From the NCBI RefSeq assembly GCF_030053115.1, contig NZ_CP125619.1, positions 1,241,001 through 1,305,000 on the forward strand: a DNA stretch of 64,000 bases, read 5' to 3'. Position 1 is the first letter of the stretch. The number at the start of each line of letters is the position of its first letter. The notes under the pieces are model-generated. The model ran no database searches and was not told the origin of the DNA. It saw nothing but the letters and a program-made list of their open reading frames with translations. Positions 1 through 64,000 of this stretch are shown in pieces. Made by a program: the position numbers and the translations under genes. This DNA is from Pseudomonas svalbardensis. Lineage in GTDB: Bacteria > Pseudomonadota > Gammaproteobacteria > Pseudomonadales > Pseudomonadaceae.

Positions 1-338
1 ATTAATTAAAGTCATTGCTCTAATAATTACTGAGTTTATATTATAAAAGTCCTCGAAAGTCCCAAGTTTGTTAGTTGAAAGCGCTGTATGTTTTTTTCCG
101 TAAAACTGTATGTAGGGCACAGCCTACAGTTGTTGTGTTGTGATTCTTGTTTTTGTTCTTTTTTCTGGCTGGTCATGGGGGCGATTAACTACGTGATTGT
201 CGGAAGTTGCTTGCTTATTTTCCAGAGCGAACAGTCGATCATGGTCTGGCGTTGGAAGTGCAGGTAAACATGACCGAACCTGGTAGGTGTTGTTTGAACT
301 TTCAATGATCTAATCACTTAAAAAACAGGTACTGATCG
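1..338 (+). promoter_or_regulatory. AT-rich region upstream of fimbrial operon
   Basis: No convincing gene is visible here. The stretch is clearly more AT-rich than the coding DNA that follows and ends at the start of the major fimbrial subunit, so it probably holds the operon promoter and regulatory sites. I could not pick out a convincing -35/-10 pair, a terminator or an operator by eye. The left edge is the window boundary, so the tail of an upstream transcription unit may also lie here. Confidence 0.4.
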
Positions 339-824
339 ATGTTCAAAAAAATCGCATTTGCTGCTCCTCTGGCCGTCCTGGCACTGGGTTCGTCCATGGC
401 ATTCGCCGCAGAACCGATTAACCAGGTCATCAACATCAAGGCGTTCGTTCCTACTTCGCTGTTCAATGTTGCGCCGCAAAACCCGGATTTCGGGCGTGAC
501 GAAACCATGACCCGGCAGGGCAGCGGTGATCTGACCACCGTACGCGGTCTCTTCAACCTGAAACACACCGACCCGAAAGGTGCCATCAACGCACTGATCG
601 ATGGTGATGCGGCGCTGTACAACGGCCGTGACAGCATTCCACTGACAGTTACGATTGGTGGCGTTGAATTGGGCAGCACCACCACTGAAGTCGTCAACGA
701 ACTGGACTCCGTACCGGGCGTGCAACGGGAAATGGTCATCAGGGCCCAAACTCCGACAGCGACCCAGACGGGTGATTACTCAACCAGTTTTGCTGTGGTA
801 TTTGAACCTGTTATCAAGCCGTAA
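339..824 (+). CDS. CS1-type fimbrial major subunit (pilin)
   Basis: Predicted 161-residue secreted pilin of the alpha-fimbrial (CS1/CFA/Cbl) type. These pilins polymerise on the cell surface through the chaperone and usher encoded downstream. A signal peptide covers residues 1-23, with basic KK, a hydrophobic core and a cleavage site after MAFA. The mature protein starts AEPINQV, is rich in Thr, Val and Gly, and has no cysteine, as usual for alpha-pilins, which lack the disulfide of type 1 pilins. It ends in an alternating beta-strand (SFAVVFEP) resembling the C-terminal strand of the minor subunit at 4300. It is the first gene of the operon, and a pair of hairpins follows it at once, consistent with higher expression than the downstream genes. 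Family assignment is by pattern and context; adhesive specificity cannot be inferred. Confidence 0.8.
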   Translation: MFKKIAFAAPLAVLALGSSMAFAAEPINQVINIKAFVPTSLFNVAPQNPDFGRDETMTRQGSGDLTTVRGLFNLKHTDPKGAINALIDGDAALYNGRDSIPLTVTIGGVELGSTTTEVVNELDSVPGVQREMVIRAQTPTATQTGDYSTSFAVVFEPVIKP

Positions 825-839
825 TTGAAATATCTTTTT

Positions 840-898
840 GAATAAAGTTTTTTATTCAGCGGTCTTGCCCACTTGTCATCACTGGATGACAAGTGGGC
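840..898 (+). promoter_or_regulatory. Tandem hairpins between pilin and usher genes
   Basis: Two perfect inverted repeats lie just after the pilin stop codon. The first has 7-bp arms (840-846 and 851-857) with a 4-base loop. The second has 14-bp arms (GCCCACTTGTCATC at 867-880 and its exact complement at 885-898) with loop ACTG. The second is not followed by a T-run, so it is a poor intrinsic terminator. It fits better an RNA-processing or 3'-protecting hairpin that keeps the pilin message abundant relative to the usher message. Confidence 0.7.
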
Positions 899-930
899 GC
901 CGAGTTCTTATGTAATTGAGATTTCAGATC

Positions 931-3453
931 ATGTTCCCGATGACCACCATCGCGACCGCGCTCGCACTTTTTTTTTGTGCCAGTGCCGTCGCTGCCCCCA
1001 CTAACAACGACAACACACCGCGCAGTCTGCTTGCGCAGGCCAAAGGGTTGCCGGCGGAATTCGAAGAGCACTTCTTCGATGTGCCATTAGCGGTTCGGGT
1101 GGAGCGTGATCAGCAGTTTCTCGGTGAGGCGATGATCGTTTTGACCAAAGATGATCGTGTCACCCTGATAGATTTTACCGACGTCGGTGACAGTCGCATC
1201 CCCGCCAGTGAGCGAGAGGTCTGGGCCACTTACCTGAAGCAAGGCGTTGCCTTGGGTGCCTGCCAGGGCAGCTGCCCGGAACAGATGCAGGCGGTGCATT
1301 ACAACCTGCAGAACTCACTGCTTTCGATGGCCACCGAAAATGCCGAGCGCGATGTCGAGACCCCGCGTTATTACGAATTACCCGACAGCGGCAGTACTGG
1401 CCTGATCGTGCGCAACCAGCTCAACCTCAATGGCGGCCAGGATCAGGACCTGGGTGGGCGCTATGGTCTTGAGGCCAGCAGCAGCCTGGGTAACTGGACC
1501 CAGCGGGTGAACCTGCAACTGGCCCGGCTCGGTGGCCCGGATGACAAGCTCTATCACGCGGTTCACGAGTTATTCAGCCAGCGGGAATTGCAGGGCAGTT
1601 TTCTGCGACTCGGCTATTTCACCCCCAGCTCCGAAGGCCTTACCCGACAACTGCGCTCGTTTGGTGCCAGCCCCGATACGGCAGCAGGCCTGATGTACGG
1701 CAGCTCCGACAGTCTGGCGATCAACAGCTCGGCACCCAGCGTTTATCCGATCTACGTCACGGCCAACCGCCAGGCGTCGGTGGAGATTTTTCGCAACGGC
1801 GTCTTGATCAACACCCAGGCTATCGGTGCTGGCCTGCAAACCCTCGATACGCGGTCATTGCCCGGCGGCATCTACGAAGTCGAGGTGCGGTTGATCGAAG
1901 ACGGCCAGATCACCTCGACCACCGAGGAGCTGGTGTACAAACCCACCAACTGGCGTAACCACGATGAGCGCTGGCGCTACAGCCTGTTCGCCGGCCAGGA
2001 AAGCAAATTGCTGAGCAATTGGGATCAACAGTCCCATGGCGATTTGACGGCCGGTGCGGCAGTCAATTACCTGCTGCATCCGCGGGTGATTCTGGGGTTG
2101 TCGGCGCGTCAGCTGCAGGACAAACAGCAGTATGGTTCGTCGATCGACTGGTCCCTGGCCAACAACACCAGCCTGTATGCCAACCTCTATCAAACCAAAG
2201 ACCACGGCACCGGCATGGACCTGCAAGCCCTCTACAACTACGGCTCAGGCAATCTTTTCGCCACGCACACCCGCAGTTGGCTGGACACCACCAATACGTA
2301 TGAAAACTTGCCGGACGGCACACGCATACGCCAGCGCAACGTGTTCACCGGCCAGACCAGCAACAGCTCACTGGCGATCAACCATCGGCTCAGCAGCAAG
2401 AATTCATTCAATGGTCGGGTTTCCTACAGTGAGGGCAACACGGAAGGTGTCGCGCTTGATCTGGGCTGGTCGCAAAGAACCCGGTTGTTCGGCAGTGACG
2501 CCAGTTGGCGCTTCTCGGTGTTCGACCGGCCGGGCAGTTTCAGCAGTGGCGACGAACGTAATCGCGGGGTCGACCTGAGCGTCAACGTGGCGCTCGGCGG
2601 ACCGGGTGAACAATGGTCGGGCAGCATCGGCACTCGTACGGCCCGGGAGGGCGGACGCGACAACAACGGCTCGCTGACCTATAGCAAAACCCTTGAAGAC
2701 CACGTTCTGCAAAACGTCTCGGTCATGGCCCTCGCCGACACTTATGGCGTGGGCCTTTCCGGACTCAGCAGTTTCCGGACCGACACGTTCAATGGCGATG
2801 CCTTCGTCCAGCGGTCGTCCTACAACGGCAATTACACCGGCGGCTTGAACTTCGACAGCACCGTGGCCGTGGGCGGGCAGCACATCGTCATGAGCAGCGA
2901 GCAACACCGCGGTGGCGCCGGGATGATCATTGATGTGGAAACCGATCTCGATGAGATCGCCCTGCGAGCCGACGACTTCAGCGGCGGCAGTGCGACGTTG
3001 CGGCCCGGCCGCAACTACGTGCCGCTGACCGCCTACAAAAACAGTTCGGTCAGCTTCGACTTCGAAGGCAATCACGTGCCGTCGGCGAGCATTCAGCCGC
3101 CGCGCACCCGCTATCACCTGAACAAGGGCGGGGTGGATTACAGAAAGATCACCGTGAGCAAAACCCTGACCGTGCTCGGTCGGTTGCTCGACCCCCAGGG
3201 CAAGCCGCTCAAGGGTCACCACATCATCAATCATGCCAGTCGTGGGGTGACGGAAGTGGACGGTTTCTTCTCCATGGAAATGAATGCCGGTTCGCCGACG
3301 CTGGAAGTACGACGCGGCGAGCAGTTGCTGTGTCAATTCCGGCTTGATCCGAGCAAGGCCCGCACTGAAAACAACCTGTTGCTGATCGGCGATCTTCGGT
3401 GCACCAGCGATACGTTGGCGCAGGGGCCCGACACCCTTCATGCACCGGGTTGA
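931..3453 (+). CDS. CS1-type fimbrial outer-membrane usher
   Basis: Predicted usher of about 840 residues (CooC/CfaC/TcfC-like) that receives chaperone-subunit complexes in the periplasm and threads the fimbria through the outer membrane. A signal peptide ends near SAVAAP. The long central part is rich in alternating aromatic and polar strands, as expected for the 24-stranded usher barrel (for example YSLFAGQESKLLSNWD). The C-terminal part is beta-rich with a Cys pair (LLCQFRLD and GDLRC). ATG at 931 is preferred. An in-frame TTG lies 15 bases upstream and another ATG at 940 would also leave a usable signal peptide, so the exact start is uncertain. It lies 106 bases after the pilin gene and is followed by the chaperone. 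Confidence 0.85.
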   Translation: MFPMTTIATALALFFCASAVAAPTNNDNTPRSLLAQAKGLPAEFEEHFFDVPLAVRVERDQQFLGEAMIVLTKDDRVTLIDFTDVGDSRIPASEREVWATYLKQGVALGACQGSCPEQMQAVHYNLQNSLLSMATENAERDVETPRYYELPDSGSTGLIVRNQLNLNGGQDQDLGGRYGLEASSSLGNWTQRVNLQLARLGGPDDKLYHAVHELFSQRELQGSFLRLGYFTPSSEGLTRQLRSFGASPDTAAGLMYGSSDSLAINSSAPSVYPIYVTANRQASVEIFRNGVLINTQAIGAGLQTLDTRSLPGGIYEVEVRLIEDGQITSTTEELVYKPTNWRNHDERWRYSLFAGQESKLLSNWDQQSHGDLTAGAAVNYLLHPRVILGLSARQLQDKQQYGSSIDWSLANNTSLYANLYQTKDHGTGMDLQALYNYGSGNLFATHTRSWLDTTNTYENLPDGTRIRQRNVFTGQTSNSSLAINHRLSSKNSFNGRVSYSEGNTEGVALDLGWSQRTRLFGSDASWRFSVFDRPGSFSSGDERNRGVDLSVNVALGGPGEQWSGSIGTRTAREGGRDNNGSLTYSKTLEDHVLQNVSVMALADTYGVGLSGLSSFRTDTFNGDAFVQRSSYNGNYTGGLNFDSTVAVGGQHIVMSSEQHRGGAGMIIDVETDLDEIALRADDFSGGSATLRPGRNYVPLTAYKNSSVSFDFEGNHVPSASIQPPRTRYHLNKGGVDYRKITVSKTLTVLGRLLDPQGKPLKGHHIINHASRGVTEVDGFFSMEMNAGSPTLEVRRGEQLLCQFRLDPSKARTENNLLLIGDLRCTSDTLAQGPDTLHAPG

Positions 3454-3512
3454 TGAGCGGTTCAAGGACTCAATCAAGGCTGCTCACAGGTCACCACCAA
3501 GAGGACAAGAAA

Positions 3513-4253
3513 ATGAATTATCGATGGGCACTGCTGTTTGCTGGCTGGTTGCCGCTGATGGCCAATGCGGGGCCGGCGATCAATGTCGGGGTGGTCTACG
3601 ACTACCTGGACGCTGACAAAAGTACGTACTTGAAACGGGTGTTCAACGGCGGCGATGCCACGGCCTTCGTCAAGGTCAATATCCTGGAAATCGTCTATGA
3701 CGCGGATGGCACCTCGCGGGAAATTCCTCTGACGGCTCAGGCCGATATGGCTGCCCGCAACGGTCTGATGGCCAGCCCCGCACGCTTGATCGTTCCGGCC
3801 AACGGCATGCAGGGCACCCGTCTGGTGTACATGGGCAAGCGGGACCGTGAGCGTTATTTTCGAGTGCGATTTGTGCCTGTCGTACCGGAAAAGGAAGACG
3901 AGTTCGCCGTGTCCAGCGACGAGCGCGAAGCGTACAAAAAAGGTCTGTCAGCCGGGGTCAATGTGCTGGCCGGTTACGGCACGATATTTTTTGTCCGACC
4001 CGAGCAAACACGCTTCGACAGCACGATCGATGACGGCCCGGGTCAGTACCGCATCCGCAATCAAGGCAATTCGGTGGTGGTGATCGATGAGTTCAGGGAC
4101 TGCTCGGCCAAGAACGAATCCGACTGCCAGCCGACCACCAAGCATCACATCCTGCCGGGCCGCACATTCCAGTTCGACAAACAGAGCGGTCGCGAATATC
4201 GCTTCACGATGATCGAAGGCAAGGCTACGAAGGTGCTGGAGCTCAAGGGCTGA
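3513..4253 (+). CDS. Periplasmic fimbrial chaperone
   Basis: Predicted 246-residue periplasmic chaperone for the fimbrial subunits. ATG 3513 is chosen because GAGGAC (3501-3506) is a good Shine-Dalgarno and the protein then opens with a typical signal peptide (MNYRWALLFAGWLPLMANA). The mature part has an immunoglobulin-like beta pattern with the motif RVRFVPVVP, typical of the alpha-fimbrial chaperone branch (CooB/CfaA). An in-frame extension upstream to 3399 overlaps the usher and lacks a signal peptide, so it was discarded. It probably donates a strand to the pilin at 339, the minor subunit at 4300 and the tip protein at 4870. Confidence 0.8.
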   Translation: MNYRWALLFAGWLPLMANAGPAINVGVVYDYLDADKSTYLKRVFNGGDATAFVKVNILEIVYDADGTSREIPLTAQADMAARNGLMASPARLIVPANGMQGTRLVYMGKRDRERYFRVRFVPVVPEKEDEFAVSSDEREAYKKGLSAGVNVLAGYGTIFFVRPEQTRFDSTIDDGPGQYRIRNQGNSVVVIDEFRDCSAKNESDCQPTTKHHILPGRTFQFDKQSGREYRFTMIEGKATKVLELKG

Positions 4254-4299
4254 AGCTCGCTGCGCAAGCGCCATTTTTGACCGTGTCAGGTGATTAATC

Positions 4300-4788
4300 A
4301 TGTTCAAGGCAACACTCGTAACTACATCGCTGGCGCTGCTCATAGCGGTCAGTGGCGTCGTTCAGGCGACCGCCTTCCGGGAAACCTTCGAGGTGGCGGT
4401 GACCATTCCCATCGCGGAGTTTTACGTGATCCCGTCGGAACCGGGCTGGATTCATCAGCAACAACTGCTGCCCTATAGCCCGATAACAAACCGGTTGGCT
4501 CCGTTGCGCAAAAACTTCGATGTGAAAAATACCAACGGCGGTATTTCCGCCAGGCTCAGTGTCGAGCCGTATCTGAGCAATGGCCAGGCCGGTGAAGACA
4601 TTCCCTTGATCGTGACGTTCAACAGTAAGCGACTGACTGTGGACGCCGAAGAGGTGATTTCCGAACTGGATGGGCGGGCCGGCCGGCGCGTAGGTCTGGA
4701 AGTGGCCGCAGTGGAAGTGCCGAATGGTTATCAGCCGGGCAGTTACTACGGCAGCGTGTACATGATTTTCGAGGCCTTGGCGCCTTAG
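4300..4788 (+). CDS. Second CS1-type fimbrial subunit
   Basis: Predicted 162-residue secreted subunit with a signal peptide (residues 1-23, ending VVQA) and no cysteine. Size, beta pattern and the closing strand (GSVYMIFEALAP) parallel the major pilin at 339, but the sequences are clearly diverged. Its place after the chaperone and before the putative tip protein suggests a minor or adaptor subunit. The upstream bases TGATTAATCA form a 10-bp palindrome overlapping the start codon. The classical four-gene CS1 operon has one pilin; this operon has two pilin-like genes. Confidence 0.7.
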   Translation: MFKATLVTTSLALLIAVSGVVQATAFRETFEVAVTIPIAEFYVIPSEPGWIHQQQLLPYSPITNRLAPLRKNFDVKNTNGGISARLSVEPYLSNGQAGEDIPLIVTFNSKRLTVDAEEVISELDGRAGRRVGLEVAAVEVPNGYQPGSYYGSVYMIFEALAP

Positions 4789-4869
4789 CTGGACGTGATG
4801 GAAAACGCTCTGAAGGTGAATCGCAAGACCGCCTCAAGAACGGCCACTTTGCTGCTTTTCAGGACCCAA

Positions 4870-6138
4870 ATGATGTATTTAAACAAGAGAATTACAAAGA
4901 ACCGTGCTTCGGTACTTGCTCTCGGGGCGTTGTTGTTTCTGCACTTGCAGGCCGCCAGTGCCGATGACCTCGTCTATGAAATCGAGGCGTTATTTGAGCC
5001 GAATGTGAACAAGCCGACTGAAAACATCTTTAAAAATACCACGCCAATAAGCAGCATTTGCCGGGTTCATATTCCCGCACAATGCAAAAGCCTGAACATT
5101 TTCAGTCTTCGATTTGAAGGGTTCGCCGCAGACAGCACAGGGCCCTTTCTGGCGAACCATACAAACCCCAGAGAAGGAGCAATGTTCAAGGTTCCTTCGA
5201 CGTTCAAAGACGTGGTGGTAAATCATGTCGGTACGAACAGAACGGAGGTTGTTCAAATGCGGATTGCCGGCGTCGGCTCGGCGTGGAAAATGCCTCGACC
5301 ACCCGGGGTCAGCGCCTGGGCACCGGAGGCGGGAGGGGGCTGGATCGCTCAATGGCGGGAAGCCCCCAGCCCGTGCATGAGAACTGGCCATCTGGCGGCA
5401 GGCGTCAGGGACGCCAGTTTTTTCTGGCTTGTGCCGGAGGGGGCGGGTGCCTGCAGCCGGCAACCGTCGATGGATGTCAATTGGTTCACTTTGCGCTCAC
5501 TTGAATTTGCCTACGAACTCAAAACGCCTAATCCATTGGGGATGTCCGACGGGCAGTACACAGGCACCACGAGTTATTCGGTGGGTCGAAGTAATGACTT
5601 CGATTTCGGTGACCTTATGAATGTCGTGAGCGGTAATACTTTCATATTCAACTTCACCCTCACTGTGAAGCATCAGCTGAAGATCGAGGTTCCACCGGGC
5701 GGCAATAAAGTCGAACTGGTGCCCCAGGGCGGCTGGCAAGCCTGGCTGAATCAAGGACGCAAACCGACGCGGTTGTTCAGGGACCAGACCTTCAGCGTTT
5801 CGTCCTCCTCGGCTTTTAAAATGACGTTGGAATGCCAGCATCAGGCTAATAACACCTGTGCCTTGAAGGATCCGGTGTCTAATCAAACGGTGGCGCTGGA
5901 TATTGCCGTGAGCTTGCCCTATGGCTTGACCAGCCGTGGCGGAGAAGCCGTCAAAAGCCGTCCCTTGCGTCTGGATGGCGTCGGTACTGATTTCTTCCAG
6001 CCCGCTTTTTATGTGAGTCGTGGGGAGGGAACGCTGCACTTCGAAGTCGGACGCGACGAAGTCGAGAAAATGCTGGTATCGGGTGTTGCCAGTACGTATT
6101 CCGGCGATGTCACGGTTATCTGGGATTCGGAAGTTTGA
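4870..6138 (+). CDS. Putative fimbrial tip adhesin (CfaE/CblD-like)
   Basis: Predicted 422-residue secreted protein at the end of the fimbrial operon, the position and size of the tip adhesin/initiator in CS1-type systems. ATG 4870 has an AGGA Shine-Dalgarno at 4860 and yields a signal peptide of about 31 residues ending QAASA. A longer form starting at 4795 would bury the signal peptide and is less likely. Cysteines come in pairs (ICRVHIPAQC, PCMRT/GACS, ECQHQANNTC), suggesting disulfide-bonded domains. The C-terminus (YSGDVTVIWDSEV) looks like a pilin-type terminal strand, so the likely layout is an N-terminal binding domain plus a C-terminal pilin domain. The ligand is unknown. Confidence 0.65.
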   Translation: MMYLNKRITKNRASVLALGALLFLHLQAASADDLVYEIEALFEPNVNKPTENIFKNTTPISSICRVHIPAQCKSLNIFSLRFEGFAADSTGPFLANHTNPREGAMFKVPSTFKDVVVNHVGTNRTEVVQMRIAGVGSAWKMPRPPGVSAWAPEAGGGWIAQWREAPSPCMRTGHLAAGVRDASFFWLVPEGAGACSRQPSMDVNWFTLRSLEFAYELKTPNPLGMSDGQYTGTTSYSVGRSNDFDFGDLMNVVSGNTFIFNFTLTVKHQLKIEVPPGGNKVELVPQGGWQAWLNQGRKPTRLFRDQTFSVSSSSAFKMTLECQHQANNTCALKDPVSNQTVALDIAVSLPYGLTSRGGEAVKSRPLRLDGVGTDFFQPAFYVSRGEGTLHFEVGRDEVEKMLVSGVASTYSGDVTVIWDSEV

Positions 6139-6149
6139 TAGAAAACTGT

Positions 6150-6167
6150 GGGAGCGAGCTCGCTCCC
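6150..6167. repeat. Short REP-like perfect palindrome
   Basis: The 18-bp perfect palindrome GGGAGCGAGCTCGCTCCC sits in the 100-bp gap between the convergent fimbrial operon and the penicillin-binding protein gene. It carries the core of the REP family found elsewhere in the window (22022, 42605, 54022) but collapsed to one self-complementary unit. It may act as a bidirectional transcription stop between the convergent genes. Confidence 0.7.
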
Positions 6168-6238
6168 ATAGGCGAACCCGGCACCAGCGGTGTGGCTCGC
6201 GCAACGGGCGACTCAGCTCGCCCTCTGAATGGAGGCGC

Positions 6239-9200
6239 TCAACGCTGCGCCGTCTCGACCGGCAGGCACATCGTGTGGCTACCCGGCTGCAGGTACGGCG
6301 TCAGAATCGGCGCCATCCCCTTGAGCACTTGCACCGGTAACGCCGAGGTGAACTTGAACGTTTCGGCCGATTGCCCGGGCACGAACGCAGTCATCGTGCC
6401 GAAGTGACGATCGCCGATGTAGAACACGAAGGTCGCGGTGCGGTTAATGGATTTCGAACTCAGAATTCGCCCGCCCGAACCGAAGGCTTCGATGCGGTTG
6501 TCCCCGGTGCCGGTCTTGCCGCCCATGCCTAATGCTTTGCCATCGGGCGTCACGAAACTGCCGGACACGCGCTTGGCCGTACCGGCATCCACCACCTGCG
6601 ACAAGGCTTCGCGCATGGCCGTGGCCACCTCGGAAGGCATCACCCGTTTACCGACATCCGGGTCATTGATCAGTTTGGTTTCGTACGGCGTGTTCGCTGC
6701 GAAGTGCAGGTTGTCGATGCGCAGTGTCGGCATGCGCACGCCGTCGTTGAGGATGGTACCGATCAGCTCCGCCAATGCTGCCGGACGGTCGCCGGAACTG
6801 CCGATGGCGGTGGCCAGCGACGGCACCAGGTGATCGAACGGATAGCCGACTTTCTGCCAGCGCTGGTGAATGTCGAGGAACGCCTCGATCTCCAGCATGG
6901 TGCGGATGCGGCTGTCGCGGGCACCCTTGTGACGGCTTTTGAACAGCCAGCTATAGACTTCCTGGCGTTCGAACTGGCTGGCTTTGACGATCTGGCTGAA
7001 CTTGGCGTCGGGGTTGTTCAACAGGTAACCCATCAACCACAAGTCGAGCGGGTGAACCTTGGCGATGAAGCCCTGGTCCGGCAAGTCGTAGGCGCCAGGG
7101 CCGTAGCTTTCATAGAGCCGTTGGAGGCGTTCGTCGGTCAGTTTTTCGGTGAGCTTGGCGCCTTTGAGGTGCGAGCGCACGAACATGTTGAAGCTTTCCT
7201 GACTGGCCTGTGGCAACAGGTAACGATGCACTGCGGCCATGCGAATCGGTGTCGGGCGCATGCTGTCGAGGAAGGTCTCGAGCCGCGCCTGGGTGTCCTT
7301 GTTCTTGTACTTTTTCCAGAACTTCAGCAGGAACGATGTGCCTTCGCGGTCGGCAAACGAGGCCAGGTATTCCTGACGCCGAGGGTCGCGGTCGTCCTTG
7401 AGCAATTCGGCGCTGCTATTGGCCCCGGAATACGTGGTGTAACGCACCAGGTCACGCATCAGCCGAATGAACGGCAGGTTGATCGACTCGCGCAGGGCAT
7501 CGCGCAGGGTAGGGAGGCGGCCGTTGTCTTCTTTGCGAAAGTTAACGAATGTGTGCAGCCCGCCACCGGTGAAAAAAGCTTCGCCGGGGCTGGCCGAGTA
7601 TTTGCGATCCAGCGCAGCGCCGAGCATGCCTGGCAAGTTGCGGTCTTTGTTCTCGATCAGGTAATCGACGGCCCAGCGACTCAGGCGGTCCTGATCAGGG
7701 ACGTCGACCTTCTTCAGTTCCGGGACGGTCATCGTTGCGTACTTATCGTGCAGCTCGGCGATGATCTGCAAATAGGTGGTCAGCACACGCATCTTGGCGG
7801 TGGAGCCCAGTTCCAGCTTGCTGCCTTCATTGATATCGAACGGCTGGTCGGTGCTGTCGGTCTGCACCCGCACCCGCGAGCCGTCCGGGGTCAGTTCGAA
7901 CAGCGTGAAGCTGTAGCGCACTTGGGTGGTGCTGGTGGGGGTCAGCAGGCGTTCGCCCATCAAGCCGATCTGCGCCGCAAACACAGGGTCGGCCAGATGC
8001 TTCAGGTACTCGGTGGCCTGGGTTTGCAACTCGCCTTGCAGGGTGCTGGTGGCGGAAAGATCAAGGCGATCGAGGTCGTACAGCGGACGGTTGAGCAACC
8101 CGCCCAGACGACTGCGTGCCACGCTGATGCCCTTGTTGGTTTCGATCGGCTGAATGGTTGGCTGTGTCTGCCAGTCGCGATAGGTCACTTTGCTGGTCAA
8201 TGCCGCTGCCGCGAGTGGCGCATCGATCACGCCATTCAGTGCCAGCAGACGAATGTGGCTCTCGGTGAGGTCGGCCAGTTCATCGTGGCCCTTGGTCAGG
8301 TAGTGGGAAGGGCGGCGCTGGGCAATCATTAAAGACAGCATCTCACGCAGGGCCAGACCTTTTTCCGACATGCTTTTCGGATCCGTCTCCTTGCTGGCCA
8401 GCCGCTCGTTGGCCTGGTTGAAATCGGCGCCGTACCAGACGCGCAAACCTTCGGCCATGCCATGCACTTCACCGTGGCCCGGCACTGCCGACAGGGGCAC
8501 GCTGTTGAGGTAATCGCGAATCACGTTCTGCCGGGCTTCGAGGGTCTGCGGTCCGGCCTGATAGGCGCGCACACTGGCAGAAATCATCTGACGGATTTTT
8601 TCCGCACCTGACACGGTCAGGCCATTGGGCGAATGCCGGTACTTCTCAAGTTGCGTTGCCAGGGTACTGCCGCCCGCCGACTGGCCCGGCAGGTGCAACA
8701 ACTTGGCGACCTGGGACCACGCCGCCATGCCGAACCGAGGCCAATCCACGGCAGGGTTGGCCCGGGGCTGACGGGGATCGAGCAGAAAGCGGTTTTCGAT
8801 GAACAGCAAACTGTTGACCACCACGGGGGGGATCGCCGCAAAGCTTGAATACAGTTGTTGTGGGTATTTGTACTGGTAAAGCGGTGCCGCACGGCAATCA
8901 GTGATCGACAATCCAGCCTGGATTTTCTCCGCGTAGGGCACGAAAAAGCCCTTATCGGTGTAGTCCATCAACTTTTGGGAAAACCGGGTCTGTGACGACA
9001 CAACGTAGTCACGCTTGATCAGACGCGGCAGGAATTCATCCAGAGAGCTGTAGCCCAGGCGCAGGTCGAAAGGACCGGCGCCGGGATAGTGAATGGCATC
9101 GCTGGGACCGGGTTTCAGCTCGTAGCTCAGGGTGGCGGCGAATTGGCTGAGTTCCCGGGATTGAAACTTCGACGTGCGCATTTCCTTGGCCGCGGCCAGC

Positions 9201-9370
9201 CCCAGGACAATCAGAATTATCAGCAACAACAACCAGAACGCCCCCCAACCGTGCTTCGTACGACTGCGAGGGGGTTTTTCAGGTAAAGGCGCTTCATCCA
9301 CACGTTCAGTCGGAACCACATTTTTTCTCGGATCGGTTTGCCATAAAACGCCCATAGTCGACTGATCCAT
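6239..9370 (-). CDS. Large glycosyltransferase/transpeptidase (class A PBP-like)
   Basis: Predicted 1043-residue inner-membrane protein with the periplasmic domains of a bifunctional penicillin-binding protein. One membrane anchor lies at about 43-62 after a proline/arginine-rich cytoplasmic tail. A GT51-like region at about 185-340 has IENRF (motif 1, E192), GGSTLATQ (233-240) and VIRDYLNSVP. The penicillin-binding part has the SxxK serine in GSTAK (522-526) and a late GKTGTG box. It is longer than usual class A PBPs, and the GT51 motif 1 is divergent: the usual ED-F-H pattern reads EN-F-D. Peptidoglycan synthesis is likely, but the glycosyltransferase activity is less certain. It appears monocistronic and converges with the fimbrial operon. 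Confidence 0.75.
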   Translation of the reverse strand: MDQSTMGVLWQTDPRKNVVPTERVDEAPLPEKPPRSRTKHGWGAFWLLLLIILIVLGLAAAKEMRTSKFQSRELSQFAATLSYELKPGPSDAIHYPGAGPFDLRLGYSSLDEFLPRLIKRDYVVSSQTRFSQKLMDYTDKGFFVPYAEKIQAGLSITDCRAAPLYQYKYPQQLYSSFAAIPPVVVNSLLFIENRFLLDPRQPRANPAVDWPRFGMAAWSQVAKLLHLPGQSAGGSTLATQLEKYRHSPNGLTVSGAEKIRQMISASVRAYQAGPQTLEARQNVIRDYLNSVPLSAVPGHGEVHGMAEGLRVWYGADFNQANERLASKETDPKSMSEKGLALREMLSLMIAQRRPSHYLTKGHDELADLTESHIRLLALNGVIDAPLAAAALTSKVTYRDWQTQPTIQPIETNKGISVARSRLGGLLNRPLYDLDRLDLSATSTLQGELQTQATEYLKHLADPVFAAQIGLMGERLLTPTSTTQVRYSFTLFELTPDGSRVRVQTDSTDQPFDINEGSKLELGSTAKMRVLTTYLQIIAELHDKYATMTVPELKKVDVPDQDRLSRWAVDYLIENKDRNLPGMLGAALDRKYSASPGEAFFTGGGLHTFVNFRKEDNGRLPTLRDALRESINLPFIRLMRDLVRYTTYSGANSSAELLKDDRDPRRQEYLASFADREGTSFLLKFWKKYKNKDTQARLETFLDSMRPTPIRMAAVHRYLLPQASQESFNMFVRSHLKGAKLTEKLTDERLQRLYESYGPGAYDLPDQGFIAKVHPLDLWLMGYLLNNPDAKFSQIVKASQFERQEVYSWLFKSRHKGARDSRIRTMLEIEAFLDIHQRWQKVGYPFDHLVPSLATAIGSSGDRPAALAELIGTILNDGVRMPTLRIDNLHFAANTPYETKLINDPDVGKRVMPSEVATAMREALSQVVDAGTAKRVSGSFVTPDGKALGMGGKTGTGDNRIEAFGSGGRILSSKSINRTATFVFYIGDRHFGTMTAFVPGQSAETFKFTSALPVQVLKGMAPILTPYLQPGSHTMCLPVETAQR

Positions 9371-9621
9371 TCACGCAGATTGAGAGGACTTGTCTGAAGC
9401 TTAGACGGTGGTTGGCCTTGGTGAAAAAATTGTGAATACACAAATCTTGAATTCTCATCGTCAAGCGCTCCCCTGTGTCCTTTCATACCGCATCCACAGG
9501 TTTTACGGCTGCTGCGCAACTGAACGGGGATAAAAGCTGCTGGCGAGCTAACGCTCGGCCTGATGAGTGGTGAGAAGCAAGGCGGGTATGCGCTAATGCC
9601 AATCAGTTAAGCCAAAACGCG

Positions 9622-9760
9622 ATCCGTAGCAGCTGGCGAAGCCTGCGTTCGGCTGCGCAGCAGTCGTAAAACCTGAGTTTGCGGTCTTCCTGAAACACCG
9701 CATCGTCTGATTTCACGACTGCTGCGCAGCCGAACGCAGGCTTCGCCAGCTGCTACGGAT
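9622..9760. repeat. REPIN, AGCTGGCGAAGCC family, copy 1
   Basis: Perfect 46-bp inverted arms (9622-9667 and 9715-9760) around a 47-base spacer. The same family occurs at 23588-23712 and 30584-30715. It lies in the 498-base gene-free gap between the PBP gene start and nagE. The remainder of that gap holds a REP-like half site near 9812-9838 and otherwise nothing I can assign. Confidence 0.85.
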
Positions 9761-9868
9761 TGTGTCGTACCTTGACTGATCGGCATTAGGGTATGCGCTG
9801 CTTCGCTTTTTGTGGGAGCTTGCTCCGGGCGGCGTTCCGACGATGACTGACTGCCAGGCACAAACAAT

Positions 9869-11584
9869 CTAAACCTTGGCAGTCACCTCACTGCGATTCA
9901 CCAGCGCATCCAGTGCATCATTCAAACTCGATGCCTTGTCGCCAATCAGCAGATGCCAAATCCCACCTTCCAACTGACTCACACCCTGGCAACCGAGCGC
10001 CTTCAAATCACATTCCGACAACGCCTTGCCATCCGCCAGCTGCAACCGGATCCGGGTCATGGCGATGCAATCCATTTGCAACACATTCTCGCCGCCGCCC
10101 AAAGCGTTCAGCCATTGCTGTGCTTCTGAATTCGCCACCGCAGCAGGTTTCGGCGCATCGATAACAGCAGGAGGGGAGGAAACAAGTGCGCGCCCCAACG
10201 CAGGCATCGCCAAGCGAATCTCATCGGCAATGCTGTCTGCCATCGGCCCGACCACGACCTGCAAACTCCCACCCTTGCCCGGACGCACAACCGCCATCGC
10301 CCCCAGCGCTTTCAACTCCGCATCGTTTGCCTTGTTGCGGTCCACCATGTCCAGCCGCAACCGAGTGGTGCACGCACCCACGGTGATCAAATTCTGTGCA
10401 CCACCCAGCGCCTTGATGTAAGCCCCGGCCCGTTCATTCTCGGCGATGACTACTTTGTCGCCATTCAAAACATCTTCACGCCCCGGCGTCTTCAAGTTGA
10501 ACCGACGAATGCAGAAATCAAACACCACGTAGTAGATCAACGCATACGCCAGACCGACCGGTACCATCAACCAGCCGTTGGTGGATTTTCCCCAGCCGAG
10601 AATCATGTCGATGAGGCCACCGGAAAACGTAAAGCCGAGATGGATATTCAACAGGTTGGTGATCGCCATCGACAGGCCAGTCAGCAACGCATGCACGAGA
10701 TAAAGCAGTGGCGCGAGGAACATGAAGGCGAATTCGATCGGCTCAGTCACCCCCGTTAAAAACGACGTCAGCGCCATCGACAGGAAGATCCCGCCCATGA
10801 CCTTGCGGCGTTCCGGCAAGGCATTGCGGTACATCGCCAGGCACGCGGCGGGCAGGCCGAAGATCATCACCGGGAACATGCCGGTCATGAACTGGCCGCC
10901 CTTAGGGTCACCGGCGAAGTAGCGCGACAAGTCGCCGGTGACGATGGCGCCGGTGGTCGGATCAGTGAAGTTACCGAAGACGAACCACGCCATGTTGTTG
11001 AGGATGTGATGCAGCCCGGTGACGATCAGCAGGCGGTTGAAAACGCCAAAGACGAACGCGCCGAAGCTGCCGCTTTCCATCATCAACGTGCCGAAGCTGT
11101 TGATGCCGTGTTGGATGGGCGGCCAGATCAAGCCGAAGATGACGCCCAGACCGACGGCGGCGAACCCGGTGACAATTGGCACGAAGCGCCGGCCGCCAAA
11201 GAATGCCAGGTACTCCGGCAGTTTGATGTCCTTGAAACGGTTGTACAGCGCGCCGGCCATCAAGCCGCTGACGATCCCGGCGAGCATGCCCATGTTGATG
11301 CTCGCGTCGAGCACCTTGAGGGTGGAGATCATCACCAGGTAGCCAATGACTCCGGCGAGGCCTGCGGTGCCGTTGTTGTCCTTGGCGAAACCGACCGCGA
11401 TGCCGATGGCGAAGATCATCGCCAGGTTGGCGAAGATCACCTGGCCGGCGTCGTGGATGATCGCGATGTTCAGCAGATCGGTGTCGCCCAGGCGCAGCAA
11501 CAGGCCGGCGATCGGCAGGATCGCGATCGGCAGCATCAGCGCGCGACCGAGGCGTTGCAGGCCTTCGATAAAGTATTGGTACAT
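9869..11584 (-). CDS. nagE: GlcNAc-specific PTS permease, EIIC-EIIB plus extra EIIB-like
   Basis: Predicted 571-residue PTS permease that imports N-acetylglucosamine with phosphorylation. The start at 11584 (MYQYFIEGLQRLGRALMLPI) is chosen because AGGGAGA lies just upstream; an in-frame extension to 11704 overlaps nagF and is rejected. The multi-span EIIC domain covers roughly residues 1-370. It is followed by an EIIB domain with the phosphorylated Cys in GACTTRLRL. A second EIIB-like repeat sits at the C-terminus, where the equivalent segment reads CIAMTRIRL, so Cys is replaced by Ala at the aligned position. No EIIA domain is fused; it is supplied by the next gene upstream (nagF). The gene ends the nag cluster, 32 bases after nagF. 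Confidence 0.88.
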   Translation of the reverse strand: MYQYFIEGLQRLGRALMLPIAILPIAGLLLRLGDTDLLNIAIIHDAGQVIFANLAMIFAIGIAVGFAKDNNGTAGLAGVIGYLVMISTLKVLDASINMGMLAGIVSGLMAGALYNRFKDIKLPEYLAFFGGRRFVPIVTGFAAVGLGVIFGLIWPPIQHGINSFGTLMMESGSFGAFVFGVFNRLLIVTGLHHILNNMAWFVFGNFTDPTTGAIVTGDLSRYFAGDPKGGQFMTGMFPVMIFGLPAACLAMYRNALPERRKVMGGIFLSMALTSFLTGVTEPIEFAFMFLAPLLYLVHALLTGLSMAITNLLNIHLGFTFSGGLIDMILGWGKSTNGWLMVPVGLAYALIYYVVFDFCIRRFNLKTPGREDVLNGDKVVIAENERAGAYIKALGGAQNLITVGACTTRLRLDMVDRNKANDAELKALGAMAVVRPGKGGSLQVVVGPMADSIADEIRLAMPALGRALVSSPPAVIDAPKPAAVANSEAQQWLNALGGGENVLQMDCIAMTRIRLQLADGKALSECDLKALGCQGVSQLEGGIWHLLIGDKASSLNDALDALVNRSEVTAKV

Positions 11585-11616
11585 GGCGGATCTCCCTGGA
11601 TTCTTTTTGTAGTTGT

Positions 11617-14133
11617 TCAGCTCAGAGGCCATTGCTGGTGACAGGCGTGACGCACAGCAGCGGCGCTGCTCAACTTGAGCAGGTCCTGGCTGATGCGTCG
11701 GCATTCGCTCGCGTCCAAGTGGCGGATACGGTCCTTGATTTCACCGATCTGTACCGGGCTGACCGACAATTCGCTCACCCCCAGGCCAATCAGGACCGGC
11801 GTGGCCAGCGGATCGGAGGCGAGCGCGCCGCAGACACCGACCCAACGGTTATGCACCGCAGCACCGGCGCAGGTCTGGGCGATCAGCCGCAGCAGCGCCG
11901 GGTGCATGGCGTCGACCCGCGAAGCGAGGCCAGCGTGGTCGCGGTCCATGGCCAGGGTGTATTGCGACAAATCGTTGGTGCCGATGGACAGGAAGTCCGC
12001 ATGCTCTGCAAGCTGCTCGGCCAGCAGCGCGGCGGCGGGGACTTCGATCATCACGCCCAGCTCCGGGCGCTCATTCACACCGAGTTCAGTGCACAACGCG
12101 TCGAGGCGCTGGCGGATGTGCAGCAGCTCATCGACTTCGGTGACCATCGGCAACAGGATCCGGCAGCGCGACAGTGGGCTGACATGCAGCAAGGCGCGCA
12201 GTTGCTGATCGAGGATTTCCGGACGGACCTGAGCCAGGCGAATACCGCGCAGGCCGAGCACTGGATTGGCCTCAGCCGGCAGCGGCAAGTAGTCGAGTTG
12301 TTTGTCGCCGCCGACGTCAATGGTGCGGATGATCACCGACTTGTCGCCCATGGCGTCGAGCACGGCTTGATAGGCGGCGCGCTGTTCCTCTTCGTCCGGC
12401 GCGGTGCTGCGATCTACAAACAGAAACTCGGTACGCAGCAAGCCGACGCCGTCGGCGCCATTGGCCAACGCCTCGGCCGCTTCAGCGCTGGAGGCCACAT
12501 TGGCGGCGACTTCAATCTGCAAACCGTCGAGCGTCAGCGCCGGGATGTGAGCCTGAGCCTGTTGCTCGGCGCGGCGCTGTTGATGATCGAGTTGCGCCTG
12601 ATGCACTTCGGCCAAACGTTCGGCATTTGGCATCAGTTCAAGGCGACCGCCATCGGCATCCAGCACAACCGCTTGGCCTTGCTGCTGATCCAGCAGCGTA
12701 GAACCCAGTGCAACCATGCACGGCAAGCCTTTGCCGCGAGCGAGAATCGCCACGTGGGAAGTCGCGCCGCCCTCGGCCATGCACAACCCGGCGACACCTT
12801 GCTGACTGAGTTGCAGCAGATCGGACGGCGTCAATTCATGCGCGGCGACGATGGCGCCGGCCGGCACGTCGTAGTGCCAGGTTTCGCCGAGCAGGGCGCG
12901 CAGCACGCGTTGTTTGAGGTCGCGCAGATCGTTGGCGCGTTCTGCCAACAGCGGGCTGCCAAGTTGCTGGAGAACCTCGCACTGTACGTCGATCGATTGG
13001 CTCCAGGCGTGGGTTGCGGCCATGCCCTGGTCGATGGAGGTGTTCGCTGCGTTCAGCAGCGCCGGGTCTTCTAGCAAGGCGAGGTGCGCGGCGAAGATCG
13101 CTTCTTCGTCAGTGTTTTTATGTTTCCTGGCTTGGACCAGCGTGTGATCGATTTCGCTGCGCACGACGATCAGTGCGGTGTCGAGGGCTCGCAGCTGTTG
13201 CTCGGGATCATGGTTGCCGACGTCCACCGGCAGGCTGATTGCGTTCAAGCGGAACAACGGCCCGCCAACCAAACCGGGGGCTGCACAAACACCGTGCAGC
13301 ACGCCCGCTTCTGCAGCTCGGGTGCGTCGGGCAAGCGGTGTCGGCGCGGCGGCGTGGCTGTCTTCGGCCAGTGCTGTGGATAACGCGATCAGCAACGCCT
13401 GCAACGCTGCTTCGGCGTCCGGGCCCTGGCAACTGACCTGAACCTCGTCCTGCTCGCCGACAGCCAAACCCATCAACCCGATCAAGCTGTCGCAGGTCGC
13501 CGATTTGCCAGCGAAGTGCAGCTGCGATTTGCTTTTGAAACCTTGCGCCGTCTGACGAATCAGCGCTGCCGGACGAGCATGCAGTCCGCCGCGATGGGCG
13601 ATACGTATGTGGCCGTAAATCTCTTCCCCGGATAGCTCCGCGTCAGCCTGCGCTCCAGGTGCGTGCCGACGAATGATGTGCAGCAATGGCTCGCCAACTT
13701 TTACCGACTTCAGCGTGATCGGTCGCGCCTGAAAGTCCTGGCTGTTGGTCAGGATCATCAGGCTGACCAGGCTTTTGCACTGTTGCGCGACCTTGTCCAG
13801 GTCATAGCGCAACAACGGTTGGCCGTTGCTGACTCGCGCGCCGTCCTTGACCAGCATCGAGAAGCCTTCGCCCTGCAACTCGACCGTGTCGAGGCCCAGG
13901 TGCAGCAGCAATTCGGCACCGTTGTCGGCACGCAGGGTGATGGCGTGGCCGGTGCGCGCGACGTGTACCACGATGCCGGCGCACGGGGCATGGAGGGTGT
14001 CGTTCAGCGGGTCGATGGCGATCCCGTCGCCCATGGCGCCGCTGGCGAACACCGGGTCCGGGACTTTGGCGAGCGTGAGCACCGGGCCGCTGAGCGGGGC
14101 GCTGAGGGTCAGCTCTTTATTATTGTTGTGCAT
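11617..14133 (-). CDS. nagF: PTS multiphosphoryl protein EIIA-HPr-EI
   Basis: Predicted 838-residue cytoplasmic fusion carrying the whole phosphate relay for the sugar permease. The N-terminal EIIA (glucose type) has His78 in HLGLDTV. HPr has His185 in GLHARPAA. The C-terminal enzyme I has His460 in GGATSHVAIL and the PEP-site motifs LLRTEFLF and IGTNDLSQY. Phosphate from PEP passes EI to HPr to EIIA and then to the EIIB of nagE. It lies between the deaminase gene and nagE on the same strand. A perfect 41-bp inverted repeat (14173-14266) separates it from the deaminase gene. The name follows the Pseudomonas GlcNAc PTS arrangement. Confidence 0.9.
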   Translation of the reverse strand: MHNNNKELTLSAPLSGPVLTLAKVPDPVFASGAMGDGIAIDPLNDTLHAPCAGIVVHVARTGHAITLRADNGAELLLHLGLDTVELQGEGFSMLVKDGARVSNGQPLLRYDLDKVAQQCKSLVSLMILTNSQDFQARPITLKSVKVGEPLLHIIRRHAPGAQADAELSGEEIYGHIRIAHRGGLHARPAALIRQTAQGFKSKSQLHFAGKSATCDSLIGLMGLAVGEQDEVQVSCQGPDAEAALQALLIALSTALAEDSHAAAPTPLARRTRAAEAGVLHGVCAAPGLVGGPLFRLNAISLPVDVGNHDPEQQLRALDTALIVVRSEIDHTLVQARKHKNTDEEAIFAAHLALLEDPALLNAANTSIDQGMAATHAWSQSIDVQCEVLQQLGSPLLAERANDLRDLKQRVLRALLGETWHYDVPAGAIVAAHELTPSDLLQLSQQGVAGLCMAEGGATSHVAILARGKGLPCMVALGSTLLDQQQGQAVVLDADGGRLELMPNAERLAEVHQAQLDHQQRRAEQQAQAHIPALTLDGLQIEVAANVASSAEAAEALANGADGVGLLRTEFLFVDRSTAPDEEEQRAAYQAVLDAMGDKSVIIRTIDVGGDKQLDYLPLPAEANPVLGLRGIRLAQVRPEILDQQLRALLHVSPLSRCRILLPMVTEVDELLHIRQRLDALCTELGVNERPELGVMIEVPAAALLAEQLAEHADFLSIGTNDLSQYTLAMDRDHAGLASRVDAMHPALLRLIAQTCAGAAVHNRWVGVCGALASDPLATPVLIGLGVSELSVSPVQIGEIKDRIRHLDASECRRISQDLLKLSSAAAVRHACHQQWPLS

Positions 14134-14172
14134 GGCTCGGTCTCATCAGTAAAAACGGTTCGGATCAACTCG

Positions 14173-14266
14173 CCCTGTAGCAGCTGTCGAGTGAAACGAG
14201 GCTGCGATCTTTTGATCCTGCGTTGAAAAGATCGCAGCCTCGTTTCACTCGACAGCTGCTACAGGG
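14173..14266. repeat. Perfect 41-bp inverted repeat (REPIN) inside the nag cluster
   Basis: Arms 14173-14213 and 14226-14266 are exact complements with a 12-base loop. The sequence (CTGTAGCAGCTGTCGAG then GGCTGCGATCTTTT) belongs to a different family from the copy at 9622 and resembles the decayed copy at 17329-17416. Being transcribed between the deaminase gene and nagF, it would form a very stable RNA hairpin in the operon message. Confidence 0.85.
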
Positions 14267-14274
14267 TTCTCCAC

Positions 14275-15297
14275 TCAGTGCGTGCGTGTCACTTTGCTCA
14301 AGTGACGCGGCTGGTCCGGGTCCATGCCTCGGGCGACGGCCAAACCGGCGGCCATGACGTAGAAACTCTGGATTGCCAGAATCGGGTCGAGGGCCGGGTG
14401 CTCGGCGCGGGTCAGGGTGAGGTCGCGTTCGGCAATGTCATCCGGTGCGGCCAGCAATACGCGGGCACCGCGCTGGCGCATGTCGGCGGCGAGGCTCAGC
14501 AAACCGGCTTGCTCGGCGCCGCGAGGGGCGAAGATCAGCAGTGGGTAATTTTCGTCGATCAACGCCATCGGGCCGTGACGGACCTCGGCGCTGCTGAAGG
14601 CTTCAGCCTGGATCGCCGAGGTTTCCTTGAATTTCAACGCAGCTTCCTGGGCGATGGCGAAACCGGCGCCACGGCCAATCACCATCAGGCGCTGGCAATC
14701 ACGCAGGGCATCGATGGCCAGGCTCCAGTCCTGTTTTGCCGCCTCGCGCAAACCTTCCGGCAGTGCGAGGCCAGCCTCCAGCAATTGCGCATCCTCTTTC
14801 CAGTGGGCGATCAGACGGGCGCTGGCGCTGAGGGTGGCGATAAAACTCTTGGTCGCGGCGACGCTTTTTTCGGTGCCTGCACACAGCGGCAGGCTGAACT
14901 CACACGCGGCTTCCAGCGGCGAACTCTCGGCGTTGACCATCGAGATGCTCAGGGCGCCGCGCTTGCGCAGCAGACGCATGCTGTTCACCAGATCGGGACT
15001 TTGCCCGGACTGCGAGAAGGCGAACGCCACTTGGCCGCTGACCTTCAACGGCGCTTGCAGCATGGTCACCACCGACATCGGCAACGACGCCACCGGGAAG
15101 CCCAATTGCTGCATGGTCAGGTAGGCGAAGTAACTGGCGGCATGATCGGAGCTACCGCGAGCGACCGTCATCGCCACTTGCGGTGGTTGACGACGCAGGC
15201 GCCCGGCGATCTCGATCATCTGCGGGTCGAGTTGCTGCAATTGGGCTTGCACGGCCTCGAATGAGGACAGCGCCTCTTCAAGCATTTTTGAAGTCAA
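14275..15297 (-). CDS. SIS-domain glucosamine-6-phosphate deaminase (NagB-II type)
   Basis: Predicted 340-residue cytoplasmic enzyme with two sugar-isomerase (SIS) domains and no glutaminase domain, resembling the C-terminal half of GlmS. Visible motifs are ARGSSDHAASYF, FSQSGQSPDLVNSMR, ETSAIQAEAFSSAEVRHGP and HLSKVTRT. In nag clusters lacking classical nagB this family converts glucosamine-6-phosphate to fructose-6-phosphate and ammonia. No classical nagB is seen here, which supports that role. It overlaps the end of nagA by 20 bases if it starts at 15297, or by 8 if it starts at 15285 (MLEEAL), so the two are translationally coupled. Confidence 0.8.
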   Translation of the reverse strand: MTSKMLEEALSSFEAVQAQLQQLDPQMIEIAGRLRRQPPQVAMTVARGSSDHAASYFAYLTMQQLGFPVASLPMSVVTMLQAPLKVSGQVAFAFSQSGQSPDLVNSMRLLRKRGALSISMVNAESSPLEAACEFSLPLCAGTEKSVAATKSFIATLSASARLIAHWKEDAQLLEAGLALPEGLREAAKQDWSLAIDALRDCQRLMVIGRGAGFAIAQEAALKFKETSAIQAEAFSSAEVRHGPMALIDENYPLLIFAPRGAEQAGLLSLAADMRQRGARVLLAAPDDIAERDLTLTRAEHPALDPILAIQSFYVMAAGLAVARGMDPDQPRHLSKVTRTH

Positions 15298-16384
15298 TGT
15301 CTTCTCCTTCGACCATGACGGCGGTCAGTGTGAGTGAGCGATCGAGCCGCACGCAGTCGGCCCAGCTGCCGGGTTGCAGGCGCCCGCGTTCGGTGAGGCC
15401 GAGGTAGTCGGCGGGGAATTGCGAAAGACGTTGAGAGGCCTCGGCGATCGGCAAACCGATCTTCACCAGATTGCGCAGGGCCTGATCCATGGTCAGCGTG
15501 CTGCCGGCCAGCGTGCCGTCGGGCAAGCGCACACCGCCCAGGCATTTGGTCACGGTGTGGCTGCCGAGCTTGTATTCACCGTCGGGCATGCCAGCGGCGG
15601 CGGTGGAATCGGTGACGCAATACAGGCACGGGATCGAGCGCAGGGCCACACGGATGGCGCCGGGGTGCACGTGCAGCAAGTCCGGAATCAGTTCGGCGTA
15701 TTTGGCGTGAGCCAGTGCCGCGCCGACGATGCCTGGTTCGCGGTGATGCAGCGGGCTCATGGCGTTGTAGAGGTGGGTGAAACTGCTGGCGCCGGCATTC
15801 AGCGCGGCAACGCCTTCCTCGTAGCTGCCGAGGGTGTGGCCGATTTGCATGCGCACGCCGCGAGCGCTGAGATCACGGATCAAGGCGTCGTGGCCGGCGA
15901 TTTCCGGGGCGATGGTGATCACCCGGATCGGCGCCAGTGCCAGGTATTCTTCGACTTCGGCCATCAACGCGGTGTGGGCGAAATTCGGTTGGGCGCCGAG
16001 TTTGCCGGGGTTGATGTACGGGCCTTCGAGGTGCACGCCGAGGACTCGGGCGCTGCCTTTCGGGCGCTGTTCGCAATATTCGCCGACGGCTTTGAGCACG
16101 CTGGAAATTTCTGCAGGCGGCGCAGTCATGGTGGTCGCCAGCAGCGACGTGGTGCCGAAACGCACGTGGGTTTTGGTGATGGTCTCGAAGGCTGACGCAC
16201 CTTCCATGATGTCTTTTCCGCCGCCACCGTGAACGTGCAGGTCGATGAAACCCGGCAGCAGGTAAGGCAGGTCGTTGTCGGCCGGATCGCACGATTCGCC
16301 TTCGATCGACACGACCTTGCCGTGTTCGTGAATCAGCCGGCCGCGAACCCAGCCGTGGGCGGTGAGGATGTTGTCTACGGACAT
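15278..16384 (-). CDS. nagA: N-acetylglucosamine-6-phosphate deacetylase
   Basis: Predicted 368-residue amidohydrolase removing the acetyl group from GlcNAc-6-phosphate, the step after PTS uptake. Motifs are the metal-binding GFIDLHVHGGGGKD near residue 48, HLEGPYINPGKLGAQP, the loop HLYNAMSPLHHREPG and CVTDSTAAAG. Length matches the family. It is followed by the deaminase with overlapping reading frames and preceded by the GntR-type regulator, so it is the first catabolic gene of the operon. Confidence 0.92.
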   Translation of the reverse strand: MSVDNILTAHGWVRGRLIHEHGKVVSIEGESCDPADNDLPYLLPGFIDLHVHGGGGKDIMEGASAFETITKTHVRFGTTSLLATTMTAPPAEISSVLKAVGEYCEQRPKGSARVLGVHLEGPYINPGKLGAQPNFAHTALMAEVEEYLALAPIRVITIAPEIAGHDALIRDLSARGVRMQIGHTLGSYEEGVAALNAGASSFTHLYNAMSPLHHREPGIVGAALAHAKYAELIPDLLHVHPGAIRVALRSIPCLYCVTDSTAAAGMPDGEYKLGSHTVTKCLGGVRLPDGTLAGSTLTMDQALRNLVKIGLPIAEASQRLSQFPADYLGLTERGRLQPGSWADCVRLDRSLTLTAVMVEGEDIDFKNA

Positions 16385-16417
16385 GATCGGTTCTCGGTTC
16401 TTTAGCGGCGAAGCGGG

Positions 16418-17149
16418 TTATCGACGAAGCTCTGCGACAAAGTCGTAGTAGTCGTTGCGGCAATAGGTGTCGGTGACTTCGATCGGTGTGTTGTCTTCCA
16501 GATAACCGACCCGGGTCATCAGCAGCATGGCGGTGCCGGGGGCGATGCCCACCAGGGCGGCGAATTCGTCCGAGGCGTTGATCGCTTGAATGTGCTGCAG
16601 TGCACGGACGATCGGCTTACCGATGCCGTCGAGGTATTCGTACAGGGAGTCGCCCACGGCTTGCGGCTTGGGAATGATCGAGGCGGGCAGGGTGCTCATC
16701 TCGATCGCCATTACCGTATCGTCGGCTTTACGCAGGCGTTTGAGCCGCGCGACCTTGTCGTTCGGCGAGAGGCCCAGGCGGATCAGTTCTTCGTGGGTCG
16801 GCGGAGTGATTTCACGCTCCAGCCATTGCGAGCCGGGGACGAAGCCCTTTAACCGCAGCATTTCGCTGAATCCCGAGAGGCGCGACAGCGGTTGTTCCAG
16901 GCGTGGGGTGATGAAGGTGCCGGAACCCTGGTTGCGGCGGATCAGGCCTTGCTCGAACAGAACTTCCAGCGCTTTGCGTGCAGTGACCCGGGAGATGCCC
17001 AGCATTTCGCTGAGGTTGCGCTCCGACGGCATGGCCTGTTCGGCTTTCCACTGGCCGGCATGGATCGCCGCTTCCAGATTGCGCGCCAGTTGCAGGTACA
17101 ACGGCGTGGGCTGGGTGTCGTCAGGGCGTAGGGCCTGGAGGTCATTCAT
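16418..17149 (-). CDS. GntR/HutC-family regulator of the nag cluster
   Basis: Predicted 243-residue transcription factor: an N-terminal winged helix-turn-helix (SERNLSEMLGISRVTARKALEVL) followed by a UTRA effector domain (MAIEMSTLP, YEYLDGIGKPIVRA, IEVTDTYCRNDYYDFVAEL). HutC-type regulators of aminosugar genes usually bind a phosphorylated aminosugar through UTRA. The start at 17149 (MNDLQALRPDD) fits the family; an in-frame ATG at 17215 lies within the candidate operator region. It heads the nag operon, 33 bases before nagA, so it probably regulates its own transcription unit. Confidence 0.82.
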   Translation of the reverse strand: MNDLQALRPDDTQPTPLYLQLARNLEAAIHAGQWKAEQAMPSERNLSEMLGISRVTARKALEVLFEQGLIRRNQGSGTFITPRLEQPLSRLSGFSEMLRLKGFVPGSQWLEREITPPTHEELIRLGLSPNDKVARLKRLRKADDTVMAIEMSTLPASIIPKPQAVGDSLYEYLDGIGKPIVRALQHIQAINASDEFAALVGIAPGTAMLLMTRVGYLEDNTPIEVTDTYCRNDYYDFVAELRR

Positions 17150-17206
17150 GTAGGTTTGGTCCGATGCGGATATAGGATTGTTGTCGCCCGGTGGTGGGGT
17201 GAAACC

Positions 17207-17308
17207 TAATACCACTTGAATACCATGTCAATGAGGCCACTTTGCTCAAGGCGCAGAAAAGCTTGCCCTGCTGGATGGCTGAAAGCATGTTGGTTTTAAG
17301 TGGTATTA
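17207..17308. promoter_or_regulatory. Candidate operator cluster for the nag GntR regulator
   Basis: TGGTATT occurs three times upstream of the regulator gene: two head-to-tail copies on the minus strand (17207-17226, TGGTATTCAAGTGGTATTA) and one on the plus strand at 17301. TAATACCACTT at 17207-17217 and AAGTGGTATTA at 17298-17308 are perfect 11-bp inverted copies. HutC-type regulators bind TGGT-type dyads, so these are plausible sites. The spacing of about 80 bases would suit looping. No protein-binding evidence is available. Confidence 0.45.
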
Positions 17309-17328
17309 GAGGTGGGGGTTTTGAAAGC

Positions 17329-17416
17329 AAAGATCGCAGCCTGCGGCAGCTCCTACCGATGGGAGTGGTATCTACCCGGAGCTGCCGAAGGTTCGGGCCG
17401 CGTTCGGACGATCTTT
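17329..17416. repeat. Decayed REPIN-like inverted repeat
   Basis: Imperfect inverted arms begin AAAGATCGCAGCCTGCGG (from 17329) and end CGTTCGGACGATCTTT (to about 17416), with GCAGCTCC/GGAGCTGC inner segments. It resembles the GCTGCGATCTTTT family of the perfect repeat at 14173-14266 but has several mismatches. It lies in the roughly 355-base gap between the nag regulator start and the L,D-transpeptidase stop; apart from this and the TGGTATT sites nothing else is visible there. Confidence 0.55.
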
Positions 17417-17504
17417 TGAATTTATTTTTTCGATGGCGACCGAAGGTAGCCAATTGATCGTTTTGATCGTTCCAGAGCATGGGAACGATCATTGTGGGGG
17501 GGAA

Positions 17505-18008
17505 TTACGGACGGATTTCGATCATCGTGCCGTCCGGCACCAGATTCCAGACTTCGCGCATGTCTATGTTGCGCATGGCGATGCAGCCGTCGGTCCAGTC
17601 CAGCGTGTGGAACAGGTCTTCGGGGTTTTCTTCGGTGTCCGGGGTGCCGTGGATCATGATCATGCCACCGGGCTCGACGCCTTCGCGCCGGGCGCGGACG
17701 GAGTCACTGATGTTCGGGTAGGAGATGTGCATCGACAGGTTGAAACGGTCACTGGTCTTGCGCCAGTCCATCCAATAAAAACCTTCAGGCGTGCGTTTGT
17801 CGCCTTCCATGAGTTTCGGGCCGACGGGTCTTTTTCCCAATGAGATGCGATAGGTCTTGAGCGGCTTGCCGTCATTGATCAATTGCAATTGGTGGGCGGA
17901 TTTGAGAACCAGGATTTTTTCGATGACTTTGCCGTCCAGGGTTTCCGCAACGGAAGCCTGGGAGATAACGACAAATGACAAGCAAAACAGGGCAAGCAGC
18001 CAGCGCAT
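17505..18008 (-). CDS. L,D-transpeptidase family protein (YkuD fold)
   Basis: Predicted 167-residue exported protein with one catalytic domain. The start at 18008 gives a signal peptide (MRWLLALFCLSFVVISQASVA). The active-site region has the conserved His in MIMIHGTPD and the Cys in WTDGCIAM, matching the HxG and GC pattern of L,D-transpeptidases, although the usual SHGCIR reads TDGCIA. Members cross-link peptidoglycan, attach lipoproteins or in some cases remove such links, so the exact reaction is open. No separate peptidoglycan-binding domain is present. It lies downstream of and on the same strand as the Nudix gene at 18073. Confidence 0.8.
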   Translation of the reverse strand: MRWLLALFCLSFVVISQASVAETLDGKVIEKILVLKSAHQLQLINDGKPLKTYRISLGKRPVGPKLMEGDKRTPEGFYWMDWRKTSDRFNLSMHISYPNISDSVRARREGVEPGGMIMIHGTPDTEENPEDLFHTLDWTDGCIAMRNIDMREVWNLVPDGTMIEIRP

Positions 18009-18072
18009 TGAAACGATATCCCTAAGAGGTGTCGCGACTATTAAGTTATAGGTGATTTTAGAACCAGGAGCG

Positions 18073-18624
18073 TTATGTGATGGCAGGCTGAGCAAGCGGC
18101 GGGATCGACTCGGACCGCACGGGGTAGACCTCGGTCCGCCGGTCAGCGAAGAAGCATTCTAAGGTACGGCCCACTGTGCGGAAAGCCAGCTCGGACCAAG
18201 GGATGTCGGCTTCTTCGAAAAGCTGCACTTCCAGGCTCTCTTGACCGGCGCAAAAGTCCAGGTCCACCAGTTCGGCGCGGAAGAACACATGCACCTGGCT
18301 GATGTGCGGCACGTCGATCAACGTATAGAGGGTCAGGTTGCGCACCCGCGCGCAGGCTTCTTCGGCCGTCTCGCGAATGGCTGCCTGCTCGATGGTTTCA
18401 CCGTTCTCCATGAAACCGGCGGGCAGGGTCCAGTAACCGAGCCGAGGCTCGATGGCGCGTCGGCACAGCAAGACCTTGGAGCCCCAGGTCGCCACGCAAC
18501 CGGCGACGATATTGGGGTTCTGGTAGTGAATCGCCTGACAGCTGTCACAGACAAAACGCAGGCGCGAATCGCCCTCTGGAATGCGCTGGGTCACCGGGTT
18601 GCCGCACTGACTGCAAAATTTCAT
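18073..18624 (-). CDS. Nudix hydrolase with N-terminal zinc ribbon
   Basis: Predicted 183-residue cytoplasmic hydrolase. Residues 1-30 contain two CxxC pairs (CSQCG and CDSCQ), a zinc ribbon like that of NADH pyrophosphatase NudC. The Nudix box follows as GFMENGETIEQAAIRETAEE. It is much shorter than NudC (about 260 residues) and lacks its N-terminal region. The substrate is probably a nucleoside diphosphate derivative but cannot be named. It is divergent from the second Nudix gene at 18771. Confidence 0.85.
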   Translation of the reverse strand: MKFCSQCGNPVTQRIPEGDSRLRFVCDSCQAIHYQNPNIVAGCVATWGSKVLLCRRAIEPRLGYWTLPAGFMENGETIEQAAIRETAEEACARVRNLTLYTLIDVPHISQVHVFFRAELVDLDFCAGQESLEVQLFEEADIPWSELAFRTVGRTLECFFADRRTEVYPVRSESIPPLAQPAIT

Positions 18625-18770
18625 GCTTGGGTTCCTGAATGCTGCGCCTATCTTGGCGTGCGACGGTGTCTGTCGGCAAGTTGTCGTTTAGCGACATGCA
18701 GTGGTTATGGGGTTGGGCGGTCGGTTCGATTGGTGCATGATGCAAAGTAGAGAACAAATCGAGAAGACTC

Positions 18771-19370
18771 ATGCTGGACGAGCTACTTCACCGGGTAAGC
18801 AACCACACGCCGCTAACCCTGGAAACCGACCGACGTTTCCCCGAAGCCGCGGTATTAGTGCCCATCACCCGCAGTGACGAACCTGAACTGGTTCTGACCC
18901 TGCGCGCCAGCGGGCTCTCGACCCATGGTGGTGAAGTGGCCTTTCCCGGAGGTCGACGTGACCCTGAAGACCCTGACCTGATTTTCACTGCGCTACGTGA
19001 GGCCCAAGAAGAAATTGGCCTGCCGCCGGGACTGGTTGAAGTGATCGGCCCGCTGAGCCCGTTGATCTCCCTGCACGGCATCAAGGTCACCCCCTATGTC
19101 GGTGTGATTCCGGACTTTGTCGAGTACCAGCCCAACGACGCCGAGATCGCCGCAGTCTTCAGCGTACCGCTGGAGTTCTTCCGCAAGGATCCGCGCGAAC
19201 ACACCCATCGCATCGATTACGAGGGCCGCAGTTGGTACGTGCCGAGCTATCGTTATGGCGAGTACAAAATCTGGGGCCTCACGGCGATTATGATCGTCGA
19301 GTTGATCAACCTGCTCTATGACGCCAAAATCAGCCTGCACCAGCCACCCAAGACGTTTATCAATACCTGA
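18771..19370 (+). CDS. CoA pyrophosphatase-type Nudix hydrolase (NudL-like)
   Basis: Predicted 199-residue cytoplasmic Nudix protein of the YeaB/NudL group. The Nudix box reads GGRRDPEDPDLIFTALREAQ then EEIGL. The preceding VAFPGG and the following LISLHGIKVTPYVG are typical of the CoA pyrophosphatase branch, which cleaves coenzyme A and its esters to phosphopantetheine and 3',5'-ADP. Seventy bases separate it from the carbonic anhydrase-like gene on the same strand. Confidence 0.82.
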   Translation: MLDELLHRVSNHTPLTLETDRRFPEAAVLVPITRSDEPELVLTLRASGLSTHGGEVAFPGGRRDPEDPDLIFTALREAQEEIGLPPGLVEVIGPLSPLISLHGIKVTPYVGVIPDFVEYQPNDAEIAAVFSVPLEFFRKDPREHTHRIDYEGRSWYVPSYRYGEYKIWGLTAIMIVELINLLYDAKISLHQPPKTFINT

Positions 19371-19439
19371 AGCCATCGCCCGTAAGGCGTGAACCCCCGC
19401 TTTTTGTAAGTGAGCCAGCCTGGCCTTGAGGACAATAAG

Positions 19440-19964
19440 ATGAAATATCGCCTGGGCGACGCCCGCGTCGAAACCCATCCGCAGAGCTGGGTCGCACCCA
19501 ATGCCGTGCTGGTGGGTAAGGTCAAACTGGAAGAGGGCGCCAACGTCTGGTTCAACGCTGTGCTGCGTGGCGACAACGAACTGATCCTGATCGGCAAGAA
19601 CAGCAACGTCCAGGACGGCACGGTGATGCACACCGACATGGGCTACCCACTGACGATCGGCACCGGCGTGACCATCGGCCATAACGCCATGCTTCATGGT
19701 TGCACGGTGGGCGATTACAGCTTGATCGGGATTAATGCGGTGATCCTCAATGGCGCGAAAATCGGCAAGAACTGCATCATCGGCGCCAATTCGCTGATCG
19801 GCGAAGGCAAGGAAATCCCGGATGGTTCGCTGGTCATGGGCTCCCCGGGCAAAGTGGTGCGCGAGCTGACCGAGCCGCAGAAAAAAATGCTGGAGGCCAG
19901 CGCTGCTCACTATGTTCATAACTCGCAACGTTATGCCCGCGATCTGGTTGAGCAGGAAGAATGA
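19440..19964 (+). CDS. Gamma-class carbonic anhydrase family protein (YrdA-like)
   Basis: Predicted 174-residue left-handed beta-helix protein. ATG 19440 is preferred because GAGGAC stands just upstream; an in-frame ATG 30 bases earlier lacks a site. Hexapeptide repeats run through residues 15-145. Metal-ligand histidines appear in DGTVMHTD and [10 protein letters not shown], as in gamma carbonic anhydrases. Many bacterial members have weak or untested carbonic anhydrase activity. Its stop overlaps the start of the DUF1289 gene (ATGA). Confidence 0.85.
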
Positions 19965-20176
19965 GCGCCACTGAACGGCCGGTGCTATCGCCCTGCGTGA
20001 ACATTTGCGCATTGGACGATGACGATATTTGCACCGGGTGTCAGCGCACGGTGGAAGAGATCACACGCTGGAGCCGGATGGACAACGAGGAGCGGCGCAA
20101 GGTGTTGGGGTTGTGTCATGAGCGGGCCAAATCCAGTGGCCTACTCTGGATGATCGGCAAAACTCCCAATCTGTAA
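19961..20176 (+). CDS. DUF1289 small cysteine-rich protein
   Basis: Predicted 71-residue protein of the DUF1289 family. It has the pattern [20 protein letters not shown] followed by [11 protein letters not shown]. The three or four cysteines suggest metal binding, but the function is unknown. It overlaps the carbonic anhydrase-like gene by four bases (ATGA), so the two are translationally coupled. Confidence 0.85.
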
Positions 20177-20259
20177 TTGGATGGACTCGCGTTTGGGTTT
20201 GGTGCTTGTGTATGGCTGAAGTACCCTGTGCGCCAAATTGACAGGTATCCCGCCGACCC

Positions 20260-20727
20260 ATGTTCTTCCTGATCGCTTACATCAGCAGCGTCGTGCTGAT
20301 CAACTACGCCTTTTCCACCGCCCCGCACCTGGACATCATCTGGTCGGCCTGGGGTGGTTTGGTGTTCGTTTTGCGCGACATGGTGCAAACCCGTTTCGGC
20401 CATGGCGCGATCGCGGCGATGCTCGCAGCGCTGGTGTTGTCTTACGTGACGTCCGATCCCTCCATCGCGCTGGCCAGCGCCACGGCGTTCGCGGTGTCCG
20501 AATGCATCGATTGGCTGGTGTTCAGCATCACCAAGCGTCCCTTGCACGACCGCCTGTGGATAAGTTCGGCCCTGAGCATTCCCCTCGATACCTTCATCTT
20601 CTTCGGCATGATCGATGCGTTCACTCCAGGCGTGATCCTCACCGCCATGGGCTCGAAGTTCGCCGGCGTGACGGTCGTGTGGTTGATCATGGCCTGGCGC
20701 TTGCGCAAACAGGCCGTCGTCAGCTGA
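20260..20727 (+). CDS. VUT-family membrane protein (short YhhQ-like)
   Basis: Predicted 155-residue integral membrane protein with about five hydrophobic segments. Motifs VLINYAFSTAPHLD, LRDMVQTRFG, ASATAFAVSECIDWLVFS and LSIPLDTFIFF match the DUF165/VUT family, whose longer members (YhhQ, about 220 residues) take up queuosine precursors. This copy is shorter, so substrate assignment is uncertain. No clear Shine-Dalgarno lies next to the ATG. A hairpin (GTACCCTGT 20221-20229 with ACAGGTAT 20241-20248, one bulge) lies just upstream. Confidence 0.7.
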   Translation: MFFLIAYISSVVLINYAFSTAPHLDIIWSAWGGLVFVLRDMVQTRFGHGAIAAMLAALVLSYVTSDPSIALASATAFAVSECIDWLVFSITKRPLHDRLWISSALSIPLDTFIFFGMIDAFTPGVILTAMGSKFAGVTVVWLIMAWRLRKQAVVS

Positions 20728-20826
20728 AGCCAAACCCGCAGGTTCATGTAAAATGCCGCGCTTTCTCCCCATGGGAAGCGCGCCAGGCGCTGCGACCCTC
20801 GATGATCCGCTTCTTGAGGACCTGAG

Positions 20827-22008
20827 ATGACCCGTATCGGAACTCCATTGTCGCCAACCGCGACCCGCGTATTGCTGTGTGGCTGTGGCGAGTTGGGCAA
20901 GGAAGTGGTGATCGAGCTGCAACGTCTGGGCGTCGAAGTGATTGCAGTGGATCGCTACGCCAATGCGCCGGCCATGCAAGTAGCCCATCGCAGCCATGTG
21001 ATCAACATGCTCGACGGCGCCGCCCTGCGTGCGGTGATCGAAGTCGAAAAGCCGCATTTCATCGTGCCGGAAATCGAAGCCATTGCCACCGCGACCCTTG
21101 TGGAGCTGGAAGCCGAAGGCTTCACCGTGATCCCGACTGCTCGCGCCGCGCAGTTGACCATGAACCGCGAAGGCATCCGTCGCCTGGCCGCTGAAGAGCT
21201 GGACCTGCCCACCTCGCCGTACCACTTCGCCGACACCTTCGAGGATTACAGCCAGGCCGTTCAGAACCTGGGTTTCCCGTGCGTGGTCAAGCCAGTCATG
21301 AGTTCCTCGGGTAAAGGTCAGAGCCTGCTGCGTAGCGTCGATGACGTGCAGAAAGCCTGGGATTACGCTCAAGAAGGCGGCCGTGCCGGTAAAGGCCGCG
21401 TGATCATCGAAGGCTTTATCGACTTCGACTACGAAATCACCCTGTTGACCGTGCGTCACGTTGGCGGCACTACGTTCTGCGCGCCAGTCGGTCACCGTCA
21501 GGAGAAGGGCGACTATCAGGAATCCTGGCAGCCACAAGCCATGAGCCCGATTGCCCTGGCCGAATCCGAGCGCGTTGCCAAAGCCGTCACTGAAGCCTTG
21601 GGTGGTCGTGGTCTGTTTGGTGTTGAGCTGTTCATCAAAGGCGATCAAGTCTGGTTCAGCGAAGTCTCGCCGCGTCCACATGACACCGGTCTGGTGACGT
21701 TGATTTCCCAGGACCTGTCGCAGTTCGCGCTGCACGCACGGGCGATTCTGGGCCTGCCGATTCCACTGGTCCGTCAGTTCGGTCCATCGGCTTCGGCGGT
21801 GATTCTGGTGGAAGGGCAGTCGACTCAGACGGCTTTCGCCAATCTCGGTGCTGCGTTGAGCGAACCGGATACGGCGTTGCGTCTGTTCGGCAAGCCTGAG
21901 GTCAATGGTCAGCGTCGGATGGGTGTGGCGTTGGCGCGTGATGAGTCGATTGACGCGGCTCGTGCTAAAGCCACCCGCGCTGCTCAGGCTGTTGTTGTAG
22001 AGCTGTAA
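20827..22008 (+). CDS. purT: Formate-dependent GAR transformylase
   Basis: Predicted 393-residue ATP-grasp enzyme that makes formylglycinamide ribonucleotide from GAR, formate and ATP in purine synthesis. Motifs: [21 protein letters not shown] at the N-terminus, the ATP-grasp loop [54 protein letters not shown] and [10 protein letters not shown]. Length matches the family. GAGGACCTGAG directly precedes ATG 20827. A possible -10 (TAAAAT, 20749-20754) lies upstream without a clear -35. Confidence 0.95.
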
Positions 22009-22021
22009 CCGAGGCGCGGCT

Positions 22022-22085
22022 TTCGCGAGCAGGCTCGCTCCCACAGGTTCAGTGTGATCCCTGTGGGAGCGAGCCTGCTCGCGAA
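22022..22085. repeat. REPIN, GTGGGAGCGAGCC family
   Basis: Perfect 25-bp inverted arms (22022-22046 and 22061-22085) with a 14-base loop, between the convergent purT and MFS genes. The same family occurs at 42605-42695 and, with an internal insertion, at 51054-51152 and 54022-54102. Confidence 0.9.
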
Positions 22086-22095
22086 GCTTTTTCTA

Positions 22096-23412
22096 TCAGG
22101 CAACCCGATTCAGATCGTTATTGCGCGTTTCCTTCAGGCACAGCACAGCAATCAAGCTCAGCACCGCCGCCCCCGACACATACCCGCCGACATAACTCAA
22201 ACCGCCCATCGCCACCAGCTTCTGTGCGAAGAACGGCGCCGCCGAGGCTCCGACAATGCCGCCCAGGTTGTAGGCTGCCGACGCACCGGTATAACGCACG
22301 TGAGTCGGAAACAGCTCCGGCAGCAGCGCGCCCATCGGCGCAAATGTCACGCCCATCAGAAACAGCTCGATGCACAGAAACAGGGCCACGCCCCAGGTCG
22401 AACCTTGGGTCAGCAGCGGCTCCATCAGGAAGCCGGACAGAATCGCCAGCACACCGCCGATGATCAGCACCGGTTTGCGCCCGTATCGATCACTGGCCCA
22501 GGCCGACAGCGGCGTAGCGGCGGCCATGAACAGCACGGCGAAGCACAGCAGTGCGAGGAAGGTTTCGCGGGTGTAGCCGAGCGTCGACACGCCATAGCTC
22601 AGCGAAAACACCGTCGAGATATAGAACAGCGCGTAGCACACCACCATCGCCCCGGCACCCAGCAACATCGGCGCCCAGTAGTGGCTGAACAGCTCGACCA
22701 GCGGGATTTTCACCCGCTCCTGGCGAGCCATTGCGTTGGCAAACACCGGCGTTTCGTGAAGCTTGAGGCGCACATACAGGCCGACCATCACCAGCGCGGC
22801 ACTGAGCAGGAACGGAATCCGCCAGCCCCACGAGCGGAACTGCTCGTCGTTCAGGGTCATTGCCAGCGTAAGAAACAGGCCATTGGCTGCGAGGAAACCG
22901 ATCGAGGGGCCGAGTTGCGGGAACATGCCGAACCAGGCGCGTTTGCCCTTCGGCGCATTCTCCGTCGCCAGCAACGCCGCGCCGCCCCATTCGCCGCCGA
23001 GTCCCAGGCCTTGGCCGAAGCGCAGCACGCAGAGCAGGATCGGCGCCCAGGCCCCGATGCTGTCGTATCCCGGGAGCACGCCGATCAGTGTGGTGCACAC
23101 GCCCATCAGCAGCAGCGAGGCAACCAGCGTCGATTTGCGCCCGATGCGGTCACCGAAGTGACCGAAAAGTGCTGATCCCAGCGGTCGAGCCAGGAAGGCG
23201 ATGCCGAAGGTGAGGAACGCCGACAGCATCTGGGCCGTGCCGGAAGTTTGCGGAAAGAACACCGGACCGATTACCAGCGCAGCGGCAGTGGCATAGACGT
23301 AGAAGTCGTAGAACTCAATGGCGGTGCCGATGAAACTTGCGGTCGCCACGCGGGTGGCTGAGTTCGTCGGTTGCGCAGGCGCGGTGTCGTTATAAGTCGT
23401 ACTGGTCGTCAT
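22096..23412 (-). CDS. MFS transporter, metabolite:proton symporter family
   Basis: Predicted 438-residue inner-membrane carrier with 12 hydrophobic segments. The pattern SFIGTAIEFYDFYVYATAAA at the N-terminus, RPLGSALFGHFGDRIGRKST between helices 2 and 3, and RFGQGLGLGGEWGGAALLA are diagnostic of the metabolite:H+ symporter group, which carries organic acids, betaines or osmolytes. ATG 23412 is chosen because AGGGATAA stands six bases upstream; ATG 23433 would add seven residues. It stands alone and is convergent with purT. The substrate cannot be read from the sequence. Confidence 0.85.
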   Translation of the reverse strand: MTTSTTYNDTAPAQPTNSATRVATASFIGTAIEFYDFYVYATAAALVIGPVFFPQTSGTAQMLSAFLTFGIAFLARPLGSALFGHFGDRIGRKSTLVASLLLMGVCTTLIGVLPGYDSIGAWAPILLCVLRFGQGLGLGGEWGGAALLATENAPKGKRAWFGMFPQLGPSIGFLAANGLFLTLAMTLNDEQFRSWGWRIPFLLSAALVMVGLYVRLKLHETPVFANAMARQERVKIPLVELFSHYWAPMLLGAGAMVVCYALFYISTVFSLSYGVSTLGYTRETFLALLCFAVLFMAAATPLSAWASDRYGRKPVLIIGGVLAILSGFLMEPLLTQGSTWGVALFLCIELFLMGVTFAPMGALLPELFPTHVRYTGASAAYNLGGIVGASAAPFFAQKLVAMGGLSYVGGYVSGAAVLSLIAVLCLKETRNNDLNRVA

Positions 23413-23587
23413 GCGGTTATCCCTGACAGTCATGTGCCCCAGTGGAGCGAATTATTATGGTCGAACACCCAGGGATGTGGGCTTAGCGCAGAGTGCGGGT
23501 AGCACTTGGGTATGGCGGGGCTTGGGTAAGCGGCTCGATTATAGAAAGGCGGCTAACGATCGAACAAGGGGCAAACCCTTTGTAATT

Positions 23588-23712
23588 GCAGCTGGCGAAG
23601 CCTGCGTTCGGCGGCGCAGCCGTCGTGAAATCTGGCGATACGATCTTTCAGGTTAATCGTGGGCTCGGGATTTACGACGGCTGCGCCGCAGAACGCAGGC
23701 TTCGCCAGCTGC
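23588..23712. repeat. REPIN, AGCTGGCGAAGCC family, copy 2
   Basis: Inverted 39-bp arms (23588-23626 and 23674-23712) with a single mismatch, in the 322-base gap between the MFS gene start and the stop of the CNNM-type gene. Homologous to the repeats at 9622-9760 and 30584-30715. The rest of the gap has no recognisable feature. Confidence 0.85.
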
Positions 23713-23734
23713 TTCAGAGCGTGATCGGTGGTGG

Positions 23735-24970
23735 TTATTGGAGAACGGGAACTAAACTGGTATGCCAGATCAGTACGCGACTGACCCGATTGTCTTCAGT
23801 CTCCAGAATCTCCAGCCGATAACGCCCAATCTTCAGGCATACCGCACTTTCCGGAATCGTCTCCAGCGCCTCGGTCACCAACCCGTTGAGGGTTTTCGGA
23901 CCGTCGCTCGGCAAGTGCCAGCCCAGGCTCTTGTTCAATTCGCGAATCGACGCCGCCCCTTCGATCACCAGTCGGCCATCGGCCTGTGGGTGGATGTGCG
24001 GGTTATTCAGGCTGTGCTGGCTTTCGAACTCGCCGACGATTTCTTCGAGAATGTCTTCCAGAGTCACGACGCCGAGCACTTCGCCGTACTCGTCGACCAC
24101 CATGCCCAGGCGTCGCTGTTGTTTGTGGAAATTCAACAGCTGCAGTTGCAACGGGGTGCTTTCCGGCACGAAGTAGGGGTCGTGACAGGCTGCCAGCAGT
24201 GCTTCTCGGGTCAGACTGGCGTCGGACAGCAGATGGCGGATCTGCCGGGTATTGAGCACTGCCTCGACCTGGTTGATGTCGCTGTGGAAAACCGGCAAGC
24301 GTGTGCGTTTATTGGCGCGAAGCTGCTCAATGATTTCCTCGAGGGAGTCGTCCAGATTGACCCCGTCGACGTCACTGCGTGGCACCAGAATGTCGTTGAC
24401 CGTGATGTTGTCCAGCGCATGGATGCCTGACAGCGGGTGAGGGCGGCAGGCGGCGTGTTCGTGATCGTCGAGCCGATCGTTCGGCGACTCGTCTTCGCTC
24501 TGCTGCACCACTCTGACTTTGCGGGCGAACGGTCGCATCAGCAGCTGGCTTATGCCACTGAGCAACCAGGCGACGGGATAGATGATTTTCAGTGGCGCGC
24601 CAAGCAAGGTGTTGCCCAGGGCCAGGACTGCGTCCGGATAACGGACGGCGAGGGTACGCGGCAGGTAGTCGGCGAACACCAGAAGCACGGCGCCAGCCCC
24701 CAGGAAGGCCACCCATGGACCGCTTTCCGCCCAGGTGAAAATCGCCAGCAAGGTGCTGATGACCACGACCAGTGCGCGGCACAGGGTGTTGCAGAGGATC
24801 AGGCTATTGAGTGAAAAGCTCAGCTTTGCCACCGGCTTGTCGCTCGAGCGCGAAGCTGTCCGCTGGGCGAGCAAGTGCTGTTGCGCAGCTTCGATGGCGG
24901 TAAACAGCCCCGACCATAAAATCAGCAGGGCCACTACCGCGAGCATCGGCCCTATGGGCAAGTCGTCCAT
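23735..24970 (-). CDS. CNNM/CorB-type transporter with CBS domains
   Basis: Predicted 411-residue inner-membrane protein. A DUF21 transmembrane module spans residues 1 to about 165. A CBS pair follows (ITVNDILVPRSDVDGVNLDD and GMVVDEYGEVLGVVTLEDIL), then a C-terminal CorC/HlyC-type domain (HPQADGRLVIEGAASIRELN). This is the layout of CorB/YfjD/CNNM proteins involved in magnesium homeostasis. It is paired with the CcsA-like gene 12 bases upstream on the same strand, an arrangement also seen in other proteobacteria. Confidence 0.85.
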   Translation of the reverse strand: MDDLPIGPMLAVVALLILWSGLFTAIEAAQQHLLAQRTASRSSDKPVAKLSFSLNSLILCNTLCRALVVVISTLLAIFTWAESGPWVAFLGAGAVLLVFADYLPRTLAVRYPDAVLALGNTLLGAPLKIIYPVAWLLSGISQLLMRPFARKVRVVQQSEDESPNDRLDDHEHAACRPHPLSGIHALDNITVNDILVPRSDVDGVNLDDSLEEIIEQLRANKRTRLPVFHSDINQVEAVLNTRQIRHLLSDASLTREALLAACHDPYFVPESTPLQLQLLNFHKQQRRLGMVVDEYGEVLGVVTLEDILEEIVGEFESQHSLNNPHIHPQADGRLVIEGAASIRELNKSLGWHLPSDGPKTLNGLVTEALETIPESAVCLKIGRYRLEILETEDNRVSRVLIWHTSLVPVLQ

Positions 24971-24982
24971 TAATGCCGCCCG

Positions 24983-25795
24983 TCAGATATGCAGGATGTA
25001 TTCACGAACCAGCTTACTGCCGAAATAGGCCAGCATCAGCAGGCAGAAACCGGCGAGGGTCCAGCGAATGGCCTTGTGTCCGCGCCAGCCGAGGCGGTTA
25101 CGGCCCCAGAGCAGCACGCTGAATACGATCCAGGCGATGCAGGCCAGCAAGGTTTTGTGCACCAGGTGCTGGGCGAACAGGTTGTCGACGAATAGCCAGC
25201 CGGAGATCAGCGACAGCGACAGCAGGGTCCAGCCGGCCCAGAGGAAGCCGAACAGCAGGCTTTCCATGGTTTGCAGCGGCGGGAAGTTCTTGATCAGGCC
25301 GGACGGGTGCTTGTGCTTGAGCTGATGGTCTTGAACCAGCAGCAGCAACGCCTGGAATACCGCGATGGTGAACATGCCGTAGGCGAGGATCGACAGCAGG
25401 ATGTGGGCGAGGATGCCCGGTTCTTCGTCGATGATCTGCACTGTGCCGGCGGGGGCCAACTGTGCGAGCAGCACGGTGGCGGCGCCGAGCGGGAACAACA
25501 ATACAAGCAGGTTTTCCACCGGGATCCGCGAGCAGGCCAACAGGGTCAGGGCAATCACCGCGGCGGCAATCAGGCTGGCGGCGCTGAAAAAATCCAGGCC
25601 CAGGCCAATCGGTGTCAGCAGGTGGGTGAACAGACTGGCGCTATGAGCCAGCACGGCGAGCACGCCGAGCGTGACCAGCAGGCGTTTGTTCGCCTTGGCA
25701 CCGGTGGCCAGACGAGTGCCCTGATAGAGGGTCGCAGCGGCATATAAGCAGGCGGCGGCGAGGGTAGTTAGCAAACTGGGTGACAAGGGGAGCAT
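24983..25795 (-). CDS. CcsA/HemX-like cytochrome c assembly-family membrane protein
   Basis: Predicted 270-residue membrane protein with about eight hydrophobic helices, similar to YpjD. The start at 25795 (MLPLSPSLLTTLAAACLY) has AGGA seven bases upstream; a longer in-frame version to 25969 lacks these features. Motifs are GIHAHILLSILAYGMF-like (here GILAHILLSILAYGMF), FGFLWAGWTLLSLSLISGWL and GWRGHKAIRWTLAGF. These resemble the CcsA haem-handling domain, although the role of the YpjD branch is poorly defined. It is divergent from ffh. Confidence 0.78.
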   Translation of the reverse strand: MLPLSPSLLTTLAAACLYAAATLYQGTRLATGAKANKRLLVTLGVLAVLAHSASLFTHLLTPIGLGLDFFSAASLIAAAVIALTLLACSRIPVENLLVLLFPLGAATVLLAQLAPAGTVQIIDEEPGILAHILLSILAYGMFTIAVFQALLLLVQDHQLKHKHPSGLIKNFPPLQTMESLLFGFLWAGWTLLSLSLISGWLFVDNLFAQHLVHKTLLACIAWIVFSVLLWGRNRLGWRGHKAIRWTLAGFCLLMLAYFGSKLVREYILHI

Positions 25796-25901
25796 AAATC
25801 CTGTTAGGCAAGCCCGAAAGGCGCTGAGTTTGGCATAGAACCCCCGCAGCACGAAAGACCATGCAACCTGACGACGAGGTGTCCGCCAGACGCAGTCTTC
25901 G

Positions 25902-25907
25902 CTATAA
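25902..25907 (+). promoter_or_regulatory. Probable -10 box of the ffh promoter
   Basis: A consensus TATAAT lies about 100 bases before ffh in the divergent gap with the CcsA-like gene. The region about 17 bases upstream has no good -35, so only the -10 is supported. Confidence 0.5.
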
Positions 25908-26005
25908 TCCGCGACCTGCCCACGCCGCAGGCTCGCCGAGCACATGTTTATTCCGGTCTGGGCCGCCATTATCCCGGTCTACACAGGGCCTGAAAGGATC
26001 GCGCA

Positions 26006-27382
26006 ATGTTTGAAAACTTAACCGACCGTCTCTCGCAGACGCTGCGCCATGTCACCGGCAAGGCCAAGCTGACCGAAGACAACATCAAAGACACCCTGCG
26101 CGAAGTGCGCATGGCGTTGCTCGAAGCTGACGTCGCCTTGCCGGTCGTCAAGGACTTCGTCAATTCGGTCAAGGAACGCGCCGTCGGCACTGAGGTGTCG
26201 CGCAGCCTGACGCCGGGCCAGGCCTTCGTGAAGATCGTCCAGGCCGAACTCGAAAGCCTGATGGGCGCGGCCAACGAAGACTTGAACCTGAGCGCCGTTC
26301 CTCCGGCCGTCGTGCTGATGGCCGGTTTGCAGGGTGCGGGTAAAACCACCACCGCCGGCAAGCTCGCGCGCTTCCTCAAAGAGCGCAAGAAGAAGTCGGT
26401 CATGGTCGTGTCTGCGGACGTTTACCGTCCGGCGGCGATCAAGCAGCTGGAAATGCTCGCGGGTGAAGTCGGCGTAACCTTCTTCCCGTCCGACCTGAGC
26501 CAGAAGCCGGTCGACATCGCGCAAGCAGCTATTAAAGAAGCAAAACTGAAGTTTATCGACGTGGTCATCGTCGATACCGCCGGTCGCCTGCACATCGATG
26601 AAGAGATGATGGGCGAGATCAAGGCGCTGCATGCCGCGATCAATCCGGTCGAAACGCTGTTCGTGGTTGACGCCATGACCGGTCAGGACGCCGCCAACAC
26701 GGCCAAGGCCTTTGGCGACGCGCTGCCGCTGACCGGTGTGATCCTGACCAAGGTCGACGGCGATGCCCGTGGCGGTGCCGCACTGTCGGTGCGCGCCATC
26801 ACCGGCAAGCCGATCAAGTTCATCGGTATGGGCGAGAAGAGCGACGCGCTCGAGCCGTTCCACCCGGAGCGTATTGCTTCGCGCATCCTCGGTATGGGCG
26901 ACGTGCTTAGTCTGATCGAGCAGGCCGAACAGACCCTCGACAAGGACAAGGCCGACAAACTGGCCAAGAAGCTGAAAAAGGGCAAGGGCTTCGACCTCGA
27001 AGACTTCCGCGATCAGCTGCAACAGATGAAAAACATGGGCGGCCTCGGCGGCCTCATGGACAAACTGCCAAACATGGGCGGTATGAACCTGGCGCAGATG
27101 GGCAACGCCCAGGGCGCGGCAGAGAAACAATTCAAGCAGATGGAAGCCATCATCAATTCCATGACCCCGGCCGAGCGCCGCGACCCTGAGATGATCAGTG
27201 GTTCGCGCAAACGCCGGATCGCCATGGGTTCCGGCACTCAGGTGCAGGACATCGGTCGCTTGATCAAGCAGCACAAGCAGATGCAGAAGATGATGAAGAA
27301 GTTCTCCGCGAAAGGCGGAATGGCCAAAATGATGCGCGGCATGGGCGGTATGTTGCCCGGCGGCGGCATGCCGAGAATGTAA
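26006..27382 (+). CDS. ffh: Signal recognition particle GTPase
   Basis: Predicted 458-residue SRP protein that binds 4.5S RNA and signal sequences to target proteins to FtsY and the translocon. The N domain covers about residues 1-95. The G domain has GLQGAGKTTTAGKLA, DVYRPAAI, VDTAGRLHID and ILTKVDGDARGGAAL. The C-terminal M domain is methionine-rich and carries the RNA-binding SGSRKRRIAMGSG motif. Length and motif order match the family. GAAAGGATCGC precedes ATG 26006. It lies 249 bases before the rpsP operon. Confidence 0.97.
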   Translation: MFENLTDRLSQTLRHVTGKAKLTEDNIKDTLREVRMALLEADVALPVVKDFVNSVKERAVGTEVSRSLTPGQAFVKIVQAELESLMGAANEDLNLSAVPPAVVLMAGLQGAGKTTTAGKLARFLKERKKKSVMVVSADVYRPAAIKQLEMLAGEVGVTFFPSDLSQKPVDIAQAAIKEAKLKFIDVVIVDTAGRLHIDEEMMGEIKALHAAINPVETLFVVDAMTGQDAANTAKAFGDALPLTGVILTKVDGDARGGAALSVRAITGKPIKFIGMGEKSDALEPFHPERIASRILGMGDVLSLIEQAEQTLDKDKADKLAKKLKKGKGFDLEDFRDQLQQMKNMGGLGGLMDKLPNMGGMNLAQMGNAQGAAEKQFKQMEAIINSMTPAERRDPEMISGSRKRRIAMGSGTQVQDIGRLIKQHKQMQKMMKKFSAKGGMAKMMRGMGGMLPGGGMPRM

Positions 27383-27531
27383 ATAATTTACGCAGGGGCT
27401 TGCCCTTGCACCTCCCACACGGAAGTGGGATCTCCAGCAAACCCGCACTTGGCGGGAGCTGACTGGCCGTTTTCAACGACGGCTCTATAGCAAATCTTGA
27501 TGGCGGCCGATAGGCAGCCGGAAAAAGACAT

Positions 27532-27559
27532 TTGCAAAAGTCCGGATATTCCTTAGAAT
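27532..27559 (+). promoter_or_regulatory. Sigma70-type promoter of the rpsP operon
   Basis: TTGCAA (27532-27537) and TAGAAT (27554-27559) are separated by 16 bases and stand about 70 bases before rpsP, in the 249-base gap after ffh. The start point would be near 27566. Confidence 0.55.
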
Positions 27560-27631
27560 ATGCGGCCTTTCGGGCACCTATGCCCGCTGTGCCTTTAGAT
27601 TTGCAGCACCGACTACAGGAACGATGTTCAC

Positions 27632-27883
27632 ATGCTAACAATCCGTCTTGCCCTTGGCGGCTCCAAAAAGCGCCCGTTTTACCACTTGACCGTAACCGAC
27701 AGCCGCAACCCGCGCGACGGTTCGCACAAGGAACAGGTTGGTTTCTTCAACCCTGTTGCTCGTGGTCAAGAAGTCCGTCTGTCCGTGAACCAAGAGCGCG
27801 TAGCCTACTGGCTGAGCGTTGGTGCACAACCTTCTGAGCGTGTTGCTCAGTTGTTGAAGGACGCGGCTAAGGCTGCGGCCTGA
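27632..27883 (+). CDS. rpsP: 30S ribosomal protein S16
   Basis: Predicted 83-residue ribosomal protein, complete. [19 protein letters not shown] and the [17 protein letters not shown] segment are typical of S16. It is the first gene of the rpsP-rimM-trmD-rplS operon, with rimM five bases after its stop. Codon use is strongly biased as expected. Confidence 0.97.
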
Positions 27884-27888
27884 GCAAT

Positions 27889-28425
27889 ATGAACGCGACG
27901 CCAGCTGTTGCTGATGATTTGATCGTTATCGGCAAAATTTATTCGGTTCATGGCGTTCGCGGCGAAGTGAAGGTGTATTCCTTTACTGATCCGACTGAAA
28001 ACCTGTTGCAGTACAAAACCTGGACGCTCAAGCGCGAAGGTAATGTGAAACAGGTCGAGCTGGTCAGCGGACGTGGGAGCGACAAGTTCCTGGTCGCAAA
28101 GCTCAAGGGTCTTGATGATCGTGAAGAAGCGCGTCTTCTGGCCGGTTATGAGATCTGCGTGCCGCGCAACCTGTTCCCTGAATTGACCGACGGCGAGTAC
28201 TACTGGTACCAGCTGGAAGGTCTGAAGGTCATTGATCAACTCGGGCAATTGCTCGGGAAAATCGATCATCTTCTGGAAACCGGCGCCAATGATGTAATGG
28301 TGGTCAAGCCTTGCGCTGGCAGCCTGGATGATCGCGAACGCCTGTTGCCCTATACGGAGCAATGCGTGTTGGCCGTCGACCTTGCCGCAGGCGAGATGAA
28401 GGTGGAATGGGATGCGGACTTCTAA
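27889..28425 (+). CDS. rimM: Ribosome maturation factor
   Basis: Predicted 178-residue factor that helps assemble the 30S head by binding S19. The N-terminal part contains [20 protein letters not shown]. The C-terminal PRC-barrel region contains [20 protein letters not shown] followed by VEWDADF. It lies between rpsP and trmD with very short gaps. Confidence 0.96.
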
Positions 28426-28427
28426 GC

Positions 28428-29180
28428 GTGGCTAACTTGCGCGTAGAAGTGATCAGTTTGTTTCCCGAGATGTTCTCCGCCATCAGCGAGTACGGCATCA
28501 CCAGTCGTGCGGTGAAACAGGGGCTCTTGCAGCTCACCTGTTGGAATCCGCGAGACTACACGACGGATCGACATCACACTGTGGACGATCGCCCATTTGG
28601 CGGTGGCCCGGGCATGGTGATGAAGATCAAGCCCCTGGAAGATGCGTTGGTTCAGGCCAAGGCAGCAGCCGGGGAGGCGGCGAAGGTAATTTACCTGTCC
28701 CCCCAAGGCCGTCAACTGACTCAGTCGGCGGTACGCGAGTTGGCGAATCTGGATGCATTGATCCTGATTGCCGGCCGCTATGAAGGCATTGACGAGCGTT
28801 TTATAGAGGCTCATGTCGATGAAGAGTGGTCGATTGGCGACTATGTACTGTCTGGCGGCGAGCTGCCGGCGATGGTCCTGATCGATGCGGTTACACGACT
28901 GCTGCCTGGAGCTTTAGGGCATGCGGACTCCGCCGAGGAAGATTCCTTTACGGATGGTTTGCTGGATTGCCCGCACTACACCCGACCGGAGGTGTATGCG
29001 GATCAGCGTGTTCCCGACGTGTTGCTAAGTGGCAATCACGCGCATATCCGGCGTTGGCGTTTACAGCAGTCCCTTGGTAGGACCTTTGAACGACGCGCCG
29101 ATCTTCTGGAAAGCCGCTCGCTTTCTGGAGAAGAGAAGAAGCTGCTCGAGGAATACATCCGCGAGCGGGACGATAGTTAA
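28428..29180 (+). CDS. trmD: tRNA (guanine-N1)-methyltransferase
   Basis: Predicted 250-residue SPOUT methyltransferase that makes m1G37 in tRNAs. The GTG at 28428 gives [18 protein letters not shown], the expected N-terminus. An in-frame ATG at 28407 would overlap rimM and add seven atypical residues. Motifs are [46 protein letters not shown] and the late [18 protein letters not shown]. It starts two bases after the rimM stop. Confidence 0.95.
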
Positions 29181-29225
29181 CAACGTATCGATGGTAGATC
29201 CGACGATTTACCTTAGGAGCACAGC

Positions 29226-29576
29226 ATGACTAACAAAATCATCCTTGCACTCGAAGCAGAGCAGATGACCAAAGAGATCCCTACCTTTGCCCCGGGCGAC
29301 ACTATTGTCGTTCAGGTGAAAGTGAAGGAAGGCGACCGTTCGCGTCTGCAAGCGTTCGAAGGTGTTGTTATCGCCAAGCGTAACCGCGGCGTAAACAGTG
29401 CTTTCACCGTTCGTAAAATCTCCAACGGTGTTGGCGTAGAGCGTACTTTCCAGACCTACAGCCCGCAAATCGACAGCATGGCCGTTAAACGTCGCGGTGA
29501 CGTACGTAAAGCCAAGCTGTACTACCTGCGTGACCTGTCCGGTAAAGCAGCTCGCATCAAGGAAAAACTGGCTTAA
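29226..29576 (+). CDS. rplS: 50S ribosomal protein L19
   Basis: Predicted 116-residue ribosomal protein, complete, beginning [19 protein letters not shown] with [20 protein letters not shown] and ending ARIKEKLA. Shine-Dalgarno TTAGGAGC precedes ATG 29226. It is the last gene of the operon and is followed by a strong intrinsic terminator. Confidence 0.97.
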
Positions 29577-29593
29577 GTCCAGCTTCCGATGCA

Positions 29594-29622
29594 GAAAAAA
29601 GCAGCCTACGGGCTGCTTTTTT
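29594..29622 (+). terminator. Rho-independent terminator of the rpsP operon
   Basis: GCAGCC (29601-29606), loop TACG, GGCTGC (29611-29616), then six T residues, with a matching A-run before the stem. It stands 24 bases after the rplS stop. Confidence 0.92.
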
Positions 29623-29675
29623 GTTGCCCGCGATTTATCTTCCTTGGCCGTATTGCCCGTCTTGCCTGAGCCTTT

Positions 29676-30572
29676 ATGCCCGCCATCGATCATCCACTGA
29701 TAGACCAATTCCTCGACGCTCTGTGGCTGGAGAAAGGTCTTTCCGATAACACCCGCGATGCCTATCGCAGCGACCTGGCCCTGTTCCACGGCTGGCTGCA
29801 GGAAAAAGGGTTGGAGTTGGTCAATGCCGGCCGCGAATTGATCCTCGATCACTTGGCCTGGCGTCTGGAGCAAAACTACAAACCCCGCTCGACGGCGCGA
29901 TTTCTCTCCGGCGTGCGTGGCTTCTATCGCTATTTGCTGCGTGAAAAGTTGATCGCGGTCGATCCAACGTTACGCGTCGATATGCCTCAACTCGGTAGGC
30001 CATTGCCTAAATCGTTGTCGGAAGCCGACGTGGAAGCACTGCTAAAAGCACCAGACCTGAGCGAAGCCATCGGCCAGCGCGACCGCGCCATGCTCGAAGT
30101 GCTTTATGCCTGCGGCTTGCGTGTGACTGAGTTGATCAGCCTGACACTGGAGCAGGTCAATCTGCGCCAAGGCGTGTTGCGAGTGATGGGCAAGGGCAGC
30201 AAGGAGCGGCTGGTGCCGATGGGCGAGGAGGCGATTGTCTGGGTCGAGCGTTACATGCGCGATGGCCGCCAGGAGCTGCTCGGCGGGCGTCCCAGCGATG
30301 TCATGTTCCCCAGCCAGCGCGGCGAGCAGATGACTCGGCAGACCTTCTGGCATCGCATCAAGCACCAGGCCAAGGTTGCCGGGATCGGCAAATCGCTGTC
30401 GCCGCACACCTTGCGCCATGCCTTCGCCACGCACCTGCTCAACCATGGTGCGGACTTGCGGGTGGTGCAAATGCTGCTCGGCCACAGCGATCTGTCGACC
30501 ACGCAGATCTACACCCACGTCGCCCGCGCCCGCTTGCAGGACTTGCATGCCAAACATCACCCGCGCGGATAA
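29676..30572 (+). CDS. xerD: Site-specific tyrosine recombinase
   Basis: Predicted 298-residue recombinase acting with XerC at the dif site to resolve chromosome dimers. The N-terminal SAM-like domain (residues 1-95) is followed by the catalytic domain with Arg in CGLRVTELISL, Lys in GKGSKERLVP, HTLRHAFATHLL, HxxR-type GHSDLSTTQ and the nucleophile in IYTHVARARL. Length is typical. A chromosomal setting beside rplS and dsbC argues for the housekeeping XerD rather than a phage integrase. Confidence 0.95.
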   Translation: MPAIDHPLIDQFLDALWLEKGLSDNTRDAYRSDLALFHGWLQEKGLELVNAGRELILDHLAWRLEQNYKPRSTARFLSGVRGFYRYLLREKLIAVDPTLRVDMPQLGRPLPKSLSEADVEALLKAPDLSEAIGQRDRAMLEVLYACGLRVTELISLTLEQVNLRQGVLRVMGKGSKERLVPMGEEAIVWVERYMRDGRQELLGGRPSDVMFPSQRGEQMTRQTFWHRIKHQAKVAGIGKSLSPHTLRHAFATHLLNHGADLRVVQMLLGHSDLSTTQIYTHVARARLQDLHAKHHPRG

Positions 30573-30583
30573 GCGCAGGGCTT

Positions 30584-30715
30584 TGTAGCAGCTGGCGAAG
30601 CCTGCGCCCGGCTGCGCAGCAGTCGTGAATCAGACACTGCGGTACTTCAGTTAAACCGACGATTCAGGGTTTACGACTGCTACGCAGCCGGACGCAGGCT
30701 TCGCCAGCTGCTACA
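30584..30715. repeat. REPIN, AGCTGGCGAAGCC family, copy 3
   Basis: Inverted 43-bp arms (30584-30626 and 30673-30715) with two mismatches, both compatible with G:U pairing on one strand. It fills much of the 302-base gap between xerD and dsbC; the remaining 160 bases before dsbC show nothing firm. Confidence 0.85.
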
Positions 30716-30874
30716 TAAAGCGTCGTACACCGGGAGTTAGGTGTCTTGTCACCCGCATTCGGCCACGCGGGCCTTATGTGGTAGGCTTTGCCGGTTTGCA
30801 CGATGGGCGTTTATGACCCGGTGTTTCGGCACGGGCGTTCTGATCGTCCCATTTGTCCGCCTTCAGGAGTTCTC

Positions 30875-31606
30875 ATGCGTCTGACCCAGATTTTCGCCGC
30901 CGCAGCTATTGCGTTGGTCAGCACCTTTGCCGTCGCCGATGACGCGGCCGACAAAGCCATTCGTAAAAGCCTGGAAAACCTCCAGCTCGAGGTGCCGGTA
31001 GAAACCATCACCGCCAGCCCGCTGCCAGGTCTGTACGAAGTCAAACTCAAGGGCAGCCGCGTGCTCTACGCCAGCGCCGATGGCCAGTACGTCGTTCAGG
31101 GCTACATGTTCCAGCTCAAGGACGGCAAACCGGTCAACCTGACCGAAAAGACCGAACGCCTGGGCGTGTCCAAACTGGTCAACGCAATTCCAGTCGCGGA
31201 AACCGTGGTCTACCCGGCGATCGGCGAAACCAAATCGCACATCACTGTGTTTACCGATACCACCTGCCCGTACTGCCACAAGCTGCACGCTGAAGTGCCT
31301 GAGCTGAACAAGCGCGGCATCGAAGTGCGTTACGTCGCGTTCCCGCGTCAGGGCCTGGGCTCACCGGGTGATGAGCAGCTGCAAGCGGTCTGGTGCTCGA
31401 AAGACAAGAAAGCCGCCATGGACAAGATGGTCGACGGCAAGGAAATCAAGGCCGCCAAGTGCGATAACCCGGTTTCCAAGCAGTTCGCCCTCGGTCAGTC
31501 GATCGGCGTGAACGGTACACCGGCCATCGTTTTGGCCGACGGCCAGGTCATTCCGGGCTACCAGCCTGCGCCACAAGTCGCCAAACTGGCGCTGGACGCG
31601 AAATAA
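30875..31606 (+). CDS. dsbC: Periplasmic disulfide isomerase
   Basis: Predicted 243-residue thiol:disulfide interchange protein. ATG 30875 follows TCAGGAG and starts a signal peptide (MRLTQIFAAAAIALVSTFAVA). The N-terminal dimerisation region includes LPGLYEVKLKGSRVLYAS. The thioredoxin-like domain has the CPYC active site at residues 131-134 and the cis-Pro loop GVNGTPAIVL. It isomerises wrong disulfides in the periplasm and is kept reduced by DsbD. It lies upstream of hom on the same strand, as in many Pseudomonas. Confidence 0.93.
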   Translation: MRLTQIFAAAAIALVSTFAVADDAADKAIRKSLENLQLEVPVETITASPLPGLYEVKLKGSRVLYASADGQYVVQGYMFQLKDGKPVNLTEKTERLGVSKLVNAIPVAETVVYPAIGETKSHITVFTDTTCPYCHKLHAEVPELNKRGIEVRYVAFPRQGLGSPGDEQLQAVWCSKDKKAAMDKMVDGKEIKAAKCDNPVSKQFALGQSIGVNGTPAIVLADGQVIPGYQPAPQVAKLALDAK

Positions 31607-31638
31607 ATTCGCATCGTCACGGTCAGCCATTGACGATC

Positions 31639-31723
31639 ATGGTTCGGCGGCAGCGTTCGCCGAGCCATTAATAGAGAACCGCGAGTATGCGGTTGTTTTC
31701 ACGGCCGGCCTTGAGTCGGCCGT
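31639..31723 (+). promoter_or_regulatory. Three consecutive hairpins between dsbC and hom
   Basis: Three stems occur in a row. The first is 31639-31649 with 31658-31668 (11 bp, one G:U). The second is AACCGC 31677-31682 with GCGGTT 31689-31694, followed by GTTTT. The third is ACGGCCG 31701-31707 with CGGCCGT 31717-31723, followed by TTT. The second and third look like weak terminators or attenuators ahead of hom. No threonine- or isoleucine-rich leader peptide is present. Confidence 0.5.
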
Positions 31724-31740
31724 TTTATGGGGAGTTCACA

Positions 31741-33045
31741 GTGAAACCGGTCAAAGTAGGCATCTGTGGGTTAGGGACCGTCGGTGGCGGCACCTTCAAC
31801 GTACTTCAGCGTAACGCCGAGGAAATTGCTCGTCGTGCCGGGCGTGGAATCGAAGTGGCACAAATTGCCATGCGCACGCCAAAGCCTCAGTTCCAGACGA
31901 CCGGTATTGCGATTACCAACGATGTCTTCGAAGTGGCCACGAACCCTGAGATCGACATCGTCATAGAGCTGGTGGGCGGCTACACCGTTGCCCGCGAGCT
32001 GGTACTCAAAGCGATCGAGAACGGAAAACATGTTGTGACCGCGAACAAGGCGTTGATCGCCGTTCACGGTAATGAAATTTTCGCCAAGGCCCGGGAGAAG
32101 GGCGTGATTGTGGCGTTCGAAGCCGCCGTGGCCGGTGGCATTCCGGTGATCAAGGCGATCCGTGAAGGTCTGTCGGCCAACCGCATCAACTGGGTCGCCG
32201 GAATCATCAACGGCACCGGTAACTTCATCCTCACCGAAATGCGTGAGAAGGGCCGGACTTTCGAAGACGTACTCGCCGAGGCGCAAGCCCTGGGTTATGC
32301 CGAGGCCGATCCGACCTTCGACGTTGAAGGCATCGACGCGGCCCACAAGCTGACGATCCTGGCGTCCATCGCGTTCGGTATTCCGCTGCAGTTCGACAAG
32401 GCCTACACCGAAGGCATCACCAAGCTGACCACCGCTGACGTGAACTACGCCGAAGCGCTGGGCTATCGCATCAAGCACCTGGGCGTGGCGCGCAGCACCG
32501 CGGCCGGCATCGAACTGCGCGTGCACCCGACGCTGATCCCGGCCGACCGCCTGATCGCCAACGTCAATGGCGTGATGAACGCGGTGATGGTCAACGGTGA
32601 TGCCGCCGGTTCGACCCTGTTCTACGGCGCTGGCGCTGGCATGGAGCCGACCGCTTCGTCGGTGATCGCCGACCTGGTGGACGTGGTTCGCGCCATGACC
32701 TCCGACCCGGAAAACCGCGTACCGCACCTGGCCTTTCAGCCGGATTCGCTGTCGGCCCACCCGATCCTGCCGATCGAGGCCTGCGAAAGCTCCTATTACC
32801 TGCGCATCCAGGCCAAGGATCATCCGGGCGTGTTGGCGCAGGTGGCGAGCATCCTGTCGGAGCGCGGCATCAACATCGAATCGATCATGCAGAAGGAAGT
32901 CGAAGAACACGACGGCCTGGTGCCGATGATCCTGCTGACTCACCGCGTGCTGGAACAGCACATGAACGACGCGATCACCGCCCTGGAAGCCTTGGCGGGC
33001 GTAGTCGGTCCGGTCGTACGGATCCGCGTCGAGCACCTGAACTAA
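31741..33045 (+). CDS. hom: Homoserine dehydrogenase
   Basis: Predicted 434-residue NAD(P)-dependent enzyme that reduces aspartate semialdehyde to homoserine for threonine and methionine synthesis. The GTG at 31741 gives MKPVKVGICGLGTVGGGTF; an in-frame ATG at 31687 lies in the hairpin region and is less likely. Visible features are VTANKALIA, GIINGTGNFILTEM, ADPTFDVEGIDAAHKL and a C-terminal ACT domain (YLRIQAKDHPGVLAQVASIL) for feedback control. thrC follows 66 bases downstream. Confidence 0.95.
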   Translation: MKPVKVGICGLGTVGGGTFNVLQRNAEEIARRAGRGIEVAQIAMRTPKPQFQTTGIAITNDVFEVATNPEIDIVIELVGGYTVARELVLKAIENGKHVVTANKALIAVHGNEIFAKAREKGVIVAFEAAVAGGIPVIKAIREGLSANRINWVAGIINGTGNFILTEMREKGRTFEDVLAEAQALGYAEADPTFDVEGIDAAHKLTILASIAFGIPLQFDKAYTEGITKLTTADVNYAEALGYRIKHLGVARSTAAGIELRVHPTLIPADRLIANVNGVMNAVMVNGDAAGSTLFYGAGAGMEPTASSVIADLVDVVRAMTSDPENRVPHLAFQPDSLSAHPILPIEACESSYYLRIQAKDHPGVLAQVASILSERGINIESIMQKEVEEHDGLVPMILLTHRVLEQHMNDAITALEALAGVVGPVVRIRVEHLN

Positions 33046-33059
33046 GCCGTTATCGTTCA

Positions 33060-33081
33060 CCGGGCTCGCCTGCGAGCCCGG
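33060..33081 (+). other. Intercistronic hairpin between hom and thrC
   Basis: CCGGGCTCG (33060-33068) pairs with CGAGCCCGG (33073-33081) across a CCTG loop. It is followed by only TTT, so it is a weak terminator or an RNA-processing hairpin within the hom-thrC transcript. Confidence 0.6.
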
Positions 33082-33111
33082 GTTTGCGAACACTGTCTAT
33101 TGGAGCCAGTT

Positions 33112-34521
33112 ATGCGTTATATCAGTACCCGCGGCCAGGCACCGGCCCTGAATTTCGAAGACGTCCTGCTGGCCGGTCTGGCCACGGACGGTGGTCTGTA
33201 CGTCCCGGAAAACCTGCCACGTTTCACCCAGGAAGAAATCGCTTCCTGGGCCGGCCTGCCGTATCACGAGTTGGCCTTCCGGGTGATGCGCCCGTTCGTG
33301 ACCGGCAGCATCCCCGATGCCGACTTCAAGAAGATTCTTGAAGAAACGTATGGCGTGTTTTCCCACAACGCCGTAGCGCCATTGCGTCAGCTAAACGGCA
33401 ACGAATGGGTGCTGGAGCTGTTCCACGGCCCGACCCTCGCATTCAAAGACTTTGCCTTGCAGCTGCTGGGTCGTCTGCTCGACTACGTGCTGGAAAAACG
33501 CGGTGAGCGCGTAGTGATTGTCGGCGCCACCTCCGGCGACACCGGTTCGGCCGCCATCGAAGGCTGCAAGCACTGCGAAAACGTCGACATCTTCATCCTG
33601 CACCCGCACAACCGTGTGTCCGAAGTGCAGCGTCGCCAGATGACCACCATCTTCGGCGAGAACATCCATAACATCGCCATCGAAGGCAACTTCGATGACT
33701 GCCAGGAAATGGTCAAGGCCAGCTTCGCCGACCAGAGCTTCCTCAAAGGCACGCGTCTGGTGGCCGTGAACTCGATCAACTGGGCGCGAATCATGGCCCA
33801 GATCGTTTACTACTTCCATGCAGCCCTGCAGTTGGGCGGCCCGGCACGTTCGGTATCGTTCTCGGTGCCGACCGGCAACTTTGGCGACATTTTCGCCGGT
33901 TACCTGGCGCGCAACATGGGCCTGCCGATCAACCAGTTGATCGTCGCCACCAACCGCAACGACATCCTGCACCGCTTCATGAGCGGCAATCAGTACGTCA
34001 AGGACACGCTGCACGCCACGCTGTCGCCGTCGATGGACATCATGGTGTCGTCGAACTTCGAACGCCTGCTGTTCGACCTGCACGGTCGCAACGGCGCAGC
34101 GATCGCCGGGCTGATGGACACCTTCAAACAAGGTGGTGGTTTCAGCGTCGAACAGGAACGCTGGACCGAAGCCCGCAAGCTGTTCGATTCGCTGGCCGTG
34201 GATGACGCTCAAACCTGCGAAACCATTGCCGAAGTTTTTGAGCAAACCGGCGAACTGCTGGATCCGCACACCGCCATCGGCGTGAAGGCGGCGCGCGAGT
34301 GCCGTCGCAGCCTGGATATCCCGATGGTGATCCTCGGTACGGCGCATCCGGTCAAATTTCCGGACGCAGTGGAAAAAGCAGGCGTAGGAAAAGCACTCGA
34401 ACTACCTGCACATCTTTCTGATTTGTTTGAGCGAGATGAGCGCTGCACCGTGCTGCCAAATGACCTGAAAGCCGTGCAGGCCTTTGTCAGTCAGCATGGC
34501 AACCGCGGCAAGCCTCTGTAA
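33112..34521 (+). CDS. thrC: Threonine synthase
   Basis: Predicted 469-residue PLP enzyme that converts phosphohomoserine to threonine. ATG 33112 gives MRYISTRGQAPALNFEDVLL, the expected N-terminus, with TGGAG upstream. The PLP lysine is K112 in HGPTLAFKDFALQLL. GATSGDTGSAAIEGC and SVPTGNFGDIFAGY are family motifs. It completes the hom-thrC pair and is followed by an intrinsic terminator. Confidence 0.95.
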   Translation: MRYISTRGQAPALNFEDVLLAGLATDGGLYVPENLPRFTQEEIASWAGLPYHELAFRVMRPFVTGSIPDADFKKILEETYGVFSHNAVAPLRQLNGNEWVLELFHGPTLAFKDFALQLLGRLLDYVLEKRGERVVIVGATSGDTGSAAIEGCKHCENVDIFILHPHNRVSEVQRRQMTTIFGENIHNIAIEGNFDDCQEMVKASFADQSFLKGTRLVAVNSINWARIMAQIVYYFHAALQLGGPARSVSFSVPTGNFGDIFAGYLARNMGLPINQLIVATNRNDILHRFMSGNQYVKDTLHATLSPSMDIMVSSNFERLLFDLHGRNGAAIAGLMDTFKQGGGFSVEQERWTEARKLFDSLAVDDAQTCETIAEVFEQTGELLDPHTAIGVKAARECRRSLDIPMVILGTAHPVKFPDAVEKAGVGKALELPAHLSDLFERDERCTVLPNDLKAVQAFVSQHGNRGKPL

Positions 34522-34545
34522 CCAATTAAAACTGTCACATTTTGA

Positions 34546-34571
34546 AGCCCGTCTCCTGACGGGCTTTCTCA
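34546..34571 (+). terminator. Rho-independent terminator after thrC
   Basis: AGCCCGTC (34546-34553), loop TCCT, GACGGGCT (34558-34565), then TTCTCATTT. It stands about 25 bases after the thrC stop. Confidence 0.85.
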
Positions 34572-34642
34572 TTTCTGCATGTCACACTTGTTGGGTTTTC
34601 GCCCCATGAAGGACGGGCGAGTTGATCACGAAGGAAGTGGCA

Positions 34643-36001
34643 ATGCTGTTTTTCAAAGGGTTAAAACCAGCTGCATGCTGGATGTTTTTTTTAGTCGGCA
34701 CCCTGGGTTTTGCTCAATGGGGGAGCGCGTCGCAATTGGCGGCGACCGATTCCAAAGGATCGGTTGCTGGCCTAATGATCGAGCTGGATGCTCAGGAGTC
34801 GAAATGGATTGCCGAGCATTCAAAAGTCATCGTCGCATCGGTGCAATATCCGCTGTACCTGTTCAAGGATGAGCACGGTCAATGGAGCGGTTTGAACAAT
34901 GATCTGCTCAACCGCATCAGTGCGATGACGGGATTGCAGTTTGTTCACGAGGAATCGTTTTCCACCGATCAGTTGCTCGGGCGACTGGAAAGTGGCGCAG
35001 CGGACATGAGCACGACGCTGGCGATGAATGACGAACGCAAGACGTTTCTGGATTTCAGTCATGCGTTCGGTGGCGCTGGCTGGGTGTTCGTCGGGCGGGC
35101 CGGGGCGCCAGAGGTGCAATCCCTGGAGCAGCTGTCGGGACAGGTTCTGGTGTTGCCGACCCGGCATGCGCTGGAGGCCACGATTCGCCGCGACTATCCG
35201 GACATCGACCTGCGCTCGGTTAAAACCTATGCGGAGGCCCGGGCGCTGGTCGAGAGCGGTGAGGCCTATGCCACCATCGAAAACGAAACCGGAGCACAAC
35301 TCTATCCGTCCGGGCAGCTCAAGGTCGGGTATACGGTCGAGGGCAAATGGGAGGCGGACCACCTGGCCGTACGCAAAGGTCAGCCTCAGCTGTCGAGCAT
35401 CCTCAACAAGGCGCTTGAAGCGCTTGATCCTGCTGAATTGCGCGCCATTCGCCTGAAATGGCTCAATGGGATTGCCCCCATTAAGGTGCCTGGCGCCTGG
35501 CACCGACTCGCCGAGTGGGGCTGCTGGGGAATGTTTATCGTCAGTCTGTTCGGCCTGTTGTCCCTGCTCTGGAACCGACGGCTCACGGTATTGATCCAGC
35601 AACGCATGGATGCCGAGAAAAGTCTGAGTGATCAGCTCGCCTTCCAGCATGCGTTGATGGACGCCATGCCCGATCCGATGTTTGTTCGTGATCTGGAAGG
35701 CCGTTTGATCATGTGCAACAAAAGTTATGAGGAGGGCTTGTCGACCCGTTTCGACCAGGTTCAGGGGCGACAGCTGATTGAACTGGACGTCTTGCCCAAA
35801 GAGACTGCCGAACTGCTGCATGCAGAGTTCATGGCCCAGCTCGGAACGCGCAAGACCCGCTTCAGTGAGCGTCAATTGATGTTCAACAACGGCGTCAGGC
35901 ATGTCTATCAGTGGACGGTGCCTTTTTACAGTGCCGACGGACAATTGCGGGGCCTGCTGGGAGGCTGGACCGATATTGGCAAGCGTAAGAAGCAGGCGTG
36001 A
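34643..36001 (+). CDS. BvgS-like sensor: binding-protein domain plus PAS, no kinase
   Basis: Predicted 452-residue membrane protein. ATG 34643 follows AAGGAAG; an in-frame TTG at 34622 is less likely. A signal-anchor (residues 1-25) leads into a periplasmic binding-protein (SBP_bac_3) domain at about 45-285, with VASVQYPLYLFKDEHGQWSG, AADMSTTLAMNDERK and ALVESGEAYATIE. One membrane helix at about 300-318 (GMFIVSLFGLLSLLW) and a cytoplasmic PAS domain at about 340-450 (DAMPDPMFVRDLEGRLIMCN, GLLGGWTDIGKRK) follow. It then stops at KRKKQA, where BvgS-type kinases continue into a coiled coil and histidine kinase. No kinase sequence follows in any frame. It is either a truncated or a stand-alone sensor. 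A terminator precedes it. Confidence 0.75.
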   Translation: MLFFKGLKPAACWMFFLVGTLGFAQWGSASQLAATDSKGSVAGLMIELDAQESKWIAEHSKVIVASVQYPLYLFKDEHGQWSGLNNDLLNRISAMTGLQFVHEESFSTDQLLGRLESGAADMSTTLAMNDERKTFLDFSHAFGGAGWVFVGRAGAPEVQSLEQLSGQVLVLPTRHALEATIRRDYPDIDLRSVKTYAEARALVESGEAYATIENETGAQLYPSGQLKVGYTVEGKWEADHLAVRKGQPQLSSILNKALEALDPAELRAIRLKWLNGIAPIKVPGAWHRLAEWGCWGMFIVSLFGLLSLLWNRRLTVLIQQRMDAEKSLSDQLAFQHALMDAMPDPMFVRDLEGRLIMCNKSYEEGLSTRFDQVQGRQLIELDVLPKETAELLHAEFMAQLGTRKTRFSERQLMFNNGVRHVYQWTVPFYSADGQLRGLLGGWTDIGKRKKQA

Positions 36002-36163
36002 CGCGGCTGTTTTTTCTCTGTCATCTTGGCCGTGCATGCTCTATTGACCCGCGGCGCAGTTTCACCAGCAGTCGGTATCCAGAACTTTCTTCTCGAGCCA
36101 GTGGTCATTTACTGTAGGCACGCCCCAGGCACTTTGTTTTCGGACTATTGAGTGGTGATCGAG

Positions 36164-36451
36164 ATGGAAAGTATCAGTCTATTGCTCGGTGAAGCTCTGA
36201 GCCCGTATCAGGTAACGTTGACCCCGTCGGGGACCCATGGCGAATGCCTGGTGACACTGAAAAATGCGACCGGCGCGATCGTGGTCGAGCGGGCGTTCAA
36301 TCAGGACCAGTTGACCAGCAAACGTCTGCTGACGGATGTCGTCGACGGTTTGCATCGCGACGTGCTGATCGCCGAAGGCAGGCTGGAGCCCTGCGTCATC
36401 GCGGCGTTGCGTAATGCTGCTCAGGACAAGATCCTGGCCAACCGAAATTGA
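36164..36451 (+). CDS. DUF3509 family small protein
   Basis: Predicted 95-residue protein of a family largely confined to Pseudomonas, function unknown. It begins MESISLLLGEALSPYQVTL and contains a helix-rich C-terminus (DVVDGLHRDVLIAEGRLEP). GTG at 36152 could add four residues. No signal peptide or membrane segment is present. It lies 162 bases after the kinase-less sensor and upstream of a strong terminator. Confidence 0.75.
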   Translation: MESISLLLGEALSPYQVTLTPSGTHGECLVTLKNATGAIVVERAFNQDQLTSKRLLTDVVDGLHRDVLIAEGRLEPCVIAALRNAAQDKILANRN

Positions 36452-36570
36452 ATTGTTTTTTGTGGGAACCTTCCTGCGCTTAGGTCAGTCAGACCATGTA
36501 ACAGCAGGATCAAGCATTGTGCTCCGGTGCTTGTAGCTTGCTGCCACTGGCCTTTATATAGGCCACGTTT

Positions 36571-36608
36571 AACCCCGAGTCGTCTCCCCACTTCTCGGGG
36601 TTTCTTTT
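36571..36608 (+). terminator. Rho-independent terminator, preceded by a second hairpin
   Basis: AACCCCGAG (36571-36579) pairs with CTCGGGGTT (36594-36602), followed by TCTTTTT. A second hairpin, TGGCCT (36548-36553) with AGGCCA (36560-36565), precedes it. The 120 bases from the DUF3509 stop to the terminator are either its 3' untranslated region or a small RNA. Confidence 0.85.
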
Positions 36609-36621
36609 TGCCTGCGATTTG

Positions 36622-37617
36622 TCATTGCTCGGCCTGCTGTAAGAAAAATGCCCGGCTGGCTTCCAGGTAGTCGCTGCGACTCTCGGGGTCCAGCCAGGCG
36701 GCGTATGCCTCGCTTAAGTGATCGTGGGGCAGGGTGCGCAGCAGTTGGTTGATCTCGATGATCGCCTGCCGGCCCTGGGGAGTGTCAGTACAGCCAATGT
36801 AACCGGACAGGTATTTGCCCGTGCCGCGAATCGGGTAGAACTGCAATTCATCTTCCGCGATCCCTTGCTGCTGGGCCTGGTAGCGGATTTCCGAGCGGTA
36901 CCCCAACAGCATCCGCAAGCGCCCCAAGCGTTGCATTTGCAACAGGCTGCCCAAAGCGTCGTTGCCGTAGTGGAGGGTCAGTGAGTTGGCTGGCGCTTGT
37001 TTGAGCAGCGCGTCGAGATATTCGCCGTAGTTGCGCTCGGCAATAATGCCCAGTGTCTCGCGGCCACTGGCCAGCAGAGCCGCCAGGTCCACTTCGCCGT
37101 CCTTGATAAAGGGCGTCAACATCTCCCGATCAACGCGTCGCACTGCAAGGCCGTTACTCATGGCCCGAAACACCGGAATGGAAAATGCGATCCAGCCATC
37201 GCGCTCCTTGCTCCAGTTCAGCGCTGCATCGCACGTGAGGGATGGCTCGTGGAGCATTTGCAAGCCACGAGCGCGATTGACTCGCATCAGGGAGTGTTCA
37301 TATTGCGGCATGCGGGCGATCAGCAGCGGTAACAGTTTATCGATGACGCCCTGGCCCTTTTTCGATCCTTCGAAAATCATCAGCGGTGGAAGATCGCGCA
37401 ACAGCCAGACCAGGGTTTCCCTCGGTTGCGCCAACGTTGGCTGAGCCTGGCCGGCGAGCAACAGGAAAAACGCGTACGCGCACAATGCTCGTCCGCCGCG
37501 CGTCAGGCAGTGGTTGATGGGCCGCGCAAGCAGGCGCCTCAGCTTAGATGGCCCCGTCTTCACGCAGTTTTGCGATCTGTTCCTTGTCGTAACCAAGATC
37601 GTTGAGTACCTGCGCAT
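36622..37617 (-). CDS. Periplasmic solute-binding protein (SBP_bac_3-like)
   Basis: Predicted exported protein of up to 331 residues. A hydrophobic signal segment (ALCAYAFFLLLAGQAQPTLA) begins about 45 residues into the longest frame. The mature protein starts QPRETLVWLLRDLPPLMIFEG and shows a type II binding-protein pattern resembling the TIGR02285 group of amino-acid-binding-like proteins. The ATG at 37617 would overlap the CoA transferase gene by 74 bases; a GTG at 37563 is an alternative, so the start is uncertain. No transporter genes adjoin it, so it may serve a sensor or be an orphan. Confidence 0.65.
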   Translation of the reverse strand: MRRYSTILVTTRNRSQNCVKTGPSKLRRLLARPINHCLTRGGRALCAYAFFLLLAGQAQPTLAQPRETLVWLLRDLPPLMIFEGSKKGQGVIDKLLPLLIARMPQYEHSLMRVNRARGLQMLHEPSLTCDAALNWSKERDGWIAFSIPVFRAMSNGLAVRRVDREMLTPFIKDGEVDLAALLASGRETLGIIAERNYGEYLDALLKQAPANSLTLHYGNDALGSLLQMQRLGRLRMLLGYRSEIRYQAQQQGIAEDELQFYPIRGTGKYLSGYIGCTDTPQGRQAIIEINQLLRTLPHDHLSEAYAAWLDPESRSDYLEASRAFFLQQAEQ

Positions 37618-38743
37618 TGTGTTCGCCCAACTGCGGCCCGACCCATTCCGAAGTACCGGGTGTCTCAGAGAGTTTCGGCACGATTCCCGGCATCTTGAAA
37701 TCTTTACCGTCCGGCAACTTGGCCTTCAGGAACATTTCCCTGGCCAGGTACTGCGGATCACTGAACATGTCTTCAGCACTGAAGATCCGGCTGGCCGGTA
37801 CATCGGCCTGATTCAACTGCTCGATGATAGTGTCCAGCGGCAGCGAGTTAACCCAGCGATCAATCACCCCATAAATCTCGTCGCGACGGCTATCGCGTCC
37901 GTCGTTGCTCGCCAACGCAGGGTCATTGGCCAGGTCCTCGCGACCAATGATCAGCATGAAACGTTTGAAGATCGCATCGCCATTGGCGCCGATCTGCACA
38001 TGTTTGCCGTCGGCACTGGTGTGGATCGAGGAGGGCGTGATGCCCGGCATGATGTTGCCAGTGCGTTCGCGGATGAAACCGAACACGTCGAACTCCGGGA
38101 CCATGCTTTCCATCATGGCGAAGATCGCTTCATACAGCGCCACATCCACCACTTGGCCGAGGCCACCGTTGACCTCGCGATGACGCAACGCCATCAATGC
38201 GCCGATCACACCCCAGAGTGCGGCGATGGAATCGCCGATGGAAATTCCGGTGCGCACCGGTGGTCGGTCTTCGAAGCCGGTGATGTAGCGCAGGCCACCC
38301 ATGGATTCACCGACGGCGCCAAAGCCTGGCTGATCCTTCATCGGCCCGGTCTGACCGAAACCCGAGAGACGCACCATCACCAGTTTCGGGTTCAAAGCGT
38401 GCAAGACGTCCCAGCCCAGGCCGAGTTTTTCCAACACGCCCGGGCGAAAATTCTCGATCAGAATGTCCGCTTCGCTGAGCAGTTTTTTCAGGATCGCCAG
38501 GCCGTCGGGGTGTTTGAGGTTCAGGGTCAGGGATTTCTTGTTGCGCGCCTGGACGAACCACCACAGCGAGGTGCCTTCATACAGCTTTCGCCATTTACGC
38601 AACGGATCGCCACCATCGGGGGACTCGATTTTGATCACCTCGGCACCGAACTCGCCGCAAATGCGCGAGGCAAACGGCCCGGCGATCAGCGTACCCAATT
38701 CAATGACTTTCAGACCTGAGAGCGGTTTTCCGGTGAGCGGCAT
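37544..38743 (-). CDS. CaiB/BaiF-type CoA transferase
   Basis: Predicted 399-residue class III CoA transferase. The start at 38743 (MPLTGKPLSGLKVIELGTLI) is preferred, with CAGGATCC upstream. Motifs are IAGPFASRICGEFGAEVIKI, GGDPLRKWR, the catalytic-Asp region HADILIENFRPGVLEKLGLG-like (here EADILIENFRPG), and GFGAVGESMGGLRYITGF. It transfers CoA between acyl groups such as dicarboxylates, but the substrate is not readable. It is divergent from yaeQ. Confidence 0.85.
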   Translation of the reverse strand: MPLTGKPLSGLKVIELGTLIAGPFASRICGEFGAEVIKIESPDGGDPLRKWRKLYEGTSLWWFVQARNKKSLTLNLKHPDGLAILKKLLSEADILIENFRPGVLEKLGLGWDVLHALNPKLVMVRLSGFGQTGPMKDQPGFGAVGESMGGLRYITGFEDRPPVRTGISIGDSIAALWGVIGALMALRHREVNGGLGQVVDVALYEAIFAMMESMVPEFDVFGFIRERTGNIMPGITPSSIHTSADGKHVQIGANGDAIFKRFMLIIGREDLANDPALASNDGRDSRRDEIYGVIDRWVNSLPLDTIIEQLNQADVPASRIFSAEDMFSDPQYLAREMFLKAKLPDGKDFKMPGIVPKLSETPGTSEWVGPQLGEHNAQVLNDLGYDKEQIAKLREDGAI

Positions 38744-38890
38744 GCTGGATCCTGTAGGACAAAGGTTGAGCGAATACAGGGTTTTAACATAGCCGAACGT
38801 CAGACGACCAAGGTTGATCGCCTTCAATTCGTGGATTGCCTACCGCATCGGTTAGACTTGCCGCCTTTCCCCGTATCAAGAAGCCCGTTC

Positions 38891-39433
38891 ATGGCCCAGC
38901 CGTCCACGACCTACAAGTTTGAACTGAACCTTACCGACCTCGACCGCAGCGTGTACGAGAGCGTGAAGCAGACCATCGCCCGTCACCCTTCGGAGACCGA
39001 AGAGCGCATGACCGTGCGGCTGCTGGCCTACGCCTTCTGGTACAACGAGCAGTTGTCGTTCGGTCGCGGTCTGTCAGACGTGGACGAACCAGCCCTGTGG
39101 GAAAAGAGCCTGGACGACCGCGTTCTGCACTGGATCGAAGTCGGCCAGCCAGACGCCGATCGCCTGACCTGGTGCTCGCGTCGCACCGAACGCACCAGCC
39201 TGCTGGCCTACGGCAGCCTGCGCGTCTGGGAGACCAAAGTGATCCCGGCGATCAAAAACCTGAAAAACGTGCACATCGCTGCTGTTCCGCAGGAAGTGCT
39301 GGAAACCCTGGCCAAGGACATGCCGCGGGTTATCAAGTGGGACGTGATGATCAGCGAAGGGACGATTTTCGTCACCGACGACCGTGGTCAGCATGAAGTC
39401 CAGTTGCAGTGGCTGAGCGGCGAACGCGGCTGA
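38891..39433 (+). CDS. yaeQ: YaeQ family protein
   Basis: Predicted 180-residue cytoplasmic protein of the YaeQ family, which has a PD-(D/E)XK nuclease-like fold but no established function. It opens MAQPSTTYKFELNLTDLDRS and contains RVLAYAFWYNEQLSFGRGLS-like text (here RLLAYAFWYN) and VGQPDADRLTWCSRRTERTS. ATG 38891 is chosen over an in-frame ATG 60 bases upstream that adds an atypical tail. recJ follows 66 bases downstream, and the two may be cotranscribed. Confidence 0.85.
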   Translation: MAQPSTTYKFELNLTDLDRSVYESVKQTIARHPSETEERMTVRLLAYAFWYNEQLSFGRGLSDVDEPALWEKSLDDRVLHWIEVGQPDADRLTWCSRRTERTSLLAYGSLRVWETKVIPAIKNLKNVHIAAVPQEVLETLAKDMPRVIKWDVMISEGTIFVTDDRGQHEVQLQWLSGERG

Positions 39434-39499
39434 TTACTCGCTGCTGGTCCGCTTTATCCGGTTTTGTCCTACGTATCCAAGAGAAGCACCTGTCACCCC

Positions 39500-41209
39500 A
39501 TGCGCATCGAACCTCGCCTGTTGCCCGACACCCTGCCATTCCTCGGTGATCTGCCGCCGCTGCTGACCCGTCTTTACGCGGCGCGGGGCGTGCTGTCCGA
39601 GGCTGAACTGGACAAGAGCCTGGCGCGGTTGATTCCATTCCAGCAACTCAAAGGCATCGATGCAGCGGTGGATTTGCTGGTGACGGCGCTCGAGCAGTGT
39701 CAGCGGATTCTGATCGTCGGTGACTTCGACGCCGATGGCGCGACGGCCAGTACCGTGGGCATGCTGGGCTTGCGCTTGCTGGGCGCGGCGCACGTCGACT
39801 ATTTGGTGCCGAACCGATTCGAGTACGGCTACGGCCTGACGCCGGAAATCGTTGAAGTGGCGCTGACCCGTACACCACAGTTGCTGATCACTGTGGACAA
39901 CGGTATCTCCAGCGTTGAAGGCGTGGCGGCGGCGAAAAAGGCCGGGCTCCAGGTGCTGGTCACCGATCACCACTTGCCCGGTGACGAGTTGCCGTTGGCC
40001 GATGCCATCGTCAATCCCAACCAGCCAGGTTGCGAGTTTCCGAGCAAGGCGCTGGCCGGCGTGGGGGTGATTTTCTATGTGCTGATGGCCCTGCGTGCGC
40101 GTTTGCGCAGCCTCGGCTGGTACGAGAGCAAGCCGCAGCCGAACATCGGCGAGTTGCTGGACTTGGTGGCGCTGGGCAGCGTCGCCGACGTGGTACCGCT
40201 GGATGCCAACAACCGGATTCTGGTGCACCAAGGCCTGGAGCGGATTCGCGCCGGGCGCGCGCGGCCGGGGATCAAGGCGATCCTCGAAGTCGCCAAGCGT
40301 GACCACACACGCATCACCTCTACCGACCTGGGTTTCATTGTTGGCCCGCGTCTGAACGCGGCGGGGCGTCTGGATGACATGAGCCTGGGCATCGAATGCC
40401 TGCTCACCGAAGACGCCGGTCTGGCGCGTGAAATGGCCGCTCAACTCGACGGCATGAACCAGGACCGTAAATCCATTGAGCAGGGCATGCAGCGTGAAGC
40501 GCTGGCTCAACTGAAGGATTTGCCGGTCGAGTCGATGCCGTTCGGTCTGTGCCTGTTCGATCCCGAGTGGCACCAAGGTGTCATCGGAATCCTCGCATCG
40601 CGTATGAAAGAACGCTATTTCCGTCCGACCATTGCCTTTGCCGATGCCGGCGATGGCTTGCTCAAGGGCTCGGGGCGTTCGGTTCAGGGGTTTCATATTC
40701 GCGACGCGTTGAGCGTGGTGGCGGCGCAGCATCCGAACCTGATCAGCAAATACGGCGGCCATGCGATGGCGGCCGGACTGACGCTGCCGGAAGCGAACTT
40801 TCCGTTGTTCGCCGAAGCCTTTGACGCGGAAGTGCGCAGGCAATTACGCGAAGAAGACCTGACCGGGCGATTGCTGTCGGACGGCACACTGGCGGTCGAG
40901 GAATTTCACCTTGAACTGGCCCGCGCCCTGCGTCATGCCGGACCTTGGGGGCAGCACTTCCCGGAACCGCTGTTCCACGGCGTGTTCCAGTTGGTCGAGC
41001 AGCGGGTGGTCGGCGAGCGGCACCTCAAAGTGGTGCTGAAAAGCGAATGCGGCTCGGTAAAGCTGGATGGCATTGCCTTCGGAATCGACCGCGACATCTG
41101 GCCGAATCCGACCATCAAGTGGGTGGAATTGGCCTACAAACTCGACCTCAACGAGTTCCGTGGCAACGAGACGGTGCAGTTGATGATTGCCCATATCGAA
41201 CCGCGTTGA
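39500..41209 (+). CDS. recJ: Single-stranded-DNA-specific exonuclease
   Basis: Predicted 569-residue 5'-3' exonuclease acting in recombination and mismatch repair. ATG 39500 starts MRIEPRLLPDTLPFLGDLPP. DHH-family motifs are VGDFDADGATAS, TVDNGISS, VTDHHLPGDELPLADAIVNP and GRLDDMSLGIECLL. The DHHA1-type C-terminal motif GGHAMAAGLTL is present, followed by an OB-like domain. Length matches the family. It lies directly downstream of yaeQ. Confidence 0.95.
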   Translation: MRIEPRLLPDTLPFLGDLPPLLTRLYAARGVLSEAELDKSLARLIPFQQLKGIDAAVDLLVTALEQCQRILIVGDFDADGATASTVGMLGLRLLGAAHVDYLVPNRFEYGYGLTPEIVEVALTRTPQLLITVDNGISSVEGVAAAKKAGLQVLVTDHHLPGDELPLADAIVNPNQPGCEFPSKALAGVGVIFYVLMALRARLRSLGWYESKPQPNIGELLDLVALGSVADVVPLDANNRILVHQGLERIRAGRARPGIKAILEVAKRDHTRITSTDLGFIVGPRLNAAGRLDDMSLGIECLLTEDAGLAREMAAQLDGMNQDRKSIEQGMQREALAQLKDLPVESMPFGLCLFDPEWHQGVIGILASRMKERYFRPTIAFADAGDGLLKGSGRSVQGFHIRDALSVVAAQHPNLISKYGGHAMAAGLTLPEANFPLFAEAFDAEVRRQLREEDLTGRLLSDGTLAVEEFHLELARALRHAGPWGQHFPEPLFHGVFQLVEQRVVGERHLKVVLKSECGSVKLDGIAFGIDRDIWPNPTIKWVELAYKLDLNEFRGNETVQLMIAHIEPR

Positions 41210-41408
41210 AGCGATCTTCTGGCACCCAATCCATCTGAACCCTCCCTCATCCCCCGATGTCGACTAGTCTCTAAGCACTGCTTGATTATCCTTGTGACGT
41301 CTTGTCGAATTTTTTGCCCGCGGGGGCGGGTGCTGCACCTTTTTCCTGTCACTCGTCGACTTTTCAAACAGAACCCTGGAGCCTGCCCACTGATTCGAGA
41401 GGTGCCCC

Positions 41409-42515
41409 ATGAGTCTGCTGCTTGAACCCTATACCCTTCGCCAATTGACCCTGCTCAACCGCATTGCGGTATCGCCGATGTGCCAGTACTCCAGCATTGA
41501 TGGACTGGCCAATGATTGGCACCTGGTCCACCTTGGCAGCCGCGCTGTCGGCGGGGCCGGCCTGGTATTTACCGAAGCCACGGCGGTGACCGCCGACGGA
41601 CGCATCACCGCCGAGGACCTCGGCCTGTGGAACGATGAACAGATCGAACCGTTGCAACGCATCACTCGCTTCATTGCGGCACAAGGCGCTGTGGCCGGCA
41701 TTCAGTTGGCTCACGCCGGGCGTAAGGCCAGCACCCATCGGCCGTGGATCGGTAAACATGGCAGCGTCAAACCCGAAGACGGTGGCTGGGTTCCGGTGGG
41801 CCCTTCGCCGATTGCTTTCGACCCGCAGCACACCCACCCCAAGCAGCTCGATGATGGTGAGATCGCTGAGGTCATTCAGGCCTTTGTCGCTTCAGCCCAG
41901 CGAGCACTGACCGCCGGTTTCAAAGTGGTGGAAATACACGCCGCTCACGGCTACCTGTTGCATCAGTTTCTTTCGCCCCTGAGCAATCAGCGGCGCGATC
42001 AATATGGTGGTTCATTCGAGAATCGCATCCGGCTGGTGCTGCAAGTCACCGAAGCGGTGCGTGCGGTGTGGCCTGAAGAGCTACCGCTGTTCGTGCGGGT
42101 CTCGGCCACCGATTGGGTGGAAGACGGCTGGAACCCGGATGAAACCGTGGAGCTGGCGCGACGCCTCCAAGCGTTGGGCGTAGACCTGATTGACGTCTCG
42201 TCGGGCGGTACTGCGGCCAACGCCGAAATTCCTACAGGTCCCGGTTATCAGACCCGCTTCGCCGAACGAGTGCGCAAAGAGTCAGGTATTGCCACCGGCA
42301 CGGTAGGAATGATTACCGAGCCGGCGCAGGCCGAGCACATTCTGCGCACCTGCCAGGCGGACATCATCTTCCTTGCCCGTGAGCTGTTGCGTGATCCGTA
42401 CTGGCCGCTGCATGCCGATGATGACCTGGGTGGACGCAAGGCCATCTGGCCGGCGCAGTATCAGCGGGCCACCCATCGTGAACAGCCGATTCACGAGTCG
42501 GATTTGCGCGACTGA
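41409..42515 (+). CDS. Old Yellow Enzyme family NADH:flavin oxidoreductase
   Basis: Predicted 368-residue FMN-dependent ene-reductase of the thermophilic-like/YqjM class, related to XenA. Cys25 in SPMCQYSS tunes the flavin in this class. QLAHAGRKAS, EIHAAHGYLLHQFLSP and the phosphate-binding IIFLARELLRDPYW are family motifs. The physiological substrate is probably an activated alkene or nitro compound but cannot be named. The 199 bases upstream contain no clear feature. A terminator follows. Confidence 0.9.
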   Translation: MSLLLEPYTLRQLTLLNRIAVSPMCQYSSIDGLANDWHLVHLGSRAVGGAGLVFTEATAVTADGRITAEDLGLWNDEQIEPLQRITRFIAAQGAVAGIQLAHAGRKASTHRPWIGKHGSVKPEDGGWVPVGPSPIAFDPQHTHPKQLDDGEIAEVIQAFVASAQRALTAGFKVVEIHAAHGYLLHQFLSPLSNQRRDQYGGSFENRIRLVLQVTEAVRAVWPEELPLFVRVSATDWVEDGWNPDETVELARRLQALGVDLIDVSSGGTAANAEIPTGPGYQTRFAERVRKESGIATGTVGMITEPAQAEHILRTCQADIIFLARELLRDPYWPLHADDDLGGRKAIWPAQYQRATHREQPIHESDLRD

Positions 42516-42533
42516 GTGATGCTGTAAAACCAA

Positions 42534-42563
42534 AAAGCCCCGATCGAGTTGACCGGGGCTTTT
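42534..42563 (+). terminator. Rho-independent terminator after the OYE gene
   Basis: AAAGCCCCG (ending 42542) pairs with CGGGGCTTT (42554-42562) across an 11-base loop, with T-rich sequence following. The A-run on the other side could allow it to act in both directions. Confidence 0.85.
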
Positions 42564-42604
42564 GCGTTTCTAGGCCGGGATTTTTATTGTCTGGCCTGGC
42601 GTCA

Positions 42605-42695
42605 TCGCGAGCAGGCTCGCTCCCACATTGGATCTCCATGAGACACCAAATTTTTGTCCGACAAAGATCACCTGTGGGAGCGAGCCTGCTCGCGA
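42605..42695. repeat. REPIN, GTGGGAGCGAGCC family
   Basis: Perfect 23-bp inverted arms (42605-42627 and 42673-42695) around a 45-base spacer, in the convergent gap between the OYE gene and opgD. Same family as 22022-22085. Confidence 0.88.
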
Positions 42696-42723
42696 AGGGG
42701 ACCTCTCAAACGGTGACTTACCC

Positions 42724-44349
42724 TCAGGTGTACTTACGCTTATCCGGTGCAGGCGGGAAGTACTGGTACAACCAGGTTTCACTCAACGTCCGGTCATTGG
42801 TGCGAATGAACAACCGCAGTTCCACCGGCGCCACGCTGTCATTGGTCGGGTACCAGTCAAAGGTAATGCGGTAACCCTTGATGTCATCCAGCACCAGCAC
42901 GTTGAAATCCTTCACTTGCCCATTTGAGCACGTGACCACCGGCTCGATCCCTGCGCCTTCAGGCAAACGGTCCAGACCGCCTCCGGTGAAGTCCACGGCA
43001 AACCGTCGCGCCCAGACTTCCGGGTAATGCTCGCCGGGGGCCCAACCTTCGATGAAGCCGCCCATGCCCGAACGAGTGGCGTTGACCCGCGCCAACGGCG
43101 TGCTGACCGGTGGCAGTGCGCTCCAGTACAGCTTGTAGCCGTAGTTCAGGGAGTCGCCGGCGGCGACCGGTTTCTTCGGGGTCCAGAACGCGACGATGTT
43201 ATCCAGGGTTTCGCCGGTTGTAGGAATTTCCATCAGATCAATAGAGCCTTCACCCCACGCGGTCGTAGGTTCTACCCACAGGCTCGGACGCTTGCTGTAC
43301 CAGTCGACGGTGTCTTGATAGCTGTCGAACTCATGATCGGTCTGCACCAGGCCGAAACCTTTCGGATCGGTGTCGGCGAAGGCGTTGAATTGCAGGGTGG
43401 CCGGGTTATTCAGCGGGCGGCAGATCCACTCACCGTTGCCGCGCCACATGGCCAGGCGATCCGAGTCGTGGATCTGTGGGTGAATCGTGTCGCACATGCG
43501 TCGTTCATGGGTGCCGCAGCTGAACATGCTGGTCATCGGCGCGATGCCCAGTTGTTCGATGGCAGTGCGCGCATTGATGTGGGCATCGATGCCCATGACA
43601 ACCTGGCTGGCCTGACAGTCGATGTCGAAACGGTAGGCACCGGTGGCGCTCGGTGAATCCAGCAGGGCGTAGACCACGAAGCGGGTGCTGTCCTTGTCCG
43701 GGGTCTCGAACCAGAACTTGGTGAAGTCCGGGAACTCCTCACGCTTCTTGGCATAGGTATCGATCGCCAGACCGCGTGCCGACAGACCGTACTGGCCCGA
43801 GGCATCGACCGCACGGAAATAGCTGGCGCCGAGGAAGGACAGCACGTCGTGCTGGTCCAGCTCCGGAGCCTTGAACAGCTTGAACCCGGAAAACCCCAGA
43901 TCGCCCGTGAGCTGCTTGGTGTCGACCGTGGTTTTCTCATAGTTGAACAGGGAAGGGCGGAAATGCACCTCCCGCGCCTGACGAGTCTTGGGGTCGACGC
44001 TGTACATGCGCACCGGTTGCTTGAAACCCATGCCGACGTGGAAGAACTGCACATCCAGCTGACCGTTGAGGTCATTCCACAGCGAGTGGTTGCCGTCGTA
44101 GCGGATCGCATTGAAGTTTTGCGGTGTCATGGTCGCCAGGGTCGGCGGCAACACCTGCTTGGTGTCCTGATAGCGATTGCCGGCGAGCTGCTTGGCCTGG
44201 ATCTTCAGCGCTTCGAAGTCGAACGCCTGAGCCTCGCCATCCGCCGCGCCGGTACCGGCCCAGGCCCGGGCAGCCAGCAAACCGGTGGCTGATAATCCGG
44301 TGTAGGCAGCGATGGCCATGGATGCTTTGAGCAAATTCCTGCGGTACAT
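42724..44349 (-). CDS. opgD: Osmoregulated periplasmic glucan synthesis protein D
   Basis: Predicted 541-residue periplasmic protein needed for the structure of osmoregulated periplasmic glucans. The start at 44349 gives a twin-arginine signal ([20 protein letters not shown]), typical of OpgD/MdoD and different from the Sec signal of OpgG. The mature domain has [39 protein letters not shown] and [20 protein letters not shown] motifs. The ORF extends in frame to 44439, but that extension lacks a signal peptide. Confidence 0.9.
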
Positions 44350-44695
44350 AAGTTCAACCTGTCGTGAACAATCCCGGGCCGTTCCTGGCACGTGCTGGAT
44401 CAAAAATAAAGGTTCGGACATGCCTTCGGCCAAACGCAACGGACATTAAACAGATAACAAATAGCTTAAACCGTTCGGTTGTGTAGAAAAAATGATTGGT
44501 AGCACTTTGGCTTCGTGGCAATGAAACAAGAAATGTCGGTTAAGTTTTCTGACAGTACTTTCTGATTTATAGGGCATTTCTGCTTTTTTTGACTAATTAC
44601 TCTAAAAATCGCTTTTCACCGCCGCGATAGTTTCTATTCTGTGTTCATGACCGACCTCTGCCCTTCAGGCCGGCGACTACAAAAAGGAGAGGGCG
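44350..44695. other. Gene-free AT-rich stretch between opgD and the small basic protein gene
   Basis: No convincing gene. The segment is AT-richer than its neighbours (runs such as CTGCTTTTTTTGACTAATTA near 44580) and must contain the divergent promoters of opgD and the 44696 gene. I could not assign clear -35/-10 pairs. Confidence 0.4.
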
Positions 44696-44926
44696 ATGCG
44701 GTTTTTGAAGTTTTCTCGGGCTTATAGAAGGACATCGTCCATGACGAAAGTACAAGGCATCACCCAGTTGCTGGGAATCCTTCCTTGCCTGACCACTGTG
44801 CGCCGAAGGCGTCGGGTCAGTTCGGACGAGATGAAGTTGTTGGAGCGCTATCGGGAGTTGTCGGAAAGCGACCAGATTGCGATGCGGTATCTGGTGGATG
44901 CGATGAGGAGTGTTTCGCGGTTTTGA
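44696..44926 (+). CDS. Small conserved basic protein of unknown function
   Basis: Predicted 76-residue protein. ATG 44696 has a strong Shine-Dalgarno (AAGGAG, 44684-44689). A second in-frame ATG at 44741 (MTKVQGITQLLGILPC) also has AGAAGGA upstream, so a shorter 61-residue form is possible. It has a run of arginines (TVRRRRRVSSDEM) followed by an amphipathic helical tail (LERYRELSESDQIAMRYLVD). I recognise the type as a conserved Pseudomonas hypothetical but know no function. It converges with the BRO-N gene 70 bases away. Confidence 0.6.
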   Translation: MRFLKFSRAYRRTSSMTKVQGITQLLGILPCLTTVRRRRRVSSDEMKLLERYRELSESDQIAMRYLVDAMRSVSRF

Positions 44927-44996
44927 AGGAAGGAGATTGAGGCATGTTGGAAAACCAAAGGGATGGACTGCAAAGTCCGTCCCTTTGTGCATCAAC

Positions 44997-45497
44997 TCAA
45001 CGGCAACCAGTGGTGAATGGCCGTTGTGCCTGCATCAGATCAGGCATGTCCCGCCATTTGATCCAGGCCTGATGCTGCCAACGCAGCAGCGGCACCGAGA
45101 TCCCGGCCCACTGCAATGAACTCAGGCTTGGAATGTTATCCACAGATGTTGCTTTCGACTCACGCAGCGTGGGTATGACTTCATTGCTCAGCCATTGGCG
45201 CAGGTTTCGGTTTTCTGGGACAAAATGGTGAATCAATAGGGCGTACATCCCTGATTCGCTGACCATCAGCGATTCGACCGTTTTGCCGTTCTTCAGCATC
45301 CAGACATATTGGCGCTGATCGGGATCAAGTTTCAGGGTAAGGCGTTGGTCCATCGGACGGCCCATCAAACGACCCAGATCCTGGACGCAGAACCAGGCTT
45401 GGTTGTCCTGCATGAAGGCGTGGAGGAAGCGGTTGTGGCGGGTGAAGATGGTTGGGGAGAAGTAAGGTAGAAGCGAGTTTTGAGCGTGTGCTGACAT
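44997..45497 (-). CDS. BRO-N domain protein (phage antirepressor-like)
   Basis: Predicted 166-residue protein with a BRO-N/KilA-type domain: FMQDNQAWFCVQDLGRLMGR, LKNGKTVESLMVSESGMYAL and NRNLRQWLSNEVIPTLRESK. BRO-N domains bind DNA in phage antirepressors; no antirepressor C-terminal domain is recognisable here. ATG 45497 has CGGAAG seven bases upstream. The frame stays open upstream to 45665, so a longer form is formally possible. The ribosome-binding site is part of a 12-bp long-range stem in the leader at 45505-45790. Confidence 0.75.
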   Translation of the reverse strand: MSAHAQNSLLPYFSPTIFTRHNRFLHAFMQDNQAWFCVQDLGRLMGRPMDQRLTLKLDPDQRQYVWMLKNGKTVESLMVSESGMYALLIHHFVPENRNLRQWLSNEVIPTLRESKATSVDNIPSLSSLQWAGISVPLLRWQHQAWIKWRDMPDLMQAQRPFTTGCR

Positions 45498-45504
45498 GAA
45501 GTGA

Positions 45505-45790
45505 CTTCCGTTTTGAGTAGGAAAGTCGCCACCAACCCTTCGACAGGTTGGGTGGCGGACCGAGTGGCGTTCGAAGTCGGGACACTTCCAATCAAAACGG
45601 AAGCCGGAAGGCCCGCGCCACACGGCCCGCCATAAATCAGAACTGAAGACATGAAACTGCCTCAATTCTATGGGGGCGCATAAGCACCGTTTTGAAATTT
45701 CCCGGCTTCGACCCCGGGTCGCTGATTTTGCAGCGACGAGGTAAAGCCTATCGTTCAGGCGCTCGCGGCGCCAAGTCTACCTTGGCGCCG
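45505..45790 (-). promoter_or_regulatory. Structured leader of the BRO-N gene
   Basis: Several stems are visible. TCAAAACGGAAG, containing the BRO-N Shine-Dalgarno (45505-45516), is exactly complementary to 45592-45603. GCCACC (45528-45533) pairs with GGTGGC (45551-45556), extended by AACC/GGTT. CCCGG (45701-45705) pairs with CCGGG (45714-45718). GTCGCTG (45718-45724) pairs with CAGCGAC (45731-45737). CGGCGCCAAG (45766-45775) pairs with CTTGGCGCCG (45781-45790). A 95-codon open frame (45652 to 45365, MSSVLIYGGPCGAG...) runs through the SD-masking stem and past the BRO-N start in another frame. The layout suggests translational control. Confidence 0.55.
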
Positions 45791-45956
45791 CATGCTGTAG
45801 GAATCGGTGTCTTTTCTGGAAGGTTCGATCTGTAGGAATTGCCTGTTTTTGCACGAGAGTCAGCGCCACGCGGCGTTTGACTGGAAACTCTGTTTTTCAT
45901 TGCCTATGGTCAAAAAGCGCCAAGGAAATTTCGGTGCTTATGGACAGGGTTTAAAA

Positions 45957-46063
45957 ATGGAGAATATCTTGAAAGTATCCCTCAAACAGATAAACGGTCC
46001 TTGGGGCCTGGGATGGGTGCTGGACAAGCACCAATCTACGTCGCGGCATTAACTTGGAAATAA
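45957..46063 (+). pseudogene. Collapsed gene upstream of the SLOG-like gene (PRTase-like remnant?)
   Basis: One frame starts at ATG 45957 (SD ACAGGG) and reads MENILKVSLKQINGPWGLGW then VLDKHQSTSRH, stopping at 46050. A second frame over the same bases (46013-46063) reads MGAGQAPIYVAALTWK and stops five bases before the next gene's SD-ATG region. The first looks like an N-terminus and the second like a C-terminus (a terminal beta-strand such as IYVAALTWK). I infer a gene that lost its middle. From memory the N-terminal text resembles ComF/phosphoribosyltransferase-like proteins encoded next to SLOG genes; this needs a search. Confidence 0.4.
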
Positions 46064-46068
46064 GATAG

Positions 46069-46626
46069 ATGACAACTGTATTTATTGCGGGCTCTATTAA
46101 TATCAAGCACCTTGATCCGAAGGTTAAAGAGCGTATCAGTAATATCGTTGATTCAGAGTTTGATGTCGTGGTTGGCGACGCAGGCGGAGCCGATACTTCT
46201 ATTCAAGAGTATCTGTTAAGCCTGGCCCGATCTAAAACTACTATTTATTGCAGTGGCGTGGTCCCGCGAAACAATCTTGGAGAATGGCCGGCTAGGACAG
46301 TGGAAACCAAGCACTCCAAAGGGTCGCGAGCTTTTTTTACGGCGAAGGATGTTGTCATGGCCGAGGCCGCGGATTACGGCTTGATGATATGGGATGCAAA
46401 AAGTACTGGAACATTGAGTAACGTAATTGAGCTGTTGTCTCGAAAGAAAAAGTCGCTCGTTTTCGTTAATAAAGAAAAAGCTTTTAAGGTGGTAGGGAAT
46501 GTGAGTCAGCTTGAGGAGCTTGTTGCGTTTATGTCGGACTACGCTAAACAAAAGGCAGATGAAAAAATCAAGCTTTTCGATCGCATATCTTTGCTGAAGC
46601 ACGATCAAGCAGAACTGTTGCTTTGA
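46069..46626 (+). CDS. Predicted nucleotide-binding Rossmann protein (SLOG/DprA-like)
   Basis: Predicted 185-residue cytoplasmic protein. It opens with a hydrophobic strand (MTTVFIAGSINI), followed by VVVGDAGGADTSIQEYL with a glycine-rich loop, a conserved-looking GVVPRNNLGEWPAR segment, and AADYGLMIWDAKSTGTLSNV leading to KSLVFVNKEKAF. This order fits SLOG/YAcAr-type Rossmann folds that bind nucleotides or nucleotide-derived signals. AT-rich codons set it apart from neighbours and suggest transfer. It follows the collapsed gene at 45957 with only a few bases between. Function unknown; some SLOG genes belong to immunity modules, but nothing here proves that. Confidence 0.6.
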   Translation: MTTVFIAGSINIKHLDPKVKERISNIVDSEFDVVVGDAGGADTSIQEYLLSLARSKTTIYCSGVVPRNNLGEWPARTVETKHSKGSRAFFTAKDVVMAEAADYGLMIWDAKSTGTLSNVIELLSRKKKSLVFVNKEKAFKVVGNVSQLEELVAFMSDYAKQKADEKIKLFDRISLLKHDQAELLL

Positions 46627-46660
46627 TGGTTTTCTCTTCAGTCAATAGCTGCCATTAACT

Positions 46661-46689
46661 CCCCTTTCTCTAGGAGTGTGAGAAAGGGG
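46661..46689. terminator. Probable bidirectional stem-loop between convergent genes
   Basis: CCCCTTTCTC (46661-46670) pairs with GAGAAAGGGG (46680-46689) across a nine-base loop, between the convergent SLOG-like and APC permease genes. The flanks are not T-rich, so termination strength is uncertain. Confidence 0.55.
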
Positions 46690-46735
46690 ATATTTCAGCA
46701 TCGGCAGTACTAACGGTGCCGAGAGAGCAAAATCC

Positions 46736-48220
46736 TTATCGACTAACCTTCCAAGCATCCCCCGCAGGCGCAGTCCCATGGTCATACGGCTTGGCAAGCC
46801 ACATGTAAACCAGCCCCAACCCAATCACGATGGCAGTACTCAACACCATCGCGTAGTTGATGTACCACGCCGCATCCGGCGTGCGCGGCCAGGCCATGTT
46901 GATGATCGCGCCAACGCCATAGACCAGTGCGCCGATGTTCACGGCCCAGCCCCAGGCGCCGAGGGTGAACTTGCCGCTTGGTTTCCAGCCTTTCATGCGC
47001 GCATACAAAGCGGCGAGCACGATCATCTGGAACGCCAGGTAGATACCAATCGCCGCGAAGCTGACGATGGTTGCCACTGCATCCTGCAGGAAGAAGCCCA
47101 GCACAATGATCAGCGCCGGCAGGACGCCGGACACGAACAGCGCCGCAACTGGAATCTGAGTCGTAGGGGAAATCTTCTTCAGCAGTGAGCTGCCGATGAC
47201 CATTTCATCCCGAGCGTACGAATACAGCAGACGGCTCGCCGCCGCTTGCAGGCTGATGACGCAGGAGATGAAGGAAATCATGACCACGCCCATCACCACT
47301 TTCGAACCGACCGGGCCGAAGGCGTTGTTGAGAATAGTGGTGACCGGATCCTTGTCGGTGCCGTTGATCACCGCTTGCATGTCTGGCACGGCGAGGATCA
47401 GCGCCAGGCAGGCGAACATCGCCGCGATGCCGCCGATGTAGATGGTCATGCGCATGGCCACCGGGATCTGCTTGCTTGGGTTCGGGGTTTCTTCGGCCAC
47501 GTCGCCGCAGGCCTCGAAGCCGTAGTACAGGAACATCCCCGCCAGCGAAGCGGTGAGGAACGCCGGCAGATACGAGCCATCGACACTGATATCGAAGGTG
47601 TTGAACAACACACTGATCGATTGATGACGCTCGAAGATCAGCAGGTAAACGCCGACGATCACCGCACCGACCAGCTCGCACAGGAAGCCGAACATGGCGA
47701 TCCGCGCCAGCACTTTGGTGCCGCTGAGGTTGACCAGGGTGGCGAACAACGTCAGGAACAGTGCGATGACGATGTTGGTGTTGTTGCTCGGTTCAAAGCC
47801 CATCATGGCGGCAAGGTACGGACCGGCGCCCACCGCAACGGCGGCGATGGTGACGCACAGGGCGATGGAGTAGATCCAGCCGACCATCCACGCCCAGCGC
47901 TTGCCCACCAAGCGACGAGCCCACGGGTACACGCCACCGGAAATCGGGAACTGCGAGACCACTTCACCGAAGATCAGGCACACCAACAACTGGCCGCATC
48001 CGACCAGCAAATAAGCCCAGAACATCGGTGGCCCACCGGCGGCGAGGCACAGGCCGAAGAGCGTATAAACCCCTACGACCGGAGAGAGATAAGTGAAGCC
48101 CAGGGCGAAGTTTTCCCACAGGCTCATGCTGCGATTGAAGTTCGAGGTGTAGCCCAGCTTGCGCAGTTGCTCGGCGTCGCTGTCGGCAACGACTGCGGAG
48201 AGTTCGGATGATGCACTCAT
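46736..48220 (-). CDS. APC family amino acid/polyamine permease
   Basis: Predicted 494-residue inner-membrane permease with about 12 helices. The N-terminal tail leads into LGYTSNFNRSMSLWENFALG followed by TYLSPVVGVYTLFG, a pattern of the APC subgroup that takes up GABA, choline or amines. GVYPWARRLVGKRWAWMVGW and YYGFEACGDVAEETPNPSKQ are further markers. It lies 106 bases downstream of the aldehyde dehydrogenase at 48327 on the same strand, suggesting uptake of putrescine or GABA. The substrate is inferred from context only. Confidence 0.82.
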   Translation of the reverse strand: MSASSELSAVVADSDAEQLRKLGYTSNFNRSMSLWENFALGFTYLSPVVGVYTLFGLCLAAGGPPMFWAYLLVGCGQLLVCLIFGEVVSQFPISGGVYPWARRLVGKRWAWMVGWIYSIALCVTIAAVAVGAGPYLAAMMGFEPSNNTNIVIALFLTLFATLVNLSGTKVLARIAMFGFLCELVGAVIVGVYLLIFERHQSISVLFNTFDISVDGSYLPAFLTASLAGMFLYYGFEACGDVAEETPNPSKQIPVAMRMTIYIGGIAAMFACLALILAVPDMQAVINGTDKDPVTTILNNAFGPVGSKVVMGVVMISFISCVISLQAAASRLLYSYARDEMVIGSSLLKKISPTTQIPVAALFVSGVLPALIIVLGFFLQDAVATIVSFAAIGIYLAFQMIVLAALYARMKGWKPSGKFTLGAWGWAVNIGALVYGVGAIINMAWPRTPDAAWYINYAMVLSTAIVIGLGLVYMWLAKPYDHGTAPAGDAWKVSR

Positions 48221-48326
48221 GGTGTGTTAACTCCGGAAAATCGGCAGATTTCGGATGTCCGAAACCGTGGCAGGGCCATGACGGCGCTGCCCGGATCGGT
48301 AATTTTTGTTTTGTGTTGCGATGCTT

Positions 48327-49751
48327 TTAGTGCTTGAACATCACATGCCGAACGACGGTGTAGTCCTCCAGCCCGTACATGGACATGTCCTTGCCATAAC
48401 CGGACAGTTTCTGACCGCCATGAGGCATTTCGCTGACCAGCATGAAGTGCGTATTCACCCAGGTGCAGCCGTACTGCAAGCGTGCGGATAAGCGATGCGC
48501 ACGACCGACGTCCGAGGTCCAGACCGATGACGCCAGGCCGTAGTTGGAATCGTTGGCCCAGCTCAGCACCTGCGCTTCATCGGTGAATTTGGTCACCGAC
48601 ACCACCGGTCCGAATACTTCGCGACGAACAATCTCGTCGTCCTGCTGAGCGTCGGCCAACACAGTTGGTTCGAAGAAGAAGCCATTACCCTCAACAGCCT
48701 TGCCGCCCGTGATCAAACGGATGTGCGCTTGCGCCACGGCACGCTCGACAAACCCGGCCACGCGGTCGCGATGTTGCGCGGTGATCAACGGACCGAGCTC
48801 GGTCGACGGATCATCTTGCAAACCGTACTTGATGCTGCTGACCGCTTCGCCGAGTTTCTCGACGAACGTGTCGTAGATGCCTTCCTGCGCATAGATGCGG
48901 CAGGCGGCGGTACAGTCCTGGCCGGCGTTGTAGAAGCCGAAGGTGCGAATGCCTTCCACGGCGGCGTCGATGTCGGCGTCGTCGAAGATGATCACCGGAG
49001 CCTTGCCGCCCAGTTCCATGTGCATGCGTTTGACGCTGTCGGCGGTGCTGGAAATGATGTTCGAACCGGTGGCAATCGAACCGGTCAACGAGACCATGCG
49101 CACTTTCGGGTGTGTGACCAATGGGCTACCAACCGTAGGACCACGACCGAACACCAGGTTAAGCACGCCGGCCGGGAAAATCTCCGACGCCAGTTCCACC
49201 AGACGCAGCGCGGTCAGCGGGGTTTGTTCCGACGGCTTGAGCACCACGGTATTACCCGCTGCGAGGGCCGGGGCGATTTTCCAGGCGACCATCATCAGCG
49301 GGTAGTTCCACGGTGCGATGGACGCGATCACGCCAACCGGGTCGCGACGGATCATCGAGGTGTGGCCGTGCAGGTATTCACCGCCCGCCGAACCGCTCAT
49401 GCAACGGCTGGCGCCGGCGAAGAAACGGAACACGTCGGCAATTGCCGGGATCTCGTCGTTCAGTGCAGCGCTGTAAGGCTTGCCGCAGTTGTCCGACTCC
49501 AGTTTGGCCAGCTCTTCGCCGTGGGCTTCAATGGCGTCGGCGAGTTTGAGCAGCAGCAGCGAACGTTCTTTCGGCGTGGTTTGCGACCAGCCTTCGAAGG
49601 CGCTGTCGGCGGCCCGCACGGCGGCATCGACCTGGGCTTCGCTGGCTTCGTTGATTTCCACCAACACACGACCGAGGGCCGGGTTGAACACCGGTTGGGC
49701 GGGGCCTTCTCCGTTGATCAGTTGGCCATTGATCAAGAGTTTGGTTTGCAT
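48327..49751 (-). CDS. Gamma-aminobutyraldehyde dehydrogenase-like enzyme, copy 1
   Basis: Predicted 474-residue NAD-dependent aldehyde dehydrogenase. The start at 49751 ([20 protein letters not shown]) follows AGAGGAC-type sequence (revcomp of 49757-49768). Catalytic motifs are [20 protein letters not shown] and the Cys in [16 protein letters not shown], which with the length match the PatD/YdcW branch that oxidises 4-aminobutanal to GABA in putrescine breakdown. A paralogue at 55350 has the same motifs. The IS110 element begins about 60 bases upstream of its start codon, so its original promoter region may be disrupted. Confidence 0.85.
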
Positions 49752-49912
49752 GGCTTTGTCCTCTTCGGAACTGTTGTTTTTTCTCTGTCGGAACCGACCC
49801 AAATGTGGGAGCAACTGTCTTGATGACCTTTATTTTGAAAGCATATTGATAGACAGCTGAATTCCCACAGCTTTACGCCATGCGATGCCCTACAGGAACA
49901 CCGCGACCCGTT

Positions 49913-50842
49913 TTAGGCCAAGGGTTGTTTCCACTCAGTTCGGTCTCGGATCATGGCGTTCAGCCGTATCAACAACACACGCATACAGGCGATGAGCGCT
50001 ACTTTTGCGCATTTACCCTTATGACGCAGTGCGTCATACCGCGCTTTGAACTCAGGCTGTCGCTGAATCACCACCCAGCACGCCATGTACATTGCCCGAC
50101 GCGCAGCAAACCTGCCGCCGCTAATGTGGCGGGGGCCTTCATGCTTGCCACTGTCGTCGTTGTAGGGGGCTATGCCTGCCAGCGCTGCAATCTCGTGCCG
50201 TCCAACCTCGCCCAGTTCGGGTAAGTAGGCCATCAAGCTGGCTGCCGTCACGAGCCCTATACCCTTGACCGAGCACAAACGGGCCGTTTTATCACTGTCC
50301 AGGTCTTTAGCAGTTTGACGGATCAGCTTTTCTATCGACTTTATGGCTTGGCATAAATAGTCGATATGACTTCGCAGACAGGGTTTTACCGTGTCAGCAG
50401 AGGCTGTTTTAAGGCGCCGTATATCGTCGCCTTGCTGCTGAACAAAATTTTCGCGCTGCTGTACCAGCGCACGCAAATTGTCCTGTTCAGGGCTGGTGAT
50501 TCGGTTGCTTGGCGACTTTATGACTTCGGCAAACTGCGCGAGCAGCCGCGCATCTATCGGGTCGGTTTTAGCGCGCTGCCCCATGGCCTTGGCAAAATCC
50601 CTGGCTCGGCGAGGGTTGATCCGCAAGACTTCGAAGCCGGCAGCCTGAAGCGCTTTCATGACCTCTCGCTCATAGCCGCCGGTGGCTTCCAGCAATACGC
50701 GGCTGACCTGATAGCGCTTTAACCAGTCAATCAGCGCAAGGAAATCACTGGCGGTATTGAGGTGACTCGCGCCAACGTCTTGCGGGTTAATCCGAACTTC
50801 AAGGGTATCTTTGGAAACATCGATGCCTGCGCAGGAAAACAT
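49913..50842 (-). CDS. IS110-family transposase (DEDD plus serine recombinase)
   Basis: Predicted 309-residue full-length transposase. The RuvC-like DEDD residues are visible as D8 (CAGIDVSKDTLEV), E52 (VLLEATGGYE), D94 and D97 (KTDPIDARLLAQ). A coiled middle region (residues 115-180) follows, and the C-terminal Tnp domain carries Ser241 in GPRHISGGRFAARRAMYMAC, the position of the recombinase serine in IS621. The frame is intact with no stop or frameshift, so the element may be active. It acts with a structured RNA encoded upstream (50866-51026). Confidence 0.95.
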   Translation of the reverse strand: MFSCAGIDVSKDTLEVRINPQDVGASHLNTASDFLALIDWLKRYQVSRVLLEATGGYEREVMKALQAAGFEVLRINPRRARDFAKAMGQRAKTDPIDARLLAQFAEVIKSPSNRITSPEQDNLRALVQQRENFVQQQGDDIRRLKTASADTVKPCLRSHIDYLCQAIKSIEKLIRQTAKDLDSDKTARLCSVKGIGLVTAASLMAYLPELGEVGRHEIAALAGIAPYNDDSGKHEGPRHISGGRFAARRAMYMACWVVIQRQPEFKARYDALRHKGKCAKVALIACMRVLLIRLNAMIRDRTEWKQPLA

Positions 50843-50865
50843 AGCCGATCCCTCTTACACTCAAA

Positions 50866-51026
50866 GGTGAGAGCGCTCTGGCTGGGCACCACGCTTGTAA
50901 TGTTCGAGGTCGGCTCGTTCAACTGTTCGGGCTCAATAACCAGAGCGGAGAGGTGAATGGCAGCATGGGCTCCCACACGTGCTTTAAGCACTCCGGGCAT
51001 TCAGCTTGCCACTCACCGCTCTCACC
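50866..51026 (-). ncRNA. Putative IS110 bridge RNA
   Basis: Read on the minus strand, the 161 bases form a closed junction. The outer stem is GGTGAGAG (51026-51019) with CTCTCACC (50873-50866). Stem 1 is GTGAGTGGC (51016-51008) with GCCATTCAC (50961-50953), one G:U. Stem 2 is CGCTCTGG (50947-50940) with CCAGAGCG (50881-50874). Loop 1 (46 bases) contains GCCCG and TGTGGGAGC, matching the two halves of the occupied target. Loop 2 (58 bases) contains ACAGTTG and ACAAGC, matching the element's two ends. This is the target-loop and donor-loop organisation of bridge RNAs. It sits 24 bases upstream of the transposase start. Confidence 0.75.
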
Positions 51027-51053
51027 CTCAGTCTAATTCCTGCGCAAGACACA

Positions 51054-51152
51054 AGCGGGCTTGCTCGCGAAAGCGGTGTGTCAGCCAACACTCATGTTGA
51101 ATGTGATGGCCTCTTCGCGAGCAAGTCGAATCGTCGCACCGCCGCTCCCACA
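51054..51152. repeat. REPIN split by the IS110 element
   Basis: The left arm remnant AGCGGGCTTGCTCGCGAA (51054-51071) pairs with the right arm starting TTCGCGAGCAAG at 51114. The right arm carries an internal insertion (TCGAATCGTCGCACCG-like) before CGCTCCCACAT (to 51152). The missing outer part of the left arm, ATGTGGG, is found on the other side of the IS at 49803-49809. Confidence 0.8.
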
Positions 51153-51187
51153 TTGATTCGGTTTCGACAGTGGTAATGAGTTGTCAG

Positions 51188-52012
51188 TTATTTACCACCA
51201 CTGCCCGCAACGCTTTCGCCGCCACGGGTCAGGTAATAGGCGCCGAGGATCGGCAGCATGGTCACCATCATCACCAGCATCGCGACGACGTTGGTCACCG
51301 GCACGTCCCGTGGGCGGCTGAGCTGGTTGAGCAGCCACAGCGGCAGGGTGCGTTCATGGCCGGCGGTGAAGGTGGTGACGATGATTTCGTCGAACGACAG
51401 GGCAAACGCCAACATGCCGCCGGCCAGCAATGCCGAGCCGAGGTTCGGCAGGACGATGTAGCGGAAGGTCTGCCAGCCGTCGGCGCCGAGGTCCATCGAA
51501 GCCTCGATCAAACTGTGAGAAGTGCGACGCAAGCGGGCGATGACGTTGTTGTAGACGATCACCACACAGAAGGTCGCGTGACCGACGATGATGGTAAACA
51601 TCCCCGGTTCAATGCCCAGCGTCTTGAAGGTCGCCAGCAACGCGATGCCGGTGATGATCCCCGGCAGGGCAATCGGCAGGATCAGCATCAGGGAAATGCC
51701 TTGCTTGCCGAAGAAATCCCGGCGGTACAACGCCGCCGACGCAAGGGTGCCGAGGACCAATGCAATCAACGTCGCGACGGAGGCAATCTGCAGCGACAGC
51801 TTGATCGCTTCCAGCACGTCGGGACGGGAGAACGCCACGCCGATCCACTTCAGGGTGAAGCCCTTGGGCGGGAAGCTGAACGCTGCGTCTTCAGTGTTGA
51901 AGGCATACATGAAGATGATCAGGATCGGGAAGTGCAGAAACACCAACCCGCCCCAGGCTGCGATGCGCAGGCCCAGAGAAGCCTGATCTTGAGACGAAGC
52001 GTCAGAGCGCAT
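51188..52012 (-). CDS. Polyamine-type ABC transporter permease (PotI-like)
   Basis: Predicted 274-residue inner-membrane permease with six helices. The EAA loop reads [20 protein letters not shown], which contacts the ATPase. [20 protein letters not shown] before the second helix is typical of PotI/YdcV permeases for putrescine or spermidine. It overlaps the partner permease by 11 bases, so the two are coupled. It is the last gene of the importer before the IS110 element. Confidence 0.88.
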
Positions 52013-52949
52013 CGAAGGCCCCCAGTCGTTTGACGATGGACAGGTAAATGGCGATCAGCACGATCGGCACCAGCGTGAAAGCCGCGGCCATCGGCATGTT
52101 GCCGATTGCGCCTTGCTGGGCGTACACCATGCTGCCGACGAAGTAGCCCGGTGGCCCCACCAGTTGCGGCACGATGAAGTCGCCCAGGGTCAGCGAAAAG
52201 GTGAAGATCGAACCGGCCGCGATGCCTGGAATCGACAGCGGCAGAATCACTTGCATGAAGGTCTGACGCGGCTTGGCGCCAAGGTCAGCAGACGCTTGCA
52301 GCAAGGACGGCGGCAGACGTTCCAGCGAGGCCTGGATCGGCAAGATCATGAACGGCAGCCAGATGTAGACGAACACCATGAAACGGCCCAGGTGCGAGGT
52401 CGACAACGTGCTGCCGCCCACCCCCGGAATGCCCAGCACGAACTGCAACACGGGCTCAAGACCCAGGTGCTGAACGAACCACTGCGCGACGCCGCCCTTG
52501 GCCAGCAGCAACGTCCAGGCATACGCCTTGACGATGTAACTGGCCCACATCGGCATCATCACCGCGATGTAGAAAAACGCCTTGGTCTTGCCGGTGGTGT
52601 AGCGCGCCATGTAGTAGGCGATCGGGAACGCGACGATGGCGCTGGCGATCGAGACGACGACGGCCATGCTCAAGGTGCGCAGGATGATGTCGAAGTTCGA
52701 CGGTTGGAACAGGGCAGCGAAGTTCGCCAGGGTCAGGTCGGGCGTGACCGCCATGGTGAAGTCATCGAAGGTGTAGAAACCTTGCCACAGCAGAACCAGC
52801 AGCGAACCGAGGTAGATCGCGCCGAACCACAGCAGCGGTGGGACCAGCAGCATCGACAGGTACAGGTTTGGCCGGCGATACAGCAGGTTGGAAAACCTGC
52901 GCAACGCCGAGCCGCCGGCCGGGGTTTGAGGGAGAGCCACGCTGTTCAT
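52002..52949 (-). CDS. Polyamine-type ABC transporter permease (PotH-like)
   Basis: Predicted 315-residue permease with six helices and an EAA loop ([22 protein letters not shown], continuing to [11 protein letters not shown]). The start at 52949 ([20 protein letters not shown]) matches the expected N-terminus; six further residues upstream are possible. It begins one base before the end of the ATPase gene and overlaps the second permease, so the importer genes are tightly coupled. [20 protein letters not shown] is the first membrane span. Confidence 0.87.
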
Positions 52950-52950
52950 C

Positions 52951-53988
52951 TCACACCCCGCCGACAACGGTGTCGTGCAGCGGGATCATCGCTTCCCGTG
53001 CCCAGCGCGCGCTAATGCGTTGGCCGGTCTGATGTTGCGCGCTGACGTCCAGCCACTGGACGTTGGCCTGGCTGATGTTCAGGGTCTGGCCGTTTTCCAG
53101 TTTCAGTTCATAACGCGTGGCGCTGCCCTGGTACTGAATGTCATGGAGCAAACCGCTGACTTCGATTTCATGGCTGGCCAGCGGACCTTCGGCGAAACGC
53201 ACGTGTTCCGGGCGAATCGAAAACGGCTGTGGATTGCCGCTCAATTGTTTCGCCAGATCGCCGCGAATCACGTTGGAGGTGCCAACGAATTCCGCCACAA
53301 ACGTTGTAGCCGGTTTCATGTAGAGGTTGCGCGGGGTGTCGACCTGCTCGATGCGCCCCTTGTTGAACACGGCCACACGATCCGACATCGACAGCGCTTC
53401 GGTCTGGTCATGAGTGACGAAGATGAAAGTGATGCCGAGCTGGCGTTGCAGCTTCTTCAGTTCACCCTGCATTTGCTCGCGCAGCTTCAAGTCGAGCGCG
53501 CCCAACGGTTCGTCGAGCAGCAGCACTCGCGGACGATTGACCAGGGCGCGGGCCAGGGCCACACGCTGGCGCTGACCGCCGGAAAGCTGCACCGGTTTAC
53601 GCTCGCCATAACCGCCGAGGGCGACCATGTCGAGGGCTTCTTCGGCGCGTTTCTGGCGTTCGGTTTTGCCGACGCCTTTAACTTTCAAACCGTAGGCGAC
53701 GTTGTCGAGTACGTTCATGTGCGGGAACAGCGCGTAATCCTGGAACACAGTGTTCACGTCACGCTGATAAGGCGGCAGCCCGGCGGCTTCTTCGCCGTGA
53801 ATACGGATAGAGCCTGTACTCGGTTGTTCGAAACCGGCGATCAGGCGCAGACAGGTGGTTTTGCCCGAACCGGAAGGGCCCAGCATGGAAAAGAACTCGC
53901 CGTCCTGGATATCGATGGAAACCCGGTCAACGGCCTTCACTTCGCCGAACTGACGGGAAACGTTGGTGAACTGGACTGCAAGCGTCAT
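52951..53988 (-). CDS. Polyamine-type ABC transporter ATPase (PotA-like)
   Basis: Predicted 345-residue ATP-binding subunit. Walker A is GPSGSGKTT, the Q-loop VFQDYALFPHMNV, the signature LSGGQRQRVALARAL, Walker B LLLDEPLGALD, and the switch His in FVTHDQTEALSM. A C-terminal TOBE domain (FSIRPEHVRFAEG) is typical of the PotA/FbpC group. The start at 53988 (MTLAVQFTNVSRQFG) is preferred; the frame stays open into the REP repeat upstream, which is coincidental. Confidence 0.92.
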   Translation of the reverse strand: MTLAVQFTNVSRQFGEVKAVDRVSIDIQDGEFFSMLGPSGSGKTTCLRLIAGFEQPSTGSIRIHGEEAAGLPPYQRDVNTVFQDYALFPHMNVLDNVAYGLKVKGVGKTERQKRAEEALDMVALGGYGERKPVQLSGGQRQRVALARALVNRPRVLLLDEPLGALDLKLREQMQGELKKLQRQLGITFIFVTHDQTEALSMSDRVAVFNKGRIEQVDTPRNLYMKPATTFVAEFVGTSNVIRGDLAKQLSGNPQPFSIRPEHVRFAEGPLASHEIEVSGLLHDIQYQGSATRYELKLENGQTLNISQANVQWLDVSAQHQTGQRISARWAREAMIPLHDTVVGGV

Positions 53989-54021
53989 GGTGCGGTGCTC
54001 CGAAAAACAGAATCTTAAAAG

Positions 54022-54102
54022 CTTCGCGAGCAGGTCGGATCGCCGCACCGTCGCTCCCACATTGGAATGCGATTACATGTGGGAGCGAGCCTGCTCGCGA
54101 AG
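54022..54102. repeat. Asymmetric REPIN with a 16-17-base insertion in one arm
   Basis: The right arm (54077-54102, ATGTGGGAGCGAGCCTGCTC...) is a standard REP. The left arm (54022-54062) is the same sequence interrupted by about 16 bases (GTCGGATCGCCGCACCG) between GCGAGCAG and TCGCTCCCAC. A similar interrupted arm is seen at 51114-51152. It lies between the binding-protein and ATPase genes of the same operon. Confidence 0.8.
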
Positions 54103-54107
54103 GGGCC

Positions 54108-55259
54108 TTAACGGCCGCCCATGATCGCGATGTAGTCCTGGGTCCAGCGGCTGTACGGCACGAATTTGCCGCCCTCAGCCTGCGGGGTTTTCCAGAAGGC
54201 GATCTTCTCGAACTGGTCGAAGCCGTTGGTTTTGCAGCCCTCGGCACCGAGCAATTCGCTTTCCTTGCACCCCGCCGGAACCGCCGGCAGCGAACCGAAC
54301 CATGCCGCCAGGTCACCCTGGACTTTCGGTTGCAGCGACCAGTCCATCCACTTGTAGGCGCAGTTCGGGTGCTTGGCTTCGGCGTGCAGCATGGTGGTGT
54401 CGGCCCAACCCGTTGCACCTTCTTTTGGAATGACCGAGGCAACCGGCTGCTTGTCCGCCACCAGGCCGTTGACCATGTAACCCCAAGTACTGGACGCCGC
54501 CACGCCTTCGTTTTTGACGTCACTCATCTGGACCGTTGCGTCATGCCAGTAGCGGTGGATCAAGGGCTGTTGCTTGCGAAGCAGGTCCAGCGCCGCTTTG
54601 TATTGTGCTTCGTTGAGCTGGTATGGGTCTTTGATGCCCAGTTCCGGCTGTTTCGATTTGAGATAAAGCGCCGCATCGGCGATGTAGATCGGGCCGTCGT
54701 AGGCCTGGACCCGACCCTTGTTGGACTTGCCGTCCGGCAGGGTTTGCTCTTCGAACACCACACTCCAGCTGTCCGGCGCTGTTTTGAAGATATTGGTGTT
54801 GTACATCAATACGTTCGGGCCCCATTGGTACGGGGTGCCGTAGGTTTGCTGATTGACGACGTACCAAGGGCCGTCCTTGAGGCGAGGGTCAATGTTCTTC
54901 CAGTTCGGGATCAACGCCGTGTTGATCGGCTGCACACGCTTGCCGGCGATCAACCGCAGGGAGGCATCGCCAGACGCAGTCACCAGGTCGTAACCACCCT
55001 TGGCCATCAGGCTGACCATTTCATCGGAAGTGGCGGCGGTTTTCACATTGACCTTGCAGCCGGTTTCCTTTTCGAAGCCGGTGACCCAGTCGTAGGCCTT
55101 GTCGCTTTCGCCACGTTCGATGTAGCCGGGCCAGGCCACGATATCCAGCTGACCTTCGCCGGCGCCGACGGCTTTCAGCGGTTCGGCGGCCTGGATACTG
55201 GCACTGGCCAACAGCGCCGTGGTGATTGCACTGAGCAGTGCGGTCTTGTGCACGAACAT
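54108..55259 (-). CDS. Polyamine ABC transporter substrate-binding protein
   Basis: Predicted 383-residue periplasmic binding protein of the PotD/YdcS type. The signal peptide is MFVHKTALLSAITTALLASA followed by SIQA. The mature part has LDIVAWPGYIERGESDKAYD, ETGCKVNVKTAATSDEMVSL and PNCAYKWMDWSLQPKVQGDL. It heads the ABC genes (SBP, ATPase, two permeases on one strand), 91 bases downstream of the second aldehyde dehydrogenase. Putrescine is the likely ligand from context, but ligand residues were not checked. Confidence 0.88.
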   Translation of the reverse strand: MFVHKTALLSAITTALLASASIQAAEPLKAVGAGEGQLDIVAWPGYIERGESDKAYDWVTGFEKETGCKVNVKTAATSDEMVSLMAKGGYDLVTASGDASLRLIAGKRVQPINTALIPNWKNIDPRLKDGPWYVVNQQTYGTPYQWGPNVLMYNTNIFKTAPDSWSVVFEEQTLPDGKSNKGRVQAYDGPIYIADAALYLKSKQPELGIKDPYQLNEAQYKAALDLLRKQQPLIHRYWHDATVQMSDVKNEGVAASSTWGYMVNGLVADKQPVASVIPKEGATGWADTTMLHAEAKHPNCAYKWMDWSLQPKVQGDLAAWFGSLPAVPAGCKESELLGAEGCKTNGFDQFEKIAFWKTPQAEGGKFVPYSRWTQDYIAIMGGR

Positions 55260-55349
55260 GGGGTTTCCCTCTTCTTTAATTATGGTCGGGGCAGTTTTGA
55301 ACGTGGTGAAGCCGATGCCTTTACGGCTAATTGTTAGCGTAGTGCGCTT

Positions 55350-56837
55350 TTACAAATGCTGGCCGTGGCGGGCCATGATGTGCCGCACCACGCTGTAGTC
55401 CTGAAGCGAATCGCTGGATAAGTCCTTGCCATAGCCCGAACGCTTCAGGCCGCCGTGGGGCATTTCGCTGACCAGCATGAAATGGCTGTTGATCCAGGTG
55501 CAGCCGTACTGCAAGCGCGCCGCGACTTGCATCGCCTTGTCCAGGTTCTGGGTCCAGACCGAGGAGGCGAGGCCGTATTCCGAGTCGTTGGCCCAGTCCA
55601 CGGCTTGTTCGAGCTGATCGAAACGGGTCACGGTGACCACCGGCCCGAATACTTCGCGCTGGACGATTTCATCGCTCTGCTTGCAACCGGCCAGTAGCGT
55701 GGGCTGGTAATAGAAGCCGGCACCGGAATGCACCGCCGCGCCGGTCACTCGTTCGATATGCGGCTGGCCGAGGGCACGCTCGACGAAACTGGCTACCCGG
55801 TCGCGCTGGCGGGTGCTGATCAACGGGCCGATCTCGTTGTCGGCGTCGCGTTTGCCGGCGAAGCGCAGGCTGCTGACCGCTGCGCCGAGTTCAGCCACCA
55901 AGCGATCATGAATCCCGGCCTGTGCATAAATTCGGCAGGCCGCGGTGCAATCCTGGCCGGCGTTGTAATAGCCGTAAGTGCGCACGCCTTCGACCACGGC
56001 TTGAATGTCCGCATCGTTGCAAACGATCACCGGCGCTTTGCCGCCGAGTTCGAGGTGAGTGCGCTTCAGGGTTTTTGCAGCGGCCTGAAGGATTTTTTGC
56101 CCGGTGACGATATCGCCGGTCAACGACACCATGCGCACTTTAGGATGACTGACCAAGTGGCTGCCGACGCCTTCACCGCCACCGCAAATGATGTTGATCA
56201 CACCGCGCGGCAGGATCTCGGCCAGCGCGGGCGCCAGGGCCAGAATCGACAGCGGCGTGTGTTCGGACGGTTTGAACACCAGCGTGTTGCCAGCGGCCAG
56301 GGCCGGGGCGATTTTCCACGCGGCCATCATGATCGGGTAGTTCCACGGCGCAATCGATGCCACCACACCAATCGGATCGCGGCGGACCATGCTGGTGTAA
56401 CCCGGCAGGTATTCGCCGCTGAGCTGACCCGTCTGACAACGCACGGCGCCAGCAAAGAAGCGGAACACATCGACCGTGGCGCTCAAGTCATCCTGACGAG
56501 CCAGGTGCAACGGCTTGCCACAGTTCAAGGATTCGAGGCGGGCGAGGAGGTCGGCTTGTTTTTCGATGGCGTTGGCGATGTCCAGCAACAGGTTCGAGCG
56601 TTGTTGCGGCGTGGTCCGCGACCAACCGGCAAAGGCGCGGTGAGCGGCGAGGATCGCGGCTTCAACCTGCTCGGTGCTCGCTTCGGCGATGTGCGTCAGC
56701 ACTTCCCCGGTGGCCGGGTTGAGGATCGGTTCGACAAAGCCCTGGCCCGCGACCAATTCGCCATCGATCAATAACGCGGTGAACAACGGGGTCTGCGCGC
56801 CAGCCATTTTTCGGGTTCTCTTTTCTTGTGTGGCCAT
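55350..56837 (-). CDS. Gamma-aminobutyraldehyde dehydrogenase-like enzyme, copy 2
   Basis: Predicted 495-residue aldehyde dehydrogenase. AGGGAG six bases before the codon at 56837 supports the long start; a shorter one at 56807 ([20 protein letters not shown]) lacks a good site. Motifs are [20 protein letters not shown], the Cys in [20 protein letters not shown] and the C-terminal [20 protein letters not shown], closely parallel to the enzyme at 48327. It is placed between the LysR regulator and the polyamine importer on one strand, as in YdcSTUV-YdcW-type clusters. Confidence 0.87.
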
Positions 56838-56937
56838 GCTGCTCCCTGTGACTGGGGCGCGGCCGTCTTATAGATGTACCAAGACTAGGCGCCGCACCCG
56901 AGGTCGACAAATACTAAATACTGAAGGTGGCGTTCGA

Positions 56938-57852
56938 TTAAATAGATGGCTTGCGCCCGCCGTGGGGTTGTTCGCGGGCGACGGTCAGGAACGGGTCCAC
57001 CAGCGCTGGGCGTGCGGTGCCACGACGCCAGGCCAGACCGACGTCGAGGGTCTGGCTCAAGTCCGCTATCGGGCGCGCTTCGATGATGTCGCCCTCCAGT
57101 GACCACGGGCGGTAGGTCATGTCGGGCTGGATCGACACGCCCAAACCCGCTGCCACCAGGCTTCGCACCGCTTCTGTCGACGCCGTTCTTAAGGTGATCC
57201 GCGGTTGTAGGGAGGCCGCCGTCCACATGCGTTGCGCATTGCGGTCCATTTCATCGACGTTCAGCTGAATCAGCGGCTCACGGGCCACGTCGGCGAGGTT
57301 GATGCTGTCGTGTTCCAGCAGCGGATGCTGGGCTGGTAGCCATAACCGATGGGGCGAGTGGGTCAGCACTTCGGTCTGCAAGGCGTGGCGGTCCTCGAGG
57401 TTGGAGAGGATCAACACGCCGACATCGATCTCACCGCTGACCAGCAAATGCTCGATGTAAGGGCGCTCGTCCTCCATCACGCGGATCTCGACGTTGGGGT
57501 AGGCGCGCTGGAAACGGGTGAGTAGATCCGCAAGGTAGTAACCGGCCACCAGGCTGGTCACGCCGATGATCAACTGCCCGGCGACTTGATCGGTGCTCTG
57601 TTGCAGGCTGCGTTTGGCGTTGTCCACCGTCGCCAGAATCAGGTGCGCCTGACGTAGAAATTGGTGGCCCTGGTGGGTCAGCGTCATGCCCTTGGCGTGA
57701 CGGTTGAACAGGCCGACGCCGATTTCCTGCTCCAGTTGCTGGATGGCCAGGGTCAAGGTGGATTGAGAAATGAACGCGGTTTGCGCGGCGGCGGAGATTG
57801 AACCGGTCTCGGCCACGGCGATGAAATGACGAATCTGACGCAAGGTCATCAT
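56938..57852 (-). CDS. LysR-family transcriptional regulator
   Basis: Predicted 304-residue regulator: an N-terminal winged helix (LRQIRHFIAVAETGSISAAA, SQSTLTLAIQQLEQEIGVGL) and a substrate-binding domain (VAGQLIIGVTSLVAGYYLAD onward). It lies 100 bases upstream of the second aldehyde dehydrogenase on the same strand and probably controls that gene and the polyamine importer. The ATG at 57852 is immediately followed by a second ATG at 57849. The effector is not deducible. Confidence 0.88.
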   Translation of the reverse strand: MMTLRQIRHFIAVAETGSISAAAQTAFISQSTLTLAIQQLEQEIGVGLFNRHAKGMTLTHQGHQFLRQAHLILATVDNAKRSLQQSTDQVAGQLIIGVTSLVAGYYLADLLTRFQRAYPNVEIRVMEDERPYIEHLLVSGEIDVGVLILSNLEDRHALQTEVLTHSPHRLWLPAQHPLLEHDSINLADVAREPLIQLNVDEMDRNAQRMWTAASLQPRITLRTASTEAVRSLVAAGLGVSIQPDMTYRPWSLEGDIIEARPIADLSQTLDVGLAWRRGTARPALVDPFLTVAREQPHGGRKPSI

Positions 57853-58038
57853 GGAGAAAGTACCCGGTGGGCGGTTTTTATAGATTCACTGGAGTGTATA
57901 TCTATTTTTCTGAGGTGCTGCGGACGGCTGAGCGGCACTGCGCAACATCTAGAAGCACTCTCGCCCCGGATGCCGGGCACTTTCGATCTAGGCTAATGGC
58001 CTTATTGATCCGGTTAACCCCTTTTTTGGAGGCGGAAA

Positions 58039-58761
58039 ATGAACACGCGTGGATTGCTCGATCAGCTACTCAAGTCCGGTCAGGACATGTTGCAGAACAA
58101 GGCCGGCGGCTCACAAAACAAGAGCTCCGGCGGTGGCCTGGGCGGATTGCTCGGCGGCAGCGGCGGTTCGGGCGGCCTCGGCAGTTTGCTCTCGGGCGCA
58201 GGCGGCGGGGCGTTGGCGGCCGGTGCCATGGGTTTGCTGCTGGGCAGCAAGAAAGGGCGCAGTGTTGGCGGCAAGGTCCTGACTTATGGCGGCCTGGCTG
58301 CGTTGGGCGTGATTGCCTACAAGGCGTATGGCAACTGGCAGGCTCAGCAAGGCATCGCACCCAAAACCGAACCACAAACCCTTGATCGTTTGCCAGCAGA
58401 GCAAGTCGAGCTGCACAGCCAGGCGATTCTCAAAGCGCTAGTGGCCGCCGCCAAAGCTGATGGTCATGTCGATGAGCGTGAGCGTGCGCTGATCGAAGGC
58501 GAGTTCACCAAGCTCGATAACGATCAAGAGTTGCAGCACTGGTTGCACGCCGAACTGAACAAACCGCTGGACCCGGCCGACGTCGCCCGCGCTGCGAGCA
58601 CACCGGAAATGGCCGCTGAGATGTACATCGCCAGTGTGATGCTGGTGGATGAGGAGAGCTTCATGGAGAAGTCCTATCTCGATGAACTGGCGCGGCAACT
58701 GAAGCTTGAGCCGGGGTTGAAGGCTGAGTTGGAGAAGCAGGTGCGTCAGGCTTCTATTTAA
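58039..58761 (+). CDS. DUF533/TerB-like protein (YebE family)
   Basis: Predicted 240-residue protein. A glycine/serine-rich segment (residues 25-60, GGLGGLLGGSGGSGGLGSLL) and a hydrophobic stretch (GALAAGAMGLLLGSKKGRSV, then VLTYGGLAALGVIAYKAYG) precede a helical TerB-like domain (KADGHVDERERALIEGEFTK). Probably a membrane-associated protein. GGAGG precedes ATG 58039. A bidirectional terminator follows, so it is a single-gene unit. Function unknown; YebE-like proteins respond to envelope stress in other bacteria. Confidence 0.8.
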   Translation: MNTRGLLDQLLKSGQDMLQNKAGGSQNKSSGGGLGGLLGGSGGSGGLGSLLSGAGGGALAAGAMGLLLGSKKGRSVGGKVLTYGGLAALGVIAYKAYGNWQAQQGIAPKTEPQTLDRLPAEQVELHSQAILKALVAAAKADGHVDERERALIEGEFTKLDNDQELQHWLHAELNKPLDPADVARAASTPEMAAEMYIASVMLVDEESFMEKSYLDELARQLKLEPGLKAELEKQVRQASI

Positions 58762-58771
58762 GCGTTGTCTT

Positions 58772-58836
58772 AAAAAATCGCAGGTTTCGCCAATGCCTAC
58801 ATCGACCGTAGGCACTGGCGGAGCCTGCGATTTTTT
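58772..58836. terminator. Long bidirectional terminator hairpin
   Basis: AAAAAATCGCAGG (58772-58784) pairs with CCTGCGATTTTTT (58824-58836). An inner stem GCCAATGCCTAC/GTAGGCACTGGC (58789-58800 and 58808-58819) has one mismatch. A- and T-runs on both sides allow termination in either direction, downstream of the DUF533 gene. Confidence 0.9.
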
Positions 58837-58930
58837 GCATCACAACAGTGCGCTCCGAAACGACTCAAGCCCCTCGCCGCACAGGTATTTCAGCGATTTT
58901 CACAGGGATGAGACGTGGTGCGCACCCGTC

Positions 58931-58961
58931 TTACAAATGAAACACCGCCCTCAGCTATACT
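58931..58961 (+). promoter_or_regulatory. Possible promoter of the wsp operon
   Basis: TATACT (58956-58961) is a fair -10 about 35 bases before the GTG start of wspA. TTACAA (58931-58936) could be the -35 but the spacing is 19 bases, longer than ideal. Confidence 0.35.
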
Positions 58962-58995
58962 CCGCAACATTTCAACTGCACCCCGAGGACTGACT

Positions 58996-60618
58996 GTGAA
59001 GAACTGGACGTTGCGCCAACGCATTTTGGCGAGCTTTGCGGTGATTATCGCCATCATGTTGCTGATGGTCGTCGTCTCGTATTCCCGGCTGTTGAAGATC
59101 GAGGTCAGCGAAGACAGCGTACGTGACGACGCGCTTCCCGGGGTCTATTACAGTTCGATGATTCGTGGCGCTTGGGTCGACAGCTTCCTCCACATCGAGG
59201 AGATGCTGGGTTTGAAGGAAGAGCAGGGTATCAGTGCCGAAGATGTCGCCGACCTCAAGAACTATGAAGCGCAAGTGCAGGAAGCGATCAACAACTATCG
59301 CGGCACTGTGACTACCGAAGAAGACAGAGCTGAGTTCGCGGTTTTCCAAAAAATCCATCAGGATTACGGCAAGATGCTGGCCGCGGTGTTCGACTTGCAT
59401 CAGCGCAATCAGCGAGCCGACGCCATCAAGTTGTTCAACGAACAGCTGACCCCGACGTGGGCCGCGGGGCGTCTGAAACTAAATGACATTCTTGAGCACA
59501 ACAAAGCCAGGGCAGATCAGGCCATGGCGGACATCCATGACGCCGTGCTCACCGCTGAAGTCATCATGGGCATTTCCCTGCTGGTGGCGGTTTTGGCCGC
59601 TGGTCTCTGCGGCCTGTTGCTGATGCGCGCGATCATGGCGCCCATGAACCGTATCGTGCAGATCCTCGAAATCATGCGCACGGGTGATTTGAGCGGCCGC
59701 TTGAACCTGGCGCGCAAGGACGAATTCGGCGCCGTGGAAACCGGCTTCAACGACATGATGGCCGAACTCACCTCGCTGGTGTCCCAGGCCCAACGCTCCT
59801 CAGTGCAGGTCACCACCTCGGTGACCGAGATCGCTGCCACCTCCAAGCAACAGCAAGCGACCGCCACTGAAACCGCCGCCACCACCACCGAAATCGGCGC
59901 GACGTCCCGTGAGATTGCCGCCACTTCTCGGGATCTGGTGCGCACGATGACCGAAGTCTCCACCGCCGCCGATCAGGCCTCGGTGCTTGCCGGTTCCGGG
60001 CAGCAAGGCCTGGCGCGGATGGAAGAGACCATGCACTCGGTGATGGGCGCGGCTGATCTGGTCAACGCCAAGTTGGCGATCCTCAATGAGAAGGCCGGCA
60101 ACATCAACCAGGTGGTGGTGACCATCGTCAAGGTCGCCGATCAGACCAATCTCCTGTCGCTCAACGCGGCGATTGAGGCCGAAAAGGCGGGTGAATACGG
60201 CCGCGGTTTTGCCGTGGTCGCCACCGAAGTGCGGCGTTTGGCGGACCAGACCGCCGTCGCCACGTACGACATCGAGCAGATGGTGCGCGAGATCCAGTCG
60301 GCGGTGTCGGCCGGGGTCATGGGCATGGACAAGTTCTCCGAAGAGGTGCGCCGCGGCATGTCCGAAGTGCAGCAGGTCGGCGAGCAGTTGTCGCAGATCA
60401 TTCATCAGGTTCAGGCGCTGGCGCCACGGGTGTTGATGGTCAACGAAGGCATGCAGGCCCAGGCCACGGGCGCCGAACAGATCAACCATGCGTTGGTGCA
60501 GTTGGGCGATGCCAGCAGCCAGACCGTCGAGTCCCTGCGTCAGGCCAGTTTCGCCATCGATGAACTGAGCCAGGTGGCCGTAGGGCTGCGCAGCGGCGTT
60601 TCGCGATTCAAAGTCTGA
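58996..60618 (+). CDS. wspA: Methyl-accepting chemotaxis protein, surface sensor
   Basis: Predicted 540-residue chemoreceptor of the Wsp system, which senses surface contact or envelope stress and drives c-di-GMP synthesis. The GTG at 58996 (MKNWTLRQRILASFAVIIAI) has GAGGA upstream; a longer ATG frame at 58915 lacks one. TM1 is about residues 10-31, then a periplasmic domain, TM2 about 193-215, a HAMP region, and the signalling hairpin with ADQTNLLSLNAAIEAEKAGE. Numerous T/Q-rich stretches surround the methylation helices. It overlaps wspB by one base (TGATG). Confidence 0.93.
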   Translation: MKNWTLRQRILASFAVIIAIMLLMVVVSYSRLLKIEVSEDSVRDDALPGVYYSSMIRGAWVDSFLHIEEMLGLKEEQGISAEDVADLKNYEAQVQEAINNYRGTVTTEEDRAEFAVFQKIHQDYGKMLAAVFDLHQRNQRADAIKLFNEQLTPTWAAGRLKLNDILEHNKARADQAMADIHDAVLTAEVIMGISLLVAVLAAGLCGLLLMRAIMAPMNRIVQILEIMRTGDLSGRLNLARKDEFGAVETGFNDMMAELTSLVSQAQRSSVQVTTSVTEIAATSKQQQATATETAATTTEIGATSREIAATSRDLVRTMTEVSTAADQASVLAGSGQQGLARMEETMHSVMGAADLVNAKLAILNEKAGNINQVVVTIVKVADQTNLLSLNAAIEAEKAGEYGRGFAVVATEVRRLADQTAVATYDIEQMVREIQSAVSAGVMGMDKFSEEVRRGMSEVQQVGEQLSQIIHQVQALAPRVLMVNEGMQAQATGAEQINHALVQLGDASSQTVESLRQASFAIDELSQVAVGLRSGVSRFKV

Positions 60619-61154
60619 TGAGCGAACTCACGGCCAAACGCACCGCCGTGAAGCCGGCGCTGCAATCATTGTTTCTGGTGTTCCGCATCGGCAACGAGCG
60701 CTTTGCCTTGCAGGCCGTCGAGGTGGCGGAAGTGCTGCCGCGCCTGCCGTTGAAACCGATTCCCTGCGCGCCGGACTGGGTCGCCGGGGTGTTCGCCTAT
60801 CGCGGCGCGGTGGTGCCGGTGATCGACCTCAGTGCGCTGACGTTCGGCCAACCGGCTCAGGCCCGCACCAGCACGCGCTTGGTGCTGGTCAATTACCGTC
60901 CGGATGAAACCGCTGAGGCGCAATTGCTCGGGCTGATTCTGGAACAGGCCTCCGATACCTTGCGCTGCAACCCGGCGGATTTTCAGCCCTATGGCCTGGA
61001 CAATCGTCAGGCGCCGTACCTCGGGCCGGTACGTGAAGATGCCCAGGGTTTGCTGCAATGGGTGCGGGTCGCCGACTTGCTCGACGATCAGGTTCGCGCG
61101 TTGCTGTTTCCGTCGCAGCCGTTGGACCTGGCGCTGCTTGAGGAGCGGCCATGA
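60618..61154 (+). CDS. wspB: CheW-like coupling protein
   Basis: Predicted 178-residue CheW-domain protein (FLVFRIGNERFALQAVEVAE, VAGVFAYRGAVVPVIDLSAL) that couples the WspA receptor to the WspE kinase. Position directly after wspA and one-base overlap support the assignment. It overlaps wspC by four bases. Confidence 0.92.
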   Translation: MSELTAKRTAVKPALQSLFLVFRIGNERFALQAVEVAEVLPRLPLKPIPCAPDWVAGVFAYRGAVVPVIDLSALTFGQPAQARTSTRLVLVNYRPDETAEAQLLGLILEQASDTLRCNPADFQPYGLDNRQAPYLGPVREDAQGLLQWVRVADLLDDQVRALLFPSQPLDLALLEERP

Positions 61155-62422
61155 GCAGCGATCAGCGGTTTTTCGATTTCCTCAAAGAGCGCATCGGTCT
61201 TGACGTGACCTCGGTGGGACCTGCGATCATCGAGCGTGCGGTGCGTCAACGCAGCACGGCGTCCAAAGCGCTGACCGCCGATGAGTACTGGCACACCTTG
61301 CAGGGTTCGCAGGACGAGCAGCAGGCGCTGATCGAAGCGGTGATTGTCCCCGAGACCTGGTTTTTCCGTTACCCGGAATCCTTCGCCACGTTGGCAAAAC
61401 TGGCCACCAAACGCCTGAGCGACATCAACAATATGCGCGCGCTGCGGATTCTCAGCCTGCCGTGTTCCACCGGTGAAGAACCGTATTCCATCGCCATGGC
61501 GTTGCTCGATGCCGGGCTACAGCTGCACCAGTTCAAGGTCGAAGGCATGGACGTCAGCCCGTTGTCGGTGGAAAAAGCCCGGCGCGCGTTGTACGGCAAG
61601 AATTCGTTCCGGGGTCAGGACATTGCCTTTCGCGACCGGCATTTCACCGCCGAAGGCGAGGGCTATCGCCTCAGCGGGCGAGTGCTCGAACAAGTGCGTT
61701 TGCAGGTCGGCAATCTGCTGGATCCGACGTTGCTGGCCAACGAGCCGCCTTATGATTTTGTGTTCTGCCGCAACCTGCTGATCTATTTCGATCAGCCGAC
61801 CCAGCAGCAAGTGTTCGAAGTGCTCAAGCGTCTGACCCATGTGGATGGCGTGCTGTTTATCGGCCCGGCCGAGGGCAGTTTGCTCGGCCGTTTTGGCATG
61901 CGTTCGATCGGCATCCCGCAGTCCTTTGCGTTCAGTCGTCAAAGTGCACCAGAGCCTGCGCCCATTGCGACGTTCGTGCCGACGCCTCTGCCCGTGCGCC
62001 AACCGGTGCGCAGCGTGACACCGCCGCTCGTTCTCAGTCGGCCCTTCGCAACGGTAGCGCCGCTGCCTGTCGTGGCGAAAGTCGCCAACCCGGACACTGC
62101 CGCGCTGCTGGCGAATATCGCCGCGCTGGCCAACGAAGGCAAAAGTGCCGAGGCCCGCGCCGCGTGCGATAGCTATTTGCGCAGTCACGAGCCGGTGGCC
62201 CAGGTCTTTTACTGGCTGGGCTTGCTCAGCGATGTCGCCGGCAGAGTTCTTGAGGCTCAGGGTTTTTATCGCAAGGCGTTGTACCTCGACCCGCAACATC
62301 CCGACGCGTTAATGCACCTGGCGGCGTTGCTGCAATCCTTGGGCGACACGGCAGGAGCCAAACGATTTCAGGACCGCGCCGCCCGCAGCGAGCGCGCCGC
62401 TGACAGTGAGCGTAACCGATGA
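61151..62422 (+). CDS. wspC: CheR-type methyltransferase with TPR region
   Basis: Predicted 423-residue SAM-dependent receptor methyltransferase for WspA. CheR motifs: SLPCSTGEEPYSIAMALLDA, VEGMDVSPLSVEKARRALYG, FVFCRNLLIYFDQPTQQQVF. A proline-rich linker (about 265-310) leads to a C-terminal TPR-like segment (HLAALLQSLGDTAGAKRFQD). It overlaps wspD by four bases, consistent with the translationally coupled wspA-F-R operon. Confidence 0.92.
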   Translation: MSSDQRFFDFLKERIGLDVTSVGPAIIERAVRQRSTASKALTADEYWHTLQGSQDEQQALIEAVIVPETWFFRYPESFATLAKLATKRLSDINNMRALRILSLPCSTGEEPYSIAMALLDAGLQLHQFKVEGMDVSPLSVEKARRALYGKNSFRGQDIAFRDRHFTAEGEGYRLSGRVLEQVRLQVGNLLDPTLLANEPPYDFVFCRNLLIYFDQPTQQQVFEVLKRLTHVDGVLFIGPAEGSLLGRFGMRSIGIPQSFAFSRQSAPEPAPIATFVPTPLPVRQPVRSVTPPLVLSRPFATVAPLPVVAKVANPDTAALLANIAALANEGKSAEARAACDSYLRSHEPVAQVFYWLGLLSDVAGRVLEAQGFYRKALYLDPQHPDALMHLAALLQSLGDTAGAKRFQDRAARSERAADSERNR

Positions 62423-63102
62423 ACGCCGCCGACACCTTTAGCCTCACCCATGAAGATGCCCAGGCCATCGACGACTGCTGGAACCGCATCGGTATCCACG
62501 GCGACAAGTCCTGCCCGCTACTGAGCGATCACATTCACTGCCGCAATTGCGCGGTGTATTCGGCCGCGGCTACGCGCTTGCTCGACCGCTACGCGTTGCA
62601 GCAGGAAGATCGGGGGCAAGTTTCCACGGCGGTCGAGAGCGAGGTGAAAACCCGTTCGCTGCTGATGTTCCGTCTGGGCGAAGAATGGCTGGCCCTGGCC
62701 ACTCGAAGTCTGGTGGAAGTCGCGCCGCTGCAAGCGATTCACTCGTTGCCGCACCAGCGCTCCCGGGCCTTGCTCGGCGTGGCGAATGTGCGCGGCGCGT
62801 TGGTGGCGTGCCTGTCGCTGGTGGAATTGCTCGGGCTCGACGGCGCCAGCAGCGTGGCGTCCGGCGCGCGAGTCATGCCGCGGATGCTGATCATCGCCGC
62901 CCACGGCGGGCCGGTGGTGGTACCGGTGGATGAAGTGGACGGGATTCACGCCATCGACGAACGCATCCTCGAGGCTGCGTCCCGCTCTGGCACTCAGGCC
63001 AGCGCCAAATACACCCGTGGCGTGTTGCAATTCAAAGGTCGCAGCCTGCGTTGGCTGGATGAAGAACAGCTGCTGTCCGCCGTGACCCGGAGCCTTACAT
63101 GA
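62419..63102 (+). CDS. wspD: CheW-like coupling protein with N-terminal Cys motif
   Basis: Predicted 227-residue second CheW-type protein of the Wsp complex. The N-terminus has DDCWNRIGIHGDKSCPLLSD followed by HIHCRNCAVYSAAATRLL, a Cys-rich extension seen in WspD. The CheW domain starts at about residue 75 (LLMFRLGEEWLALATRSLVE). It overlaps wspE by four bases (ATGA). Confidence 0.92.
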   Translation: MNAADTFSLTHEDAQAIDDCWNRIGIHGDKSCPLLSDHIHCRNCAVYSAAATRLLDRYALQQEDRGQVSTAVESEVKTRSLLMFRLGEEWLALATRSLVEVAPLQAIHSLPHQRSRALLGVANVRGALVACLSLVELLGLDGASSVASGARVMPRMLIIAAHGGPVVVPVDEVDGIHAIDERILEAASRSGTQASAKYTRGVLQFKGRSLRWLDEEQLLSAVTRSLT

Positions 63103-64000
63103 CCCCCGAGCAAATGCGCGACGCCTCTTTGCTGGAACTGTTCAGTCTGGAAGCCGAGGCCCAGACGCTGGTGCTGAGCGCAGGTCTTTTGGCGCTGGAA
63201 CGCGACCCGACCCAGGCCGATCACCTTGAATCGTGCATGCGCGCGGCGCATTCGCTCAAGGGCGCGGCGCGGATTGTCGGCGTCGATGCCGGGGTCAGCG
63301 TTGCGCATGTGATGGAAGATTGCCTGGTCTGCGCCCAGGAAGGCCGCCTGTACCTGCGACCCGAGCACATCGATGCCTTGTTGCAAGGCACCGATTTGCT
63401 GATGCGTATTGCGACGCCGGACAACAACCCTGAACTGGCGGAGATCGAGGCCTATGTGGTGTTGATGGCGCGGTTGCTTGATCCGATGGCGGCGCCCGCG
63501 CCGGTCACTGCGCCTGTCGCCCCAGTGATGGCGGAACTTCAGCTCGAACCACCGACGCCCAAGGTCGAGACGCCAGTTCCGGTCGCCGAACTGCACCCCG
63601 CAGAGCCGCCGCGCAAGGCCAAACGCACCACCGAAAACGGCGAGCGGGTGCTGCGGGTCACGGCCGAACGCCTGAACAGCCTGCTTGATCTGTCGAGCAA
63701 ATCCCTAGTGGAAACCCTGCGGCTCAAACCGCACCTGGCCACCATGCAACGCCTCAAGCGTATGCAGAACAACGGGCTGCGGGCACTGGAAAACCTCAAC
63801 GTCCACCTCAAGGAACATGCCTTGAGTCTGGAAGCACAGGAAGCCCTCGAAGACGCTCGTCGGCTACTGGCTGAATCTCAGCAGTTGCTGATGGAAAAGA
63901 ACGCCGAACTGGATGAGTTCGCCTGGCAGGCCAGTCAACGGGCGCAAGTGTTGTACGACACCGCGCTGGCCTGTCGCATGCGGCCGTTTGCCGATGTGTT
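63099..64000 (+). CDS. wspE: Hybrid chemotaxis histidine kinase, 5' part
   Basis: The first 300 or so residues of a CheA-like kinase, cut off by the end of the window with the frame still open. The HPt domain has the phosphorylated His51 in MRAAHSLKGAARIVG. A proline/valine-rich linker (about 128-165) is followed by LRVTAERLNSLLDLSSKSLV, a dimerisation-region start. In the family, WspE phosphorylates the diguanylate cyclase WspR and the methylesterase WspF, encoded next but outside this window. Confidence 0.93.
   Translation, partial: MTPEQMRDASLLELFSLEAEAQTLVLSAGLLALERDPTQADHLESCMRAAHSLKGAARIVGVDAGVSVAHVMEDCLVCAQEGRLYLRPEHIDALLQGTDLLMRIATPDNNPELAEIEAYVVLMARLLDPMAAPAPVTAPVAPVMAELQLEPPTPKVETPVPVAELHPAEPPRKAKRTTENGERVLRVTAERLNSLLDLSSKSLVETLRLKPHLATMQRLKRMQNNGLRALENLNVHLKEHALSLEAQEALEDARRLLAESQQLLMEKNAELDEFAWQASQRAQVLYDTALACRMRPFADV

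Follow-up and report, generated by a model that had tools for sequence, protein, structure and literature searches.

IS621 of Escherichia coli is described (PMC11208160, PMC11208158) as an element with a DEDD and serine recombinase and with a bridge RNA encoded upstream of the recombinase gene, in which a target loop precedes a donor loop; its core is CT and its target a REP sequence. According to these papers the IS621 RNA consists of a 5' stem-loop followed by two stem-loops, with a left target guide (LTG) of 9 nt that includes the core and a right target guide (RTG) of 4 nt, and longer right guides are reported for some relatives (PMC11208160). All reported copies of ISPpu10 and ISPpu9 from Pseudomonas putida lie in REPs and carry 2-bp direct repeats (PMC1525189, PMC8450116), and ISPpu10 appears among the bridge RNAs with predicted guides in a legend of PMC11208160. 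The seekRNAs (ISEc21, IS1111; PMC11187229) are likewise RNAs of a non-coding region that set target choice, encoded upstream of tnp in the IS110 type, with a reported length of 70-100 nt.

The window, i.e. the stretch of 64,000 nt of Pseudomonas svalbardensis DNA (contig NZ_CP125619.1) that was analysed, contains an element that appears to share the recombinase type, the upstream RNA gene, the loop order, the CT core and the REP target of IS621, its predicted RNA gene being 161 nt long as compared to the shorter seekRNAs. IS110 elements that target REPs, and guides that can be read, are already known (IS621, ISPpu9, ISPpu10), and the window element is a new, unusually well-documented member of this kind. 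With a probability of about 0.93 we consider it an IS110-group insertion sequence with a bridge RNA encoded in its upstream non-coding region. With circle formation, RNA binding and chemistry modelled by analogy on IS621, the recombinase with loop 1 would bind the REP site CAAGCCCG-CT-CCCACA, with loop 2 it would bind the joined ends of the excised circle, ACAGTTG-CT-TGTGTC, and strand exchange would take place at CT.

The element, its recombinase and its copies

The element is located at 49812-51055 on the minus strand and measures 1244 bp counting one CT core; both of its ends are common to 13 copies and confirmed by an empty site in a relative. The CT copies are at 51055-51054 (left) and 49811-49810 (right). 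The right end, or left donor, ACAGTTG covers 49812-49818, the left half of the target, CAAGCCCG, lies at 51056-51063, and the right CT copy with the right half of the target, CTCCCACA, at 49804-49811, all on the minus strand. The original prediction had drawn the left end at 51051-51056, which is correct up to the CT core, but base 51056 belongs to the target flank. The non-coding stretch between left core and start codon is 213 nt and that downstream of tnp 101 nt, so the longer one is upstream, as in the IS110 group, and not downstream, as in the IS1111 group.

The recombinase gene (49913-50842, minus strand) encodes a DEDD transposase of 309 amino acids, recognised by its domains and its protein matches. 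The domains DEDD_Tnp_IS110 (1.4e-21) and Transposase_20 (9e-16), i.e. PF01548 and PF02371, are both IS110 domains. The protein aligns over about residues 5-290 with ISCro4 (9t56, 3.7e-35) and IS621 (8wt6, 3.3e-33), and D8, E52, D94, D97 and S231 coincide with the motifs of these enzymes; the DEDD domain and a PF02371 domain with the catalytic serine that characterise the IS110 group are thus both present. Of 8000 candidates scored in a protein search, 7280 had E <= 0.001, and among the 120 matches listed the names were general where there were any (transposase, IS110 family transposase). In a plasmid search 2474 records matched, all at less than 60% identity. Within the genus, 65 of 398 genomes (counting that of the window) have a homologue at E <= 1e-20, and 10 of 368 other genomes of the class have one at 1e-45; a homologue scan of genome contigs gave 5 loci. 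Six relatives (L077-L082) have one TGA flagged inside the recombinase match, perhaps just an earlier stop than that of the query.

Several features were found beside more distant or neighbouring IS110 copies. In five distant relatives (L157, L160, L161, L162, L164) the right end runs into TTGTTA, and three of these (L157, L160, L162) have TAACGC at some distance upstream of their left end; the arrangement resembles integron attC sites. Rfam TwoAYGGAY matches, four of five above the gathering score, lie beside IS110 relatives in L135 (1638-1740 and 2101-2163), L139 (1638-1740) and L152 (418-484 and 2050-2114). In genome G018, C4 antisense RNA, a phage-type RNA, with its a1/b1 targets was matched at L131 161-322 beside an IS110 copy.

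The genome of the window (6.36 Mb, one contig) harbours 13 full copies, counted among 40 candidates that were scored out of 237 from a first look. All 13 start with CT-TGTGTCTTG and end with ACAGTTG-CT. In every case CAAGCCCG precedes the left CT and CCCACA follows the right one, so that all share the same 16-bp site; most lie in a common REP context. The junctions are therefore those originally deduced, and the REP core that loop 1 had been proposed to specify is present at every full copy. For the orthologous intergenic region, loci of 19 other genomes were compared; both flanking genes could be placed in 18, and the element is absent from all 18. In two of them (L196, L192) the site GCAAGCCCGCTCCCACA is uninterrupted, which shows that one CT is gained on insertion; L196, from the relative G017, is closely similar on both sides and represents an empty site between the same two genes that border the window element.

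The genome also contains remnants. Four solo left ends have an identical junction: L015 and L017 in the window's own genome (the same places as L184 and L178), and L171 and L174 in G083. They are composed of a REP half, CT and some 36 nt of element sequence up to a final GAGAG, followed by CGGGCTTGCTCGCGAA. This looks like the outcome of a deletion at a shared GAGCGG, or of carriage inside a pair of REPs. A mobile mini-element was considered and set aside, deletion at the shared GAGCGG being simpler. Further end remnants (L018, L019, L020, L014, L016) have other breakpoints.

The predicted bridge RNA

The predicted bridge-RNA gene, for which fold, stem covariation and guide-flank permutation all argue, spans 50866-51026 on the minus strand, where its two loops can be read directly. 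An outer stem formed by GGTGAGAGC (51018-51026) and GCTCTCACC (50866-50874), the latter read directly and seen in the fold, encloses the loops. The LTG GCCCG (50994-50998) and the RTG TGTGGGAG (50970-50977), which pairs with the CT core and six further bases, are in the first loop; the second contains the left donor guide ACAGTTG (50920-50926), identical to the right end read from 49818 to 49812, and the right donor guide ACAAG (50894-50898), which pairs with CTTGT of the left end. All are on the minus strand, where the original prediction had placed the four guides, and their order is that described for IS621: left target, right target plus core, right end, left end plus core. The right guides had been given as TGTGGGAGC and ACAAGC; as guides they stand, except that their final C's (50969 and 50893) occupy what the IS621 structure paper terms handshake positions and are not part of the guides. 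LTG, RTG and both donor guides thus match target and donor around a CT core, as in the IS110 group.

The ordered perfect matches of the guides to the four junction sequences add up to 25 nt. When other targets and donors were drawn from the window with CT kept, none of 5000 draws reached this total and the best gave 22, in agreement with the earlier judgement that coincidence is unlikely. The RNA from 50862 to 51026 folds at -76 kcal/mol (z = -5.7), a value equalled by none of 200 shuffles. No Rfam 15 family reaches its gathering score anywhere in the window.

Three stems had been proposed, and two of them covary. In 23 homologues pairing holds in 95% of cells, and both sides have changed in 15 of 35 pairs as compared to at most 3 with partners slid. 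Such changes are found in 8 of 11 pairs of the target-loop stem and 5 of 7 pairs of the donor-loop stem. Four of five covariation measures exceed all 500 shuffles; the fifth, on further pair types, does not stand out, being equalled or exceeded in 243 of 500 shuffles. The outer stem is conserved, with 88% pairing, but it covaries no more than shuffled sequence does (1 of 9 pairs; equalled or exceeded in 281 of 500 shuffles). Its two halves look like a single start sequence in opposite directions, TTAGACTGAGGGTGAGAGCG for sense and TTACACTCAAAGGTGAGAGCG for antisense, and such twin start sequences may be another reason for its conservation. An RNA model of the clade (R1) matches 15 of 21 loci outside its building set at E <= 0.0053, on the recombinase strand in all 14 loci checked for strand; in the window it also returned a weak opposite-strand match of 21.9 bits.

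The layout differs from that of IS621 in that the LTG is 5 nt and the RTG 7-8 nt long. An IS621-type 5' stem-loop before the target loop was not seen in the window RNA, which instead has the predicted outer stem. CT follows the LTG directly in 0 of 72 clade loci, the next two bases being CG, GA, AA, AG or CA, and it follows the left donor guide directly in none of 24 clade sequences. In L087 and L088 the left donor guide is ACAGTTGACT and the right end ACAGTTGGCT, so that this donor guide may pair with the core. Four distant families (L143, L146, L149, L152), in which the left guide runs into CT and right flanks are shared only as CTAC (12 of 12 copies), are nearer to the published IS621 layout than the window clade is.

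Upstream of the gene a putative -10-like TAGACT is located at 51030-51035 (minus strand). At the circle junction it would become part of TTGCTT-N17-TAGACT, with TTG and CTT on either side of the junction, a weak candidate promoter of sigma70-like form with 7 of 12 consensus bases. TTGCTT is in the same register in 20 of the 22 clade families listed and is missing from L087 and L088.

Guides, flanks and site choice

Guides, junctions, copies, empty site and guide-target covariation can all be read from sequence, and relatives were used to follow guides and flanks together. Of 118 oriented loci, 34 were dropped because they lacked a junction motif, met a contig edge or an N, or were truncated. 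In the other 84, donor motifs located both junctions; these loci represent 35 different non-coding regions, each entered with its first flank. L065, counted among these 84 and the 72 below, is the window copy again. The scores of guides with their own flanks sum to 483 and the best permutation to 469, with 0 of 20,000 permutations as high, although relatedness remains in this comparison as related elements sit in related hosts. For the window clade only (29 regions) the sum is 402.5 and the best permutation 401.5. Tested against 16 distinct targets, the guides score strictly highest with their own in 17 of the 35 regions. In the rest some other target does as well or better, in most cases a nearly identical REP site, and in L062 6 of 15 other targets outscore the own one.

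Guide and target have changed jointly in several lineages. The L088 family has guide ATTCG and target ATTCG in all five copies fetched from G018, L085 has guide GTTAGGAAG with CTTCCTA, L062, L087 and L130 have GTAGGAG with CTCCTAC, and L072 has GCCCC with GCCCC. The REP matches listed for G240 (about 100 of 306) and G384 (about 50 of 1011) read GCCCC except for four and two, respectively. The G384 element has a GCCCC guide, and the G240 element (L075, L102, L103) has a GCCCG guide at GCCCC, a mismatch beside the core in all three copies fetched. Other misfits are L073, which has the GCCCC guide of the L072/G384 type and a flank ending in AGCCC, one C shorter; L126, with a GCCCG guide at GGCCG; and L080, in which the left donor guide is ACAGTTA and the right end ACAGTTG.

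Within the window's genome the intact site GCAAGCCCGCTCCCACA occurs 76 times (reversed control 0), and the one-base variant GCAAGCTCGCTCCCACA, with GCTCG, is about as common (62 sites). All 13 full copies are at GCCCG sites and none at GCTCG (Fisher p = 0.0008; p = 0.0015 without L009, the site of which starts with ACAAG). With left-end remnants counted in, the numbers are 17 and 1, the exception being remnant L018 (the same place as L189) at GCTCG. Two full copies, L008 and L009, are in a different repeat context with the same CAAGCCCG-CT-CCCACA core. That context has 19 sites within one mismatch. Four of these have CCCGCT, and two of the four hold a full copy, as against none of the 15 variants (p = 0.035).

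As far as sequences can tell, copies, empty site and guides that follow flanks support the original proposal that the element is programmed for REP sites. Against the main reading stand the GCTCG remnant, the misfits in G240, L073, L126, L080 and L062, the outer stem without covariation and the weak circle promoter.

The antisense strand and sX15

On the plus strand, antisense to the predicted bridge-RNA gene, Rfam family sX15 (RF02234), which is named a Xanthomonadaceae sRNA, matches with its full model at 50866-51031 (37 bits, E = 3.4e-4, permissive settings), below the gathering score of 55. In a scan of 19 chosen related loci, such full-length matches were found in all 10 loci of the window clade (41.7-61.7 bits) and in none of the 9 others; L105, L062, L109 and L085 are above 55 bits (56-61.7). 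All ten are antisense to the recombinase, and sX15 starts 22-24 nt from its start codon. A scan of 340 genomes of the class with stricter filters yielded a single match of 120 bits (L210 in G483); it did not pick up the genome of the window itself and gave no match in 14 control genomes. L210 lies immediately upstream of a fragment of an IS110 recombinase (40% identity, residues 5-134) and is antisense to it; this region has no plasmid match. Our search of the literature on sX15, including with Xanthomonas, found no paper linking it to IS110. An antisense -10-like TACACT is present in 16 of 22 clade families; an antisense promoter is not claimed, as the best -35/-10 score averages 6.95 and that of shuffled sequence 6.75.

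The sX15 match suggests that both strands may be transcribed, and the antisense RNA rather than the sense RNA could then be the guide in this clade. Besides the ten antisense matches, ISPpu9 offers a parallel in Asr9, described as a long-lived antisense RNA, about 180 nt in length, that overlaps the 5'-UTR region of tnp and raises transposition 3-4 fold when overproduced (PMC8450116). The fold alone is indecisive on strand, with 49 G.U and 47 A.C cells in the union of both predicted structures and a lower sense fold in 18 of 23. The guides themselves are more telling. The LTG was read by a fixed pattern in 72 window-clade loci (L107 was missed; L090, with N near the flank, is included), and 31 deviations from the target fit wobble by the sense strand, 0 fit wobble by the antisense strand and 7 are plain mismatches, the 31 stemming from about five lineages only; this points to the sense strand as the guide. 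Moreover, GCTCG sites, which an antisense guide could tolerate through G.T pairing, hold 0 of 13 full copies, and the IS621 guide is reported as the sense strand (PMC11208160). We consider an antisense guide unlikely.

Still less probable is that the structure is a mere 5'-UTR restraining recombinase translation with an incidental REP match. The tnp 5'-UTR of ISPpu9 reportedly folds so that it covers the ribosome-binding site (PMC8450116), and the two roles could coexist, but this explanation does not account for guide-target covariation and the match to both element ends. Recognition of the REP palindrome by the protein itself, with no RNA guide, would fit the common REP context of most copies but is the most improbable reading, given L008 and L009 in their different context with its occupied CCCGCT sites and the guide-target covariation.

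We therefore regard the sense RNA as the probable guide, with a possible regulatory role for its antisense counterpart. We infer that sX15-type RNAs are antisense transcripts of the bridge-RNA genes of this clade. In a more tentative extension, which we think rather less likely than its converse, these genes would be transcribed both ways from twin starts, and the antisense RNA (sX15, perhaps akin to Asr9) would be an anti-bridge RNA able to pair with the guide RNA over its full length and would set how often transposition occurs. The odds are lowered because the ISPpu9 direct repeat is reported as AG, as compared to the CT core of the window element in recombinase orientation, so that ISPpu9 may be outside the window clade, its membership being unproven.

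With 13 copies, an empty site and avoided sites that are one base off, the genome provides a natural test of bridge-RNA targeting without experiment, and the layout with short left and long right guides is offered for comparison with IS621. Through the sX15 match an orphan Rfam sRNA family gains a possible origin, and whether bridge RNAs are controlled by antisense RNA becomes a concrete question; the link to sX15 is the part worth following.
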